A stretch of 45,265 nucleotides of DNA from an uncultured Thomasclavelia sp. Its GTDB lineage: Bacteria; Bacillota_I; Bacilli_A; Erysipelotrichales; Coprobacillaceae. The stretch spans positions 1 through 45,265 of the forward strand of contig NZ_CALUXO010000028.1 in assembly GCF_944324745.1 (NCBI RefSeq). The letters are read 5' to 3'. Below, one piece after another: positions 1 through 45,265 of this stretch (the first letter of the stretch is position 1; the number at the start of each line of letters is the position of its first letter). The translations under genes were made by a program, and so were the position numbers. Under the pieces are notes generated by a model. The model made no database searches, was not told the origin of the DNA, and saw only the letters and a program-made list of their open reading frames with translations.

Positions 1-1335
1 AAAAACACTTTTAAATATATCTTCTTTGATAATTACGACTATATTATCTATTTACATGAAAAAGGCAAACTAAGAGATGTTGCTTTTGATAATCTTCAAA
101 AGACCATCCTCTGTTCCTCTATCCATCTTGGTTACGATCTCTTTGTCTGCCCTAATTGTGGCAAAGAAACCATTGTTGCTCATACCTGCAATTCCAGATA
201 TTGTTCCAAATGTGGTGCCAAATCCAGTCAGAAACGGGCTGCTTATGTCAGTGCTATGGCTTTTAGATCTAAACATCGTCATATCGTCTTTACCATCCCT
301 GCTCAGCTTCGTGTCTTCTTCATCAGAAACAGAGCTTTGCTTGATGGTCTTTTTGTCGTTACCAGAAATACCCTGGCCTCTCTTTTTAACGATAGAAAAT
401 ATCGTAAACAAAAGCGTATCGAAAAAAAGAAAGGTATCTTTCATCATAGAAAAAATAATAAATCCCAATATCTATACAAAGATACTACTGACAATATTAT
501 CTTTGGTGCTATTGCTTCATTGCACACCTTCGGTAGACCTCTTGACTGGAATCCTCATGTTCATGTTCTGGTATGCGAAGATGCCTATGATGTAAAAAAT
601 GATACAATTAAAAATTTCTGTTATATGGACTACAAAAAATTGCGCCAAACCTGGCGATATCAATTGCTCCAATATCTTGATGAACATATTGGAAATGACA
701 GAGAATTCAAACATCTTAAAAGATGGTTCTATCAAAAATATGAGGAGGGATTCTATGTTTATGCTCCAAAAATTGAAGATGATCAGACCAAAGATGATAT
801 TGAAAAATGTGTTCAATATATAACCCGTTATACCAGCAGACCAATAATGGCTGAAAGCCGGATAGTAAACTATGATGATGACAAGAAAATGATCCATTGG
901 TTCTATCATCGTCATGAAGATAACAAACGTGTCGATGTCAGAGAATCTGTTTATAGTTTTCTTAACAAGGTATTGATGCACTGTCCTGAGAAGAACTTCA
1001 AGATGGTAAGATACTATGGTTTTTATTCAAACAAATCAGAAAAGACATATAACCGGATGGTAGAACTGTTTAGTCATAAATTAAAAAGAAAAGAAGAACT
1101 AAAAAAAGCCAGAAGAGCCATGATAGAAAAAAGACAAAAAGAATTACATTTCAGATACAATATGATAAAATCATTTCTAAGAGATCCATTGCTTTGTGAA
1201 TGTGGAGAAATAATGGAATATCAGGAAAGCTATGATCCATTTGATGGAGACGATAGAAATGACAGGAACTATCGTAACCGTAAGATTCTCAAAGCAAGAT
1301 ACAGGTATGAACATAGGAAGAAGGTATACAAATGA
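1..1335 (+). CDS. IS91-family HUH transposase, 5' end outside the window
   Basis: The reading frame is open from the first base, so the start lies outside the window; 444 codons are visible. It would nick and transfer single-stranded DNA by rolling-circle transposition. An N-terminal zinc-binding domain has CPNC at visible residues 50-53 and HTCNSRYCSKCG at 61-72. The HUH metal motif appears as HVH (186-188), and the catalytic tyrosine region as YITRYTSRP with two tyrosines four apart (273 and 277), as in Y2 transposases. The C-terminus is basic and ends with a possible zinc pair (CECG). Its stop overlaps the start of the next ORF by ATGA. Family assignment is firm; the IS subgroup and the element ends cannot be read here. 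Confidence 0.9.
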   Translation, partial: KNTFKYIFFDNYDYIIYLHEKGKLRDVAFDNLQKTILCSSIHLGYDLFVCPNCGKETIVAHTCNSRYCSKCGAKSSQKRAAYVSAMAFRSKHRHIVFTIPAQLRVFFIRNRALLDGLFVVTRNTLASLFNDRKYRKQKRIEKKKGIFHHRKNNKSQYLYKDTTDNIIFGAIASLHTFGRPLDWNPHVHVLVCEDAYDVKNDTIKNFCYMDYKKLRQTWRYQLLQYLDEHIGNDREFKHLKRWFYQKYEEGFYVYAPKIEDDQTKDDIEKCVQYITRYTSRPIMAESRIVNYDDDKKMIHWFYHRHEDNKRVDVRESVYSFLNKVLMHCPEKNFKMVRYYGFYSNKSEKTYNRMVELFSHKLKRKEELKKARRAMIEKRQKELHFRYNMIKSFLRDPLLCECGEIMEYQESYDPFDGDDRNDRNYRNRKILKARYRYEHRKKVYK

Positions 1336-1544
1336 TCAATCTTAGTGATGAGGAACTAGCGGAATTATTAGGGGAACCCGAAGTAATGATACCAATGAAA
1401 TGTAAACGATGTGGCTATGAAGAGAACGTACCAGAGTGGATACTGGAAGAGTTTTTAGGAGCAGAGATATATTCTGGCAAAGGAAATCATGGATACAGGT
1501 GTCAGTGTCCAGAATGTAATGGAACAATGGTTAGGAAAAAATAG
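1332..1544 (+). CDS. Small zinc-ribbon protein coupled to the IS91-like transposase
   Basis: A 70-residue protein with two Cys pairs (CKRC near residue 24 and CPEC near residue 59) and an acidic N-terminal helix, which suggests one zinc ribbon. Its ATG overlaps the transposase TGA in ATGA, a layout for translational coupling, and a terminator follows within 30 bases, so the two form one transcription unit. I do not recognise the family. It may be an accessory transposition protein carried by the element. Function is unknown. Confidence 0.65.
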   Translation: MINLSDEELAELLGEPEVMIPMKCKRCGYEENVPEWILEEFLGAEIYSGKGNHGYRCQCPECNGTMVRKK

Positions 1545-1572
1545 TAATTTTCTAACACTTTTTTAGCTACAT

Positions 1573-1616
1573 AAAAAATCCAACTATCACATATACCCTT
1601 ATAGTTGGATTTTTTT
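1573..1616 (+). terminator. Rho-independent terminator after the IS91-like operon
   Basis: A 15-base stem (AAAAAATCCAACTAT with ATAGTTGGATTTTTT) around a 13-base loop, running into a T-run. It lies 28 bases after the zinc-ribbon ORF. Confidence 0.85.
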
Positions 1617-1650
1617 CTTCTATCTTCGAACGAATCCAATTCCCTATATG

Positions 1651-1683
1651 AAAAAAAAGGATTTCTCTAAATAGAGAAATCCT
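1651..1683 (-). terminator. Terminator of the triple esterase gene
   Basis: On the minus strand AGGATTTCTCT pairs with AGAGAAATCCT around a 4-base loop, followed by eight T. It lies 14 bases after the esterase stop. Confidence 0.85.
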
Positions 1684-1696
1684 ATAACTACATCAT

Positions 1697-4600
1697 TTAT
1701 TGATGAGATCTTTTTCTTGCAACTGTATATGTTGTTGCAGATAAAGCCATTAAGACACCTAAACCTAACAATGCCATATCATCACCAGTTTTAACTGCTG
1801 TAGATGGATTTTTAGGTGTAGTTGTTGAACCGCTACCAGTTGATGGATTAGTTACATCAGTTGGAGTATCAACACTACCAGTACTCTTAACTTGTTGTCC
1901 TAACCAGTGCCATGCAGTTAATTCACCATCTACACATTCATTATTATCAAAGTAAATCCATGACCAATGACCGTTATATTGATAAGGTGTACCGTCAGCA
2001 TTGAAGAATCTACCTGTAGTATCATGTACATCTTCAAATGCAGATACATGAATATTTTGAGCACCAGCAGCTAATAAACGTTCAATTGTAGGTTCTGCAC
2101 ATAATGTAGGATCTACTGTTGGATCATTTTTAGCATATGTAAACCAGATTGGCATATCTTTAATTGCTTCGATTTGTTCATCTGTAATATATTGATCTTG
2201 GAATGCTTCACAAATTGGGAATGCTGCTGCGAAATAATCAGGATATGTTAAGATCATTTCCATTGTCATATATCCACCATTTGAACATCCACCAATAATA
2301 ATTCTATTTGGATCAATATCTGGATTATCAGCTACATAAGCTTCAATAAATTCCATTAAACTTTCAGTATAAATAGAACCTAAATCACCATTTTGGTAAA
2401 CTCCATTACCTCCGTCCATCCACATAGTTGCAGCTTGAGGAACTAATACATAAGCACCACCAAATTCACTTTGGAATTCTTCACTTGCAAAAGCAGTTAC
2501 TTCATTTCCAAGTAAATCGATATAAGAATCATTGATACCATTATTTGTACCTTCACCAGCACCATGTAACCAGATTACTAAGGCATTTTGTTTATCATCT
2601 TTTTCTGGTGTATAACTTGCATAGTTATATAATGTTCCATCGCTAGCTGTATATTTTTGATCAAGATCAAAGATTCCATCTACTTGAGGAACGATTTTTT
2701 CATCACCAGCAACATCGATATCAGCTTTAATATTAACTGAAGTCAAAACTTCACCAGCACTTGTGACTACTTCACCAGGATTTAATCTAATTGCTAGACG
2801 ATAAGTTTCGCACCAGCTATTAAATCCACTAGATACACTATAAATGAATGGTGAACCTGTATTTGGATCAACATACATCTCAATTGTTACATATTTAGAA
2901 TCACCATCAACAGCATTACCATTAGCATCAGAAGGATAAACTTTAGTTACTTGACGTTCTGCAGTTGCAATACCAACTTCACCAGTTGCCCAGTCAACAG
3001 TCGCTTGTTTTTCTTCTGTTACTAAGAAATCACTAGCATTTAATGAAGCAGAATCGATAACTTTATCAAATTCTACAATTGTTTTACTTACAGCTGGACC
3101 CCAATCATCTCCAATAATATAAGCAGTTTGGCTACCACTTGCTACATTATTGTCAAGTTTAGTCTGTTGTGACATCCATTGCCATAAGTTTGTACCATTT
3201 GTATCTACACATTCATTATTGTAGAAATAAATCCATGACCAGTGACCAGCATATTGATAAGGATTACCGTCTTCATCATCAAATCTACCACTAGTATCAT
3301 GTACATCAGCAAAATAAGAAGTATGAACTTCAGCACCAGCTTTTTCTAATCTATCTGCTAATTCATGGCTTGTTGTATCAGGAATGACTGTTGGATCATT
3401 ATCAGCATGGATGAACCAAATTGGTACATCTTTAATTGATTCAATCATTTCATCAGTAACATTAGCACTTTGAGTTGCTGGACAGATTGGATAAGCTGCA
3501 GCATATAATTCAGGATGAGCAAATAACATAGTCATTGTCATAGCTCCACCAGCAGAACATCCTCCAACGATTACCTTATTAGGATCGATATCAGGATTTT
3601 CTCTTAATAATTTTAAAACTAATTGGTAAATAGTTTCAGCACTTGCAGTAGAAGAAACACCAGATTGTCTTTGAGGTGTTAATACATAAGCACCATCCAT
3701 TGCAGTTTGGAATTCTTCATCGCCCAATGCAGTTGCTTTATTAGCTAATAAAGCCATTTCAACATCATTACCTGTTTCTCCACCACCGTGATTCCAGATA
3801 ACTAAAGCATTTGTATGATCATCAGCTTCAGGACTGTATAATGCATATTGAACAGTAGTGCTATCATAAGTGAAATCACCTTGTACAAAGTCTTCAATTT
3901 GAGGACAAATCTTGCCATCACCAGCAACATCAATTGTTGGTTCAACATAGATTGCACTAATTGTAACATCACCACTAGCTATAGTAGCACCATTAGCTAA
4001 ATTAACATCTAATTTATAAGGATCTGCCCAGTTGTTTTGGCCATTTGCATAAACAATTGGATTACCTTCAGTTGGTGAAATATACATTTCAACTGTTACA
4101 TAATTTGAATCTGTAGTTACTTTATCACCATTTTCATTAGATACATAAGCATCTAAAACAGTACGATCACTAACAGTAGTATTGCATGTTTGAACAACTT
4201 CAAAATCATCTTTATCTACTGAATCAGCATTAATAGTTTTGTTGAAAGAAATAATTGTCTTCGTAACACCAGCACCCCAATCATCACCAACTACATAGGC
4301 TTTTTGTGTTCCTACAGCTTGGTTAGAATTATCTTGGGATGCCATCCAGTTCCATAAAGTACCTGTATCATCTTGGCATAAATTATTATAGAAATAAGTC
4401 CATGACCAGTGACCATCATATTGATAAGGTTTGCCAGTATCAACTAATGATAATTCTCCATTTTCATCATCAAAGAATCTACCAGTAGTATCATGCACAT
4501 CTTCAAAATATGATTCATGAACATTAGTAGCTCCCGCTTCTCTTAAACGACTTGCAAGAGGAATACTGTTGGTCTGTGGATTACATGTTGTATCATTTAA

Positions 4601-5611
4601 AGCATGAATAAACCAAATTGGAATATCTTTAATTGATTCAATCATTTCATCAGTAACACTGTTGCTTGAAGTTGCAGGACAGATTGGATAAGCTGCAGCA
4701 TAAAATTCTGGATGATCAAATAATAATTGCATTGTAGTAGCCCCACCTGCTGAACATCCACCAACGATTACTTTATTAGGATCAATATCACTATTTTCAG
4801 CTAATACTTTATTAGCCAATTGATAAATAGCTTCATATACATCTTTCCCACCACTTCTTTGTGGCACTAAAATATAAGCACCATCCATTGCAGCTTGGAA
4901 CTCATCTCCAGCTAAAGCAGTAACTTTGTTACCTAATAAATCGATTTGAACATCAGTTCCAGTTTCCCCAATACCATGATTCCAGATAACTAAAGCATTT
5001 GTATGATTATCGGCTTCAGGTGCATATAGAGCATATGATAATGTCGCATCACCGTAAGTATATGTATCAATATCAAAACCATCTAATTGAGGACAAATTT
5101 TACCGTCTCCGGCAACATCAATGACTGATTCAACATTTAATGTAGTGATTACTTCATCACCAGCAGTTAATGTTGCCCCTTCAACTAAATTAACATTTAG
5201 TTCATAAGGATTAGCCCAATTGTTCCGCCAAGTTTGACCATTCCAAACAATTGGATTACCTTCATTAGGGTTAATAGCCATTTGAATAGTAACAATATTA
5301 GAAGCTTCGTTTACTTCATTTCCATTAGCATCTGAAACATAAGCATCTTCAATTGTTCTATCACTGAAAGAACCATTTAGTCCTTGAGATACACTAAAAT
5401 CACTTGGCTGTACTGAATCAGGATCAACAGTTTTATCAAGAGTAATAATTGTTTTAGTAACACCTGGACCCCAGTCATCGCCAACTACATAAGCTTTTTG
5501 AGTACCAGTAGCAGTTACACCATCAGCAGCGTATGTAGGAGTGATTGTTAACCCAAAGACCATCATTGCGCTAACTAACAAGCTTAATGCTTTTTTAGCT
5601 TTTCTAACCAT
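1697..5611 (-). CDS. Secreted, cell-wall-anchored esterase with three tandem catalytic units
   Basis: A 1304-residue surface protein. Signal peptide about 1-29, ending TPTYAA. Three repeated units follow (about 35-430, 434-818, 826-1242). Each has an Ig-like N-terminal part starting GTQKAYVVGDDWG or a close variant, as in EstA-type esterases, and then an alpha/beta-hydrolase domain. All three triads look intact: Ser287/Asp340/His373 (GCSAGG), Ser686/Asp739/His771 (GCSAGG), Ser1110/Asp1163/His1196 (GCSNGG), each with an HG oxyanion motif (NHG, NHG, LHG). A Ser/Thr/Pro linker leads to a sortase-type end: VKTGD near 1273, hydrophobic segment, RKRSHQ. Strong RBS (AGGAGG). Family members hydrolyse esters of plant or drug type; the substrate here is unknown. 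Confidence 0.88.
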   Translation of the reverse strand: MVRKAKKALSLLVSAMMVFGLTITPTYAADGVTATGTQKAYVVGDDWGPGVTKTIITLDKTVDPDSVQPSDFSVSQGLNGSFSDRTIEDAYVSDANGNEVNEASNIVTIQMAINPNEGNPIVWNGQTWRNNWANPYELNVNLVEGATLTAGDEVITTLNVESVIDVAGDGKICPQLDGFDIDTYTYGDATLSYALYAPEADNHTNALVIWNHGIGETGTDVQIDLLGNKVTALAGDEFQAAMDGAYILVPQRSGGKDVYEAIYQLANKVLAENSDIDPNKVIVGGCSAGGATTMQLLFDHPEFYAAAYPICPATSSNSVTDEMIESIKDIPIWFIHALNDTTCNPQTNSIPLASRLREAGATNVHESYFEDVHDTTGRFFDDENGELSLVDTGKPYQYDGHWSWTYFYNNLCQDDTGTLWNWMASQDNSNQAVGTQKAYVVGDDWGAGVTKTIISFNKTINADSVDKDDFEVVQTCNTTVSDRTVLDAYVSNENGDKVTTDSNYVTVEMYISPTEGNPIVYANGQNNWADPYKLDVNLANGATIASGDVTISAIYVEPTIDVAGDGKICPQIEDFVQGDFTYDSTTVQYALYSPEADDHTNALVIWNHGGGETGNDVEMALLANKATALGDEEFQTAMDGAYVLTPQRQSGVSSTASAETIYQLVLKLLRENPDIDPNKVIVGGCSAGGAMTMTMLFAHPELYAAAYPICPATQSANVTDEMIESIKDVPIWFIHADNDPTVIPDTTSHELADRLEKAGAEVHTSYFADVHDTSGRFDDEDGNPYQYAGHWSWIYFYNNECVDTNGTNLWQWMSQQTKLDNNVASGSQTAYIIGDDWGPAVSKTIVEFDKVIDSASLNASDFLVTEEKQATVDWATGEVGIATAERQVTKVYPSDANGNAVDGDSKYVTIEMYVDPNTGSPFIYSVSSGFNSWCETYRLAIRLNPGEVVTSAGEVLTSVNIKADIDVAGDEKIVPQVDGIFDLDQKYTASDGTLYNYASYTPEKDDKQNALVIWLHGAGEGTNNGINDSYIDLLGNEVTAFASEEFQSEFGGAYVLVPQAATMWMDGGNGVYQNGDLGSIYTESLMEFIEAYVADNPDIDPNRIIIGGCSNGGYMTMEMILTYPDYFAAAFPICEAFQDQYITDEQIEAIKDMPIWFTYAKNDPTVDPTLCAEPTIERLLAAGAQNIHVSAFEDVHDTTGRFFNADGTPYQYNGHWSWIYFDNNECVDGELTAWHWLGQQVKSTGSVDTPTDVTNPSTGSGSTTTPKNPSTAVKTGDDMALLGLGVLMALSATTYTVARKRSHQ

Positions 5612-5654
5612 TTTGTTTTTACCTCCTTTTCTTTTATATTCTGGTTATATAAGA

Positions 5655-5677
5655 ATTATATCTTGTTAAGCGCTTTC
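5655..5677 (-). promoter_or_regulatory. Promoter -10 box with putative cre site for the esterase
   Basis: TATAAT lies at 5655-5660 (minus strand), about 45 bases before the ATG. Just upstream, AAGCGCTTTC (5668-5677) matches the core of the CcpA catabolite-response consensus and sits in the spacer, where binding would block polymerase. The -35 is poor. CcpA control is inference. Confidence 0.5.
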
Positions 5678-5706
5678 GAAATGGTGATTTTCTTGACAAA
5701 AAAGCG

Positions 5707-6549
5707 TTATTTTCTCATCTTTTTTCGATATTCTTTTGGTGAGATTCCCATTTTTTCCCTAAAACAAGTATTAAATGATTTCACATTAGGAAAACCATTC
5801 ATTATTGCTACATCGATAATTGGATAATCACTATTAATCAAATCTTTTTTAGCATGATTTAATCTAACTTGATTAATATAATGTTTTAATGATATATTCA
5901 GATTTTCTTTAAAAATCTTATATAAATATCCTTCAGAAATATCAAATTTCTTACTTATTATTATTGCTGATAAGTCTTCTGTATAATTGTCATTTATATA
6001 TTTTAAAATCCCCATTATTCTATTTTTATATTTATTATTTTTTATACTTATATTATTTATTTTTTTACGTGCTAAATTATCTAATAACAGAAATACTAAC
6101 ATTTCTATATTACTAATCAATCGAATACTATTATATTGATTAGTATCATCATAATACCTAATAATTTCTAAAATTTTGCCTAAGATGATTTTATTATTCA
6201 TAGTATTAGGTTGTTTAAAATAAATACTATCAATTTTTGCATAACATTCTTTTATAAAGTCATAATCAATCTGTAAGGCATAACCTTTATAATACTCTTC
6301 ATTATTGTTAGGGGTAATTTTATGAATAACTTGAGAGTTGATGATATAAATTTGTCCAGCTTTTAATAATATCTCATCACCATTCACCCACAAGTTCATA
6401 CTTCCATATAACGGAACTAGTATTTCAATACTACGATGCCAATGCTTTTCAATAAATTCACCCTGATAATCTTCAAAATAGAAATCCAATAATTTCGTTG
6501 GTAAACTATAATCATGTTCAATTTTCTCGTATTTAAACACTCCAGCCAC
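5707..6549 (-). CDS. AraC-family transcriptional regulator with cupin sensor domain
   Basis: A 280-residue protein. The N-terminal half is cupin-like (EKHWHRSIEILVPLYG near residues 34-50), the usual ligand pocket of AraC regulators of sugar genes. The C-terminus holds two helix-turn-helix units (about 185-280), with the typical ending GFPNVKSFNTCFREKMGISP. It lies just upstream of the esterase gene on the same strand with no clear terminator between, so it probably controls, and may be co-transcribed with, that gene. Ligand unknown. The start is not certain, but ATG at 6549 gives a normal family length. Confidence 0.88.
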   Translation of the reverse strand: MAGVFKYEKIEHDYSLPTKLLDFYFEDYQGEFIEKHWHRSIEILVPLYGSMNLWVNGDEILLKAGQIYIINSQVIHKITPNNNEEYYKGYALQIDYDFIKECYAKIDSIYFKQPNTMNNKIILGKILEIIRYYDDTNQYNSIRLISNIEMLVFLLLDNLARKKINNISIKNNKYKNRIMGILKYINDNYTEDLSAIIISKKFDISEGYLYKIFKENLNISLKHYINQVRLNHAKKDLINSDYPIIDVAIMNGFPNVKSFNTCFREKMGISPKEYRKKMRK

Positions 6550-6592
6550 TATTTTTATACTCCTATATCAAATTTACTAATATAAAATAACC

Positions 6593-6645
6593 TAGCATAA
6601 CATAATCTATGACTAAAATTATAACATATTGTTTATAATTTCAAA
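6593..6645 (-). promoter_or_regulatory. araC promoter with downstream 17-bp motif
   Basis: Minus-strand extended -10 TGTTATAAT (TATAAT at 6618-6623) with a TTTGAA -35 at 6640-6645 (16-base spacer). Eight bases after the -10 comes TAGATTATGTTATGCTA (6593-6609). The same motif follows the opposing promoter at 6761. Confidence 0.55.
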
Positions 6646-6760
6646 TAAAATTAAGCATTATTTTACATATTTAATACAAATTTTATATATTTTAACAATA
6701 ATTATTCAATATTTTCGAAAAAATAAATTAAATTTTTACTTTTATTATTAAAAATAGTGG

Positions 6761-6788
6761 TATAATCGTCCTAGATTATGTTATTCTA
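6761..6788 (+). promoter_or_regulatory. Orphan plus-strand -10 box with the same 17-bp motif
   Basis: TATAAT at 6761-6766 is followed five bases later by TAGATTATGTTATTCTA (6772-6788), which differs at one base from the araC motif. No plus-strand gene follows, only a hairpin and the antisense end of HU. The -35 is weak. Confidence 0.4.
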
Positions 6789-6805
6789 AGACAATTTAGG
6801 CAAAA

Positions 6806-6830
6806 TAAAAATGACCCGCAGGCCATTTTT
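6806..6830 (-). terminator. HU terminator, usable in both directions
   Basis: AAAATGACC pairs with GGCCATTTT, with one mismatch, around CGCA. T-rich tracts lie on both sides. It comes directly after the HU stop on the minus strand. Confidence 0.7.
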
Positions 6831-6835
6831 CAATT

Positions 6836-7111
6836 TTATTTATTTACAGCATTCTTTAAAGCAGTACTAGCTTTAAAAGCAGGAGCTTTACTAGCCGCAA
6901 TTGTCATTGGTTCTCCAGTTCTAGGATTACGTCCTGTTCTTTCTCCTCTTTCACGTACTTCAAAGTTACCGAATCCTTTTAAAGATACTTTTTCACCATT
7001 AGCTAAAGCATCAGTCACTACATCGACAAAAGAAGTTATTACTTTATCAACATCAGTTTTTGTCATTTCTGCATTTGAAGCAATCGCTTCTATTAATTCA
7101 GCTTTATTCAT
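6836..7111 (-). CDS. hup: DNA-binding protein HU
   Basis: A 91-residue nucleoid protein that bends DNA as a dimer. It shows the HU/IHF signature GFGNFEVRERGERTGRNP (about 46-63) with the DNA-inserting Arg-Asn-Pro turn, and normal family length (about 90). It starts MNKAELIEAI, as HU does. Single gene with its own promoter and terminator. RBS AGAGGAG. Confidence 0.97.
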   Translation of the reverse strand: MNKAELIEAIASNAEMTKTDVDKVITSFVDVVTDALANGEKVSLKGFGNFEVRERGERTGRNPRTGEPMTIAASKAPAFKASTALKNAVNK

Positions 7112-7157
7112 ATCATTTCTCCTCTGTTTATTTTTCTATAGGAATAATCCTAATATT

Positions 7158-7186
7158 ATTATATTACTTATTAACTTTCATTACAA
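7158..7186 (-). promoter_or_regulatory. HU promoter
   Basis: Minus strand TTGTAA (7181-7186), 17-base spacer, TATAAT (7158-7163), about 45 bases before the ATG. Confidence 0.75.
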
Positions 7187-7197
7187 GTTTTAATCAA

Positions 7198-8220
7198 TTA
7201 TTCAACAAATTCTTGATTTATTTTAGTTACAAATTCCTCAACTGCTTTTTGTGGTGTTGCCCAAGATGTTACTAATCGAATACAGTGGTGATTCTCGTCA
7301 ATTTTATCCATAACATTAAAGCTAAAATCTTCTTGTAATTTAGCAATCAACTCATCATTTACAATTGGAAAGATCTGGTTTGTTGGTGAATCAACGTACA
7401 TTTTAAATTTTTTCAAACCTGCCCTTAATATATCTGCCATTTTATTTTCATATTGACCAATTTGTAAATAAAGATCATTGCTGAATAGTTCCTTAAATTG
7501 GACTCCAAGCAATCTACCTTTAGCTAACATTGCACCATTTTGTTTCATATTATAGCGAAAATCTGGTTTTAATTGATCGTTTACAATAACAAGACATTCA
7601 CCAAATAAAGCCCCCATCTTTGTTCCACCAATATAGAATGCATCCGTATATTTAGCTAAATCAGCTAATGATGGTGTATTGGCAACCGCTAAAGCACTCC
7701 CTAAACGAGCACCATCAACAAATAAATATAAGTTATACTCTTTACATAATTCACTGATTGCCTGTAATTCATCCAAATAATATACAGATCCGTATTCACT
7801 AGATTGTGACAAATAAACCATTTTAGGTTGTACCATATGTTCATCTGGGTGTTGTTTGACAATCATTTCAATCTCTTCTGGTGTTATCTTTCCATTTTGG
7901 TGTGGTGCCGTTAAAATCTTATGACCAGTTGCTTCTACAGCTCCAGTTTCATGAACATTAATATGACCACTATCAGCCGCAATAACTGCCTGATATGGTT
8001 TCAATGCTGAAGCAATAAATGTCGCATTAGTTTGGGTACCCCCGACCAAATAATGAACATCAACATTTTCATTTTTTAATTGTTTTTTTAATAATTCAGT
8101 TGCCTGCAAACAATATTTATCTAAACCATAACCATCAGTTTGTTCTAAATTTGTTTTCAGCAAAGCAGTCATAATTTTTGGATGAGCTCCTTCACTATAA
8201 TCATTTGTGAAACTATACAT
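7198..8220 (-). CDS. ltaE: Low-specificity L-threonine aldolase (PLP enzyme)
   Basis: A 340-residue fold-type I PLP enzyme of the threonine aldolase/beta-eliminating lyase family, cleaving threonine or allo-threonine to glycine and acetaldehyde. Seen: SEGAHPKI at the N-terminus, GGTQTNATF (about 59-67), the PLP aspartate region FVDGARLGSA (near 170), and the Schiff-base lysine in IGGTKMGALFGE (near 200). Length is normal. The gene starts 9 bases after the RpiR regulator gene ends, so the two are probably one operon and the regulator may respond to a related metabolite. Exact substrate is not readable. Confidence 0.9.
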   Translation of the reverse strand: MYSFTNDYSEGAHPKIMTALLKTNLEQTDGYGLDKYCLQATELLKKQLKNENVDVHYLVGGTQTNATFIASALKPYQAVIAADSGHINVHETGAVEATGHKILTAPHQNGKITPEEIEMIVKQHPDEHMVQPKMVYLSQSSEYGSVYYLDELQAISELCKEYNLYLFVDGARLGSALAVANTPSLADLAKYTDAFYIGGTKMGALFGECLVIVNDQLKPDFRYNMKQNGAMLAKGRLLGVQFKELFSNDLYLQIGQYENKMADILRAGLKKFKMYVDSPTNQIFPIVNDELIAKLQEDFSFNVMDKIDENHHCIRLVTSWATPQKAVEEFVTKINQEFVE

Positions 8221-8229
8221 AAAATCCCC

Positions 8230-9072
8230 CTATCTTCTTGGATATAATAATCCATATCTTAAATATAACAAATCTAAAAATGTTTTCAAAACAGTTGAAC
8301 CAGAAATTGATGATTCACTGAAAGTACTTTCCTGACCTCTTACTACAATAGCCATATCAGCTTGCTTAATGACCTCACTATCAGGATTTAAAGTAATTAA
8401 AATAACTTTAGCCCCACGATTTTTTATCGAAGTAACTAAATCACCAACAGGCACCTTTCGGGCTCGTACTGATAGAACAATAGCTACACTATCCTCGTCT
8501 AATAACTCGATTCTTTGGCTATCATCTCCACGATCAGCAAAAGCATAGGAAAATTTCCCTAATTTAATTAATTTAAATTGTATATCTGAGGCAAGGATCT
8601 TATTAAATTGAAATCCAAAAAAATGCAATTTTTTAGCATCATAGATAATATCACACAAGCGATCTATTTCATGAATATCAATATATTTTTTACTTTCAAT
8701 TAAAGAATCAATTGTTAAGTCATATACTAAATCGATACATTTACTAGGATCACGATGAATTGCAACCAAATCTTCTGGTTCTAATTTTATTTCATGACTT
8801 GCTTGCCGTAATCCAGCTTGAACTTCTTTTTTAAATTCTGCAAAATTATCGCATTTTAAAGCTTTGCAAAATCGCGAAATAGTTGCTGGAGATGTATAAC
8901 ATAAATCAGCCAACTCATTAATAGAAATATCCGGTATTTTTTCAATATTATTTAACACCTGATAACAAATAGTATAATACATATCCTGACTATAAGAAGC
9001 ATTAATATATGTCAGCAAATTATATAAAATATCTACTTCACCTTTATCTGTTCTTCTAACCACATCTCTCAC
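8230..9072 (-). CDS. MurR/RpiR-family transcriptional regulator
   Basis: A 280-residue regulator. An N-terminal helix-turn-helix (about 30-75, ISINELADLCYTSPATISRFCKAL) is followed by a SIS sugar-phosphate-binding domain (about 125-260, with FFGFQFNKILASDIQFKL). Family members sense phosphosugars, yet the co-transcribed gene is threonine aldolase, which is an unusual partner. RBS AGAGGTG; a TATAAT box lies about 20 bases upstream. Effector unknown. Confidence 0.9.
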   Translation of the reverse strand: MRDVVRRTDKGEVDILYNLLTYINASYSQDMYYTICYQVLNNIEKIPDISINELADLCYTSPATISRFCKALKCDNFAEFKKEVQAGLRQASHEIKLEPEDLVAIHRDPSKCIDLVYDLTIDSLIESKKYIDIHEIDRLCDIIYDAKKLHFFGFQFNKILASDIQFKLIKLGKFSYAFADRGDDSQRIELLDEDSVAIVLSVRARKVPVGDLVTSIKNRGAKVILITLNPDSEVIKQADMAIVVRGQESTFSESSISGSTVLKTFLDLLYLRYGLLYPRR

Positions 9073-9108
9073 CTCTTTTTAATTATACACAAATTATAAT
9101 TAAAAAGA

Positions 9109-9127
9109 AAACGGGTAAATACCGTTT
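9109..9127 (-). terminator. Terminator after the 101-residue unknown gene
   Basis: Minus strand AAACGG, 7-base loop, CCGTTT, followed by a T-rich tract. Confidence 0.65.
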
Positions 9128-9135
9128 CCTAATTT

Positions 9136-9441
9136 TTAATCATTAAAATAAGTAAACTCTAAACAATAAACTCGCTGATCAAACATTTTAGTATTAAATC
9201 CATAACAATCACACTCATCTATTTCACCAGTCCAATCATTATTTAATTGATCTAATAATGGTTTAACTTCATCTTCTGATAAATCAATGGTTATATAAAA
9301 CTCGCTATGATCTTTGATAAGCTGATATGGTCGATTAGGTGAAATTGAAAAATCAGGATTTATTGTCAATAATTTTTGTTTAACCTCCAAATAATCTTGA
9401 TCATTTTCACTATCAATAACTACATGTAATCTTGCTAACAT
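9136..9441 (-). CDS. Unknown 101-residue cytoplasmic protein
   Basis: Not recognised. The ATG at 9441 is chosen because AGGGGGT lies just upstream; the longer frame to 9468 has no such site. The product begins MLARLHVVIDSEND, is acidic, and has no signal peptide or membrane segment. A CDCYGF stretch lies near residue 76. The alternation of short strands and helices suggests a small alpha/beta fold. It has its own terminator and lies between PII/AmtB and RpiR. Confidence 0.65.
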   Translation of the reverse strand: MLARLHVVIDSENDQDYLEVKQKLLTINPDFSISPNRPYQLIKDHSEFYITIDLSEDEVKPLLDQLNNDWTGEIDECDCYGFNTKMFDQRVYCLEFTYFND

Positions 9442-9484
9442 ACTTACCCCCTTGTTAGTATTATACATTTTATTATCTAAAGAT

Positions 9485-9510
9485 GCAAAAAGTCAGCTTT
9501 CGCTGACTTT
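9485..9510 (-). terminator. Terminator of the amtB-PII operon
   Basis: AAAGTCAGC pairs with GCTGACTTT around four bases; the minus strand continues TTTTTGC. The stem overlaps the PII stop. Confidence 0.85.
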
Positions 9511-9853
9511 AATTAATAGCATCTCGACCAGTTTCACCTGTTCTGATTCTTAACGCACTCTTTAAGTCATAACTAATAATTTTACCATCTCCAGGTTTTC
9601 CGGTGAATGCGGCTTCTTTAATGGCAGCTATCGTCTTAGCTTCCCATTTTTCATCACTTACAATAATCTCAAATTTAATTTTTGGTAACATATTTACTTC
9701 TACTTCATTACCTCGAATCATTTCAGTATAACCTTTTTGAATCCCGCAACCCATTACCTGATAAACCGTAATTCCATGAACTTCAATTTGTGATAACGCT
9801 TCTTTAACATCTTCGAATTTCTCTTCACGGATATATGCCTCAATTTTAATCAC
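9509..9853 (-). CDS. glnK: PII-type nitrogen regulatory protein (GlnB/GlnK)
   Basis: A 114-residue PII protein that senses 2-oxoglutarate and ATP/ADP and usually gates its AmtB partner. The B-loop TGKPGDGKI (about 84-92) and T-loop (about 37-55) are clear. Position 51, where proteobacterial PII carries the uridylylated Tyr, is Val (GNEVEV), so classical uridylylation is not expected, as in many Gram-positives. It follows amtB by 12 bases in one operon ending in a strong terminator. Confidence 0.93.
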   Translation of the reverse strand: MIKIEAYIREEKFEDVKEALSQIEVHGITVYQVMGCGIQKGYTEMIRGNEVEVNMLPKIKFEIIVSDEKWEAKTIAAIKEAAFTGKPGDGKIISYDLKSALRIRTGETGRDAIN

Positions 9854-9865
9854 TGTAACTACCTC

Positions 9866-11107
9866 CTAGTCTAATCCATTGAAAGATGGATATGCTGTTT
9901 CATTGTGTTCTGAAATATCTAATCCAATTTGTTCTTCACGTTTTTCAACTCTTAAAGTAGTAAAGATTCGAACAATTGCGATACAAATTAAGGTTCCAAC
10001 AATAGCAATCAAAACTGTTACGACTATACTAATTAATTGAGCAATTAATAATTGAGTATCCCCAAAGAATAACCCATTCCAATTAGCTGCACCATTAATT
10101 GATGTTTGAGCAAATAGGCCAGTAGCAATACCACCCCAAACACCACCAATACCATGACAACCAAAAGCATCTAGAGCATCATCATAACCGAAATGTTTTT
10201 TAACTTTTGAAATCATTATATAACATAATGGACTGCCTACTAATCCAATAATTATTGCTGCCCAAACCGGTACAAAACCAGCACCTGGAGTAATCGATAC
10301 TAAACCAACTACCAAACCAGTAACACTACCAACTAATGTTGTCTTTTTGGTCATCAAAACATCCATCAACATCCAAGATAACATTCCTGCAGCAGCTGAA
10401 ACAGCAGTTGTCATAAATGCATGTACTGCTAAGCCATTTGCCTGCAAAGCACTACCAGCATTAAATCCGAACCATCCAAATAATAATAAACTAGCTCCAA
10501 GTACAACAAAAGGAATGTTATGAATGCGATAATTTGCATGATCATAATCTTTTCTTTTTCCTAATACTAAACATAATACTAAAGCACTAACCCCAGAACT
10601 AATATGAACAACATTACCGCCGGCAAAATCTACTGATCCTATTTCGGCTAAGAATCCACCATGTCCCCAAACCATGTGAGCCATTGGATAATAAACGATT
10701 ATTGACCAAACGATAATGAATATAAACAAAGCTTTAAATTTCATTCTTCCAGCAACTGCTCCAGTAATTAAAGCTGGTGTGATAATTGCAAACATCATTT
10801 GAAAAGCTGCAAATGCCAGAGCTGGAATCGAATCAGCATAACTACCAGGTTCTAATCCAATACCTGTTAACCCTAAAAAACTAAAATCCCCAATTACTCC
10901 AAAGTGGTCATTACCAAATGCAAGTGAATAACCAAATAACACCCACATCACAATGCCAATACCGATAATAAACATTGATGTCATCATTGTATTAACGACA
11001 TTCTTTCTACGTACCATTCCTCCATAGAAAAATGCTAATCCTGGCGTCATCAATAGGACTAATGCCGCACAGATCAACATGAATCCAGTATCACCTGTGT
11101 TAATCAT
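9866..11107 (-). CDS. amtB: Ammonium transporter AmtB
   Basis: A 413-residue membrane channel with about 11 hydrophobic segments. Seen: TPGLAFFYGGMVRRKN near the N-terminus, the MAHMVWGHGG segment, DFAGGNVVHISSG with a pore histidine, and the second pore histidine region DAFGCHGIGGVWGG. The ATG at 11107 is preferred because AAGGGGG precedes it and because the upstream ATG at 11173 lies inside the promoter. It is co-transcribed with PII. Confidence 0.95.
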   Translation of the reverse strand: MINTGDTGFMLICAALVLLMTPGLAFFYGGMVRRKNVVNTMMTSMFIIGIGIVMWVLFGYSLAFGNDHFGVIGDFSFLGLTGIGLEPGSYADSIPALAFAAFQMMFAIITPALITGAVAGRMKFKALFIFIIVWSIIVYYPMAHMVWGHGGFLAEIGSVDFAGGNVVHISSGVSALVLCLVLGKRKDYDHANYRIHNIPFVVLGASLLLFGWFGFNAGSALQANGLAVHAFMTTAVSAAAGMLSWMLMDVLMTKKTTLVGSVTGLVVGLVSITPGAGFVPVWAAIIIGLVGSPLCYIMISKVKKHFGYDDALDAFGCHGIGGVWGGIATGLFAQTSINGAANWNGLFFGDTQLLIAQLISIVVTVLIAIVGTLICIAIVRIFTTLRVEKREEQIGLDISEHNETAYPSFNGLD

Positions 11108-11144
11108 ATTTATTTCCCCCTTATCTATTATGATTATGACCCAT

Positions 11145-11173
11145 AGTATATATGATAAATTATTATTACGCAA
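11145..11173 (-). promoter_or_regulatory. amtB-PII promoter
   Basis: Minus strand TTGCGT (11168-11173), 17 bases, TATACT (11145-11150), about 35 bases before the amtB start. Confidence 0.7.
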
Positions 11174-11238
11174 GTACTTTTTTATTATTTAGTGATAAAA
11201 ATTAATAATTTGTTATTATTTTGATAAAATATTATATA

Positions 11239-11269
11239 AAAAAAGAATTAACCATATAAGTTAATTCTT
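11239..11269 (-). terminator. Terminator of the marR-MATE operon
   Basis: AAGAATTAAC pairs with GTTAATTCTT around 7 bases, followed by seven T on the minus strand. Confidence 0.85.
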
Positions 11270-12613
11270 AATTTCCATCTTTAAATTCTTCTTTATAAAC
11301 GATTTAAAAGCAAAGGTATTTGTAATCGTAGTACATAAATCTGAAATTGGCTCTGCCAAAATAACCGCAAAAACTCCATTAGCTATAAAATTAGGCAACA
11401 AGTAAATCAAAGGAATCAATAAGATAATTTTACGATAGAATGCAAAGAAAAATGATCTTTTTCCAAATCCTAATGATGTATATGTTTGTTGATAAGTAGA
11501 ATTAGCACCCATAATAATAAATCCAAATACATATACTCTTAACATCCAGCTAGCTAATTCAATTAATTCTGGATCATTAGCAAACATACTAACAAATAAA
11601 TTTGGGAATAATTCCATGCATAAAACCCCAATTATAGAATAGGTTAAAGCAGCTTTTAAAGCTAAAGAAATTGTTTGTTTAACACGATCGTATTGTTTGG
11701 CTCCATAGTTATAAGAAATAATTGGTTGTGTTGCCTGAGCAATTCCTTCCATAGGTAATGATAATATTTGTGACATTGACATCATGATCGTCATGGAACT
11801 TACTGCAATATCGCCACCGAAAAATAATAGCTGACGATTAAAAGATACTTGTAAAATTCCTTCAGTCGAACTCATAAAAAATGGTGACAATCCTAAACCA
11901 ATAACTCTTTTCATTACTGGTATATCAAATTTCAAAGCTTCTTTTTTTAATCTTAAAGTGGTCTTTTTTCCAAAGAAGAATCCCAAGACCCAGACACATG
12001 ATACAAACTGAGAAATAATTGTTGCCAGCGCTGCACCAGCAACACCCATATTAAAACTATAAATGAAAATCGGATCTAAAATAATGTTTAATATACCACC
12101 TAAAAGCAATGTAAACATCCCATATTTAGCAAATCCCTGAGCATTAATAAAATAATTTAGGCCAACACTCAACTGTGCAAAAATAGTTCCCCAGCTATAA
12201 ATATTTAAATATTCTAAGGCATAGCCAATAGTATTTTCACTGGCACCAAATAAAAGTAAAATATTTGTTCCAAATAAATTTAAGATAATAATAATGATAA
12301 TTGAAGTTATCAGTAAACTTTTAAAACAGTTGGCCAAGATTCTTTCTGCTTCTTTGATATTCTTTTCTCCAAGACGAATTGAAGCAAGAGGAGCCCCACC
12401 ACGACCAAATAAATTAGTTACTGCTGTAATTATAGTTACAATTGAAGTACATAGCCCTATACCCGCAATTGCCATTGAGCTATTAGGTAATTGACCGATA
12501 TAAATACGGTCGACCAAGTTATAAATTAAAGTTGTTAATTGTGCTAAAATTGACGGTATTGCCAGTGATAATAATAATTTAGATATTTTTTCTTTCTCTA
12601 ATCTTTCATTCAT
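11261..12613 (-). CDS. MATE-family efflux transporter
   Basis: A 450-residue membrane protein with about 12 hydrophobic segments and the MATE layout: LSLAIPSILAQL near the N-terminus, LVDRIYIGQ in helix 2, then QPIISYNYGAKQYDRVK in the second half. Family members export cationic drugs or metabolites using a sodium or proton gradient. It overlaps marR by ATGA, so export is probably induced by a compound that releases MarR. Substrate unknown. Confidence 0.92.
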   Translation of the reverse strand: MNERLEKEKISKLLLSLAIPSILAQLTTLIYNLVDRIYIGQLPNSSMAIAGIGLCTSIVTIITAVTNLFGRGGAPLASIRLGEKNIKEAERILANCFKSLLITSIIIIIILNLFGTNILLLFGASENTIGYALEYLNIYSWGTIFAQLSVGLNYFINAQGFAKYGMFTLLLGGILNIILDPIFIYSFNMGVAGAALATIISQFVSCVWVLGFFFGKKTTLRLKKEALKFDIPVMKRVIGLGLSPFFMSSTEGILQVSFNRQLLFFGGDIAVSSMTIMMSMSQILSLPMEGIAQATQPIISYNYGAKQYDRVKQTISLALKAALTYSIIGVLCMELFPNLFVSMFANDPELIELASWMLRVYVFGFIIMGANSTYQQTYTSLGFGKRSFFFAFYRKIILLIPLIYLLPNFIANGVFAVILAEPISDLCTTITNTFAFKSFIKKNLKMEIKN

Positions 12614-13041
12614 TGACTTACTTTCCCTCCAATATTTTGATACATTTTCATTAATATCTGATCATATAATTCTTTTTCTTGTTCTTCGATTCCTTGATAA
12701 AGCTGTTTTTTATAATTAGATTGAATCATTTGGATTTCACCAATAACTACTGTCGCCTCTTTAGTTATTTCTAACAGATTACAGCGGCGGTTATTGGGAT
12801 TCGGTGTTCGATTTAAATAACCTCTTTTGACAAGTTTTTCAATTCCAATGGAAACATGTGCTTTTGATATTCTTCGGATATCAACTATCTCTTGAGCATA
12901 GTGATATTGCGGATTATTGGCTAAAAATGCCAATATATCAATTTCAATTTGAGTAATCTGATATTTTTTTTGTAACTCTTCAAATAAACTGTTATAGTAC
13001 TTTAGAATATGTTCATAAATCGGTAATGTTAATGTTTTCAT
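12610..13041 (-). CDS. MarR-family transcriptional regulator
   Basis: A 143-residue winged-helix regulator. The recognition helix is around RRISKAHVSIGIEKLVKRG (56-74), followed by the wing TPNPNNRRCNLLEITKE (79-95). RBS GGAGG. It is the first gene of a two-gene operon with the MATE exporter. A 22-bp dyad just after the promoter -10 is the likely autoregulatory operator. Confidence 0.92.
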   Translation of the reverse strand: MKTLTLPIYEHILKYYNSLFEELQKKYQITQIEIDILAFLANNPQYHYAQEIVDIRRISKAHVSIGIEKLVKRGYLNRTPNPNNRRCNLLEITKEATVVIGEIQMIQSNYKKQLYQGIEEQEKELYDQILMKMYQNIGGKVSQ

Positions 13042-13053
13042 GCCCAGCCTCCA

Positions 13054-13101
13054 AATAGTTTATTTTTTAACTATTATATATTAAACTGTTTAAATATTCA
13101 A
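13054..13101 (-). promoter_or_regulatory. marR promoter and MarR operator
   Basis: Minus strand TTGAAT (13096-13101), 17 bases, TATAAT (13073-13078). A perfect dyad of AATAGTT and AACTATT with an 8-base centre (13054-13075) overlaps the -10 edge and the start point, a repressor position. Confidence 0.7.
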
Positions 13102-13130
13102 CTATCCATCAGTGATTTTCACAATAAGAA

Positions 13131-13156
13131 AAAAACTATACAGCCAAGCTGTATAG
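13131..13156 (-). terminator. Terminator of the PepSY two-component operon
   Basis: CTATACAGC pairs with GCTGTATAG around three bases, then a T-run on the minus strand, directly after the PepSY lipoprotein stop. Confidence 0.85.
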
Positions 13157-13157
13157 C

Positions 13158-13658
13158 TTAATAACGATCTTCTTCGTATTTAATGATTTCACCAGTATTA
13201 GCATTAACCTCGATATCATATTCAATATTATCTTTGATAATCTCAATTTCATATTTTAAAATACCATCATCATAATCAAGTTTACATTTTATTAAATTTC
13301 CGCCACCACCAATGTGGTCACTAGCAATTTGCTTTGCCCGATCTTCACTAACTGCCGCCTCTAAATTTTGACCATCAGTAGTTTGACCACCATATTCATC
13401 GTCCTTTTCCTTTTTAACGATATCACCAGTTTCACCATCGATTTCCAGATCATATTTTTCATTATCAGTTATAATTTCAAATTCATAGTAAGTTCTACCA
13501 TCATCATGATCTTGTTTTGATTTAATTACTTCACCATTTACTTCTTTTAAAGCAATCTCTTTAGCTTCATCTAGCGACATAATATTGTTGTTTCCTTGAC
13601 ATCCAACTATCAATAATCCTAATAATACTAATCCTAATATTTTTTTCATCCTGTTCAC
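13158..13658 (-). CDS. PepSY-domain lipoprotein
   Basis: A 166-residue secreted lipoprotein: signal peptide with lipobox LIVGC (Cys20), then two PepSY repeats (about 28-90 and 97-166). Each repeat ends in a YDLEIDGETGDIVK-type strand. PepSY domains are extracytoplasmic and often inhibit proteases or sense the envelope. The gene overlaps the end of the histidine kinase gene by four bases and is last in the operon, so it is probably an accessory or output of that system. Ligand unknown. Confidence 0.88.
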   Translation of the reverse strand: MNRMKKILGLVLLGLLIVGCQGNNNIMSLDEAKEIALKEVNGEVIKSKQDHDDGRTYYEFEIITDNEKYDLEIDGETGDIVKKEKDDEYGGQTTDGQNLEAAVSEDRAKQIASDHIGGGGNLIKCKLDYDDGILKYEIEIIKDNIEYDIEVNANTGEIIKYEEDRY

Positions 13659-14713
13659 TCCTGTTCACTAATAAATATTATTATAAATTCTGTATATTCC
13701 CCGACTTCACTAATAACTTTAATTGGATAATGATAAACATTACATATTCTTTTAGCAATAGCTAAACCCAAGCCAAAATTATTATTATTTTGGGCTCTTG
13801 ATTCATCGACCCGATAAAAACGATTGAAGATATGCTCTATTTTATCCTTTTCAATTCCAATTCCATAATCTTTAACTTTCAAATAACGATCATGATAACT
13901 GATGCATATTCGTTTAGAATCATCACGTGAATATTTAATAGCATTATCAATCAAAATAATTAATAACTGTTTTAAATGTTCTGGCCGCATCCATATCTGC
14001 TGGTCATCATGAAGATCAAAACGAAAATCGAACTCTGGATGTACTTCCTTAAAATTATTAATTAACTCGGCTACGATAGCCTCAATATCTGCTGGTTTAT
14101 CACATTGAATCTTCATCTCACGAGTTAAATGTAGTAGTTCATTACATAACTGAGCTAATCTTTCAACTTCACTATGAGCAACATCTAAAGCATCATCTAA
14201 AACCACTGGATCGTTTTTCCCCCAACGTTGTAGCATTTCTAAATTTCCTTTAATGATTGCCAGAGGGGTTTTTAATTCATGGGACGCATCACTTACAAAT
14301 TGATTTTGCTGAATCAAAGCATTTTCAGCCTGGCTGATAGTTTCATTAAATTCACGACCCAGTTTGGCCAATTCATCATTTCCCTCAATTGGTAAACGGT
14401 GACTAAAACCTTCGTTTTTGATTTTTTGAACGTTATTAGTAAATTGCTCAACGGTCTTTAAAAATTGCTGGCTAATAACAATTCCGCTAAAAATACTAGC
14501 AACTAATGCCACTATTAATAGGATAACCAATAATAAAATAATTACTCCAGCTACTGGTATCGCCAAATCTTGATCCATAGCATAAATACGACCAATAATT
14601 AATAAGTAATAAGTCATGTAAATAATTAAAATGACACTAAATAATACAATAACACTCATAATTATTAATGATGTTGAACTGATTAACTGAAAGCGAAAAG
14701 TTTTCTTTTTCAT
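13655..14713 (-). CDS. Sensor histidine kinase with minimal extracellular region
   Basis: A 352-residue kinase. Two membrane segments (about 17-40 and 52-78) leave only about 12 residues outside. Then HAMP (about 80-132), phospho-acceptor His145 in SDASHELKTPLAIIKGN, and an ATPase domain with N-box DNAIKYS and G-boxes DYGIGIE and FGLGLAIAK. With so little outside, it probably senses through the membrane or a partner such as the PepSY proteins. It overlaps the response regulator gene by ATGA. Confidence 0.93.
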   Translation of the reverse strand: MKKKTFRFQLISSTSLIIMSVIVLFSVILIIYMTYYLLIIGRIYAMDQDLAIPVAGVIILLLVILLIVALVASIFSGIVISQQFLKTVEQFTNNVQKIKNEGFSHRLPIEGNDELAKLGREFNETISQAENALIQQNQFVSDASHELKTPLAIIKGNLEMLQRWGKNDPVVLDDALDVAHSEVERLAQLCNELLHLTREMKIQCDKPADIEAIVAELINNFKEVHPEFDFRFDLHDDQQIWMRPEHLKQLLIILIDNAIKYSRDDSKRICISYHDRYLKVKDYGIGIEKDKIEHIFNRFYRVDESRAQNNNNFGLGLAIAKRICNVYHYPIKVISEVGEYTEFIIIFISEQE

Positions 14714-15363
14714 CCTAAACGATATCCTACACCACGAACTGTTTCAATAGGAATTTCTTTCATCTTATTACGTAAATAACGAATATATACTTCTACTACA
14801 TTAGTCGAAACTTCGCCATCATAGCCCCAAACTTGATCAAGTATATCATTACGTGAAACAACTCTACCGCCATTTTTAACTAACAATGTCAATAAATCAA
14901 ATTCAGTTGTCGTTAAAACAATCAACTGACCTTGATAGTAAACTTCTCGTTTATCCATGACAATTAAGACATCCCCATAACTGTATTCATTACTTGAATT
15001 TAACATCTTAACTCGTCTTAATAGAGCATTTATTCGTGCCAGTAATTCTTCCATTGCAAAAGGTTTGGCCAGATAATCATCGGCACCTACTTGCAGACCA
15101 TTTACACGATCCATAACTTCATCACGAGCGGTTAACATTATTATTGGTGTCTGTTTTACTTCACGCAAGCGACGACATAATTCAATTCCATTAATTCGTG
15201 GCAGCATTAAATCTAACAAAATCAATTCATAATCATTATCTAACGCTTTATTTAATCCAGTTTCTCCATCAAATGCCTGCTCACATTGATAACCACTATG
15301 AGTTAATTCTAATTTTAGTAAATTCGACATATTTTTTTCATCTTCAATTATTAAAATAGCCAT
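14710..15363 (-). CDS. OmpR/PhoB-type response regulator
   Basis: A 217-residue regulator starting MAILIIEDEKN. The receiver domain has the phospho-acceptor Asp in LILLDLMLPRINGIE and Lys in DDYLAKPF. A winged-helix output domain ends ETVRGVGYRLG. The start at 15363 is favoured by AAGGAG seven bases upstream; ATG at 15366 is the alternative. A longer upstream frame would run through the preceding PepSY gene. Partner of the adjacent kinase. Confidence 0.94.
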   Translation of the reverse strand: MAILIIEDEKNMSNLLKLELTHSGYQCEQAFDGETGLNKALDNDYELILLDLMLPRINGIELCRRLREVKQTPIIMLTARDEVMDRVNGLQVGADDYLAKPFAMEELLARINALLRRVKMLNSSNEYSYGDVLIVMDKREVYYQGQLIVLTTTEFDLLTLLVKNGGRVVSRNDILDQVWGYDGEVSTNVVEVYIRYLRNKMKEIPIETVRGVGYRLG

Positions 15364-15367
15364 CATA

Positions 15368-15673
15368 TCACTCCTTATATTCAAAACCAATGATTCTGCT
15401 AGTTTTAGCACTGATATCCACTTCAATCTGCTCTTGATTTTGATCTTCTATTATTATTTCATAAACAATCTCTAAATCCTCATATTCCACTTCAGACGAA
15501 ATTATCGTTCCTGGAAATCGATTTAAAGCAATTGTATGGGCTTCACTTCTCGAACAATTAATATTATTCAATGTTGTGTTAAGGATGTATATTCCCGATG
15601 AGACAATTAATACAATTACCAGTATTGCCAAAACTATCATCTGTTTACGATACTTTAATAATTTATCCATCAT
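15368..15673 (-). CDS. Membrane-anchored PepSY-like protein
   Basis: A 101-residue protein: short cytoplasmic start, one membrane segment (about 13-35), then one extracytoplasmic PepSY-like unit (SRSEAHTIALNRFPG, later IEVDISAKTSRIIGFE). AGGAGG favours ATG 15673 or 15670. First gene of the four-gene operon, ending 4 bases before the response regulator start. Its fold matches the repeats of the lipoprotein at the operon's other end. Confidence 0.82.
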   Translation of the reverse strand: MMDKLLKYRKQMIVLAILVIVLIVSSGIYILNTTLNNINCSRSEAHTIALNRFPGTIISSEVEYEDLEIVYEIIIEDQNQEQIEVDISAKTSRIIGFEYKE

Positions 15674-15744
15674 CGATACCTCCTTTTCTACATCTATATC
15701 ATAACGCATTTTCAGCTATTTTTGCTTAAAAACAGCTAATAAAA

Positions 15745-15764
15745 TTATGAGAATTTTCTCATAA
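15745..15764. promoter_or_regulatory. Palindrome upstream of the PepSY operon
   Basis: TTATGAGAA and TTCTCATAA separated by two bases: a perfect 9-bp dyad about 75 bases before the operon start. The loop is too short for a good hairpin, so a protein site is more likely. Confidence 0.4.
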
Positions 15765-15766
15765 AT

Positions 15767-15787
15767 AAAAACTGCCTAAGCAGTTTT
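15767..15787 (-). terminator. Terminator of the 99-residue membrane gene
   Basis: AAAACTGC pairs with GCAGTTTT around CTAA, T-rich on the minus strand; overlaps the stop. Confidence 0.75.
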
Positions 15788-16085
15788 AAACTAAATAATT
15801 AACAATAAATAAGATTAATAAAGGTACCATCAAAAATATACCACTTTTAATCAAAAAACGATCATCATTATAATTATCGATACAATCCATAATCTTTTGA
15901 GTAGAAATAAAATGTGATAAAAAATTTCGAAACCGATAACCACAACAAATCCCTACCCCAATAATTCCAAAAATCAAATAGCAGGCATTCAAACAATTAA
16001 AGGACATCACTCCAGCTATTCGCAACAATAATAAATAAATCAAAACTAATAAATAAATACCATAAATAAATACAATTCCCTTCAT
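15786..16085 (-). CDS. Unknown small membrane protein, about three segments
   Basis: 99 residues, mostly hydrophobic: segments at about 2-24, 31-50 and 80-98, with a polar stretch (FRNFLSHFISTQKIMDCIDNYNDD) between the second and third. Four Cys lie in or near the first two segments. No family recognised. Own terminator, and divergent from the VanZ-like gene. Confidence 0.65.
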   Translation of the reverse strand: MKGIVFIYGIYLLVLIYLLLLRIAGVMSFNCLNACYLIFGIIGVGICCGYRFRNFLSHFISTQKIMDCIDNYNDDRFLIKSGIFLMVPLLILFIVNYLV

Positions 16086-16207
16086 TTCCCAATCACTTCC
16101 TTATTCATATTATAGCATAACAACTATTAAAAATCTGTTTACTTAATAATTTTTTAGAATCTAAATAATATAAATAATTTAATATTCGCCTTTTTCACTC
16201 ATAATAA

Positions 16208-16235
16208 TTGTCTTTTTTTGTTTTTTAGATATAAT
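16208..16235 (+). promoter_or_regulatory. Promoter overlapping the VanZ-like gene start
   Basis: TTGTCT (16208-16213), 16 bases, TATAAT (16230-16235). The predicted transcript start falls at about 16242-16243, on the ATG at 16243, so the message could be leaderless. Confidence 0.55.
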
Positions 16236-16242
16236 GGAAACT

Positions 16243-16656
16243 ATGAAAAAGATTAGATATTTTATTCCCATGTTTATATGGATGCTTTTTATTTTTTTGA
16301 TGTCACAAACAAACGGTAATGACTCTAGCTCTCAAAGTAATTTTATTGTTGATATTATTATTAAAATCATCAATATCGATCATGATACCTTGTCACTCAT
16401 TGTCAGAAAATGTGCACATTTTACGGAATATACAATTTTAGCATTCCTTATTTACTATGGATTAGCTAAAAACCAAGTAAACAATAAATCCATACTGCTA
16501 TATACAGTACTAATTACATTTGCCTATGCTTGCAGTGATGAATTTCATCAGTTATTTATTAATGGTCGTAGTGGACAATTCAAAGATGTTTTGATTGATA
16601 CTTCTGGTGTCATCTTTATTTGTTTATGGCATTATTTAAAGAAATCTAAATCATAG
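16243..16656 (+). CDS. VanZ-family membrane protein
   Basis: 137 residues from ATG 16243 (an in-frame ATG at 16234 is inside the -10 box). VanZ features: IWMLFIFLMSQTNG, the RKCAHFTEYTILAFLIYYGL segment, and SDEFHQLFINGRSGQFKDVLIDTSG. About four membrane segments. VanZ relatives affect low-level glycopeptide resistance, but most, like this, stand alone with no van cluster and no known role. No Shine-Dalgarno sequence is visible. Confidence 0.85.
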   Translation: MKKIRYFIPMFIWMLFIFLMSQTNGNDSSSQSNFIVDIIIKIINIDHDTLSLIVRKCAHFTEYTILAFLIYYGLAKNQVNNKSILLYTVLITFAYACSDEFHQLFINGRSGQFKDVLIDTSGVIFICLWHYLKKSKS

Positions 16657-16666
16657 ATTTCTTTTT
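16638..16666 (+). terminator. Terminator of the VanZ-like gene
   Basis: AAAGAAATCTA pairs with TAGATTTCTTT around five bases, T-run after. The left arm lies inside the coding end. Confidence 0.8.
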
Positions 16667-16713
16667 TGCATAAATAATCATTATAATAGCATACTATAGT
16701 TGGGTGAATAATT

Positions 16714-17142
16714 ATGGATGATGATATTAAACTACTAAATTATATTTATCAAAATTCGCAAATGGGTGTAGACACAATTAGCCAATTGATCGATATTGTT
16801 GAAAATCCCCGTTTTAAAAGATATTTACAAAAAAAATATCATGGTTATCAAAAATTTCATTTAAAAGCCAAACGTTTGCTCCATCAACACGGTTATGATG
16901 AACGTGGGATTAAAAAAATCGATCAGATCAAAACATATTTAATGATAAACATGCAAACATTAACTGATCATTCTTCCAGTCATATTGCCAAAATGTTAAT
17001 GGTTGGCAGTAGTATGGGAATAATCAATACAATTACTACCGTAAAAAAATGTCATAAAGCTAAAAAAGAAATTATTAAATTAATGCGAAAATTAAGAAAA
17101 TTTGAAGAAGAATCATTTAACGACTTAAAACTATTTTTATAA
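16714..17142 (+). CDS. Unknown 142-residue helical-bundle protein
   Basis: Almost entirely helical and basic, with segments at about 3-30, 31-58, 66-95 and 115-140, like a ferritin-like four-helix bundle. No clear di-iron ExxH motif is seen. Start MDDDIKLLNYIYQNSQMG is preceded by GGGTGA. A similar layout is common in small Firmicute proteins of unknown function. It has its own -10 (TATAAT at 16682) and a shared terminator. Confidence 0.7.
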   Translation: MDDDIKLLNYIYQNSQMGVDTISQLIDIVENPRFKRYLQKKYHGYQKFHLKAKRLLHQHGYDERGIKKIDQIKTYLMINMQTLTDHSSSHIAKMLMVGSSMGIINTITTVKKCHKAKKEIIKLMRKLRKFEEESFNDLKLFL

Positions 17143-17145
17143 AGT

Positions 17146-17173
17146 AAAAAAAGGAATCGTGTGATTCCTTTTT
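17146..17173. terminator. Bidirectional terminator between convergent genes
   Basis: AAAAAGGAATC pairs with GATTCCTTTTT around GTGT. It serves the helical protein (+) and glutamine synthetase (-). Confidence 0.85.
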
Positions 17174-17186
17174 AAATTAATCATTA

Positions 17187-19268
17187 TTAAATTCCAAATA
17201 ATAAATCAATGTAGCTAGGAACTGGCCAGTATTCATCATCAACCAATGTTTCAATAGTATCAGTAGTTGCTCTTAATGCTTGCATTTCACCGAAAACATT
17301 GTCACGCCATGCTACTGCTTGTTCAAAAATTTCAGCATCCATCGCTTGAGCATCAGTAATATTTTTATCTAATGTTTCCATTTGATCTTTCATAGTTTTG
17401 ATCAAACCTGCTAATTTATTAGCATCATCTGTTAAGAATTCAACTGGAACTCCAGCTTCTTTAGCAGCCACAATTTCAGAAGAAACTTTACTTAAATAAT
17501 CACAAACTGCAGGATAAAGTTGTGTTCTAGCCATTTTTAAAGCAGTTAAACCTTCAACTTGGATGGTTTTAATATAGTTGTCTAATAGGATTTCATAACG
17601 AGAACCCAATTCTACTCGACTATAGACACCTAAACGATCTAACATTTCTAGGTTCTTTTCGTCTTTTAAACATTTTAAAGCATCAACAGTGTTTTTATTA
17701 TTTGGTAATCCGCGTCTTGCTGCTTCTTCTTCCCATTCAGCAGAATATCCGTCACCATTAAAGATAATACGTTTATGTTCTAAAATAAATTCTTTTACTA
17801 CATCATCAAAAGATTTACCTGATTCTAAGGCATCAGCCATTTGATTCATTTCTTCTGCTAAAATAGCATTTAAGATCGTATTTGGACCAGCAATTGATTG
17901 ACTAGAACCAACAGCACGGAACTCAAATTTATTTCCAGTAAATGCAAATGGTGAAGTACGGTTACGATCAGTTGTATCTTTAGAGAATGTAGGTACTACT
18001 GAAACCCCAGTTGCAAAACGCCCGCTATCAATTTTATTAATCTTTTTACCTTCACAAATTTCTTCAATTAAATCATTTAAATCTTCACCAATGAACATTG
18101 AAATGATTGCAGGTGGTGCTTCGTTAGCTCCTAAACGATGATCATTTCCAGCACTAGCAATACTCATTCTTAATAAATCAGCGTATTCATCAACCGCTTT
18201 AATAGTACATGCTAATGTTGCTAAGAATGGTTTATTTTCAACCGGATTGCTACCAGGATTAAATAAATTAATTCCTGTATTTGTAGTAACTGACCAGTTA
18301 TTATGTTTACCAGAACCATTAACACCATCAAATGGTTTTTCATGTAGTAAACAACGTAATCCATGTTGTTTAGCTACATCTTGCATAATTTGCATTAATA
18401 AGTGGTTATTGTCACTAGTAATATTTACTTTTTGATATACGCAAGCAACTTCATGTTGGGCAGGCGCAACTTCGTTATGTTTAGTTTTTGAAGGAATACC
18501 ATATTTCCATAACTCACGATCTAAATCCTTCATAAATGCAGAAACTTTACGTTTAAGACTTCCAAAATAATGATCTTCTAATTCTTGACCTTTTGGAGCC
18601 ATGGCACCAAATAAAGTTCTACCAGTTAATTTTAAATCCATACGATTTTGATAATCTTCATCACGTACTAAGAAATATTCTTGTTCAGCACCAACTGAAG
18701 CAGAAACGCTTGTTACTCCTTCAACTCCAATCAACGGTAACAAACGACATGCTGCATTTGATAAGGCATCACACGATCTAAGCAATGGTGTTTTCTTATC
18801 TAATGCTTCACCTGTATATGAACAGAATAAAGTTGGGATATATAAAGTACCATCTTTAACGAATGCAGGTGATGTACAATCCCATGCAGTATAACCTCTT
18901 GCTTCAAAAGTAGCTCTTAAACCTCCAGAAGGGAAAGATGAAGCATCTGGTTCACCTTTTCTTAAAGTTTTACCACTGAATTGTAAAACAGCTTTGCATC
19001 CTTCAGGTTCTAAGAAAGCGTCATGTTTTTCAGCAGTTAATCCAGTCATTGGCATAAACCAATGAGTAAAATGTGTAGCTCCATGTTCTAATGCCCAAAT
19101 TTTCATTGCATTAGCAATTACTGTTGCACATTCTTTAGATAACTCTTCACCTTTATCTAAAGATTCATGAAAAGCTTTATAAATAGATCTTGGAATTCTT
19201 TCTTTCATTGTATCATCATTAAAAGCTAAGATTCCGTAATCTTCTAATAACTTATTCATATCTTCCAT
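17187..19268 (-). CDS. glnN: Glutamine synthetase type III
   Basis: 693 residues, the length of GS-III rather than GS-I (about 445). It joins ammonia to glutamate with ATP. Seen: THFTHWFMPMTGLTAEKHDAF (about 60-80), SFPSGGLRATFEARGYTAWD, a glutamate in SVGAEQEYFLV, NEVAPAQHEVACVYQ, GVNGSGKHNNWS and NRTSPFAFTGNKFEFRAVGS, all typical GS-III blocks. ATG 19268 has AGGGGG eight bases upstream. It has its own consensus promoter and no neighbouring glnR. Confidence 0.96.
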   Translation of the reverse strand: MEDMNKLLEDYGILAFNDDTMKERIPRSIYKAFHESLDKGEELSKECATVIANAMKIWALEHGATHFTHWFMPMTGLTAEKHDAFLEPEGCKAVLQFSGKTLRKGEPDASSFPSGGLRATFEARGYTAWDCTSPAFVKDGTLYIPTLFCSYTGEALDKKTPLLRSCDALSNAACRLLPLIGVEGVTSVSASVGAEQEYFLVRDEDYQNRMDLKLTGRTLFGAMAPKGQELEDHYFGSLKRKVSAFMKDLDRELWKYGIPSKTKHNEVAPAQHEVACVYQKVNITSDNNHLLMQIMQDVAKQHGLRCLLHEKPFDGVNGSGKHNNWSVTTNTGINLFNPGSNPVENKPFLATLACTIKAVDEYADLLRMSIASAGNDHRLGANEAPPAIISMFIGEDLNDLIEEICEGKKINKIDSGRFATGVSVVPTFSKDTTDRNRTSPFAFTGNKFEFRAVGSSQSIAGPNTILNAILAEEMNQMADALESGKSFDDVVKEFILEHKRIIFNGDGYSAEWEEEAARRGLPNNKNTVDALKCLKDEKNLEMLDRLGVYSRVELGSRYEILLDNYIKTIQVEGLTALKMARTQLYPAVCDYLSKVSSEIVAAKEAGVPVEFLTDDANKLAGLIKTMKDQMETLDKNITDAQAMDAEIFEQAVAWRDNVFGEMQALRATTDTIETLVDDEYWPVPSYIDLLFGI

Positions 19269-19328
19269 TCTAAGTTCCCCCTTGTTTTTCTCACAACCAT
19301 ATATCTAATATATGCTTTGTATGCCGTT

Positions 19329-19357
19329 ATTATACAGTTAGTTTTTTGTAGTGTCAA
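19329..19357 (-). promoter_or_regulatory. glnN promoter
   Basis: Minus strand TTGACA (19352-19357), 17 bases, TATAAT (19329-19334): a full consensus. A CATATAT/ATATATG dyad lies in the leader at about 19295-19315. I do not see a GlnR/TnrA box. Confidence 0.85.
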
Positions 19358-19492
19358 CACCAAAATAATATTTTTTTATTATTCTAATAATATTTAATCA
19401 TCACTGTTTTATTTTCGATAATAAAAAACAAGTAATGATTTTTGATTATAACATTATCACTAAAATAAACAATATTTTCCGATAAATTAAAT

Positions 19493-19520
19493 AAAAAAAA
19501 GGTAATCTAAAAAGATTACC
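19493..19520 (-). terminator. Terminator of the PH-like membrane gene
   Basis: GGTAATCT pairs with AGATTACC around AAAA, eight T on the minus strand. Confidence 0.85.
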
Positions 19521-19527
19521 CAAATTA

Positions 19528-20040
19528 CTAATTGTTAAATTCTTGACTTTTAACTTTCTTTGTTTCTTCTTTCATACGACGACGGCGTTTCTTTTCATAT
19601 GAATGATGAGTAGCGGCATATTCCTTAACTTGCACATGAATACGTTTGTTGATTCGAACAATTTCTTCTACAAATTTCATTCTATCTTTTGGGGTTACCA
19701 CAATTCTCTTTTTCCCACCAGTATATAATTCAAGAGCATGAGGACTAGTTATAATTTTTGTCATCTTAGGAACTGGATCACAAATAGTCTCGCATGTAAG
19801 CAAATTAATTTCTTTATCTTTTCCTAAACGACGGTTGATAACCAAAGTTCTTCTTTCAATCGTATATTTATAAGGACGAAACAAATTGAAATAAATAACA
19901 ATTGCGATTCCTACAATTAAGACAACGATTGCACTTTGAATTGAGCCAAAAATAAATTGAATAACAATATAAATAATATAAAATATCTCAAAATATAAGA
20001 TCGCCGGATTTAATGCCCGCTTAAATTCTACTTTTTTCAT
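19528..20040 (-). CDS. Membrane protein with PH-like domain, unknown role
   Basis: 170 residues from ATG 20040, which has GAGG upstream. Two membrane segments (about 12-30 and 34-52), then a beta-rich bacterial PH-like stretch (YKYTIERRTLVINRRLGKDKEI, later RIVVTPKDRMKFVEEI), then a strongly basic tail (YEKKRRRRMKEETKKVK). No function known. The promoter is covered by a striking 17-bp dyad. Confidence 0.75.
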   Translation of the reverse strand: MKKVEFKRALNPAILYFEIFYIIYIVIQFIFGSIQSAIVVLIVGIAIVIYFNLFRPYKYTIERRTLVINRRLGKDKEINLLTCETICDPVPKMTKIITSPHALELYTGGKKRIVVTPKDRMKFVEEIVRINKRIHVQVKEYAATHHSYEKKRRRRMKEETKKVKSQEFNN

Positions 20041-20065
20041 AACAACCTCTTTTCTAATACTCAAT

Positions 20066-20094
20066 ATTATAGCGTACCTTTTATATTATATCAA
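20066..20094 (-). promoter_or_regulatory. Promoter of the PH-like gene
   Basis: Minus strand TTGATA (20089-20094), 17 bases, TATAAT (20066-20071). The -35 lies within the proximal arm of the dyad at 20086-20132. Confidence 0.75.
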
Positions 20095-20132
20095 TTATAA
20101 ATTATTAGATCAGAAATTTATAATTGATATAA
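20086..20132. repeat. 17-bp perfect inverted repeat over the -35 box
   Basis: TTATATCAATTATAAAT (20086-20102) and its exact complement (20116-20132) are separated by 13 bases. There is no T-run, so it is not a terminator. A large operator or a hairpin remnant of a small mobile repeat are the options. Confidence 0.7.
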
Positions 20133-20140
20133 CATTAAGG

Positions 20141-20167
20141 AAAAGAAAGACGGAAATTCCGTCTTTC
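20141..20167 (-). terminator. Terminator of the PTS IIC gene
   Basis: GAAAGACGG pairs with CCGTCTTTC around five bases; T-rich tract on the minus strand. Confidence 0.8.
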
Positions 20168-20187
20168 CTTGATTAACATTATTTTTA

Positions 20188-21492
20188 TTATTCTGCAGCT
20201 TGTTTGTTTTGGAATCTTTCGTAAATAATTACGAATGGTGAATAGATTAAGATTGATACTACCAAAACAATTGCTTGAGAAACAGCACCCATGATATTAG
20301 CACCAGTTGTTAAGAATCCGTGAAGAATTGGAGGACAAGTCCATGGAGTATTGATAACTGCTTTTGGACAGAATCCAATTACTGTTAAGATATAACCGAT
20401 AATGATTGTAATACATGGAGCAAATACAAATGGGATACCTAAGATTGGGTTTAATACCATTGGGATACCAAATGTAACTGTTTCATTGATATTGAATAAT
20501 GCTGGAACTATAGAGATACCTGCGATTGTACGGTTATCTTCACGTCTACCAAATACTAAGATACCGATAACTAAACCGATTGTAACCCCAGAACCACCAA
20601 ATTCACCGAACATTTGTAACCATGCCATTGCGAAAATGTGTAATTCATCACTATAAGCATCATTTGTTTTAGAGAATGTTTCGATATTTTCTAACATTAA
20701 TGGAGTAAATAATGCTTCTTTAACAGCTGATAACATGTTGTTACCATGGATACCTACTAACCAGAATAACATGATTAAGATATAGATAATCATAACACCA
20801 GGAACAGTCGCACCGATATTACCTAAAGGACCTTGAACGTAAGTAGAAATTACGTCATTCAAATATAATCCAGTAGCCATTTCAACAACACGTCCGATAA
20901 CTGCAATGATAATAATTGCAATACATGCAGGAATTAAAACTTCGAATGCACGAGCAACACCAGGTGGTACTGATTCAGGCATTTTTAATTTTAATTTATC
21001 AACTTTACGTAATGCACAGAAGATTTCTACTGATAAAATACCAATGATGATACCAGTAAATAAACCTGTTGCACCAAGTGGAGTAGCACTAAGTCCACTG
21101 AAAGGATCAGCAGCACCTTCAATAGTATAACTGTTTTGAGTAACAGCTAACCAAGATGCAAGACCGAATAACCCTGCGAAGTATCCAGTTTCACCATTAG
21201 ATTCACCAATTTCTTGAGCGATACCAAAAGTAACACCAACTGTGATACATGAAATTGTAGCAAATTGAATTGCTGAGAATGCTGGGTTAATGAATTCTAA
21301 TGCCATGATTGGTTTCCAGAATAGACCTAACCCAGAATCTGCGTTTACTAATACGTTACACCATAAAACCCCAATTGCACCAGCAATAGTTAAAGGCATG
21401 AAGTTTTGGAACGCATTTTTAATCGCAGATAAATACTTGTTTTGTCCGCACCACGCACCAACGCGGCCTAAGACATCTGCCATTTTGTCCAT
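20188..21492 (-). CDS. celB: PTS IIC permease, cellobiose/lactose family
   Basis: 434 residues with about ten hydrophobic segments. EIIC hallmarks: WLVGIHGNNML (near 250) and NINETVTFGIPMVLNP (near 350), the sugar-binding region of the Lac/chitobiose family. It translocates and phosphorylates a beta-glucoside or disaccharide with IIB and IIA. IIB lies upstream beyond the gntR gene; no IIA and no phospho-beta-glucosidase are in the window, so it needs partners from elsewhere. RBS GGGAGG. Own promoter with a GntR-type operator upstream. Confidence 0.92.
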   Translation of the reverse strand: MDKMADVLGRVGAWCGQNKYLSAIKNAFQNFMPLTIAGAIGVLWCNVLVNADSGLGLFWKPIMALEFINPAFSAIQFATISCITVGVTFGIAQEIGESNGETGYFAGLFGLASWLAVTQNSYTIEGAADPFSGLSATPLGATGLFTGIIIGILSVEIFCALRKVDKLKLKMPESVPPGVARAFEVLIPACIAIIIIAVIGRVVEMATGLYLNDVISTYVQGPLGNIGATVPGVMIIYILIMLFWLVGIHGNNMLSAVKEALFTPLMLENIETFSKTNDAYSDELHIFAMAWLQMFGEFGGSGVTIGLVIGILVFGRREDNRTIAGISIVPALFNINETVTFGIPMVLNPILGIPFVFAPCITIIIGYILTVIGFCPKAVINTPWTCPPILHGFLTTGANIMGAVSQAIVLVVSILIYSPFVIIYERFQNKQAAE

Positions 21493-21530
21493 ATATTTTT
21501 TCCTCCCTTAAAATATCTATTGACAATATA

Positions 21531-21559
21531 AGTATAGAATTTAATTAGCAAAAAGTCAA
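21531..21559 (-). promoter_or_regulatory. PTS IIC promoter
   Basis: Minus strand TTGACT (21554-21559), 17 bases, TATACT (21531-21536). Confidence 0.8.
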
Positions 21560-21571
21560 TGCTTTTTCTAA

Positions 21572-21592
21572 TTAAAAGTACCATACTTTTAA
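21572..21592. promoter_or_regulatory. Operator 1 of the GntR-type regulator
   Basis: Perfect 9-bp dyad: TTAAAAGTA and TACTTTTAA around CCA. It lies 13 bases upstream of the IIC -35 box. A copy with one mismatch lies before gntR. Confidence 0.7.
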
Positions 21593-21616
21593 AAATAAAA
21601 CCGGCATCGTCTAAAA

Positions 21617-21642
21617 AAACATCGGTATATAGCCGATTTTTT
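21617..21642 (-). terminator. Second hairpin between gntR and the IIC promoter
   Basis: ATCGG (21621-21625) pairs with CCGAT (21633-21637), with T-runs on both sides. Possibly a back-up terminator. Confidence 0.45.
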
Positions 21643-21663
21643 ACCGCTCTTATTTTGTAAAAA

Positions 21664-21695
21664 AAAAATTGAAACGCTTACAAATATAAGCGTTT
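21664..21695 (-). terminator. Terminator of the gntR gene
   Basis: AAACGCTTA pairs with TAAGCGTTT around six bases, then a long T-run on the minus strand; overlaps the stop. Confidence 0.8.
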
Positions 21696-22411
21696 TACAT
21701 GGCTACCGTGACTGTCTGCAACTCAAAATCTTTATAATGAAACCGAGAAAATGAGTATTCAAAAATCACTCCAGTACTTAAATATGCAACTTGTTCAACT
21801 TCAAAGTATGGTTCAGTTTCTTTTAAACCAAGATACTCTTGTTCTAACGGAGATGATAAATGCCCACGAACCTTTTTATGAGCGCTTTGGATTTTTAATT
21901 TTAAATCTTTTTCGATGTATCGATAAATCGATGTTTGCAAATGTTCTAATTTTAAATTTGGTATTATTGATATTGGCATATAGATAATTTCTATTGCATA
22001 TGGTTTGCCATCAAGTTTCCTAAATCTAATGATATGATATACAAACGAACCTTCTTCTATTTGCAATTTTTTCGATATATGTTCATCGCTAGGAATAACT
22101 TCAAAAACAATTACTTCTGTTTCGATATCTTTAATTCCTTCATATCGTTGTGTTAACCCTTTTGTAAAAAGATTGGCTTTATTAGGTGTATCAGAAGATG
22201 GATCATAATCTTTTACGAAAGTTCCTGCCCCTCGCCTTCTAATAATCAGACCTTCTTTAACTAAAATATCCAGAGCTTTTTTCATTGTTTCTTTATTACA
22301 ATGATATGTTACACATAATACATATTCATATGGGAGCTTTTGTCCATAGGTATACTTGCCACCTTTAATCTTGGATCTAATATCATCTGCAATTTCGATG
22401 TATTTTACCAT
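21695..22411 (-). CDS. GntR/HutC-family regulator with UTRA domain
   Basis: 238 residues. N-terminal winged helix (about 1-68: KLPYEYVLCVTYHCNKETMKKAL, LIIRRRGAGTFVKD) and a C-terminal UTRA ligand domain (about 90-235) that usually binds a phosphosugar. It lies between the PTS IIB and IIC genes and has a matching operator before itself and before IIC, so it very probably controls this sugar system. RBS AGGAGGGA. Confidence 0.93.
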   Translation of the reverse strand: MVKYIEIADDIRSKIKGGKYTYGQKLPYEYVLCVTYHCNKETMKKALDILVKEGLIIRRRGAGTFVKDYDPSSDTPNKANLFTKGLTQRYEGIKDIETEVIVFEVIPSDEHISKKLQIEEGSFVYHIIRFRKLDGKPYAIEIIYMPISIIPNLKLEHLQTSIYRYIEKDLKLKIQSAHKKVRGHLSSPLEQEYLGLKETEPYFEVEQVAYLSTGVIFEYSFSRFHYKDFELQTVTVAM

Positions 22412-22436
22412 GACATCCCTCCTAGCAGCTCTTTAT

Positions 22437-22457
22437 TTAAAAATACCATACTTTTAA
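22437..22457. promoter_or_regulatory. Operator 2 of the GntR-type regulator
   Basis: Identical to operator 1 except one base in the left arm (TTAAAAATA for TTAAAAGTA). It lies downstream of the gntR start point, a road-block position for autorepression. Confidence 0.7.
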
Positions 22458-22482
22458 TAAATTTGCACGGACTTTTTAATTA

Positions 22483-22511
22483 TTTATAGTAATAGTTATT
22501 GATTAACTCAA
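22483..22511 (-). promoter_or_regulatory. gntR promoter
   Basis: Minus strand TTGAGT (22506-22511), 17 bases, TATAAA (22483-22488). Confidence 0.65.
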
Positions 22512-22542
22512 TTATTTGTATTTTTAATTAGTTATAAAAACG

Positions 22543-22566
22543 AAAAAGCCTCCCTAAGAGGCTTTT
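22543..22566 (-). terminator. Terminator of the PTS IIB gene
   Basis: AAAAGCCTC pairs with GAGGCTTTT around CCTAA; T-run on the minus strand. Confidence 0.85.
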
Positions 22567-22582
22567 GCTATTGGCTATTTAA

Positions 22583-22885
22583 TTATTTTCCATCAATAAC
22601 TTTGATGGCTGCTTTTAAAACATTTTCACCATTCATCATTCCGTAATCACGCATTTCGATTACTTCTACTGGTGTAGTTGTTTTAGATTTCAAACCTTTT
22701 AATTCATGACGAACTTGTGGGCCTAACATGATTACATCCCATTCATCTAATTGGTTTGCAGCATCTGTGATAGGTAATGCCAAGATTTTAGCATCAATAC
22801 CATCAGCTTCAGCAGCTTTTTCCATTCTTTGAACTAACATGCTTGTAGACATACCAGCATTACATACTAATAAAATTTTGTACAT
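22583..22885 (-). CDS. celA: PTS IIB, cellobiose family
   Basis: 100 residues, the full length of a free IIB. The phospho-accepting Cys8 lies in the loop CNAGMSTSMLV. It passes phosphate from IIA to the sugar held by IIC. It is a separate transcription unit: promoter upstream, strong terminator after, and no copy of the GntR operator. RBS AAAGGAG. Confidence 0.94.
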   Translation of the reverse strand: MYKILLVCNAGMSTSMLVQRMEKAAEADGIDAKILALPITDAANQLDEWDVIMLGPQVRHELKGLKSKTTTPVEVIEMRDYGMMNGENVLKAAIKVIDGK

Positions 22886-22922
22886 ATATTATATCTCCTT
22901 TCACAACATCTTATGTAATTAT

Positions 22923-22951
22923 ATTATAACATTTTATTTAACATTTGCTAA
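22923..22951 (-). promoter_or_regulatory. PTS IIB promoter
   Basis: Minus strand TTAGCA (22946-22951), 17 bases, TATAAT (22923-22928), helped by TG one base before the -10. Confidence 0.55.
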
Positions 22952-23005
22952 TAATTTTGCTTCACTTTATTAAACCTTAATTAAATATTGAAAAAAATTT
23001 CTCAG

Positions 23006-23548
23006 TTAATCCATTCTTATTCTTTTTACAACAGTTCCATCAAACTCTTTAATTATAAATTCATCATTTTCATAAATACCATAACTATTATTCCCCTCTT
23101 TAGGTAAAGAAATTGATGAAGGGTTTAAAATATATATCCCATTTTCATATTTAGCAACTGGTTTATGAATATGACCATAAACAAAAACATCACCCTCATT
23201 TAAATACGGTAATTTTTCTTCACTAAAAATATGACCATGGCTCAAAAAGAAATGATGCCCATCTACATCAATTGTTGCGTAATCGGCCATCATCGGAAAA
23301 TCTAGCACCATCTGGTCGACTTCCGCATCACAATTACCACGAACTGCAATAATCTCTTTTTTTAATTCATTTAACATCTTAATTACCTGTTTTGGAGCAT
23401 ATTCTTTAGGTAAATCATTTCGTGGTCCGTGATAAAGCAAATCGCCTAATAAAATCAATTTATCGGCTTTTTCTTGTTCATAAGCTGCTACTGCTTTTTT
23501 AGCATAATAAGCTGAACCATGAATATCAGATACAAACATTAATTTCAT
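23006..23548 (-). CDS. yfcE: YfcE/MJ0936-family phosphodiesterase
   Basis: 180 residues, a small calcineurin-like metallophosphoesterase. Metal ligands in MFVSDIHGS (5-12), LLGDLLYHGP (33-42), VRGNCD (about 71-76), LSHGH (about 103-107) and YGHIHKP (about 124-130). Members cleave phosphodiesters in vitro; the cell role is unclear. It directly follows the GyrI-like gene with no gap, so the two are one operon. Confidence 0.92.
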   Translation of the reverse strand: MKLMFVSDIHGSAYYAKKAVAAYEQEKADKLILLGDLLYHGPRNDLPKEYAPKQVIKMLNELKKEIIAVRGNCDAEVDQMVLDFPMMADYATIDVDGHHFFLSHGHIFSEEKLPYLNEGDVFVYGHIHKPVAKYENGIYILNPSSISLPKEGNNSYGIYENDEFIIKEFDGTVVKRIRMD

Positions 23549-24157
23549 TTAATTTTCCTCCACTGGATAACGTACTATTGTTTTTAAATCTTCCTTAGCG
23601 GTTTTTCTGGGATCATTTAAATATATTTCATGATGAAAGCCACTCAGTTTTAAATTAGCTACTGTAATGTATTCCATTATTTGTTTAGTTGAATTTATTT
23701 CCGTATTATACGGTCCAATATGTAACATCTGTAAACACTGTCCCTCTTCAAATTCTTTTAAATAAACATCCAGAATCAACAGCTCGTTGGTCTTTTTTAA
23801 TAATTTTATTTTAGCTTCTTCAAGCATTTCGTTAGTCAAAATATCTAATTGAGGAATTAATAATGTATATTTTATCATTTTCTTTCTGGTAACATCAAAA
23901 TGGCTATTATCATACGTATCCCAAATGCCCTCAAGCTTAGCACCACAATAATTAATATCATGCTGGTGATAAAGTTCTTTTAAAACTTTATTTAACTCTT
24001 GTAATAAAACAGATTTTTTTTGAAAATCTAAAACAGTGGGATTACCAACCCCATCAATTGCAATATATTTTAACTTAGGGACAACTAAACGACTTATTTT
24101 CCCCGTTTTTGCTCGATATAACTTCGAATATTCCTTTTTAATATCGTATTTTATCAT
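23549..24157 (-). CDS. GyrI-like small-molecule-binding protein
   Basis: 202 residues in the stand-alone GyrI-like family: LVVPKLKYIAIDGVGNP near residue 25, KLEGIWDTYDNSHFDVTRKKM near 75, then MLHIGPYNTEINSTKQIMEYI near 145 and HHEIYLNDPRKTAKEDLKTIVRYPV at the end. The fold binds hydrophobic small molecules in MerR/AraC regulators; free versions may sequester or hydrolyse compounds. No DNA-binding domain. Confidence 0.85.
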   Translation of the reverse strand: MIKYDIKKEYSKLYRAKTGKISRLVVPKLKYIAIDGVGNPTVLDFQKKSVLLQELNKVLKELYHQHDINYCGAKLEGIWDTYDNSHFDVTRKKMIKYTLLIPQLDILTNEMLEEAKIKLLKKTNELLILDVYLKEFEEGQCLQMLHIGPYNTEINSTKQIMEYITVANLKLSGFHHEIYLNDPRKTAKEDLKTIVRYPVEEN

Positions 24158-24226
24158 CGCCTCATCTCCCGTCTTTAATTATTATATAACTTTTAGTCAA
24201 AATTTCTACCTAAAATTATCTTCCAC

Positions 24227-24252
24227 AAAAAAACAGCATCCTACCTGGATGC
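24227..24252 (-). terminator. Terminator of the cyclophilin-glutaredoxin operon
   Basis: GCATCC pairs with GGATGC around five bases; T-run on the minus strand. It overlaps the stop. Confidence 0.75.
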
Positions 24253-24498
24253 CAGTTTTTTATCGAAAATCTTTTTTATTTTAGCCTTAGTAGCAATTCC
24301 CTCATGCAACTTTAAATTACCATCAAATATTGTTGGAACATAGTAATAATCATATGAATTAGCTAATTCTACTTCCAAAGCCTCATCAATTACTTCAATT
24401 TCTAACTGTTGATAACGCGGATCTTCCTTTTTTAATTCAGCAATCCACTTTAACGCTTCTTGGCAATAAGGACAATCTTTTAAAACAAATAATTTCAT
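24241..24498 (-). CDS. Glutaredoxin-like protein
   Basis: 85 residues with a thioredoxin-fold active site CPYC (9-12) and the cis-Pro region VPTIFDG (about 54-60). It probably reduces disulfides or mixed thiols in the cytoplasm. It starts two bases after the cyclophilin gene ends and has only a weak RBS, so it is probably translated by coupling. Confidence 0.88.
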   Translation of the reverse strand: MKLFVLKDCPYCQEALKWIAELKKEDPRYQQLEIEVIDEALEVELANSYDYYYVPTIFDGNLKLHEGIATKAKIKKIFDKKLASR

Positions 24499-24500
24499 CT

Positions 24501-24983
24501 TTAAGCCCTTCTAATTGTTTTGATTACAACAGGGACATTTGGCATATCCTGAAAATTACGAGCTACATTAGCAATTTTATCAACCACATCTAATCCTTCC
24601 GTTATCTTTCCAAACGCTGCATATTCTCCATCTAGATGTGGTGCCGCTTCGTGCATGATAAAAAATTGTGATGACGCAGAATCAGGCACCATAGTACGAG
24701 CCATTGATAAAACACCACGAGTATGCAATAACTGATTGTCAAAACCATTGCTGGCAAATTCCCCTTTAATACTGTCAGCTTCATGATGGTTGTAACTAGC
24801 ATCATACCCACCACCTTGGATCATAAATCCTGGAATTACTCGGTGAAAAATTAGCCCAGCATAAAAATCTTCATCTATCAATTTTAAAAAATTAGCAACG
24901 GTAATCGGTGCAACTTCCGGATACACTTCTCCTTTCATTACATCGCCATTTTCCATTTCAATTACAATATCAACTTTTTCCAT
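24501..24983 (-). CDS. ppiB: Peptidyl-prolyl cis-trans isomerase, cyclophilin type
   Basis: 160 residues. Core motifs: GLIFHRVIPGFMIQGG (active Arg), SSQFFIMHEAAPHLDGEYAAFGKITEGL. No signal peptide, so a cytoplasmic PpiB-like folding catalyst. RBS AAAGGAG. Middle gene of the operon with the 92-residue membrane protein and the glutaredoxin. Confidence 0.96.
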   Translation of the reverse strand: MEKVDIVIEMENGDVMKGEVYPEVAPITVANFLKLIDEDFYAGLIFHRVIPGFMIQGGGYDASYNHHEADSIKGEFASNGFDNQLLHTRGVLSMARTMVPDSASSQFFIMHEAAPHLDGEYAAFGKITEGLDVVDKIANVARNFQDMPNVPVVIKTIRRA

Positions 24984-24984
24984 C

Positions 24985-25263
24985 TTATTCTCCTTTATCG
25001 ACTATTCTTGCATCAATTATTTCATTTTTAACTTTACGATCTTTTCTTTTCTTATTTAAAAATAAGAATAACAAAATTAATGCTGCTAAAACAGCTAAAA
25101 CCACAATTATCGAATTAACAAGCTTAAATTGATAAGCAGTAGCTACAATTAAACATAAATTTATTATCTCAAAAGTACCAGAAAGCTTTTGACGTCCATT
25201 GACTAAAAAATTCAAAGCCAGTGCGGTACAAACAAACATCCCAATTACTAATGCTACTTCCAC
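24985..25263 (-). CDS. Unknown small membrane protein with GTG start
   Basis: 92 residues. The start is GTG at 25263, supported by AGGAGG seven bases upstream. Hydrophobic segments at about 3-20, 32-46 and 50-69, then a basic and charged tail (NKKRKDRKVKNEIIDARIVDKGE). No family recognised. It ends one base before the cyclophilin gene starts, so it leads that operon. Confidence 0.7.
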   Translation of the reverse strand: MEVALVIGMFVCTALALNFLVNGRQKLSGTFEIINLCLIVATAYQFKLVNSIIVVLAVLAALILLFLFLNKKRKDRKVKNEIIDARIVDKGE

Positions 25264-25759
25264 CAGAATTCCTCCTTTTTTTAATCATATCACGTTTTAT
25301 CAAAAAGAAGCAATATTTGATTTATCACTACATCCGTTTCAACATTTTCATAACGTCGTTTCTAATTCTTTTCTATATATTAAATGCATCCCCCTAATAT
25401 GATTACAGCTTCAAACAGTAACCGATTTTTCCATAAACAGCACACATTCCACAAACAATAACCGGAAGCACACCAATATAATTCATACAATATCATCAAT
25501 GTAAAAGCAATAAATAACTATATTAATTAAATAAAAATTTCATAAATAATAAAATCTTTAAAATCAGTAAAATACAAGCTACAACCATTTCACCAATTCT
25601 TTCAAATAACCTTAAAACCCTCTTTCCATTAATGAGATATTCTAACGCTTTTGACTTATTATTAACCTACAATAAATCAGGCCCTATTAACATAACCAAA
25701 AAAATCAAATCAACATAAGAAAACTAAAATCTATCAATTCACCTGCATTTATTAATAAG
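25264..25759. other. 496-base gap with probable gene decay
   Basis: AT-rich region without an intact gene. On the minus strand, 25523-25693 reads like a small membrane protein broken by one TAG, and 25403-25486 encodes a 27-residue hydrophobic peptide in another frame. No hairpin with a T-run, promoter or RNA gene stood out. Confidence 0.5.
25523..25693 (-). pseudogene. Possible decayed small membrane-protein gene
   Basis: From ATG 25693 the frame gives MLIGPDLL, a TAG at 25667-25669, then 47 codons of protein-like sequence (KALEYLINGKRVLRLFERIG, then a hydrophobic tail) to TAA at 25523. No RBS stands out. It could also be chance. Confidence 0.3.
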
Positions 25760-26239
25760 TTATTTATGATACGTTTCATTTTTCATAATTTTAAAAGCGC
25801 GGTAAATCTGTTCCACTAAAATCAATCGCATCAGCTGATGAGGAAAAGTCATTTTAGAAAAACTCAGTCGAAAATTTGCCCGTTCGATAATTTCTTCACC
25901 ATGTCCTAAAGAACCACCAATGACAAAATCAATCGTACTTTTCCCAGAAATCATTGCCTGTTCCATTTTTTTCGATAACGATACCGAATCAATCTCTTCA
26001 CCAGCCACATCTAATAAAATCACATAATCATCCTGCTTAATTTTATCTAACAATTTACGCCCCTCTTTAGCTTTGATCATAACCTCTTGGGCTAAAGAAC
26101 AATTATTAGGAATACTTTCATCACTAACTTCATAAACTTCTACTTTGCAATAGGCCTGTAATCTTTTTAAATATTCTTTAATTCCGGTTACTAAATACTT
26201 CTCTTTTAGTTTACCCACACAAATAATTTTAATCTTCAC
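25760..26239 (-). CDS. rlmH: 23S rRNA pseudouridine-1915 N3-methyltransferase RlmH
   Basis: 159 residues from a GTG at 26239, which has GGAGG five bases upstream and gives the classic start KIKIICVGKLKEKY and the family length of 159. A longer ATG frame (26251) is less likely. SPOUT knot motifs: FVIGGSLGHGEEI and SKMTFPHQLMRLILVEQIYRAF. It methylates pseudouridine 1915 in helix 69. It overlaps the preceding MBL gene, a pairing (yycJ near rlmH) seen in other Firmicutes. Confidence 0.95.
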   Translation of the reverse strand: MKIKIICVGKLKEKYLVTGIKEYLKRLQAYCKVEVYEVSDESIPNNCSLAQEVMIKAKEGRKLLDKIKQDDYVILLDVAGEEIDSVSLSKKMEQAMISGKSTIDFVIGGSLGHGEEIIERANFRLSFSKMTFPHQLMRLILVEQIYRAFKIMKNETYHK

Positions 26240-26978
26240 GTTTTCCTCCACTGACGATATCGATTTGACTGGCTACTTTAATATTAGCAAAATCAACACC
26301 GTTTTCTTTAAATATTTGCAAATATGTTTCCAAGGCCTTTTCTTTCGTGTTCGCCTCTTCACTTAAATGAGCTAAAACAATTTCCTTCGTTTTATCCCCA
26401 ACCATTTCTGCCATCATATTGGCACTATAACGATTATCAAGATGGCCAGTATCACTTTGGATTCTTTGCTTTAAAAAATATGGTCGTTTAGTGGCCATCA
26501 ACATTTCAATATCATGATTACTTTCAATAATATAATAATCTAAATTATGAATATATTGACGATTTTTCTGAGAAACGTATCCTGTATCTGTCATATATAA
26601 TATTGCTTCACTTTTTCCCTTGATTACGAATGCTAATGGACTGGTTGCATCATGAGAAATACTTAATGGCAAAATATGATAATCACCTATTTCCACTTCC
26701 TGATAGGGAATTAAAACATGATCAGGAGCTATTTCTTTAATACAACCTTGACCACAAAAACAAATCCTTTTATCAAAAATACCGATATTTTTATTATGAT
26801 CATAATGATCATGAGTCAATAAAACATAATTAATATTATTTTGATCAAATCCTAAAGTCTTTAATTTATATATTAACTGTTTTCTTGTAATACCACAATC
26901 AATCAACAATCCTACTCCATGGTCATAAATAAAAGTACTGTTCCCTTTAGAACCACTTGCTAAAACATGAAATTCCAT
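26229..26978 (-). CDS. yycJ: MBL-fold hydrolase, YycJ/WalJ family
   Basis: 249 residues. Metallo-beta-lactamase motif THDHYDH (about 54-60), then ISHDA, MTDTGY and HLS. The start SGSKGNSTFIYDHGVGLLIDCG is typical of YycJ. Family members are linked to cell-wall and DNA-repair phenotypes as putative exonucleases; direct function is uncertain. Its 3' end overlaps rlmH. Confidence 0.9.
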   Translation of the reverse strand: MEFHVLASGSKGNSTFIYDHGVGLLIDCGITRKQLIYKLKTLGFDQNNINYVLLTHDHYDHNKNIGIFDKRICFCGQGCIKEIAPDHVLIPYQEVEIGDYHILPLSISHDATSPLAFVIKGKSEAILYMTDTGYVSQKNRQYIHNLDYYIIESNHDIEMLMATKRPYFLKQRIQSDTGHLDNRYSANMMAEMVGDKTKEIVLAHLSEEANTKEKALETYLQIFKENGVDFANIKVASQIDIVSGGKRED

Positions 26979-27098
26979 AAAACCCCCTAAAATTAATAAA
27001 TTTTACAAATCAAATTATAACGTTTTTTTAAATTTTATAAAAAATTATCATCACTTTCAATATTTGTGATAAAATAAAAGTTAAAAGGAGGGTTTGTT

Positions 27099-27683
27099 AT
27101 GCCTAGAATTATTACAATAGCCAGAGAATATGGCTCTGGAGGCCGATTAATTGCTCAAAAGGTTGCTAAAAAAACCGGTTTATTCTATTATGATAACGAA
27201 GTAATTGACTTAGCCGCTAAAGAAATGGGAATGGATGTTGATGCAATTCGACAAGTTGCAGAACAAAAATCTTCCAGCTTTATGTACACAATGTCTTCTT
27301 CAGCCTTTACTTTACCGTTAAATGATCAGGTTTTTGTTATGCAATCAAAAATTATTCGTCACTTAGCCAATCATGACTCTTGCATCATCGTCAACGGTTG
27401 TGCTGACTATATATTGGAAGATTATGATGACGTTTTGACGATCTTTATTCATGCACCATTAGAATCAAGAATCAGACGTGTTAAAGAAGATTATAAAGAA
27501 GAGCATAAAGATTACCGTAAATATGTAATTAAACGTGATAAAGGCCGTAGTAATTATTACAACTATTACACTACCAAAAAGTGGGGTCATTTGAAAAACT
27601 TTGACCTAACGATTAACAGTGATTTAGGCATTGACCGTGTAGCCCAATTCATTGCTGATATCTATTTACAAGATAAAAAATAA
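27099..27683 (+). CDS. Cytidylate-kinase-like protein
   Basis: 194 residues. P-loop REYGSGGRLIAQKVAKKTG (about 8-26) followed by FYYDNEVIDLAAKEMG, typical of the stand-alone cytidylate-kinase-like family of gut Firmicutes. Later RIRRVKEDYKEEHKDYRKYV resembles a lid. The real CMP kinase is longer and differs, so the substrate is uncertain. RBS AAGGAGGG. Single gene with its own terminator. Confidence 0.88.
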   Translation: MPRIITIAREYGSGGRLIAQKVAKKTGLFYYDNEVIDLAAKEMGMDVDAIRQVAEQKSSSFMYTMSSSAFTLPLNDQVFVMQSKIIRHLANHDSCIIVNGCADYILEDYDDVLTIFIHAPLESRIRRVKEDYKEEHKDYRKYVIKRDKGRSNYYNYYTTKKWGHLKNFDLTINSDLGIDRVAQFIADIYLQDKK

Positions 27684-27703
27684 CAATTTAATAATTTGCT
27701 TAT

Positions 27704-27766
27704 AAACTGCTGTTTTTCTTTTTCCATTGGAGCTAATGATTGCTTTACCAAAAACAGCAGTTTTTA
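27704..27766 (+). terminator. Long-loop terminator after the kinase-like gene
   Basis: AAACTGCTGTTTTT pairs perfectly with AAAAACAGCAGTTT across a 32-base loop, ending in T5. Confidence 0.8.
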
Positions 27767-27790
27767 TCTTTGATCTAATTAAAAGGTTAC

Positions 27791-27811
27791 AAAAAAAGAG
27801 GCCGAAGCCTC
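27791..27811 (-). terminator. Terminator of rpmE
   Basis: GAGGC pairs with GCCTC around CGAA (TTCG on the minus strand), then seven T. Confidence 0.9.
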
Positions 27812-27816
27812 AATGA

Positions 27817-28020
27817 TTATTTTAAACCATATTTCTTATTGAATTTTTCTACTCTACCATCAGCACTAGCAAATCTTTGTTTACCTGTGTAGAAAGGATG
27901 GCAATTAGAGCAAGTATCCACACGGATCTCATCTAATACAGATCCAGATTCAAATTCGTTTCCACATGAAGTACAAACGACTTTTACTTTTTTGTAATTT
28001 GGATGAATTCCTTTTTTCAT
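27817..28020 (-). CDS. rpmE: Ribosomal protein L31, zinc-binding form
   Basis: 67 residues. Start [10 protein letters not shown], two Cys pairs (CTSC and CSNC) for zinc, then [20 protein letters not shown], the L31 hallmark. The Cys-containing form can be replaced by a Cys-free paralogue under zinc starvation; none is seen here. It has a roughly 50-base leader between promoter and start. Confidence 0.97.
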
Positions 28021-28078
28021 TTTCTCTATCTCCTTCCGCCTTATAGTTCTTTTTGACTACAAAGTAAGTTGCCTAAGT

Positions 28079-28107
28079 ATCATAACATTAATATATTAAG
28101 ATTTCAA
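28079..28107 (-). promoter_or_regulatory. rpmE promoter
   Basis: Minus strand TTGAAA (28102-28107), 17 bases, TATGAT (28079-28084). Confidence 0.75.
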
Positions 28108-28116
28108 GCCCTTTTT

Positions 28117-29382
28117 CTAATCTTCTACTTGTCTTCTTGTAATTACAGCACCAAGTGATATTAACTTATGATCAATATTTTCATAACCTCGATCGATATG
28201 ATAAACATTTCCGATCTCAGTTACTCCATCAGCTAATAATGCTGCCACGATCAAAGCCGCTCCACAACGTAAATCAGTTGCATAAACACGATTACCATGT
28301 AATTTTGTTGGTCCATTAATATAACACATTGCTTCTTCTTGTTCAATTTTAGCCCCCATTGAATTTAATTGATAGCAATGTCCAAAACGTTCAGGATAAA
28401 TTGTTTCTACTACTTGTGACACTCCCTGACATTGCGTTAGCAACGCTGTTAATGGTTGTTGTAAATCAGTTGCAAATCCAGGATATACTTGAGTTCGAAT
28501 ATCCACCGGTTTTAAATGTTCGATTCCTCCATGAACAATAATACTATCACCGACAATATCCATTGATACCCCAATTTCTTTCAGCTTTGATGTTACTGCC
28601 TCTAAATGTTGTGGGATAACATTTTGAACGATAACTTTTTCACCAGCAGCTGCTGCAATAATTAAAAATGTCCCGGCTTCAATTCGATCTGGAATAATTT
28701 CATGATAGCAGCCATCTAACTTTTCAACCCCTTCAATTGTGATAGTATCAGTTCCAGCACCTCTAATTTTAGCTCCCATTTTTGTTAGTAAGTTTACAAC
28801 ATCAATGATTTCTGGTTCCTTAGCTGCATTTTCAATCGTCGTTTTACCTTCGGCTTTAACTGCCGCCAATAAAATATTGATTGTTGCTCCAACTGAAGCA
28901 AAATCCAAATAAATTTTATTTCCAATCAAACGATCAGCTTCAATAGTATATGTTCCATCAGCATATTCTACTGTAGCTCCTAAAGCTTCAAAACCTTTGA
29001 TATGTAAATCAATTGGTCTTGGTCCTAAAAAACAGCCACCTGGCATTTTCATCGTAACTTTTCGGCATTTTCCTAGCAATGCTCCCATTAGATAATATGA
29101 AGCTCTTAATTTATCAACAGCTTCACTTACTAATGGTTTATTTTCTAAATTCGATGGATCCACTACTAATTCTCCATCACCTTTAATTACTTCACAATTT
29201 AATTCTTTTAATAGTACCGCTAAAGCATCAACATCTGAGATGTTGGGTACTCCATATATAGTAACAGGACTATCCGCTAAGACAATCGCAGGGATTAATG
29301 CTACGGTCGCATTTTTCGCACCACTTACAACTACTGTTCCATTTAATTTATGTCCACCTTCGATAGCAATTACCTCACTCAA
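28117..29382 (-). CDS. murA: UDP-GlcNAc 1-carboxyvinyltransferase MurA
   Basis: 421 residues. First committed step of peptidoglycan synthesis: enolpyruvyl transfer from PEP to UDP-GlcNAc. N-terminal KLNGTVVVSGAKNATVALIP, active-site Cys117 in MPGGCFLGPRPIDLHIKG (so fosfomycin-sensitive type), and RAGAA-like DLRCGAALIVAALLADG near the end. Low-GC Firmicutes often carry two copies; this could be MurA or MurZ. Confidence 0.96.
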   Translation of the reverse strand: MSEVIAIEGGHKLNGTVVVSGAKNATVALIPAIVLADSPVTIYGVPNISDVDALAVLLKELNCEVIKGDGELVVDPSNLENKPLVSEAVDKLRASYYLMGALLGKCRKVTMKMPGGCFLGPRPIDLHIKGFEALGATVEYADGTYTIEADRLIGNKIYLDFASVGATINILLAAVKAEGKTTIENAAKEPEIIDVVNLLTKMGAKIRGAGTDTITIEGVEKLDGCYHEIIPDRIEAGTFLIIAAAAGEKVIVQNVIPQHLEAVTSKLKEIGVSMDIVGDSIIVHGGIEHLKPVDIRTQVYPGFATDLQQPLTALLTQCQGVSQVVETIYPERFGHCYQLNSMGAKIEQEEAMCYINGPTKLHGNRVYATDLRCGAALIVAALLADGVTEIGNVYHIDRGYENIDHKLISLGAVITRRQVED

Positions 29383-29496
29383 TTTTAGTCCTCCTTTTAT
29401 TTTTTTCTACGTTACTACTATATATTAAATTATGCTTAAAAACAACCAAAAATTAAAATTAAATTTTGCCAACTATTTATTCGACAAACTTTGGAT

Positions 29497-29525
29497 AAAA
29501 AAAGGATCTCAACTAATTGAGATCC
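29497..29525 (-). terminator. Terminator of fba
   Basis: GGATCTCAA pairs with TTGAGATCC around CTAA, then seven T on the minus strand. Confidence 0.9.
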
Positions 29526-29538
29526 AAAATAATCAATA

Positions 29539-30405
29539 TTATGCTTTACCAATGCATCCAAAGATTTCCATTTTTTCTTTAACACATTGTTGAATAGCTG
29601 CAGCACCTGGTGCTAATAATTTACGAGGGTCAAATCCTTTACCTTCTAAATCTTTACCAGCTTCAATGTATTTTCTAGTTGCTTCTTGGAAATATAATTG
29701 ACATTCAGTATTTACATTGATTTTAGAAACACCTAATTTGATTGCTTTTTTGATCATATCTTCAGGAATTCCTGTTCCACCATGTAATACTAATGGTAAT
29801 TTTCCAGTTTCTTGTTGGATTGCATCTAGTGCATCAAAATCTAATCCTTCCCAATTTTCTGGATATTTACCATGGATATTTCCAATACCAGCTGCTAAGA
29901 AATCAACTCCTAAATCAGCGATCATTTTACATTCTTTTGGATCAGCTACTTCACCTTTTCCAATTACACCGTCTTCTTCACCACCGATAGATCCTACTTC
30001 AGCTTCAACTGAAACACCTTTAGAATGGCATAATTCAACGATTTCTTTAGTTTTTTCAATGTTTTCTTCGATTCCATAATGAGAACCATCAAACATGATT
30101 GAAGAGAACCCAGCTTCTAAAGCAGCTTTAGCTCCTTCATAGCTACCGTGGTCTAAGTGTAAAGCTACAGGTACTGTAATTCCTAAAGAATCAACCATAG
30201 CTGATACCATAGCAGATACTGTTTTATATCCAGTCATATATTTAGCTGCACCTTCAGATACACCTAAGATAACTGGTGCTTTTAATTCTTCTGCAGTTAA
30301 AAGAATAGATTTTGTCCATTCAAGATTATTAATGTTAAATTGACCAACTGCATAATGTCCTTCTTTTGCTTTATTTAACATTTCTGTTGCTGAAACTAAT
30401 CCCAT
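29539..30405 (-). CDS. fba: Fructose-bisphosphate aldolase class II
   Basis: 288 residues from ATG 30405, preceded by AAGGAG; an upstream in-frame ATG (30474) lies in the leader. Zinc and catalytic motifs: VALHLDHGSYEGAKAALEAG, FDGSHYGIEENI, VEAEVGSIGGEEDG, LVLHGGTGIP and KINVNTECQLYF. Cleaves fructose-1,6-bisphosphate in glycolysis. It has a strong promoter almost 290 bases upstream, leaving a long, structured leader. Confidence 0.96.
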   Translation of the reverse strand: MGLVSATEMLNKAKEGHYAVGQFNINNLEWTKSILLTAEELKAPVILGVSEGAAKYMTGYKTVSAMVSAMVDSLGITVPVALHLDHGSYEGAKAALEAGFSSIMFDGSHYGIEENIEKTKEIVELCHSKGVSVEAEVGSIGGEEDGVIGKGEVADPKECKMIADLGVDFLAAGIGNIHGKYPENWEGLDFDALDAIQQETGKLPLVLHGGTGIPEDMIKKAIKLGVSKINVNTECQLYFQEATRKYIEAGKDLEGKGFDPRKLLAPGAAAIQQCVKEKMEIFGCIGKA

Positions 30406-30689
30406 AACAATTTCTCCTTTTCTTATTTCTGTTATAATAATACTATTATTTCCATTAAATTTCCATAGAAACAATTAGTTTTTTTAGCAAAGAAAAGAAA
30501 ATGCCGCCAAAAATTATTACCGATAACAAAAACTAATCATTCATAACGGATAGCAGTGGGAAACATGTCTTGGCATCAATAATAAACAGAGCATTTTCTT
30601 TTTATTTTTAGAAGAGAATAAAACTAAAACATAAATATGGAGAACAATTAGAATAGTTATCCCTTCTAATAGTCAAAGTATTCTTTGAC
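30406..30689 (-). ncRNA. Long structured 5' leader of fba, candidate cis-RNA
   Basis: From a start near 30689: a 7-bp hairpin at the very 5' end (GTCAAAG/CTTTGAC, 30672-30689), a second (ATTAGAA/TTCTAAT, 30647-30670), then a 12-bp long-range stem, AAAAGAAAATGC (minus strand, 30591-30602) with GCATTTTCTTTT (30493-30504), enclosing about 86 bases with an inner GCCAA/TTGGC helix. It matches no riboswitch class I know. RNA function is inference. Confidence 0.4.
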
Positions 30690-30695
30690 ATGATA

Positions 30696-30723
30696 ATTAT
30701 ATTATATTTTTTTATTATGTCAA
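30696..30723 (-). promoter_or_regulatory. fba promoter
   Basis: Minus strand TTGACA (30718-30723), 16 bases, TATAAT (30696-30701): full consensus. Confidence 0.8.
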
Positions 30724-30748
30724 TAATAAATTATTATTGTTTTCTTCA

Positions 30749-30774
30749 AAAAAGATTGTAGCCTTGCTACAATC
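30749..30774 (-). terminator. Terminator of the TrmH-family gene
   Basis: GATTGTAGC pairs with GCTACAATC around CTT, T-run after on the minus strand. It overlaps the stop. Confidence 0.85.
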
Positions 30775-31522
30775 AAAGCATTCCATTTAATACTGCCTGA
30801 TCTTTAAATTGATTCTTTGAAAAATGATATAACGTAATCCCTAAAGCCATCGATAAATTAAGTGAATCAATCTTATTGCTATGAGGGATAAAAACAGTTT
30901 GACCATAATTCAAATACTCATCTGGTAAGCCGCTACTTTCATTACCAAATACTAATGAATATTTAGTATCTGGAATTGCCACTTGATGAATATTTTTAGC
31001 TCCTTTTAACATCAATGGAAAAATTTGTCGATCAGGATATGTAGCTAGATAATCATCAAAACTATCAAAATAAGTAAAATTAATTCTAAAAATTGCTCCC
31101 ATTGAAGAACGAATTACTCTTGGTGAAAAAACATCAACACCTGGACGAATAATCACTAAATCATGATAATCAAATCCCATCATCGTTCGAATAATCGTTC
31201 CCATATTACCCATATCTCCTGGATTAACTAAAACAATATGATTTCCATCATTTAATTTAGAATCATATTTATTTAAAATAGCGATTGCAAAACAATTATT
31301 TTTTTTTGATAATTTATTAATCGTTTTATCACTTTCAACTACTTCAATTTGATGACGTTGGCATAGTTCTTGAATCAAAGATACGCCCTGATTAGTATAA
31401 GAGTTACTTTTTAAATAAACTCTAATAACTTGTTGCGGTTTATATTTTAGTAATTCGATTGTTTCAAAAACACCTAAAGTATAGGTGTAATCAAAATCTT
31501 TTTGATATGTTTTAATTTTCAT
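30773..31522 (-). CDS. TrmH/SpoU-family RNA 2'-O-methyltransferase
   Basis: 249 residues. SpoU motifs in order: NPGDMGNMGTIIRTMMGFDY (about 110-129), LVFGNESSGLP (about 190-200) and IDSLNLSMALGITLYHF (about 219-235), forming the AdoMet knot. The N-terminal third is a substrate-binding domain. Target rRNA or tRNA position unknown. It overlaps the small coiled-coil gene upstream by 11 bases. Confidence 0.92.
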   Translation of the reverse strand: MKIKTYQKDFDYTYTLGVFETIELLKYKPQQVIRVYLKSNSYTNQGVSLIQELCQRHQIEVVESDKTINKLSKKNNCFAIAILNKYDSKLNDGNHIVLVNPGDMGNMGTIIRTMMGFDYHDLVIIRPGVDVFSPRVIRSSMGAIFRINFTYFDSFDDYLATYPDRQIFPLMLKGAKNIHQVAIPDTKYSLVFGNESSGLPDEYLNYGQTVFIPHSNKIDSLNLSMALGITLYHFSKNQFKDQAVLNGML

Positions 31523-31784
31523 CCGATAATCCCTTCAATAATGCAATTTGCTTTTGCAGATCTTGTTGCAATGCTATAAAATGTTCTTTTTCAAATTTAG
31601 CTCCCTGATCAATCAAAGCTAATAAATCATCATAATTTTTATCAGCTAATTCTAATAATGAAATTTGAATTTCCAAATCCGCTTCATTATTAGCATCACG
31701 CACTGTTTGATTAAGTTGCTTATATTTATCTTTAAACTCTTGGTCTAAATCTACTTTTGCTTTCTTTTTACCGAACAATCCCAT
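31512..31784 (-). CDS. Unknown 90-residue coiled-coil protein
   Basis: From ATG 31784, which has GGAGG seven bases upstream. Starts MGLFGKKKAKVDLDQEF and is then almost all helix with heptad-like leucines, predicting a coiled coil. Acidic overall after a basic, amphipathic start that could touch a membrane. No family recognised. Coupled to the TrmH-family gene. Confidence 0.7.
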   Translation of the reverse strand: MGLFGKKKAKVDLDQEFKDKYKQLNQTVRDANNEADLEIQISLLELADKNYDDLLALIDQGAKFEKEHFIALQQDLQKQIALLKGLSDEN

Positions 31785-31889
31785 AAACAAACCTCCATTT
31801 CTTTTTTTCATTATAACCCGTTTAACTTTTTAATAAAAGTCCTATATTTTAAATCCATTTATTGTATAATAGCCTAAAGGAGAATAAAT

Positions 31890-32513
31890 ATGGAATTTAA
31901 AGAAATTGATCAAAACAATCTAATCTATATTTTCAATCAAAATCAGTTAAAAAAATCTGACTTTAAAAATTTGATTATTGTTAAAGATAAAAGTCAGGTT
32001 CCTTCAATTGATAATTGTGTAATCATGAATTATCAAGATGATTTTGAATCACTGCTTAATTTTAGTTTACCAACTAAAATGCGCAAAACTAAACAATTAC
32101 TTTCATTATCTGAATGTCAAGAAATTATGGCTAAAATCGATTATGGAGTATTATCTTTTAGTTATCAAGATCTACCATACAGTGTTGGATTAAACCACAT
32201 CATTTATGATGGTCGGATCTTTTTCCACTGTGCTAAAAGTGGCTTTAAATTAAACAGTATCAATCAACGGTCAACATTTTTAATTGTTGAAAATCTTGGA
32301 ATAAATCTTGAAGTTGGTACCCATAATCATAATTCAGTTGCTATCTATGGAACGATCCGCCAAGTAACTGATACAGCCACTAAAAAAGCTGCTTTGTTGC
32401 AAATAGTTGCTGATTTAGCACCAAAACACCCATATAATGATAAAATGCTTGAATTCACTAATATTTTAGAATTAGACGTCGATTATATCATCGGTAAAAG
32501 CCACATAAGATAA
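31890..32513 (+). CDS. NimA-like flavin-binding protein with N-terminal extension
   Basis: 207 residues. Residues from about 63 on match the pyridoxamine-oxidase-like NimA group: MRKTKQLLSLSECQEIMAKI, a strand pair, then FFHCAKSGFKLNSI, where FMN contacts lie. The first 60 residues are an unrecognised extension (MEFKEIDQNNLIYIF). Relatives reduce nitro-drugs or have unknown redox roles. RBS AAAGGAG; TATAAT upstream. Confidence 0.82.
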   Translation: MEFKEIDQNNLIYIFNQNQLKKSDFKNLIIVKDKSQVPSIDNCVIMNYQDDFESLLNFSLPTKMRKTKQLLSLSECQEIMAKIDYGVLSFSYQDLPYSVGLNHIIYDGRIFFHCAKSGFKLNSINQRSTFLIVENLGINLEVGTHNHNSVAIYGTIRQVTDTATKKAALLQIVADLAPKHPYNDKMLEFTNILELDVDYIIGKSHIR

Positions 32514-32536
32514 AAGTACGGAAATGCCGTACTTTT
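32512..32536. terminator. Bidirectional terminator
   Basis: AAAAGTACGG pairs with CCGTACTTTT around five bases, between the convergent NimA-like and phosphoesterase genes. Confidence 0.85.
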
Positions 32537-33590
32537 ATTTACTAATCAAATTCAACACAACTATCTCACTATGCTGAGCAGTTCGCATCGGAAATCCCCA
32601 GGCCCCCATTCCGGAAGTAACTACTGCATGAAAACTGCCATCACTTATCATTCCATAATTTAAATCATTAGCTCTAATCAATTCATACAAATATTGTAAA
32701 GGAAAAATTTGACCAGCATGACTATGGCCAGAAACTTGGAGATCTATTCCCTCCTTTTTACTTTCTTGATAATCTTGAGGCTGATGGTCCAACAAGATCA
32801 ACGGACGATTTAAATCTAAACCACTGGTCAACTTTTTAAGGGGCGTCCGTTTTTCATCAGAGTAATCTAAACGTCCTATTAAATAAATATCATCTAACAT
32901 TATTTGTTTATCAAATAATACCTGCACCCCAATTTTTTCCATCTTGTCAGCAATATCAAATTCTTCTAAAGGATTTCCACCCTGAAATCCAACTTCATGA
33001 TTCCCTTCAAGATAACAAACAAAATAATTACTTGCCAATCTTTCAAAAACCTTTAATGAATCATCAAACTGTTCCTGACTGGTATTTTCATCATAAATAT
33101 CACCTAATAAAATAATGGCATCAGGAACAATCTTACTAGCGTTAGTTTCAATCTTGGCTAAATCATTTTGATCAATTGCTGTACCTAAATGAATGTCCGA
33201 TACTACCATCAAAGTTTTATCAGTAAACTTCTTGTCAATTGTCACATCATAATATGTAACAATCGTTCGATCAACATTATATATTCCATAGCCACTTAAA
33301 ATAAAACTAATTACTAAAGCAATCACACTTAATTTATTGATTAACTCCTGGTGTTTTAATAACATTAATATGACTCGAATAATATCAACTACAATCAAAC
33401 AAATAACGGCATTAACCAAAATACCAAAGAACAATAAATTTATTTGACATAATGCTAGAGCAATAACAATAACTATCCCAGTAATTAGTTTAGCTGATTT
33501 TAATTTACCAACCAGAAACCAAAAATGCCATACAACATAGATTACTAATAATACTGTTGTTATTAACTCAAATAAAGTAAACCAGTTCAT
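32535..33590 (-). CDS. Membrane-anchored metallophosphoesterase, YkuE/YaeI type
   Basis: 351 residues. Four hydrophobic segments (about 5-25, 35-50, 53-77, 87-104), then a calcineurin-like domain: VVSDIHLGT (near 129), LLGDIYDE (near 160), YLEGNHEVG (near 194), LLDHQP (near 265) and SGHSHAGQIFP (near 281). The catalytic face is probably extracytoplasmic; relatives act on lipid or cell-envelope phosphates. Substrate unknown. Confidence 0.88.
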   Translation of the reverse strand: MNWFTLFELITTVLLVIYVVWHFWFLVGKLKSAKLITGIVIVIALALCQINLLFFGILVNAVICLIVVDIIRVILMLLKHQELINKLSVIALVISFILSGYGIYNVDRTIVTYYDVTIDKKFTDKTLMVVSDIHLGTAIDQNDLAKIETNASKIVPDAIILLGDIYDENTSQEQFDDSLKVFERLASNYFVCYLEGNHEVGFQGGNPLEEFDIADKMEKIGVQVLFDKQIMLDDIYLIGRLDYSDEKRTPLKKLTSGLDLNRPLILLDHQPQDYQESKKEGIDLQVSGHSHAGQIFPLQYLYELIRANDLNYGMISDGSFHAVVTSGMGAWGFPMRTAQHSEIVVLNLISK

Positions 33591-33666
33591 TCTATCATAC
33601 TCCTTTGAAAAATCATTATACCACAGAATAGAATTATGTTATAATCTTTTGCGAGGTGATATACAT

Positions 33667-34473
33667 ATGCATAAATTAGCATGCCCTAAATGCCATGAAC
33701 CAATTGAACAAATTGATAATTCTTATAAATGTATCAACAATCACTGTTATGATTTAGCTAAATCAAAATATTTAAATTTATTATTAAATCCTGATAAAGC
33801 TTCTAACAACCCAGGTGATAGTAAAGAAAGTCTAATTGCCCGAAAAGCTTTTTTGACTAAGGGTTACTATGATGTCATCTTAAATAGCGTCATTGATACA
33901 ATTAAACAATATCAAACTGTTGATGATTTAGAAATTTTAGATTTGGGTTGTGGTGAAGGATATTATACATATGGACTAAAGCAGGCATTTAAACAAGCCA
34001 ATGTTTATGGTCTTGATATTTCCAAGATTGCTGTTAACATGGCTACTAAATATACCAAAGACATTTACTGGTTAGTTGGTAATAGTAAAAATATACCAAT
34101 TTTAGATCATTCTTTAGATTTTGTCACAGCACTATTTACTGTTGTCAATCAAAATGAATTACAACGAGTGTTAAAACCAGGTGGTTATATTATTCATGTT
34201 ACAGCTAACAGCAATCATTTAATCGAAATTAAAGAATTGATCTATGATGAAATCAAGGTCAAAAGTGATAAATTTATTCGTCTAGGCTTTAATAAAGTTA
34301 GTTCATTTGATCTTGTCAAAAAGATTCACATCGACAATAGAGAAGATAGTTTAAATTTATTAAAAATGACACCACATTACTATCACATAAAAAAAGAACG
34401 CCGTAGCGTTTTAGATACTTTAAACACTTTAGACGTCACAATCGATGTTAAAATAACGGTATATCAGACATGA
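33667..34473 (+). CDS. rlmA: RlmA-type 23S rRNA (guanine-N1) methyltransferase
   Basis: 268 residues from ATG 33667, which has GAGGTG upstream (an ATG at 33649 lies before it). N-terminal zinc finger CPKC with CINNHCYD, then DLAKSKYLNLLL, typical of RlmA. AdoMet motif LDLGCGEGYYTYGL (about 100-113), later LDISKIAV and LKPGGYIIHVT. Relatives methylate G745 or G748, the latter giving tylosin resistance. Its 3' end overlaps the convergent DUF1294 gene by 26 bases. Confidence 0.9.
   Translation: MHKLACPKCHEPIEQIDNSYKCINNHCYDLAKSKYLNLLLNPDKASNNPGDSKESLIARKAFLTKGYYDVILNSVIDTIKQYQTVDDLEILDLGCGEGYYTYGLKQAFKQANVYGLDISKIAVNMATKYTKDIYWLVGNSKNIPILDHSLDFVTALFTVVNQNELQRVLKPGGYIIHVTANSNHLIEIKELIYDEIKVKSDKFIRLGFNKVSSFDLVKKIHIDNREDSLNLLKMTPHYYHIKKERRSVLDTLNTLDVTIDVKITVYQT
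34388..34410 (-). terminator. Probable terminator of the malic enzyme operon, inside rlmA
   Basis: Minus strand AACGC, TACG loop, GCGTT, then C and seven T. It lies within the coding end of the convergent rlmA gene. Confidence 0.55.
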
Positions 34474-34744
34474 GGTTAAACCCCATGTCTTTTATTATTA
34501 AAATCAGAATAATCTGCAAACCAATTATAAGCGGGATTCCCCATTTAAAAAGCACTTTTTGGGTTTTATGACGGAAAAGATACATGGCTAAAAGCGCTCC
34601 TGGTGAACCACCAATTATAGCCAAACATAATAAAGTCTTTTCTGGAATTCGCCAACGATGATGTTTAGCTTTATATTTATCAACAGCGTAAATAATGATT
34701 GTAAATAAATTAATCGCTAAAAGATATATTAATTCAATTTTCAT
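34448..34744 (-). CDS. DUF1294-family membrane protein
   Basis: 98 residues with three hydrophobic segments. Family hallmark DKYKAKHHRWRIPEKTLLCLAIIGGSPGALLAMYLFRHKTQK (given in two parts: DKYKAKHHRWRIPE then GGSPGALLAMYLFRHKT). Function of the family unknown. RBS AGAGGAT. Eleven bases after the C39-like gene, so last gene of the malic enzyme operon. Confidence 0.9.
   Translation of the reverse strand: MKIELIYLLAINLFTIIIYAVDKYKAKHHRWRIPEKTLLCLAIIGGSPGALLAMYLFRHKTQKVLFKWGIPLIIGLQIILILIIKDMGFNLMSDIPLF
34466..34494 (+). terminator. Terminator of rlmA, inside the DUF1294 gene
   Basis: AGACATG pairs with CATGTCT, with an inner GG/CC, then TTTTATTATT. It lies within the convergent coding end. Confidence 0.7.
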
Positions 34745-34755
34745 TATCTATCCTC

Positions 34756-35325
34756 TTATTTTTTACAGTAAGCAAAACTAATCATTTTAACAACATTAAA
34801 CCAACTTTTTTCAAATAATATCCGTGCTGGCAACTTTTTCAATTCACCACAATCAAGAAAATAAATATCTAATCCTTTTTTTCCTGGCTCATATCCAACA
34901 ATCGTAACCCAATGCCATAAATCATCCCGCACCGCCCGACGACGATGTTTTAGTATTAATAACCCTAAAGGATTACCCTGATCAATACTTGCCGTAATTA
35001 AATTACAAGCCTCTTTAACATGAGGACGACGCATAATTGTAAATGAGCAGTTATCCAATAATTTACTTAAACGCCGTCCATAAATATAGACATAAGGAAA
35101 ACCGCGTTTACCTGGGGTCATGATCTTAAACATCTTTGTCATATATTCAAGATAAACTGACTGATCGAATTTCCTTGTATCTTTATTATAATATATATAA
35201 ATATCTGTAGCACTAACACTGGCACAGCCAGCTTTTTGTGCCCAAGGGTCAATAAACCAGTCTTGATTACCACCATGACCAATCAGCTGGTCATTAACAT
35301 AAATTTTTGGATAATCTAGTAACAT
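34756..35325 (-). CDS. C39-like putative cysteine peptidase
   Basis: 189 residues, no signal peptide or membrane segment. A papain-like triad is visible: Cys in AGCASVSATDIYIYY (near 34), His in DLWHWVTIVGYE (near 139) and Asp in YFLDCGEL (near 157). Spacing fits the C39-like fold. Peptidase activity is inference; family members include unexplained cytoplasmic proteins. Strong RBS AGGAGGG. It lies 25 bases after the malic enzyme gene in one operon. Confidence 0.7.
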   Translation of the reverse strand: MLLDYPKIYVNDQLIGHGGNQDWFIDPWAQKAGCASVSATDIYIYYNKDTRKFDQSVYLEYMTKMFKIMTPGKRGFPYVYIYGRRLSKLLDNCSFTIMRRPHVKEACNLITASIDQGNPLGLLILKHRRRAVRDDLWHWVTIVGYEPGKKGLDIYFLDCGELKKLPARILFEKSWFNVVKMISFAYCKK

Positions 35326-35350
35326 TAGTTCACCCTCCTAATTTAATAAT

Positions 35351-36499
35351 TTATTTTGTTTCCATTACTGCTTTTCTAACAGCTGGTACTACTCTTTGAT
35401 CAAAAACATCTGGAATAATGTAATCTTCTTTTAATTGATCATCAGGAATAATAGCAGCAATTGCTTTCGCACAAGCAATTTTCATGTCTTCAGTAATATT
35501 AGCCACTCTGCCATCCAAAGCCCCTCTAAAAATTCCTGGGAAAACTAAAACATTATTGATTTGATTAGGAAAATCACTACGTCCTGTTGCCACAACTCGG
35601 GCACCAGCTTTTAAAGCTAATGAAGGTTCAATTTCTGGTTGTGGATTAGCCATTGCAAAAATAATAGCATCATGATTCATTGACTTAACCATTTCTTCAC
35701 TTAAAACATTGGCAGCTGAAACCCCAATGAAAACATCACTGTCTCTAATAGCATCAGTCAAAGTTCCAGTAAGTTTTTCACGATTAGTAACTTGAGCTAT
35801 TTGTGCTTGAGCTGAATTCAACCAATCGGCACCTTGTGCCACAATTCCTAAACGATCAACCATGGTAATATTTTTAGCATCTAATTGTAATAACAGTTTA
35901 CAAATACTAATTCCAGCACTTCCAGCTCCATTAATAACGATTTTAACTTCATCCATTTTTTTACCAACAAGTTTCAAGGCATTGATCAATCCAGCACTAA
36001 CAGCAATTGCTGTTCCATGCTGATCATCATGAAAAACCGGAATATTTAATTCTTCTTTTAAACGTTGTTCAATTTCAAAACAACGAGGAGCACTAATATC
36101 TTCTAGATTAATTCCTCCGAAACCAGGAGCAATATATTTAACTGCTTTAATAATTTCTTCACTATCTTGAGTATCTAAACAAATTGGATAAGCATCAATA
36201 TCAGCAAACTCTTTAAATAACACAGCTTTCCCCTCCATTACTGGTAAAGCTGCTTGAGCACCGATATTACCTAAACCAAGAACAGCACTTCCATCGGTTA
36301 CTACTGCTATACTATTACCTTTCCCGGTTAAATTATAAGCTTCTTGCTTATCTTCTTTGATAACGGTACAAGGACGAGCCACACCTGGTGTATAGGCTAA
36401 TGACATGTCTTGCATATTATTAATCTTAACTTTAGATACAACTTCTAATTTACCTTTATTTTCTCGATGTAATTTAACCGCTTCTTCATAAACATCCAT
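35351..36499 (-). CDS. Malic enzyme (NAD(P)-dependent)
   Basis: 382 residues, the short bacterial type without the phosphotransacetylase tail. Oxidative decarboxylation of malate to pyruvate. Seen: SLAYTPGVARPC, VVTDGSAVLGLGNIGAQAA, metal site FGGINLEDISAPRCFEIE and FHDDQHGTAIA, then the nucleotide fold VINGAGSAGI. Cofactor preference is not readable. RBS AGAGG. First gene of an operon with the C39-like and DUF1294 genes. Confidence 0.94.
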   Translation of the reverse strand: MDVYEEAVKLHRENKGKLEVVSKVKINNMQDMSLAYTPGVARPCTVIKEDKQEAYNLTGKGNSIAVVTDGSAVLGLGNIGAQAALPVMEGKAVLFKEFADIDAYPICLDTQDSEEIIKAVKYIAPGFGGINLEDISAPRCFEIEQRLKEELNIPVFHDDQHGTAIAVSAGLINALKLVGKKMDEVKIVINGAGSAGISICKLLLQLDAKNITMVDRLGIVAQGADWLNSAQAQIAQVTNREKLTGTLTDAIRDSDVFIGVSAANVLSEEMVKSMNHDAIIFAMANPQPEIEPSLALKAGARVVATGRSDFPNQINNVLVFPGIFRGALDGRVANITEDMKIACAKAIAAIIPDDQLKEDYIIPDVFDQRVVPAVRKAVMETK

Positions 36500-36583
36500 A
36501 TTAAAACCTCTTTTCTATAAAATACAAAGTCATTATAATACAAAACATGGTCTTTTTACTAATAAATTATTATTATTCTTTAA

Positions 36584-36617
36584 AAAAATAGAACTTATGA
36601 TCAAAAATCATAAGTTC
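36584..36617 (-). terminator. Terminator of the Cys-rich surface protein gene
   Basis: GAACTTATGAT pairs with ATCATAAGTTC around five bases, then a T-run on the minus strand. Confidence 0.85.
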
Positions 36618-36623
36618 TTATCT

Positions 36624-37595
36624 TTAATAAGGAACCTGTGTGCTTTCACCACAGCCACTACAATGATACCCAATTACTGTTTCGTCAACCCAAACATCTC
36701 TTTCACGATAATTAGGGGTAGTGCTCGAATGATCTTGGCACCAGTCATAGTGTCCTCCGTTAGGATTTTTACAATTATCACAAATATAAACCACATATTC
36801 TTCCTTTTCATAATGTCCTGGTACTACATCCACAACCCAAGTATGCTGATGCACAGGTGGGATTGGCGTTGTGCTTTGGTCATTATTACTTTGGTTATTA
36901 TTGTTTTGATTATTTTGATTTTGGGTATTATTATTTGTTTGATTGTTATTATTTTGACGATTAGTTTCTTCTTCATCTTCATCGTCTTGTAAATCTGCTG
37001 GTAAAACTGGATTTTCTATTTCTTCCGTTACTTCTTCATTAGTGGATCCATCAGTTTTAGCAACAATTTCATTATTATTATTGTAAACGACGTTTCCAGC
37101 ATCAGCTAAACTTTGTGCTTCTTCTAAAGAAATCACCATGATTTTTTTATTAATATTAATATTTTCGACATCATCACTATTAGATTTAGCTTCTTTTAAA
37201 TGCTCAGCCAGTTTTTCACTATCAGCTCCAACTGTATATGTGATTTCATAGGTGCCTAATGCCGCTAAATCCACGTTAGAAGCATCAACATTAACATATT
37301 TAATGATATCGCCATTACATTGGATATTATGGAAATAATCAATTCCTTGGGCATTTTGAACGACATAACGATCAGTTAATCCGGTTATCAAACCTTGTAA
37401 ATCACTTTCCTGATGTTTCTTGGGTTCTTTAACCGTATTTTCTAATTCATTTTGATATTCTGGCTGATCGGCCATATAAATATATAAACAGCCACCGACT
37501 AAACCCACAGCTAATACAACGGATACTATTGATACTATGATTCGCCGTTTTTGTGATGACCAAAACAATCTTTTAATCTTTCTACTAAATCCCAT
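36624..37595 (-). CDS. Membrane-anchored surface protein with Ig-like and Cys-rich domains
   Basis: 323 residues. Basic start, one membrane segment (about 19-41, N-in), then outside: an Ig-like stretch resembling DUF5011 (about 75-122, with ALGTYEITYTV), an acidic part (202-210), an Asn/Gln-rich spacer (213-239), and a C-terminal Cys/His-rich domain (248-323) with CDNC (272-275), H282, C286, H289 and CSGC (312-315), probably zinc-binding. No enzyme motif. RBS AAGGAG. Function unknown. Confidence 0.78.
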   Translation of the reverse strand: MGFSRKIKRLFWSSQKRRIIVSIVSVVLAVGLVGGCLYIYMADQPEYQNELENTVKEPKKHQESDLQGLITGLTDRYVVQNAQGIDYFHNIQCNGDIIKYVNVDASNVDLAALGTYEITYTVGADSEKLAEHLKEAKSNSDDVENININKKIMVISLEEAQSLADAGNVVYNNNNEIVAKTDGSTNEEVTEEIENPVLPADLQDDEDEEETNRQNNNNQTNNNTQNQNNQNNNNQSNNDQSTTPIPPVHQHTWVVDVVPGHYEKEEYVVYICDNCKNPNGGHYDWCQDHSSTTPNYRERDVWVDETVIGYHCSGCGESTQVPY

Positions 37596-37761
37596 ATCTA
37601 TCGCTCCTTAGTTAAATGTTCTATCAATTTAATAACAATTTTATCACAAATTATAAACAATAAAAAGCGCTAAATCATTAGGGTTTGACTAATTCTAGAA
37701 AATTAAAACTATAATCATCATACTAAAAAAGTGCTTTAAATCACTTTAAAATACTTTTGTC

Positions 37762-37867
37762 GCTATAAACGGGAAAAGCCCCTTGAAACAAGGAGCTTTA
37801 AATATCTGTATTCTATATACGGGAAAACGAATACTATTATAGATATTTGGGACATGTTTATAATAGC
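37762..37867. ncRNA. Candidate structured RNA with a three-way junction
   Basis: P1: GCTATAAAC (37762-37770) with GTTTATAATAGC (37856-37867, two extra bases). P2: AAAGC-CCCTTG with CAAGG-GCTTT (37775-37799, one mismatch). P3: AAATATCT-GTATTC with GAATAC and AGATATTT (37800-37848), a 6-base bulge and 15-base loop. ACGGGAAAA occurs at 37769 and 37819. Either strand possible; minus would be a leader of the Cys-rich gene. Confidence 0.45.
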
Positions 37868-37905
37868 ATATAATATGTAAAAATGTTTTCAAATAATGAA
37901 AATCT

Positions 37906-37924
37906 ATTTTCATCAAATGAAAAT
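37906..37924 (-). terminator. Weak terminator of the thioesterase gene
   Basis: ATTTTCAT pairs with ATGAAAAT around CAA, just after the stop; T content after it is modest. Confidence 0.45.
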
Positions 37925-37928
37925 TTTA

Positions 37929-38666
37929 TTAATAGTTTTCTAGATACCCACCAAATTCAAAAAAAGTTAATTGCTCATCCAATGATTTAAAGACAACTTT
38001 AGCATAATCATCATCTAAATAACAATAAATTTTGGCTTGAGTATTTGGAGCCATTTCTTTTTTGAAAAAAACACTAATTTCTCTAAAATATTGATCTTTA
38101 AATACCTCAAGAGGAATTACATCTAGCGCCCATTCAATATAACGACTATTATTCATATGTAAATTAACATCTACATCACTATATAAGACACTTCGTGTCA
38201 TCATATAATCCAATTTGAAATCATCTTTGATATCATGATAACTATCGATACTATATTGATATTCTTTTAATTCTGGCATTACAATTCCAATCTTTTCTGG
38301 TTTAGTAATTCGTCGTTTCTTTAAATCTATTAAAGTCCACAATGAATAAATAGCCGCAATTTCATTTCCTTGTTCATCTTCAATCCAATAATTACGAATA
38401 AATTGAATTCTTTTTCGACCGGCTGCTCTAGTATATAGTTTTATCTGTTCGTCGATTTTTATAGGACGTTTGAGAATAATGGTTTTCTTAGCCAAAACAA
38501 AGCCATAATTAGCTCCTAAAGACGGTTTCCAAATTCCCACTTTAATAGCATTTTCAGTTGCCAAATCTGATAATTGAGAAACCAAAGTACTCATTCGATA
38601 ATTACCGCAATAATCGGTTTCTTGATAAGTTACTTTTACCTCTAAACTAGATAATAAATTTTCCAT
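37929..38666 (-). CDS. Acyl-ACP thioesterase
   Basis: 245 residues, two hot-dog folds. N-terminal half: YQETDYCGNYRMSTLVSQLSDLA and FVLAKKTIILKRPIKIDEQI. C-terminal half holds the active region SDVDVNLHMNNSRYIEWALDV with Asn and His. Releases fatty acids from acyl carrier protein; common in gut Firmicutes. Chain length not readable. Its start follows TGAGGTGATGG. Single gene. Confidence 0.92.
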   Translation of the reverse strand: MENLLSSLEVKVTYQETDYCGNYRMSTLVSQLSDLATENAIKVGIWKPSLGANYGFVLAKKTIILKRPIKIDEQIKLYTRAAGRKRIQFIRNYWIEDEQGNEIAAIYSLWTLIDLKKRRITKPEKIGIVMPELKEYQYSIDSYHDIKDDFKLDYMMTRSVLYSDVDVNLHMNNSRYIEWALDVIPLEVFKDQYFREISVFFKKEMAPNTQAKIYCYLDDDYAKVVFKSLDEQLTFFEFGGYLENY

Positions 38667-38919
38667 TCCATCACCTCATTGTAATTATGATAATATAAAC
38701 TACCCCAAAAGTATATAAAAATATCTGTTTCTTTAATCAAATCGATAGTTCTAAACTACCACAAATAGCCTTTTTCTCATAAAAACAAGCTATAAGATAC
38801 CCATTTTTACTAAAAAAATGCTACATTTTTGTAATATTTCAGTATTTTTATGCATTTTTATATATGCTTATTTGGATTTTTTTAGTATAATATATTTATT
38901 GAAAGAAGGAGTATAATTA

Positions 38920-39408
38920 ATGGAGACATTTACAGCTATTTTACCTATATTGGTATTCTTGGCATTAATTTGGTTTACTTATACTAACATTTCATATGCT
39001 GTTACAATCTATCGGGCCAAGAAAAAAGATCATACTTTATCTTTGTGTCTTAGTGATACTGGTAAATATTTTTATATTGGAGCGTTAATTGCTTATTTGA
39101 TTTTATTTATCGCCTGTGTTACTTTAATGGTTATGGCTTTATTTAATGATATTAATAATTTATATGCCCCATTAAATATTTTAACACTCGGAACGATATT
39201 TTTTGCTTATACTTTCCAAAAAATTATTTTTATTGGACATCGTCAAATGATGATTGGACGAGTACAGCTAGATTATCGAAAGATCAAGCGAGTTACTTAC
39301 CCAAAAGAAACTAAATTAAAATTTGTTTATGGGCAAAAAACTTTTCAAACATCTATTCGCTTTGCCGATGATTTTAAATTAAAAAAAGCATTACAAAAGA
39401 CAAGATAA
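38920..39408 (+). CDS. Unknown membrane protein with C-terminal PH-like stretch
   Basis: 162 residues. Segments at about 6-28, 45-69 and 80-100, then a basic soluble tail (HRQMMIGRVQLDYRKIKRVTYPK, then strands) like a small PH-type fold. No family recognised; the layout recalls the PH-like gene at 19528. RBS AAGGAG; TATAAT lies 35 bases upstream. The 253 bases before it hold only this promoter and that of the thioesterase. Confidence 0.7.
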   Translation: METFTAILPILVFLALIWFTYTNISYAVTIYRAKKKDHTLSLCLSDTGKYFYIGALIAYLILFIACVTLMVMALFNDINNLYAPLNILTLGTIFFAYTFQKIIFIGHRQMMIGRVQLDYRKIKRVTYPKETKLKFVYGQKTFQTSIRFADDFKLKKALQKTR

Positions 39409-39430
39409 GGGATACTTCAGTATCCCTTTT
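39407..39430. terminator. Bidirectional terminator
   Basis: AAGGGATAC pairs with GTATCCCTT around four bases, between convergent genes. Confidence 0.85.
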
Positions 39431-39433
39431 ATT

Positions 39434-40960
39434 TTAACTATTCTTATGTGATTCTTGCCACTTTCTTTTCTTACGAGCTTTAGGTTTTTCACCAACAAGA
39501 TAATAACGATAAAAATCTGATTGCTTTTTAATTTCCTGATTAACTTTTTTAAATCCATATTTTTCAATCATTGTTTTCTTACCAGAGAAAAGATTTACTC
39601 CTAGTCCCAATTGATCACCTTCAATTTTAGCCCCAATAGCCGCCAGCATTGTTGGATACATATCAATGACTGAAAATTTTCTTCTTTTTAAATTCTTTCC
39701 ACTAATTGCACTATTAATAATACAGTTATATGGTGTTCGAACATAATCATGATCTAAATGTTTAAAAAACTTCTCTGCCATACTGTTATGATCACCAGTA
39801 ATAATAATGGTAGTATTTTCATACCATGGCTGTTGTTTACACCAATCAATAAAATCATTTACCTGTTTTGATTGACAAGCAATAACATTAGCGTACTGAT
39901 TATCATATTGATGCTGGCAATGCTCGCAGACATATCCATCAGGTGTATGGGTATCAATCGTCTCCATAATAAAATTAAATGGTTGGTTGGATTGAGCTAA
40001 TTTTGTTATATCTTCTTTTGCAAATTGAAATAACTTAGCATCTTCATAACCCCAGAAAACAAAATAATTTTTATCGATTCTTCCTTCTTTGATAGCTGTG
40101 TTATAATCTGAAATTATATAATGACCATGTTGTTTATAGAAATTTGAAGTACAGGCAAAATTACCATCAGAACCAAGCATTAATTCATTAACATAACCAT
40201 GCTGTTCCAACACTTCACCAATCGTATAAACTCCTTCTAAAAAACTCGAATCTTTATCATAGGAACTAGCCGTAATTGGTAATAATAACGGAATTCCAGT
40301 TTCTTGAGCTACCATTGAAGCAATCGTCCATTGAGTTCCTTCTAATGTATAGCTGCCACCAATTTTGTCACTGTGAGAAAAATTAATATTTTCATTAGCC
40401 AGTTTTTCTAATTCAGGCATATAAGAATCTTTTTGACCACCGCCAGATTTATCAGACATATATGAATTTTCTACCGACTCTAAATAGATATGAATAATAT
40501 TTCTTTTACGTTCAGGAAAAGTAATATTTACTTGGCGTGGATTAATGTAATTTTTATCATAGAAATCTGTTTTTCTTAACATATCAAACAGATACCCAAC
40601 AATTTGATAATTATAAATAGCAAACAATAATGCTAACCCAATTGCTAAATATCCAACACTAGTTGTGTTAGATTTTAAATAATTTACGATGCTTTCAGGG
40701 GCAAAATTAGTTAGGAGCAACCCCGCAACTAAAGTAATGACAAAACTAATTGGTACTGTATGCATAAACCAGTCAGCATAAATCCCATCATCCGTACCAT
40801 CCATTGGCACTTTAGAATGAAAGATCATTTGATTTAATGTTTTAACCGAAAAAGTTCGATTACCCCAAATTATTGAAGCTACGATTAAAACCGCTAAAAA
40901 TACCATAAAAATTCCAATTAACTCATTTAATGTAACTATATCCAATATTTTTTGTATCAT
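39434..40960 (-). CDS. LTA-synthase/MdoB-like phosphoglycerol transferase
   Basis: 508 residues. Three or four N-terminal membrane segments (about 12-32, 70-85, 100-120), then a sulfatase-fold domain outside: Glu161 (YLESVENSY), nucleophile Thr209 in LEGTQWTIASMVAQETGIPL, and Asp390-His391 in IITGDHNSM. A TPDGYVCEHCQH insert carries two Cys. It probably adds phosphoglycerol to a lipoteichoic acid or glycan; with fewer membrane segments than LtaS (five) it may be a relative of different specificity. Confidence 0.9.
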   Translation of the reverse strand: MIQKILDIVTLNELIGIFMVFLAVLIVASIIWGNRTFSVKTLNQMIFHSKVPMDGTDDGIYADWFMHTVPISFVITLVAGLLLTNFAPESIVNYLKSNTTSVGYLAIGLALLFAIYNYQIVGYLFDMLRKTDFYDKNYINPRQVNITFPERKRNIIHIYLESVENSYMSDKSGGGQKDSYMPELEKLANENINFSHSDKIGGSYTLEGTQWTIASMVAQETGIPLLLPITASSYDKDSSFLEGVYTIGEVLEQHGYVNELMLGSDGNFACTSNFYKQHGHYIISDYNTAIKEGRIDKNYFVFWGYEDAKLFQFAKEDITKLAQSNQPFNFIMETIDTHTPDGYVCEHCQHQYDNQYANVIACQSKQVNDFIDWCKQQPWYENTTIIITGDHNSMAEKFFKHLDHDYVRTPYNCIINSAISGKNLKRRKFSVIDMYPTMLAAIGAKIEGDQLGLGVNLFSGKKTMIEKYGFKKVNQEIKKQSDFYRYYLVGEKPKARKKRKWQESHKNS

Positions 40961-41083
40961 CTTAAATCAACCTCTTTTTTATTGTTACCAATTGTAGCAC
41001 AATATAATTACAAAAACAAAATATTCTTATAACATACTTTACCATAATTAAACTTACGCCTTAAATATTAACTGAATATAAAC

Positions 41084-41102
41084 AAAAAGGCACTAATGTG
41101 CC
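41084..41102 (-). terminator. Terminator after the folD/DUF951 operon
   Basis: GGCAC pairs with GTGCC around TAAT, then five T on the minus strand. Confidence 0.75.
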
Positions 41103-41155
41103 CAATAAATATCAATGATATTATCTAAATCATCATCTAAAACATCATCATCCAT
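41093..41155 (-). CDS. Possible 20-residue acidic peptide
   Basis: One base after the DUF951 stop, ATG opens a 20-codon frame rich in Asp (MDDDVLDDDLDNIIDIYWAH) ending inside the terminator stem. RBS is weak (GAAGAATAAG), so it would depend on coupling. It may be chance. Confidence 0.25.
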   Translation of the reverse strand: MDDDVLDDDLDNIIDIYWAH

Positions 41156-41156
41156 C

Positions 41157-41339
41157 TTATTCTTCAATTACTTTCTTTAACTTCTTTTCAAAATCACGAC
41201 GGCTTAACATAACTACTGCGCCACACCCTAAACACTTAATCTTAATATCAGCACCCATTCTAATAATCTTCCACTGCATTGATTTTTTACACGGATGCTG
41301 TTTTTTCATTTCTACAATATCATTTAATTTATAATCCAT
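41157..41339 (-). CDS. DUF951-family small protein
   Basis: 60 residues: LNDIVEMKKQHPC, then IRMGADIKIKCLGCGAVVMLSRRDFEKK, the DUF951 pattern with a CxxC pair and a separate Cys. Widespread in Firmicutes, function unknown. It starts two bases after the folD stop. Confidence 0.9.
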   Translation of the reverse strand: MDYKLNDIVEMKKQHPCKKSMQWKIIRMGADIKIKCLGCGAVVMLSRRDFEKKLKKVIEE

Positions 41340-41341
41340 CT

Positions 41342-42190
41342 TTATTCACCATTCCTTTGATAAAAAGCCTCAATCGTATTTTTCATCAACATTGTAATTG
41401 TCATTGGGCCGATACCACCAGGTACCGGTGTGATTCCATGCACGATATCTTTGACATCATCAAAATCAACATCACCGCATAATTTATTATTTTCATCCCG
41501 GTTAATTCCAACATCAAGTACTACAGCACCAGGTTTAATATATTCATGATTAATAAACTTTGCTTTTCCAATTGCGGCAATTAACACGTCAGCTCGTTTA
41601 CATACCTCTTTTAAATTCTTAGTTTTACTGTGAGCAATAGTTACAGTAGCATTTTGATGCAAAGATAACATCGCTACTGGTTTACCTACAATGTTGCTTC
41701 TTCCAACAATAACTACTTCTTTACCAGTTAAATCATAACCAATTTCTTCCAGTAACACCATCATTCCTTTAGGTGTACAAGGCACTAGGCTATGTTGCCC
41801 TAAAACTAATTTTGCAACATTAATTGGATGAAAACCATCAACGTCTTTCTCTGGGGCAATTGCTTCCAACACTTTAGCTTCATTGATATGATTTGGCAAA
41901 GGTAATTGAATTAAAATGCCATCAACAGTACCATCGTTATTTAATGTCATAATTTCTTCTAACAGTTCTTTTTCACTAAACGAACTATCATGTTTTAACA
42001 TTAATGATTCTATTCCAATATAATTACACGCTCTTTCTTTATTACGAACATAAGTCTGGCTAGCTTGGTTATCCCCCACCAATACTACAGCTAATTTAGG
42101 TAAACGTGGATATGACTCTCTAATCTTATCTACTTCTTGTTTTAATTGATCTTTAATTTTGGCAGATATTTCTTTACCATTAATAATCAT
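41342..42190 (-). CDS. folD: FolD, methylene-THF dehydrogenase/cyclohydrolase
   Basis: 282 residues. Interconverts one-carbon folates using NADP. Seen: VGDNQASQTYVRNKERACNYIG with the catalytic Lys, DGILIQLPLPNHI, DVDGFHPINVAKL, the nucleotide motif VVIVGRSNIVGKP and the ending HGITPVPGGIGPMTI. RBS GAGGGGG. Precedes DUF951. Confidence 0.97.
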   Translation of the reverse strand: MIINGKEISAKIKDQLKQEVDKIRESYPRLPKLAVVLVGDNQASQTYVRNKERACNYIGIESLMLKHDSSFSEKELLEEIMTLNNDGTVDGILIQLPLPNHINEAKVLEAIAPEKDVDGFHPINVAKLVLGQHSLVPCTPKGMMVLLEEIGYDLTGKEVVIVGRSNIVGKPVAMLSLHQNATVTIAHSKTKNLKEVCKRADVLIAAIGKAKFINHEYIKPGAVVLDVGINRDENNKLCGDVDFDDVKDIVHGITPVPGGIGPMTITMLMKNTIEAFYQRNGE

Positions 42191-42239
42191 GTAAATACCC
42201 CCTCATTGATTATTAAAAACCATTATACCAAAACATAAA

Positions 42240-43220
42240 TTAGTTGCAAGTATCTAAATAGGCCTGATATTCCATCAAGATCTGTTCTAACTGATCATAA
42301 GTATTGATTTTAGAAAGCTCATTTTTTACTCGAGCTGATGATTTTAACCCTTTAATATACCAAGGAGCATGACCGCGCATTTGAAACATCGCTACTTTTT
42401 CAGGTTCAATTTCTAAAAGGCGTTTACCATGAGCTAAACACTGAGCAATTTTTTCTTGATAAGTTGGTTCTGGTAAAACGGTCCCCGTTTTTAAAGATTC
42501 AACAATTTGTTTAATTAACCAAGGATTACCAAGTGCCGCCCGTCCTACCATAACAGCATCGACTCCAGTTTCTTCAAACATTCTCTTAGCATCTTCAACA
42601 CTTTTAATATCTCCATTACCTATTACCGGAATCTTAACCGCATCTTTAACTTGTTTAATAATATTCCAATCAGCTTTACCTTCATACATTTGGGAACGGG
42701 TACGTCCATGAATGGCAATCGCACTCGCTCCAGCCTTTTCAATTAATTTAGCTACTTCTACAGCATTAATATGATTATGATCAAAACCGCTACGAATTTT
42801 TACCGTTACTGGCTTATTAACATTTTGAACAATACCGCTGACAATATCATAGATTTTTTCAGGATATAATAATAATTTACTACCCGCATCAGCCTTTAAT
42901 ACTTTGTTAACCGGACACCCCATATTGATATCAATAATATCACAATTAGAGTTTTCATCAATAAACTTGGCTGCCTGGACCATAGTTTTTGTTTCACCAC
43001 CAAATAATTGAATACTCACCGGATGTTCATTTTCATCAATTTGTAGCATATCGATTGTTTTGGCATTACCATAACACAACGCTTTATCACTAACCATTTC
43101 AGAATAAACTAAACCTGCTCCAAATTCTTTAATAATACGTCTAAAAGCCATATTAGTAATTCCCGCCATTGGGGCCATCACTACAGGATTTTCGATTTCT
43201 ATATTTCCAATCTTAAACAT
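42240..43220 (-). CDS. dusB: tRNA-dihydrouridine synthase DusB
   Basis: 326 residues from ATG 43220, preceded by AGGAGG; a frame to 43247 lacks an RBS. FMN enzyme reducing uridines in tRNA. Seen: [50 protein letters not shown] with catalytic Cys, and [19 protein letters not shown]-rich hairpin lies about 90-140 bases upstream. Confidence 0.96.
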
Positions 43221-43306
43221 TTCGCCACCTCCTGGATATCTTAACAATTATTAGAAAAAAAATAAACATAAATGTATAAAATATTTTTTCACAGCCATAA
43301 TATCAA

Positions 43307-43361
43307 TAGATAACTTACTTTCCCCGCTATTTTCCTCCCCAAAATAGATGTAAGTTATCTA
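43307..43361 (-). ncRNA. Candidate two-tier hairpin RNA upstream of dusB
   Basis: Outer stem of 12 bp (TAGATAACTTAC with GTAAGTTATCTA, 43307-43318 and 43350-43361); inner stem of 7 bp (CTATTTT/AAAATAG). On the minus strand the apical loop is GGGGAGG and the internal loop is AT opposite CGGGGAAA. No T-run, so not a terminator. Leader function is inference. Confidence 0.4.
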
Positions 43362-43400
43362 GTTAGTTATATTCCTAAATAAGTTGGTTTCCAACAGTAA

Positions 43401-43428
43401 AAGAAAGGCTTCCCCCGCCTTTCTTTTA
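43401..43428. terminator. Terminator-like hairpin near the IS4-type element
   Basis: AAGAAAGGC pairs with GCCTTTCTT around seven bases (TTCCCCC), followed by TTATTT on the plus strand and CTTTTAC on the minus. It may shield the transposase from outside transcription. Confidence 0.5.
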
Positions 43429-43481
43429 TTTATATGCAAAAAAAGAGAAAAGAAAATCTTTCCCAATGTCGTCAATTTAAG

Positions 43482-43532
43482 AAGATTAAAAACGGATAGA
43501 AATCTATCAAGATATCTATCCTTTTTAATCTT
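43482..43532. repeat. Long imperfect hairpin upstream of the transposase
   Basis: AAGATTAAAAACGGATAG (43482-43499) pairs with CTATCCTTTTTAATCTT (43516-43532) with one bulged C: a 17-bp stem. It lies 85 bases before the first IS ORF, and may belong to the element's left end. Confidence 0.6.
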
Positions 43533-43616
43533 AAATTATAAAAGAATATATTAGCTATATCAATAGATATTCCAATGATTTTATGATATAATTGTAGTAT
43601 AGAAAGAGGTGATTTT

Positions 43617-43814
43617 ATGTTTGTGAAGGTTGTACCAAATAATAGAGGAAAAAAAGGTACTTATTACTGTTCATTGGTCGAAGCTTATCGTGAAAATGGT
43701 AAAATCAAACATCGCACTATCCGTTCTTTTGGTCTTTTGACTGAAGAACAATTACCTTATCTTAAGGCTATGTATGCAAAGAAAAAACCTCGACTTGTGT
43801 ATGATGATGATTAA
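43617..43814 (+). CDS. Split N-terminal domain of the IS4/IS1634-type transposase
   Basis: 65 residues: MFVKVVPNNRGKKGTYYCSL then VEAYRENGKIKHRTIRSFG. This is the start usually found fused to IS1634-type transposases. Here it ends in TAA overlapping the ATG of the catalytic ORF by one base (TAATG), so both are probably translated from one message by re-initiation. RBS AGAGGTG. Confidence 0.8.
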   Translation: MFVKVVPNNRGKKGTYYCSLVEAYRENGKIKHRTIRSFGLLTEEQLPYLKAMYAKKKPRLVYDDD

Positions 43815-45196
43815 TGTCTATCACTTCTACTGTTGAATATTTCTATTCTCTTTTATCTCACCCGGATACTTTTGATATAGCCAGAAAACAACCTAACTAT
43901 TTCACCAGAGAGTCAAAACTTGGTTTGCCAGGACTTCTTAAATTTATGTTTTCAAGAAACGGGCATACTGTTTCCAATGAAATCAATCATTATTTTTCTG
44001 GATTTGACGCACTAGATAAATCAGTTTCAAAACAAGCAATATTTCAAGCACAGGAAAAACTCAGTTATAAAGTATTTCCATATCTTAACCATCGGTTATG
44101 CCAGTATTATTATGATTATAATGAATATGATACAATTAAAGGATATACTGTTGTTGCCATTGACGGTTCTACTGGAGAAGCACCTCATACACCTGAATGT
44201 ATTGAACAATTTGGTGATAAAGGTCTGCATAAGTGCCGACAGAGAAGAACAAATCCAAGAATATCTGGATTTTATGATGTATGTAATAGTATTTATATCG
44301 ATTTATCCATTCGATCATATCGGAAAGCGGAACTTCCAATGGCTTATGAACAGATGGATGATGTTCACCAGATACTGTGTAAACATAAAAGATTGTTCTT
44401 GGCGGACAGAAATTATGATGCAAGTGATTTGTTTTTCTATTTTAAAATGAACAACGATTTCTACTGTTTTAGAGGAAAATCAAACTTTTATAAGAAACAG
44501 GTGGATTTGATTGAAAAGGATGGCTGGATAGAAATAGAATTTGATGACAAATGGATAGAAAGATTTAAAATCGATGAAGTCAAGGAATATGCCAGAGAAC
44601 ACAGAAAACTGAAGATACGGGTAATCAAATATAAGAAATCAGAAATCAAGAAACTAAAGGAAAATGAAGAAGAAGATGAAGAAATAATACTTTTTACCAA
44701 TCTTAGCAATGATGAATGGTCGAGAAAAGAAATAATAGTTCTTTATGGTCATAGGTGGATAGAGGAAACAGGGTATGATACATTAAAGAACAAACTGGAG
44801 ATGGAGAGAATAACTAGTGAGAAACCGGAACTTATATTACAGGAGATGCATTCACAGGTCATAGTGCATAATTTGGCTGCGATGATAAAAAAGGAATCGG
44901 ATAAAATTGTAGTACATACATCAAAGTATAAGTATCAAACAAATATAAATAATCTAATTCAGTTGTTAAGGACTAATTTGCCAAAGCTGTTAAATCAGAG
45001 GCAAAAGATAAAAAAACTGTTAGGAAAGATAATAAAAAAAGCTGCGAAAAACAAAGAGCCTGTTCGCCCGAACAGACTCTACCCAAGATGGGGTGTCTAT
45101 ATAAAATTACCAAGCCCACTTAAATTTAGGGTTGATGGCAAAAGAAATCCAACCATAAGAAAGGTTAAAAAAGGATTTCTTCGTGTCAAATCGTAA
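43814..45196 (+). CDS. IS4-family DDE transposase
   Basis: 460 residues. Catalytic Asp117 (VVAIDGSTGEAP), Asp198 (LFLADRNYDAS), and Glu318 in the IS4 signature Y-x2-R-x3-E-x6-K (Tyr311, Arg314, Glu318, Lys325). The frame is intact and both key regions are complete, so it could be active with the coupled 65-residue ORF. The C-terminus is basic. No terminal inverted repeat could be read; the right end may lie beyond the window. Confidence 0.9.
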   Translation: MSITSTVEYFYSLLSHPDTFDIARKQPNYFTRESKLGLPGLLKFMFSRNGHTVSNEINHYFSGFDALDKSVSKQAIFQAQEKLSYKVFPYLNHRLCQYYYDYNEYDTIKGYTVVAIDGSTGEAPHTPECIEQFGDKGLHKCRQRRTNPRISGFYDVCNSIYIDLSIRSYRKAELPMAYEQMDDVHQILCKHKRLFLADRNYDASDLFFYFKMNNDFYCFRGKSNFYKKQVDLIEKDGWIEIEFDDKWIERFKIDEVKEYAREHRKLKIRVIKYKKSEIKKLKENEEEDEEIILFTNLSNDEWSRKEIIVLYGHRWIEETGYDTLKNKLEMERITSEKPELILQEMHSQVIVHNLAAMIKKESDKIVVHTSKYKYQTNINNLIQLLRTNLPKLLNQRQKIKKLLGKIIKKAAKNKEPVRPNRLYPRWGVYIKLPSPLKFRVDGKRNPTIRKVKKGFLRVKS

Positions 45197-45265
45197 TAGT
45201 AGTATAGAACACCTTGTCTATATAAATTATAACCTAAAATTTAAAAAAAATCATCAAAAATCAAG
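45197..45265. other. Right flank of the IS4-type element
   Basis: 69 AT-rich bases to the window edge. GTAGTATAGAA occurs here (near 45200) and also near 43594 before the element's first ORF, in the same orientation. No inverted repeat is seen, so the element end is not defined. Confidence 0.3.

Follow-up and report, generated by a model that had tools for sequence, protein, structure and literature searches.

What kind of element lies at positions 37762–37867 of contig NZ_CALUXO010000028.1, from an uncultured Thomasclavelia sp.? The window is the whole contig (45,265 nt). A preliminary description of this intergenic stretch had proposed a three-way-junction RNA that, on the minus strand, would lead a gene for a Cys-rich surface protein. 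Its helices, its repeat and the GGGA following P3 are all present in the window sequence. P1 joins GCTATAAAC (37762–37770) to GTTTATA-AT-AGC (37856–37867) in nine pairs with an AT insert; P2 joins AAAGCCCCTTG (37775–37785) to CAAGGAGCTTT (37789–37799) in ten pairs with a C–A mismatch on the plus strand; P3 joins AAATATCTGTATTC (37800–37813) to GAATAC-[TATTAT]-AGATATTT in 14 pairs with a 6-base bulge. The two copies of the repeat, TATA(A/T)ACGGGAAAA, are spaced by 50 bases, at 37765 and 37815. Comparison with relatives arranges these parts differently, and the locus most likely encodes a short (~88-base) regulatory RNA on the minus strand, with the following features:

37929–38666, minus strand: acyl-ACP thioesterase gene (Pfam PF01643/PF20791), the upstream neighbour
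About 37854–37923, minus strand: putative promoter of the small RNA (sRNA), comprising a −10 element and a palindrome at fixed spacing
37907–37923, no strand assigned: second palindrome TTTTCATCAAATGAAAA, centred at −62; found in eight copies, all in the genus of the window
37886–37902, no strand assigned: 17-bp palindrome TTTTCAAATAATGAAAA, centred at −41, where a −35 box would be
37860–37868, minus strand: extended −10 element TGCTATTAT (−15 to −7), of the form TGnTATnAT; 25 of 27 copies have it at this spacing to +1
About 37766–37853, minus strand: proposed sRNA of ~88 nt, with +1 at 37853 (the G of GUCCC) and a 3′-end at about 37766–37771
37836–37853, minus strand: single-stranded 5′ tail GUCCCAAAUAUCUAUAAU with the first UCCC motif; 18 positions (nearly) invariant across 27 species
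37808–37834, minus strand: hairpin 1, stem GUAUUC (37829–37834)/GAAUAC (37808–37813), loop GUUUUCCCGUAUAUA with the second UCCC
37771–37799, minus strand: intrinsic terminator AAAGCUCCUUG-UUU-CAAGGGGCUUU followed by a U-run; a hairpin in essentially all 28 copies

Anatomy of the proposed small RNA

The minus-strand reading, which agrees with the strand originally picked, follows from three observations. The U-runs come after the hairpin on this strand, the P2 mismatch becomes a G–U pair (giving 11 pairs, and the first hint of strand), and a promoter-like match on the plus strand lacks conservation. From 5′ to 3′, the minus strand carries one or two palindromes, the extended −10 element, the +1 and tail, a 6-bp hairpin and an intrinsic terminator. 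The start is placed where conservation sets in sharply at a G, 7 nt past the −10 element, and the 3′-end is placed from the terminator stem and U-run. At the sequence level the gene is free-standing, apparently with a promoter and a terminator of its own. The predicted minus-strand transcript (89 nt) folds with a z-score of −4.9 (0 of 200 shuffles as good), and the transcripts of eight relatives, making nine species with the window, score between −3.6 and −5.4.

Sequence and comparison together establish the anatomy of the putative transcript. In 27 genomes, both the 5′ tail and the loop of hairpin 1 carry an unpaired UCCC motif, and these two segments are conserved over 18 and 11 nt, respectively, with almost no substitutions. 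In a diverged copy, L083, the UCCC core is retained while other loop bases differ. Hairpin 1 consists of 6 bp closed by a GUUUUCCCGUA loop. Its stem cells are paired in 96.5% of cases, compared with 19–74% for slid controls, and the search for compensatory changes that had been suggested as a check found them here, in L033 (GUAUUU/AAAUAC) and L083 (CAUUCG/CGAAUG). The hairpin is nearly invariant and covariation support is thin, coming from essentially two lineages.

The terminator stems are unrelated in sequence between genera, still pair, and are followed by a U-run. They were picked as the best hairpin in each copy, and their independent support comes from the fold z-scores. A third UCCC, scored in 9 of 28 copies, lies in the terminator loop of seven members of the genus and of the diverged L034 and L083, whose loops both read UUCCCGU; a second copy in T. 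cocleata makes ten by eye, and the terminator loop of the window itself contains none. A short leader peptide was also considered for the conserved block. The frame GTG/ATG TCC CAA ... CCG TAA is open, but its start reads TCG or CCG in five genomes, all codon positions are equally invariant and diverged copies have insertions (by eye), and this candidate was rejected.

The junction itself did not survive comparison. Across 28 copies, pairing between the stretches homologous to P1 did not exceed that of shuffled sequence for most relatives, and the right arm of P1 is the −10 promoter element, which lies upstream of +1 and outside the predicted transcript. There is therefore no conserved three-way junction, and what stands of the original proposal is a real, conserved RNA candidate whose P2 is the terminator. 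The inner six pairs of P3 are the conserved hairpin, with its C-rich loop (the complement of ACGGGAAAA). Only the genus retains all or nearly all of the outer half of P3 (8 of 14 pairs); some other genera have four to six of these pairs, and several have none. A cis-regulatory multi-helix aptamer was accordingly set aside, with P1 unconserved and the outer half of P3 restricted to one clade. The 50-base repeat is likewise confined to the genus: its second ACGGGAAAA copy falls within the tail that follows the terminator stem, and an alignment of the copies did not find the repeat to be common to relatives outside the genus.

Predicted promoter and candidate regulator site

The sequence TTTTCAN5TGAAAA is present at the −41 spacing as an exact match in 21 of 27 copies, with near-matches or 1-base shifts in the rest, and probably binds a regulator at the position otherwise taken by a −35 box. 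Within the genus, the −62 palindrome lies two helical turns (21 bp) further upstream. The half-sites (window 37886–37923) fit the T-N11-A form of LysR-type regulator sites. A wider regulon defined by the palindrome was examined and rejected: the genome contains 8 such sites, the reversed control gave 4, and the matches listed in the genus, at 0–1 mismatches, included no further promoter of this architecture. A further exact copy of the palindrome sequence lies elsewhere in the genome (L088; G000:C46:14740–14756).

Distribution and copy number

A nucleotide search of 98 related genomes recovered the region from all members of the genus and many members of the family. In their alignment, TGTATTCT..TACGGGAAAACGAATACTATTATAGATATTTGGGAC (plus strand) stands out as almost invariant between diverging flanks. 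A covariance model built on the 5′-terminal 61 nt of the predicted RNA detected the sRNA in 27 of 43 sampled Coprobacillaceae genomes, spanning 11 genera, at 43–87 bits. Applied to 294 genomes of the order, the same model did not find it outside the Coprobacillaceae; elsewhere in the class it returned only 30-bit matches (E about 0.07), which were treated as noise. Viral contigs yielded no match, and a phage origin was discarded on this ground. A pattern scan of named genomes located the sRNA in Thomasclavelia, Massilimicrobiota, Candidatus Stoquefichus, Longibaculum and Beduini, among others.

The sRNA is normally present as a single copy per genome. T. cocleata, placed in the Coprobacillaceae, has two copies 2 kb apart. 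Its second copy (L016:3021–3117, minus strand) has an identical 5′ half, a weakened terminator, and CGATATTAT in place of TGATATTAT. A remnant of the 3′ half of the sRNA, comprising the terminator and half of hairpin 1, was found 2.5 kb from an intact copy (L011:2505–2565), and a weak match in L014 resembles this remnant. The L034 copy (L034:4999–5099) is found at another locus without the thioesterase gene, and has a 4-base insertion in the tail besides its UUCCCGU terminator loop.

Relationship to known UCCC-containing RNAs

In line with the preliminary description, no Rfam family is matched by the window at gathering thresholds. Relaxed searches of the window, L013, L019 and L083 returned only weak, mutually inconsistent sub-threshold matches. 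On the minus strand, the rimP leader (RF01770) scored 34.4 bits in the window against a cut-off of 47, and 19.8 bits in L013, and was absent from L019 and L083. This sub-threshold likeness is probably driven by the terminator, and no rimP gene was identified downstream of the sRNA. The LhrC and RsaE/RoxS models gave no match up to E 5 in the same four sequences, and the known UCCC RNAs have no detectable sequence relation to the sRNA. The sRNA family seems to be real and apparently undescribed, and is probably of a functional kind already known.

LhrC of Listeria is a 111–114 nt RNA present in several copies, with UCCC motifs in a loop, a single-stranded region and the terminator loop; it does not require Hfq to act on lapB, where its three UCCC sites are able to bind a G-rich region ahead of the start codon (PMC4132741). 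The sRNA described here is of similar size, has a comparable UCCC layout in stem-loops that end in a terminator, and in T. cocleata is likewise present in more than one copy (two). It differs from LhrC in that the single-stranded UCCC precedes the hairpin, at the 5′-end, only about a third of copies have UCCC in the terminator loop, and one copy is the norm. RsaE/RoxS of Staphylococcus and Bacillus pairs with G-rich stretches of mRNAs through several C-rich regions (PMC5419742). It resembles the present sRNA in its C-rich regions, in being one gene conserved across related genera and in having a regulator site at the promoter; however, the Rex site lies just downstream of the RoxS start, whereas TTTTCAN5TGAAAA is centred upstream, at −41 (PMC5419742). 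In other Rsa RNAs and RNAIII of S. aureus, accessible loop UCCC motifs are thought to target Shine-Dalgarno sequences (PMC3861533). The open UCCC loops are a shared feature, although the sequences, sizes and hosts are different (PMC3861533).

Proposed function and alternative explanations

Since the layout is that of the LhrC/Rsa RNAs and Hfq is not detectable, the sRNA is probably a trans-acting antisense RNA that controls translation initiation. The UCCC motifs of the tail and hairpin loop, and in some species also that of the terminator loop, would pair with the G-rich ribosome-binding regions of several mRNAs, and this pairing would block translation, as in LhrC and RsaE. A regulator bound to the palindrome would switch the sRNA on or off under some condition. 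As no Hfq gene was found, the sRNA would act without this chaperone: no homologue was detected in the G000 genome assembly (95.6% complete), while control genomes gave matches.

Searches for complementary sites give this reading one striking case, without enrichment or recurrence, and yielded no target set. In G005, the sequence TATTCTATACGGGAAAAGGAGGAAGTTATG (L121; G005:C1:2615052–2615073, minus strand) contains a 17-nt perfect complement to hairpin 1 of the sRNA of the same genome, directly before a GGAGG ribosome-binding site. The gene that follows encodes an exported glycosidase-like protein (GH2 beta-galactosidase-like by eye). This is the best target candidate, and it may be a chance match, because a comparable 16-nt match in G003 (L194) lies on a strand that is unable to pair with the nearby gene. 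Near start codons, sequences complementary to the loop or tail were not enriched over reversed-pattern controls, and neither the tail complement nor the longer loop complement was clearly enriched. In nine genomes, ACGGGAAAA before ATG was mostly inside coding frames. Also counting against the antisense reading, the 18-nt conserved tail is longer than a simple UCCC seed needs.

No described regulatory sRNA turned up in literature searches on the Coprobacillaceae, a family of common gut bacteria that includes Thomasclavelia, Massilimicrobiota, Stoquefichus and relatives. With its clear promoter, regulator site and loops of anti-Shine-Dalgarno type, such a family-wide sRNA would offer a defined entry point to post-transcriptional control in this group. 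It would also be a further example of the UCCC strategy, here with an unrelated sequence and no need for Hfq. A more ambitious proposal, which we regard as unlikely, is that this is a core regulatory RNA of a family in which Hfq is not detectable, with an 18-nt 5′-end that serves beyond seed pairing and a regulator site that replaces the −35 box. If so, the invariant 5′-end might, for example, bind a dedicated RNA chaperone or a second partner RNA.

The near absence of substitutions in the 18-nt tail and 11-nt loop, together with the lack of target enrichment, would also be consistent with an sRNA that mainly binds protein, as a decoy or scaffold, the invariant segments being protein contacts. 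This is rather improbable, as UCCC in loops is a known hallmark of sRNAs that pair with Shine-Dalgarno sequences in low-GC Gram-positive bacteria (PMC4132741; PMC3861533). Moreover, L083 keeps the UCCC core where other bases of its loop change, and the motif reappears in the terminator loops of L083 and L034.

The gene order bears on two further alternatives. The thioesterase gene adjoins the sRNA in nearly all genomes, with its stop codon 80–460 nt upstream of the sRNA core, and was not found beside the sRNA in L034. On the downstream side, genomes differ in which gene family adjoins the sRNA and in the orientation of that gene, often opposite to the sRNA, so that no same-strand downstream gene is consistently associated with it. 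A cis-acting leader (riboswitch or attenuator), in which a ligand or factor would choose between termination and read-through into the downstream minus-strand gene, is suggested by the order of promoter, structured RNA and terminator before gene 36624–37595 in the window. It is nevertheless very improbable and already largely refuted by synteny; neither P1 nor any outer pairing able to compete with the terminator is conserved. For the Cys-rich surface protein gene in particular, a terminator intervenes, and the variable downstream gene and the other locus of L034 argue against a leader.

The thioesterase stop codon just upstream in nearly all genomes, with no separate terminator noted between it and the sRNA, would suit a 3′-UTR-derived sRNA cut from the thioesterase mRNA and ending at a shared terminator. 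We consider this origin highly improbable, given the dedicated promoter conserved at fixed spacing, and the existence of two copies (L034 and the second of T. cocleata) without a thioesterase gene directly upstream. Least credible of all is a conserved DNA element (a recombination, replication or segregation site) with incidental hairpins, which would fit the nearly single copy per genome and the AT-rich dyads around 37857–37923, but not the terminator hairpin and U-run kept while the sequence changes, which point to RNA, the fixed-spacing promoter abutting the conserved block, or the two T. cocleata copies 2 kb apart. A dif-like recombination site was rejected for unsuitable arm spacing.

The antisense sRNA favoured here has a further recurrent neighbour: a gene for an RlmA-type 23S rRNA guanine methyltransferase with a Zn-ribbon RlmA domain, at 33649–34473 in the window, lies near the sRNA in many genomes of the family.
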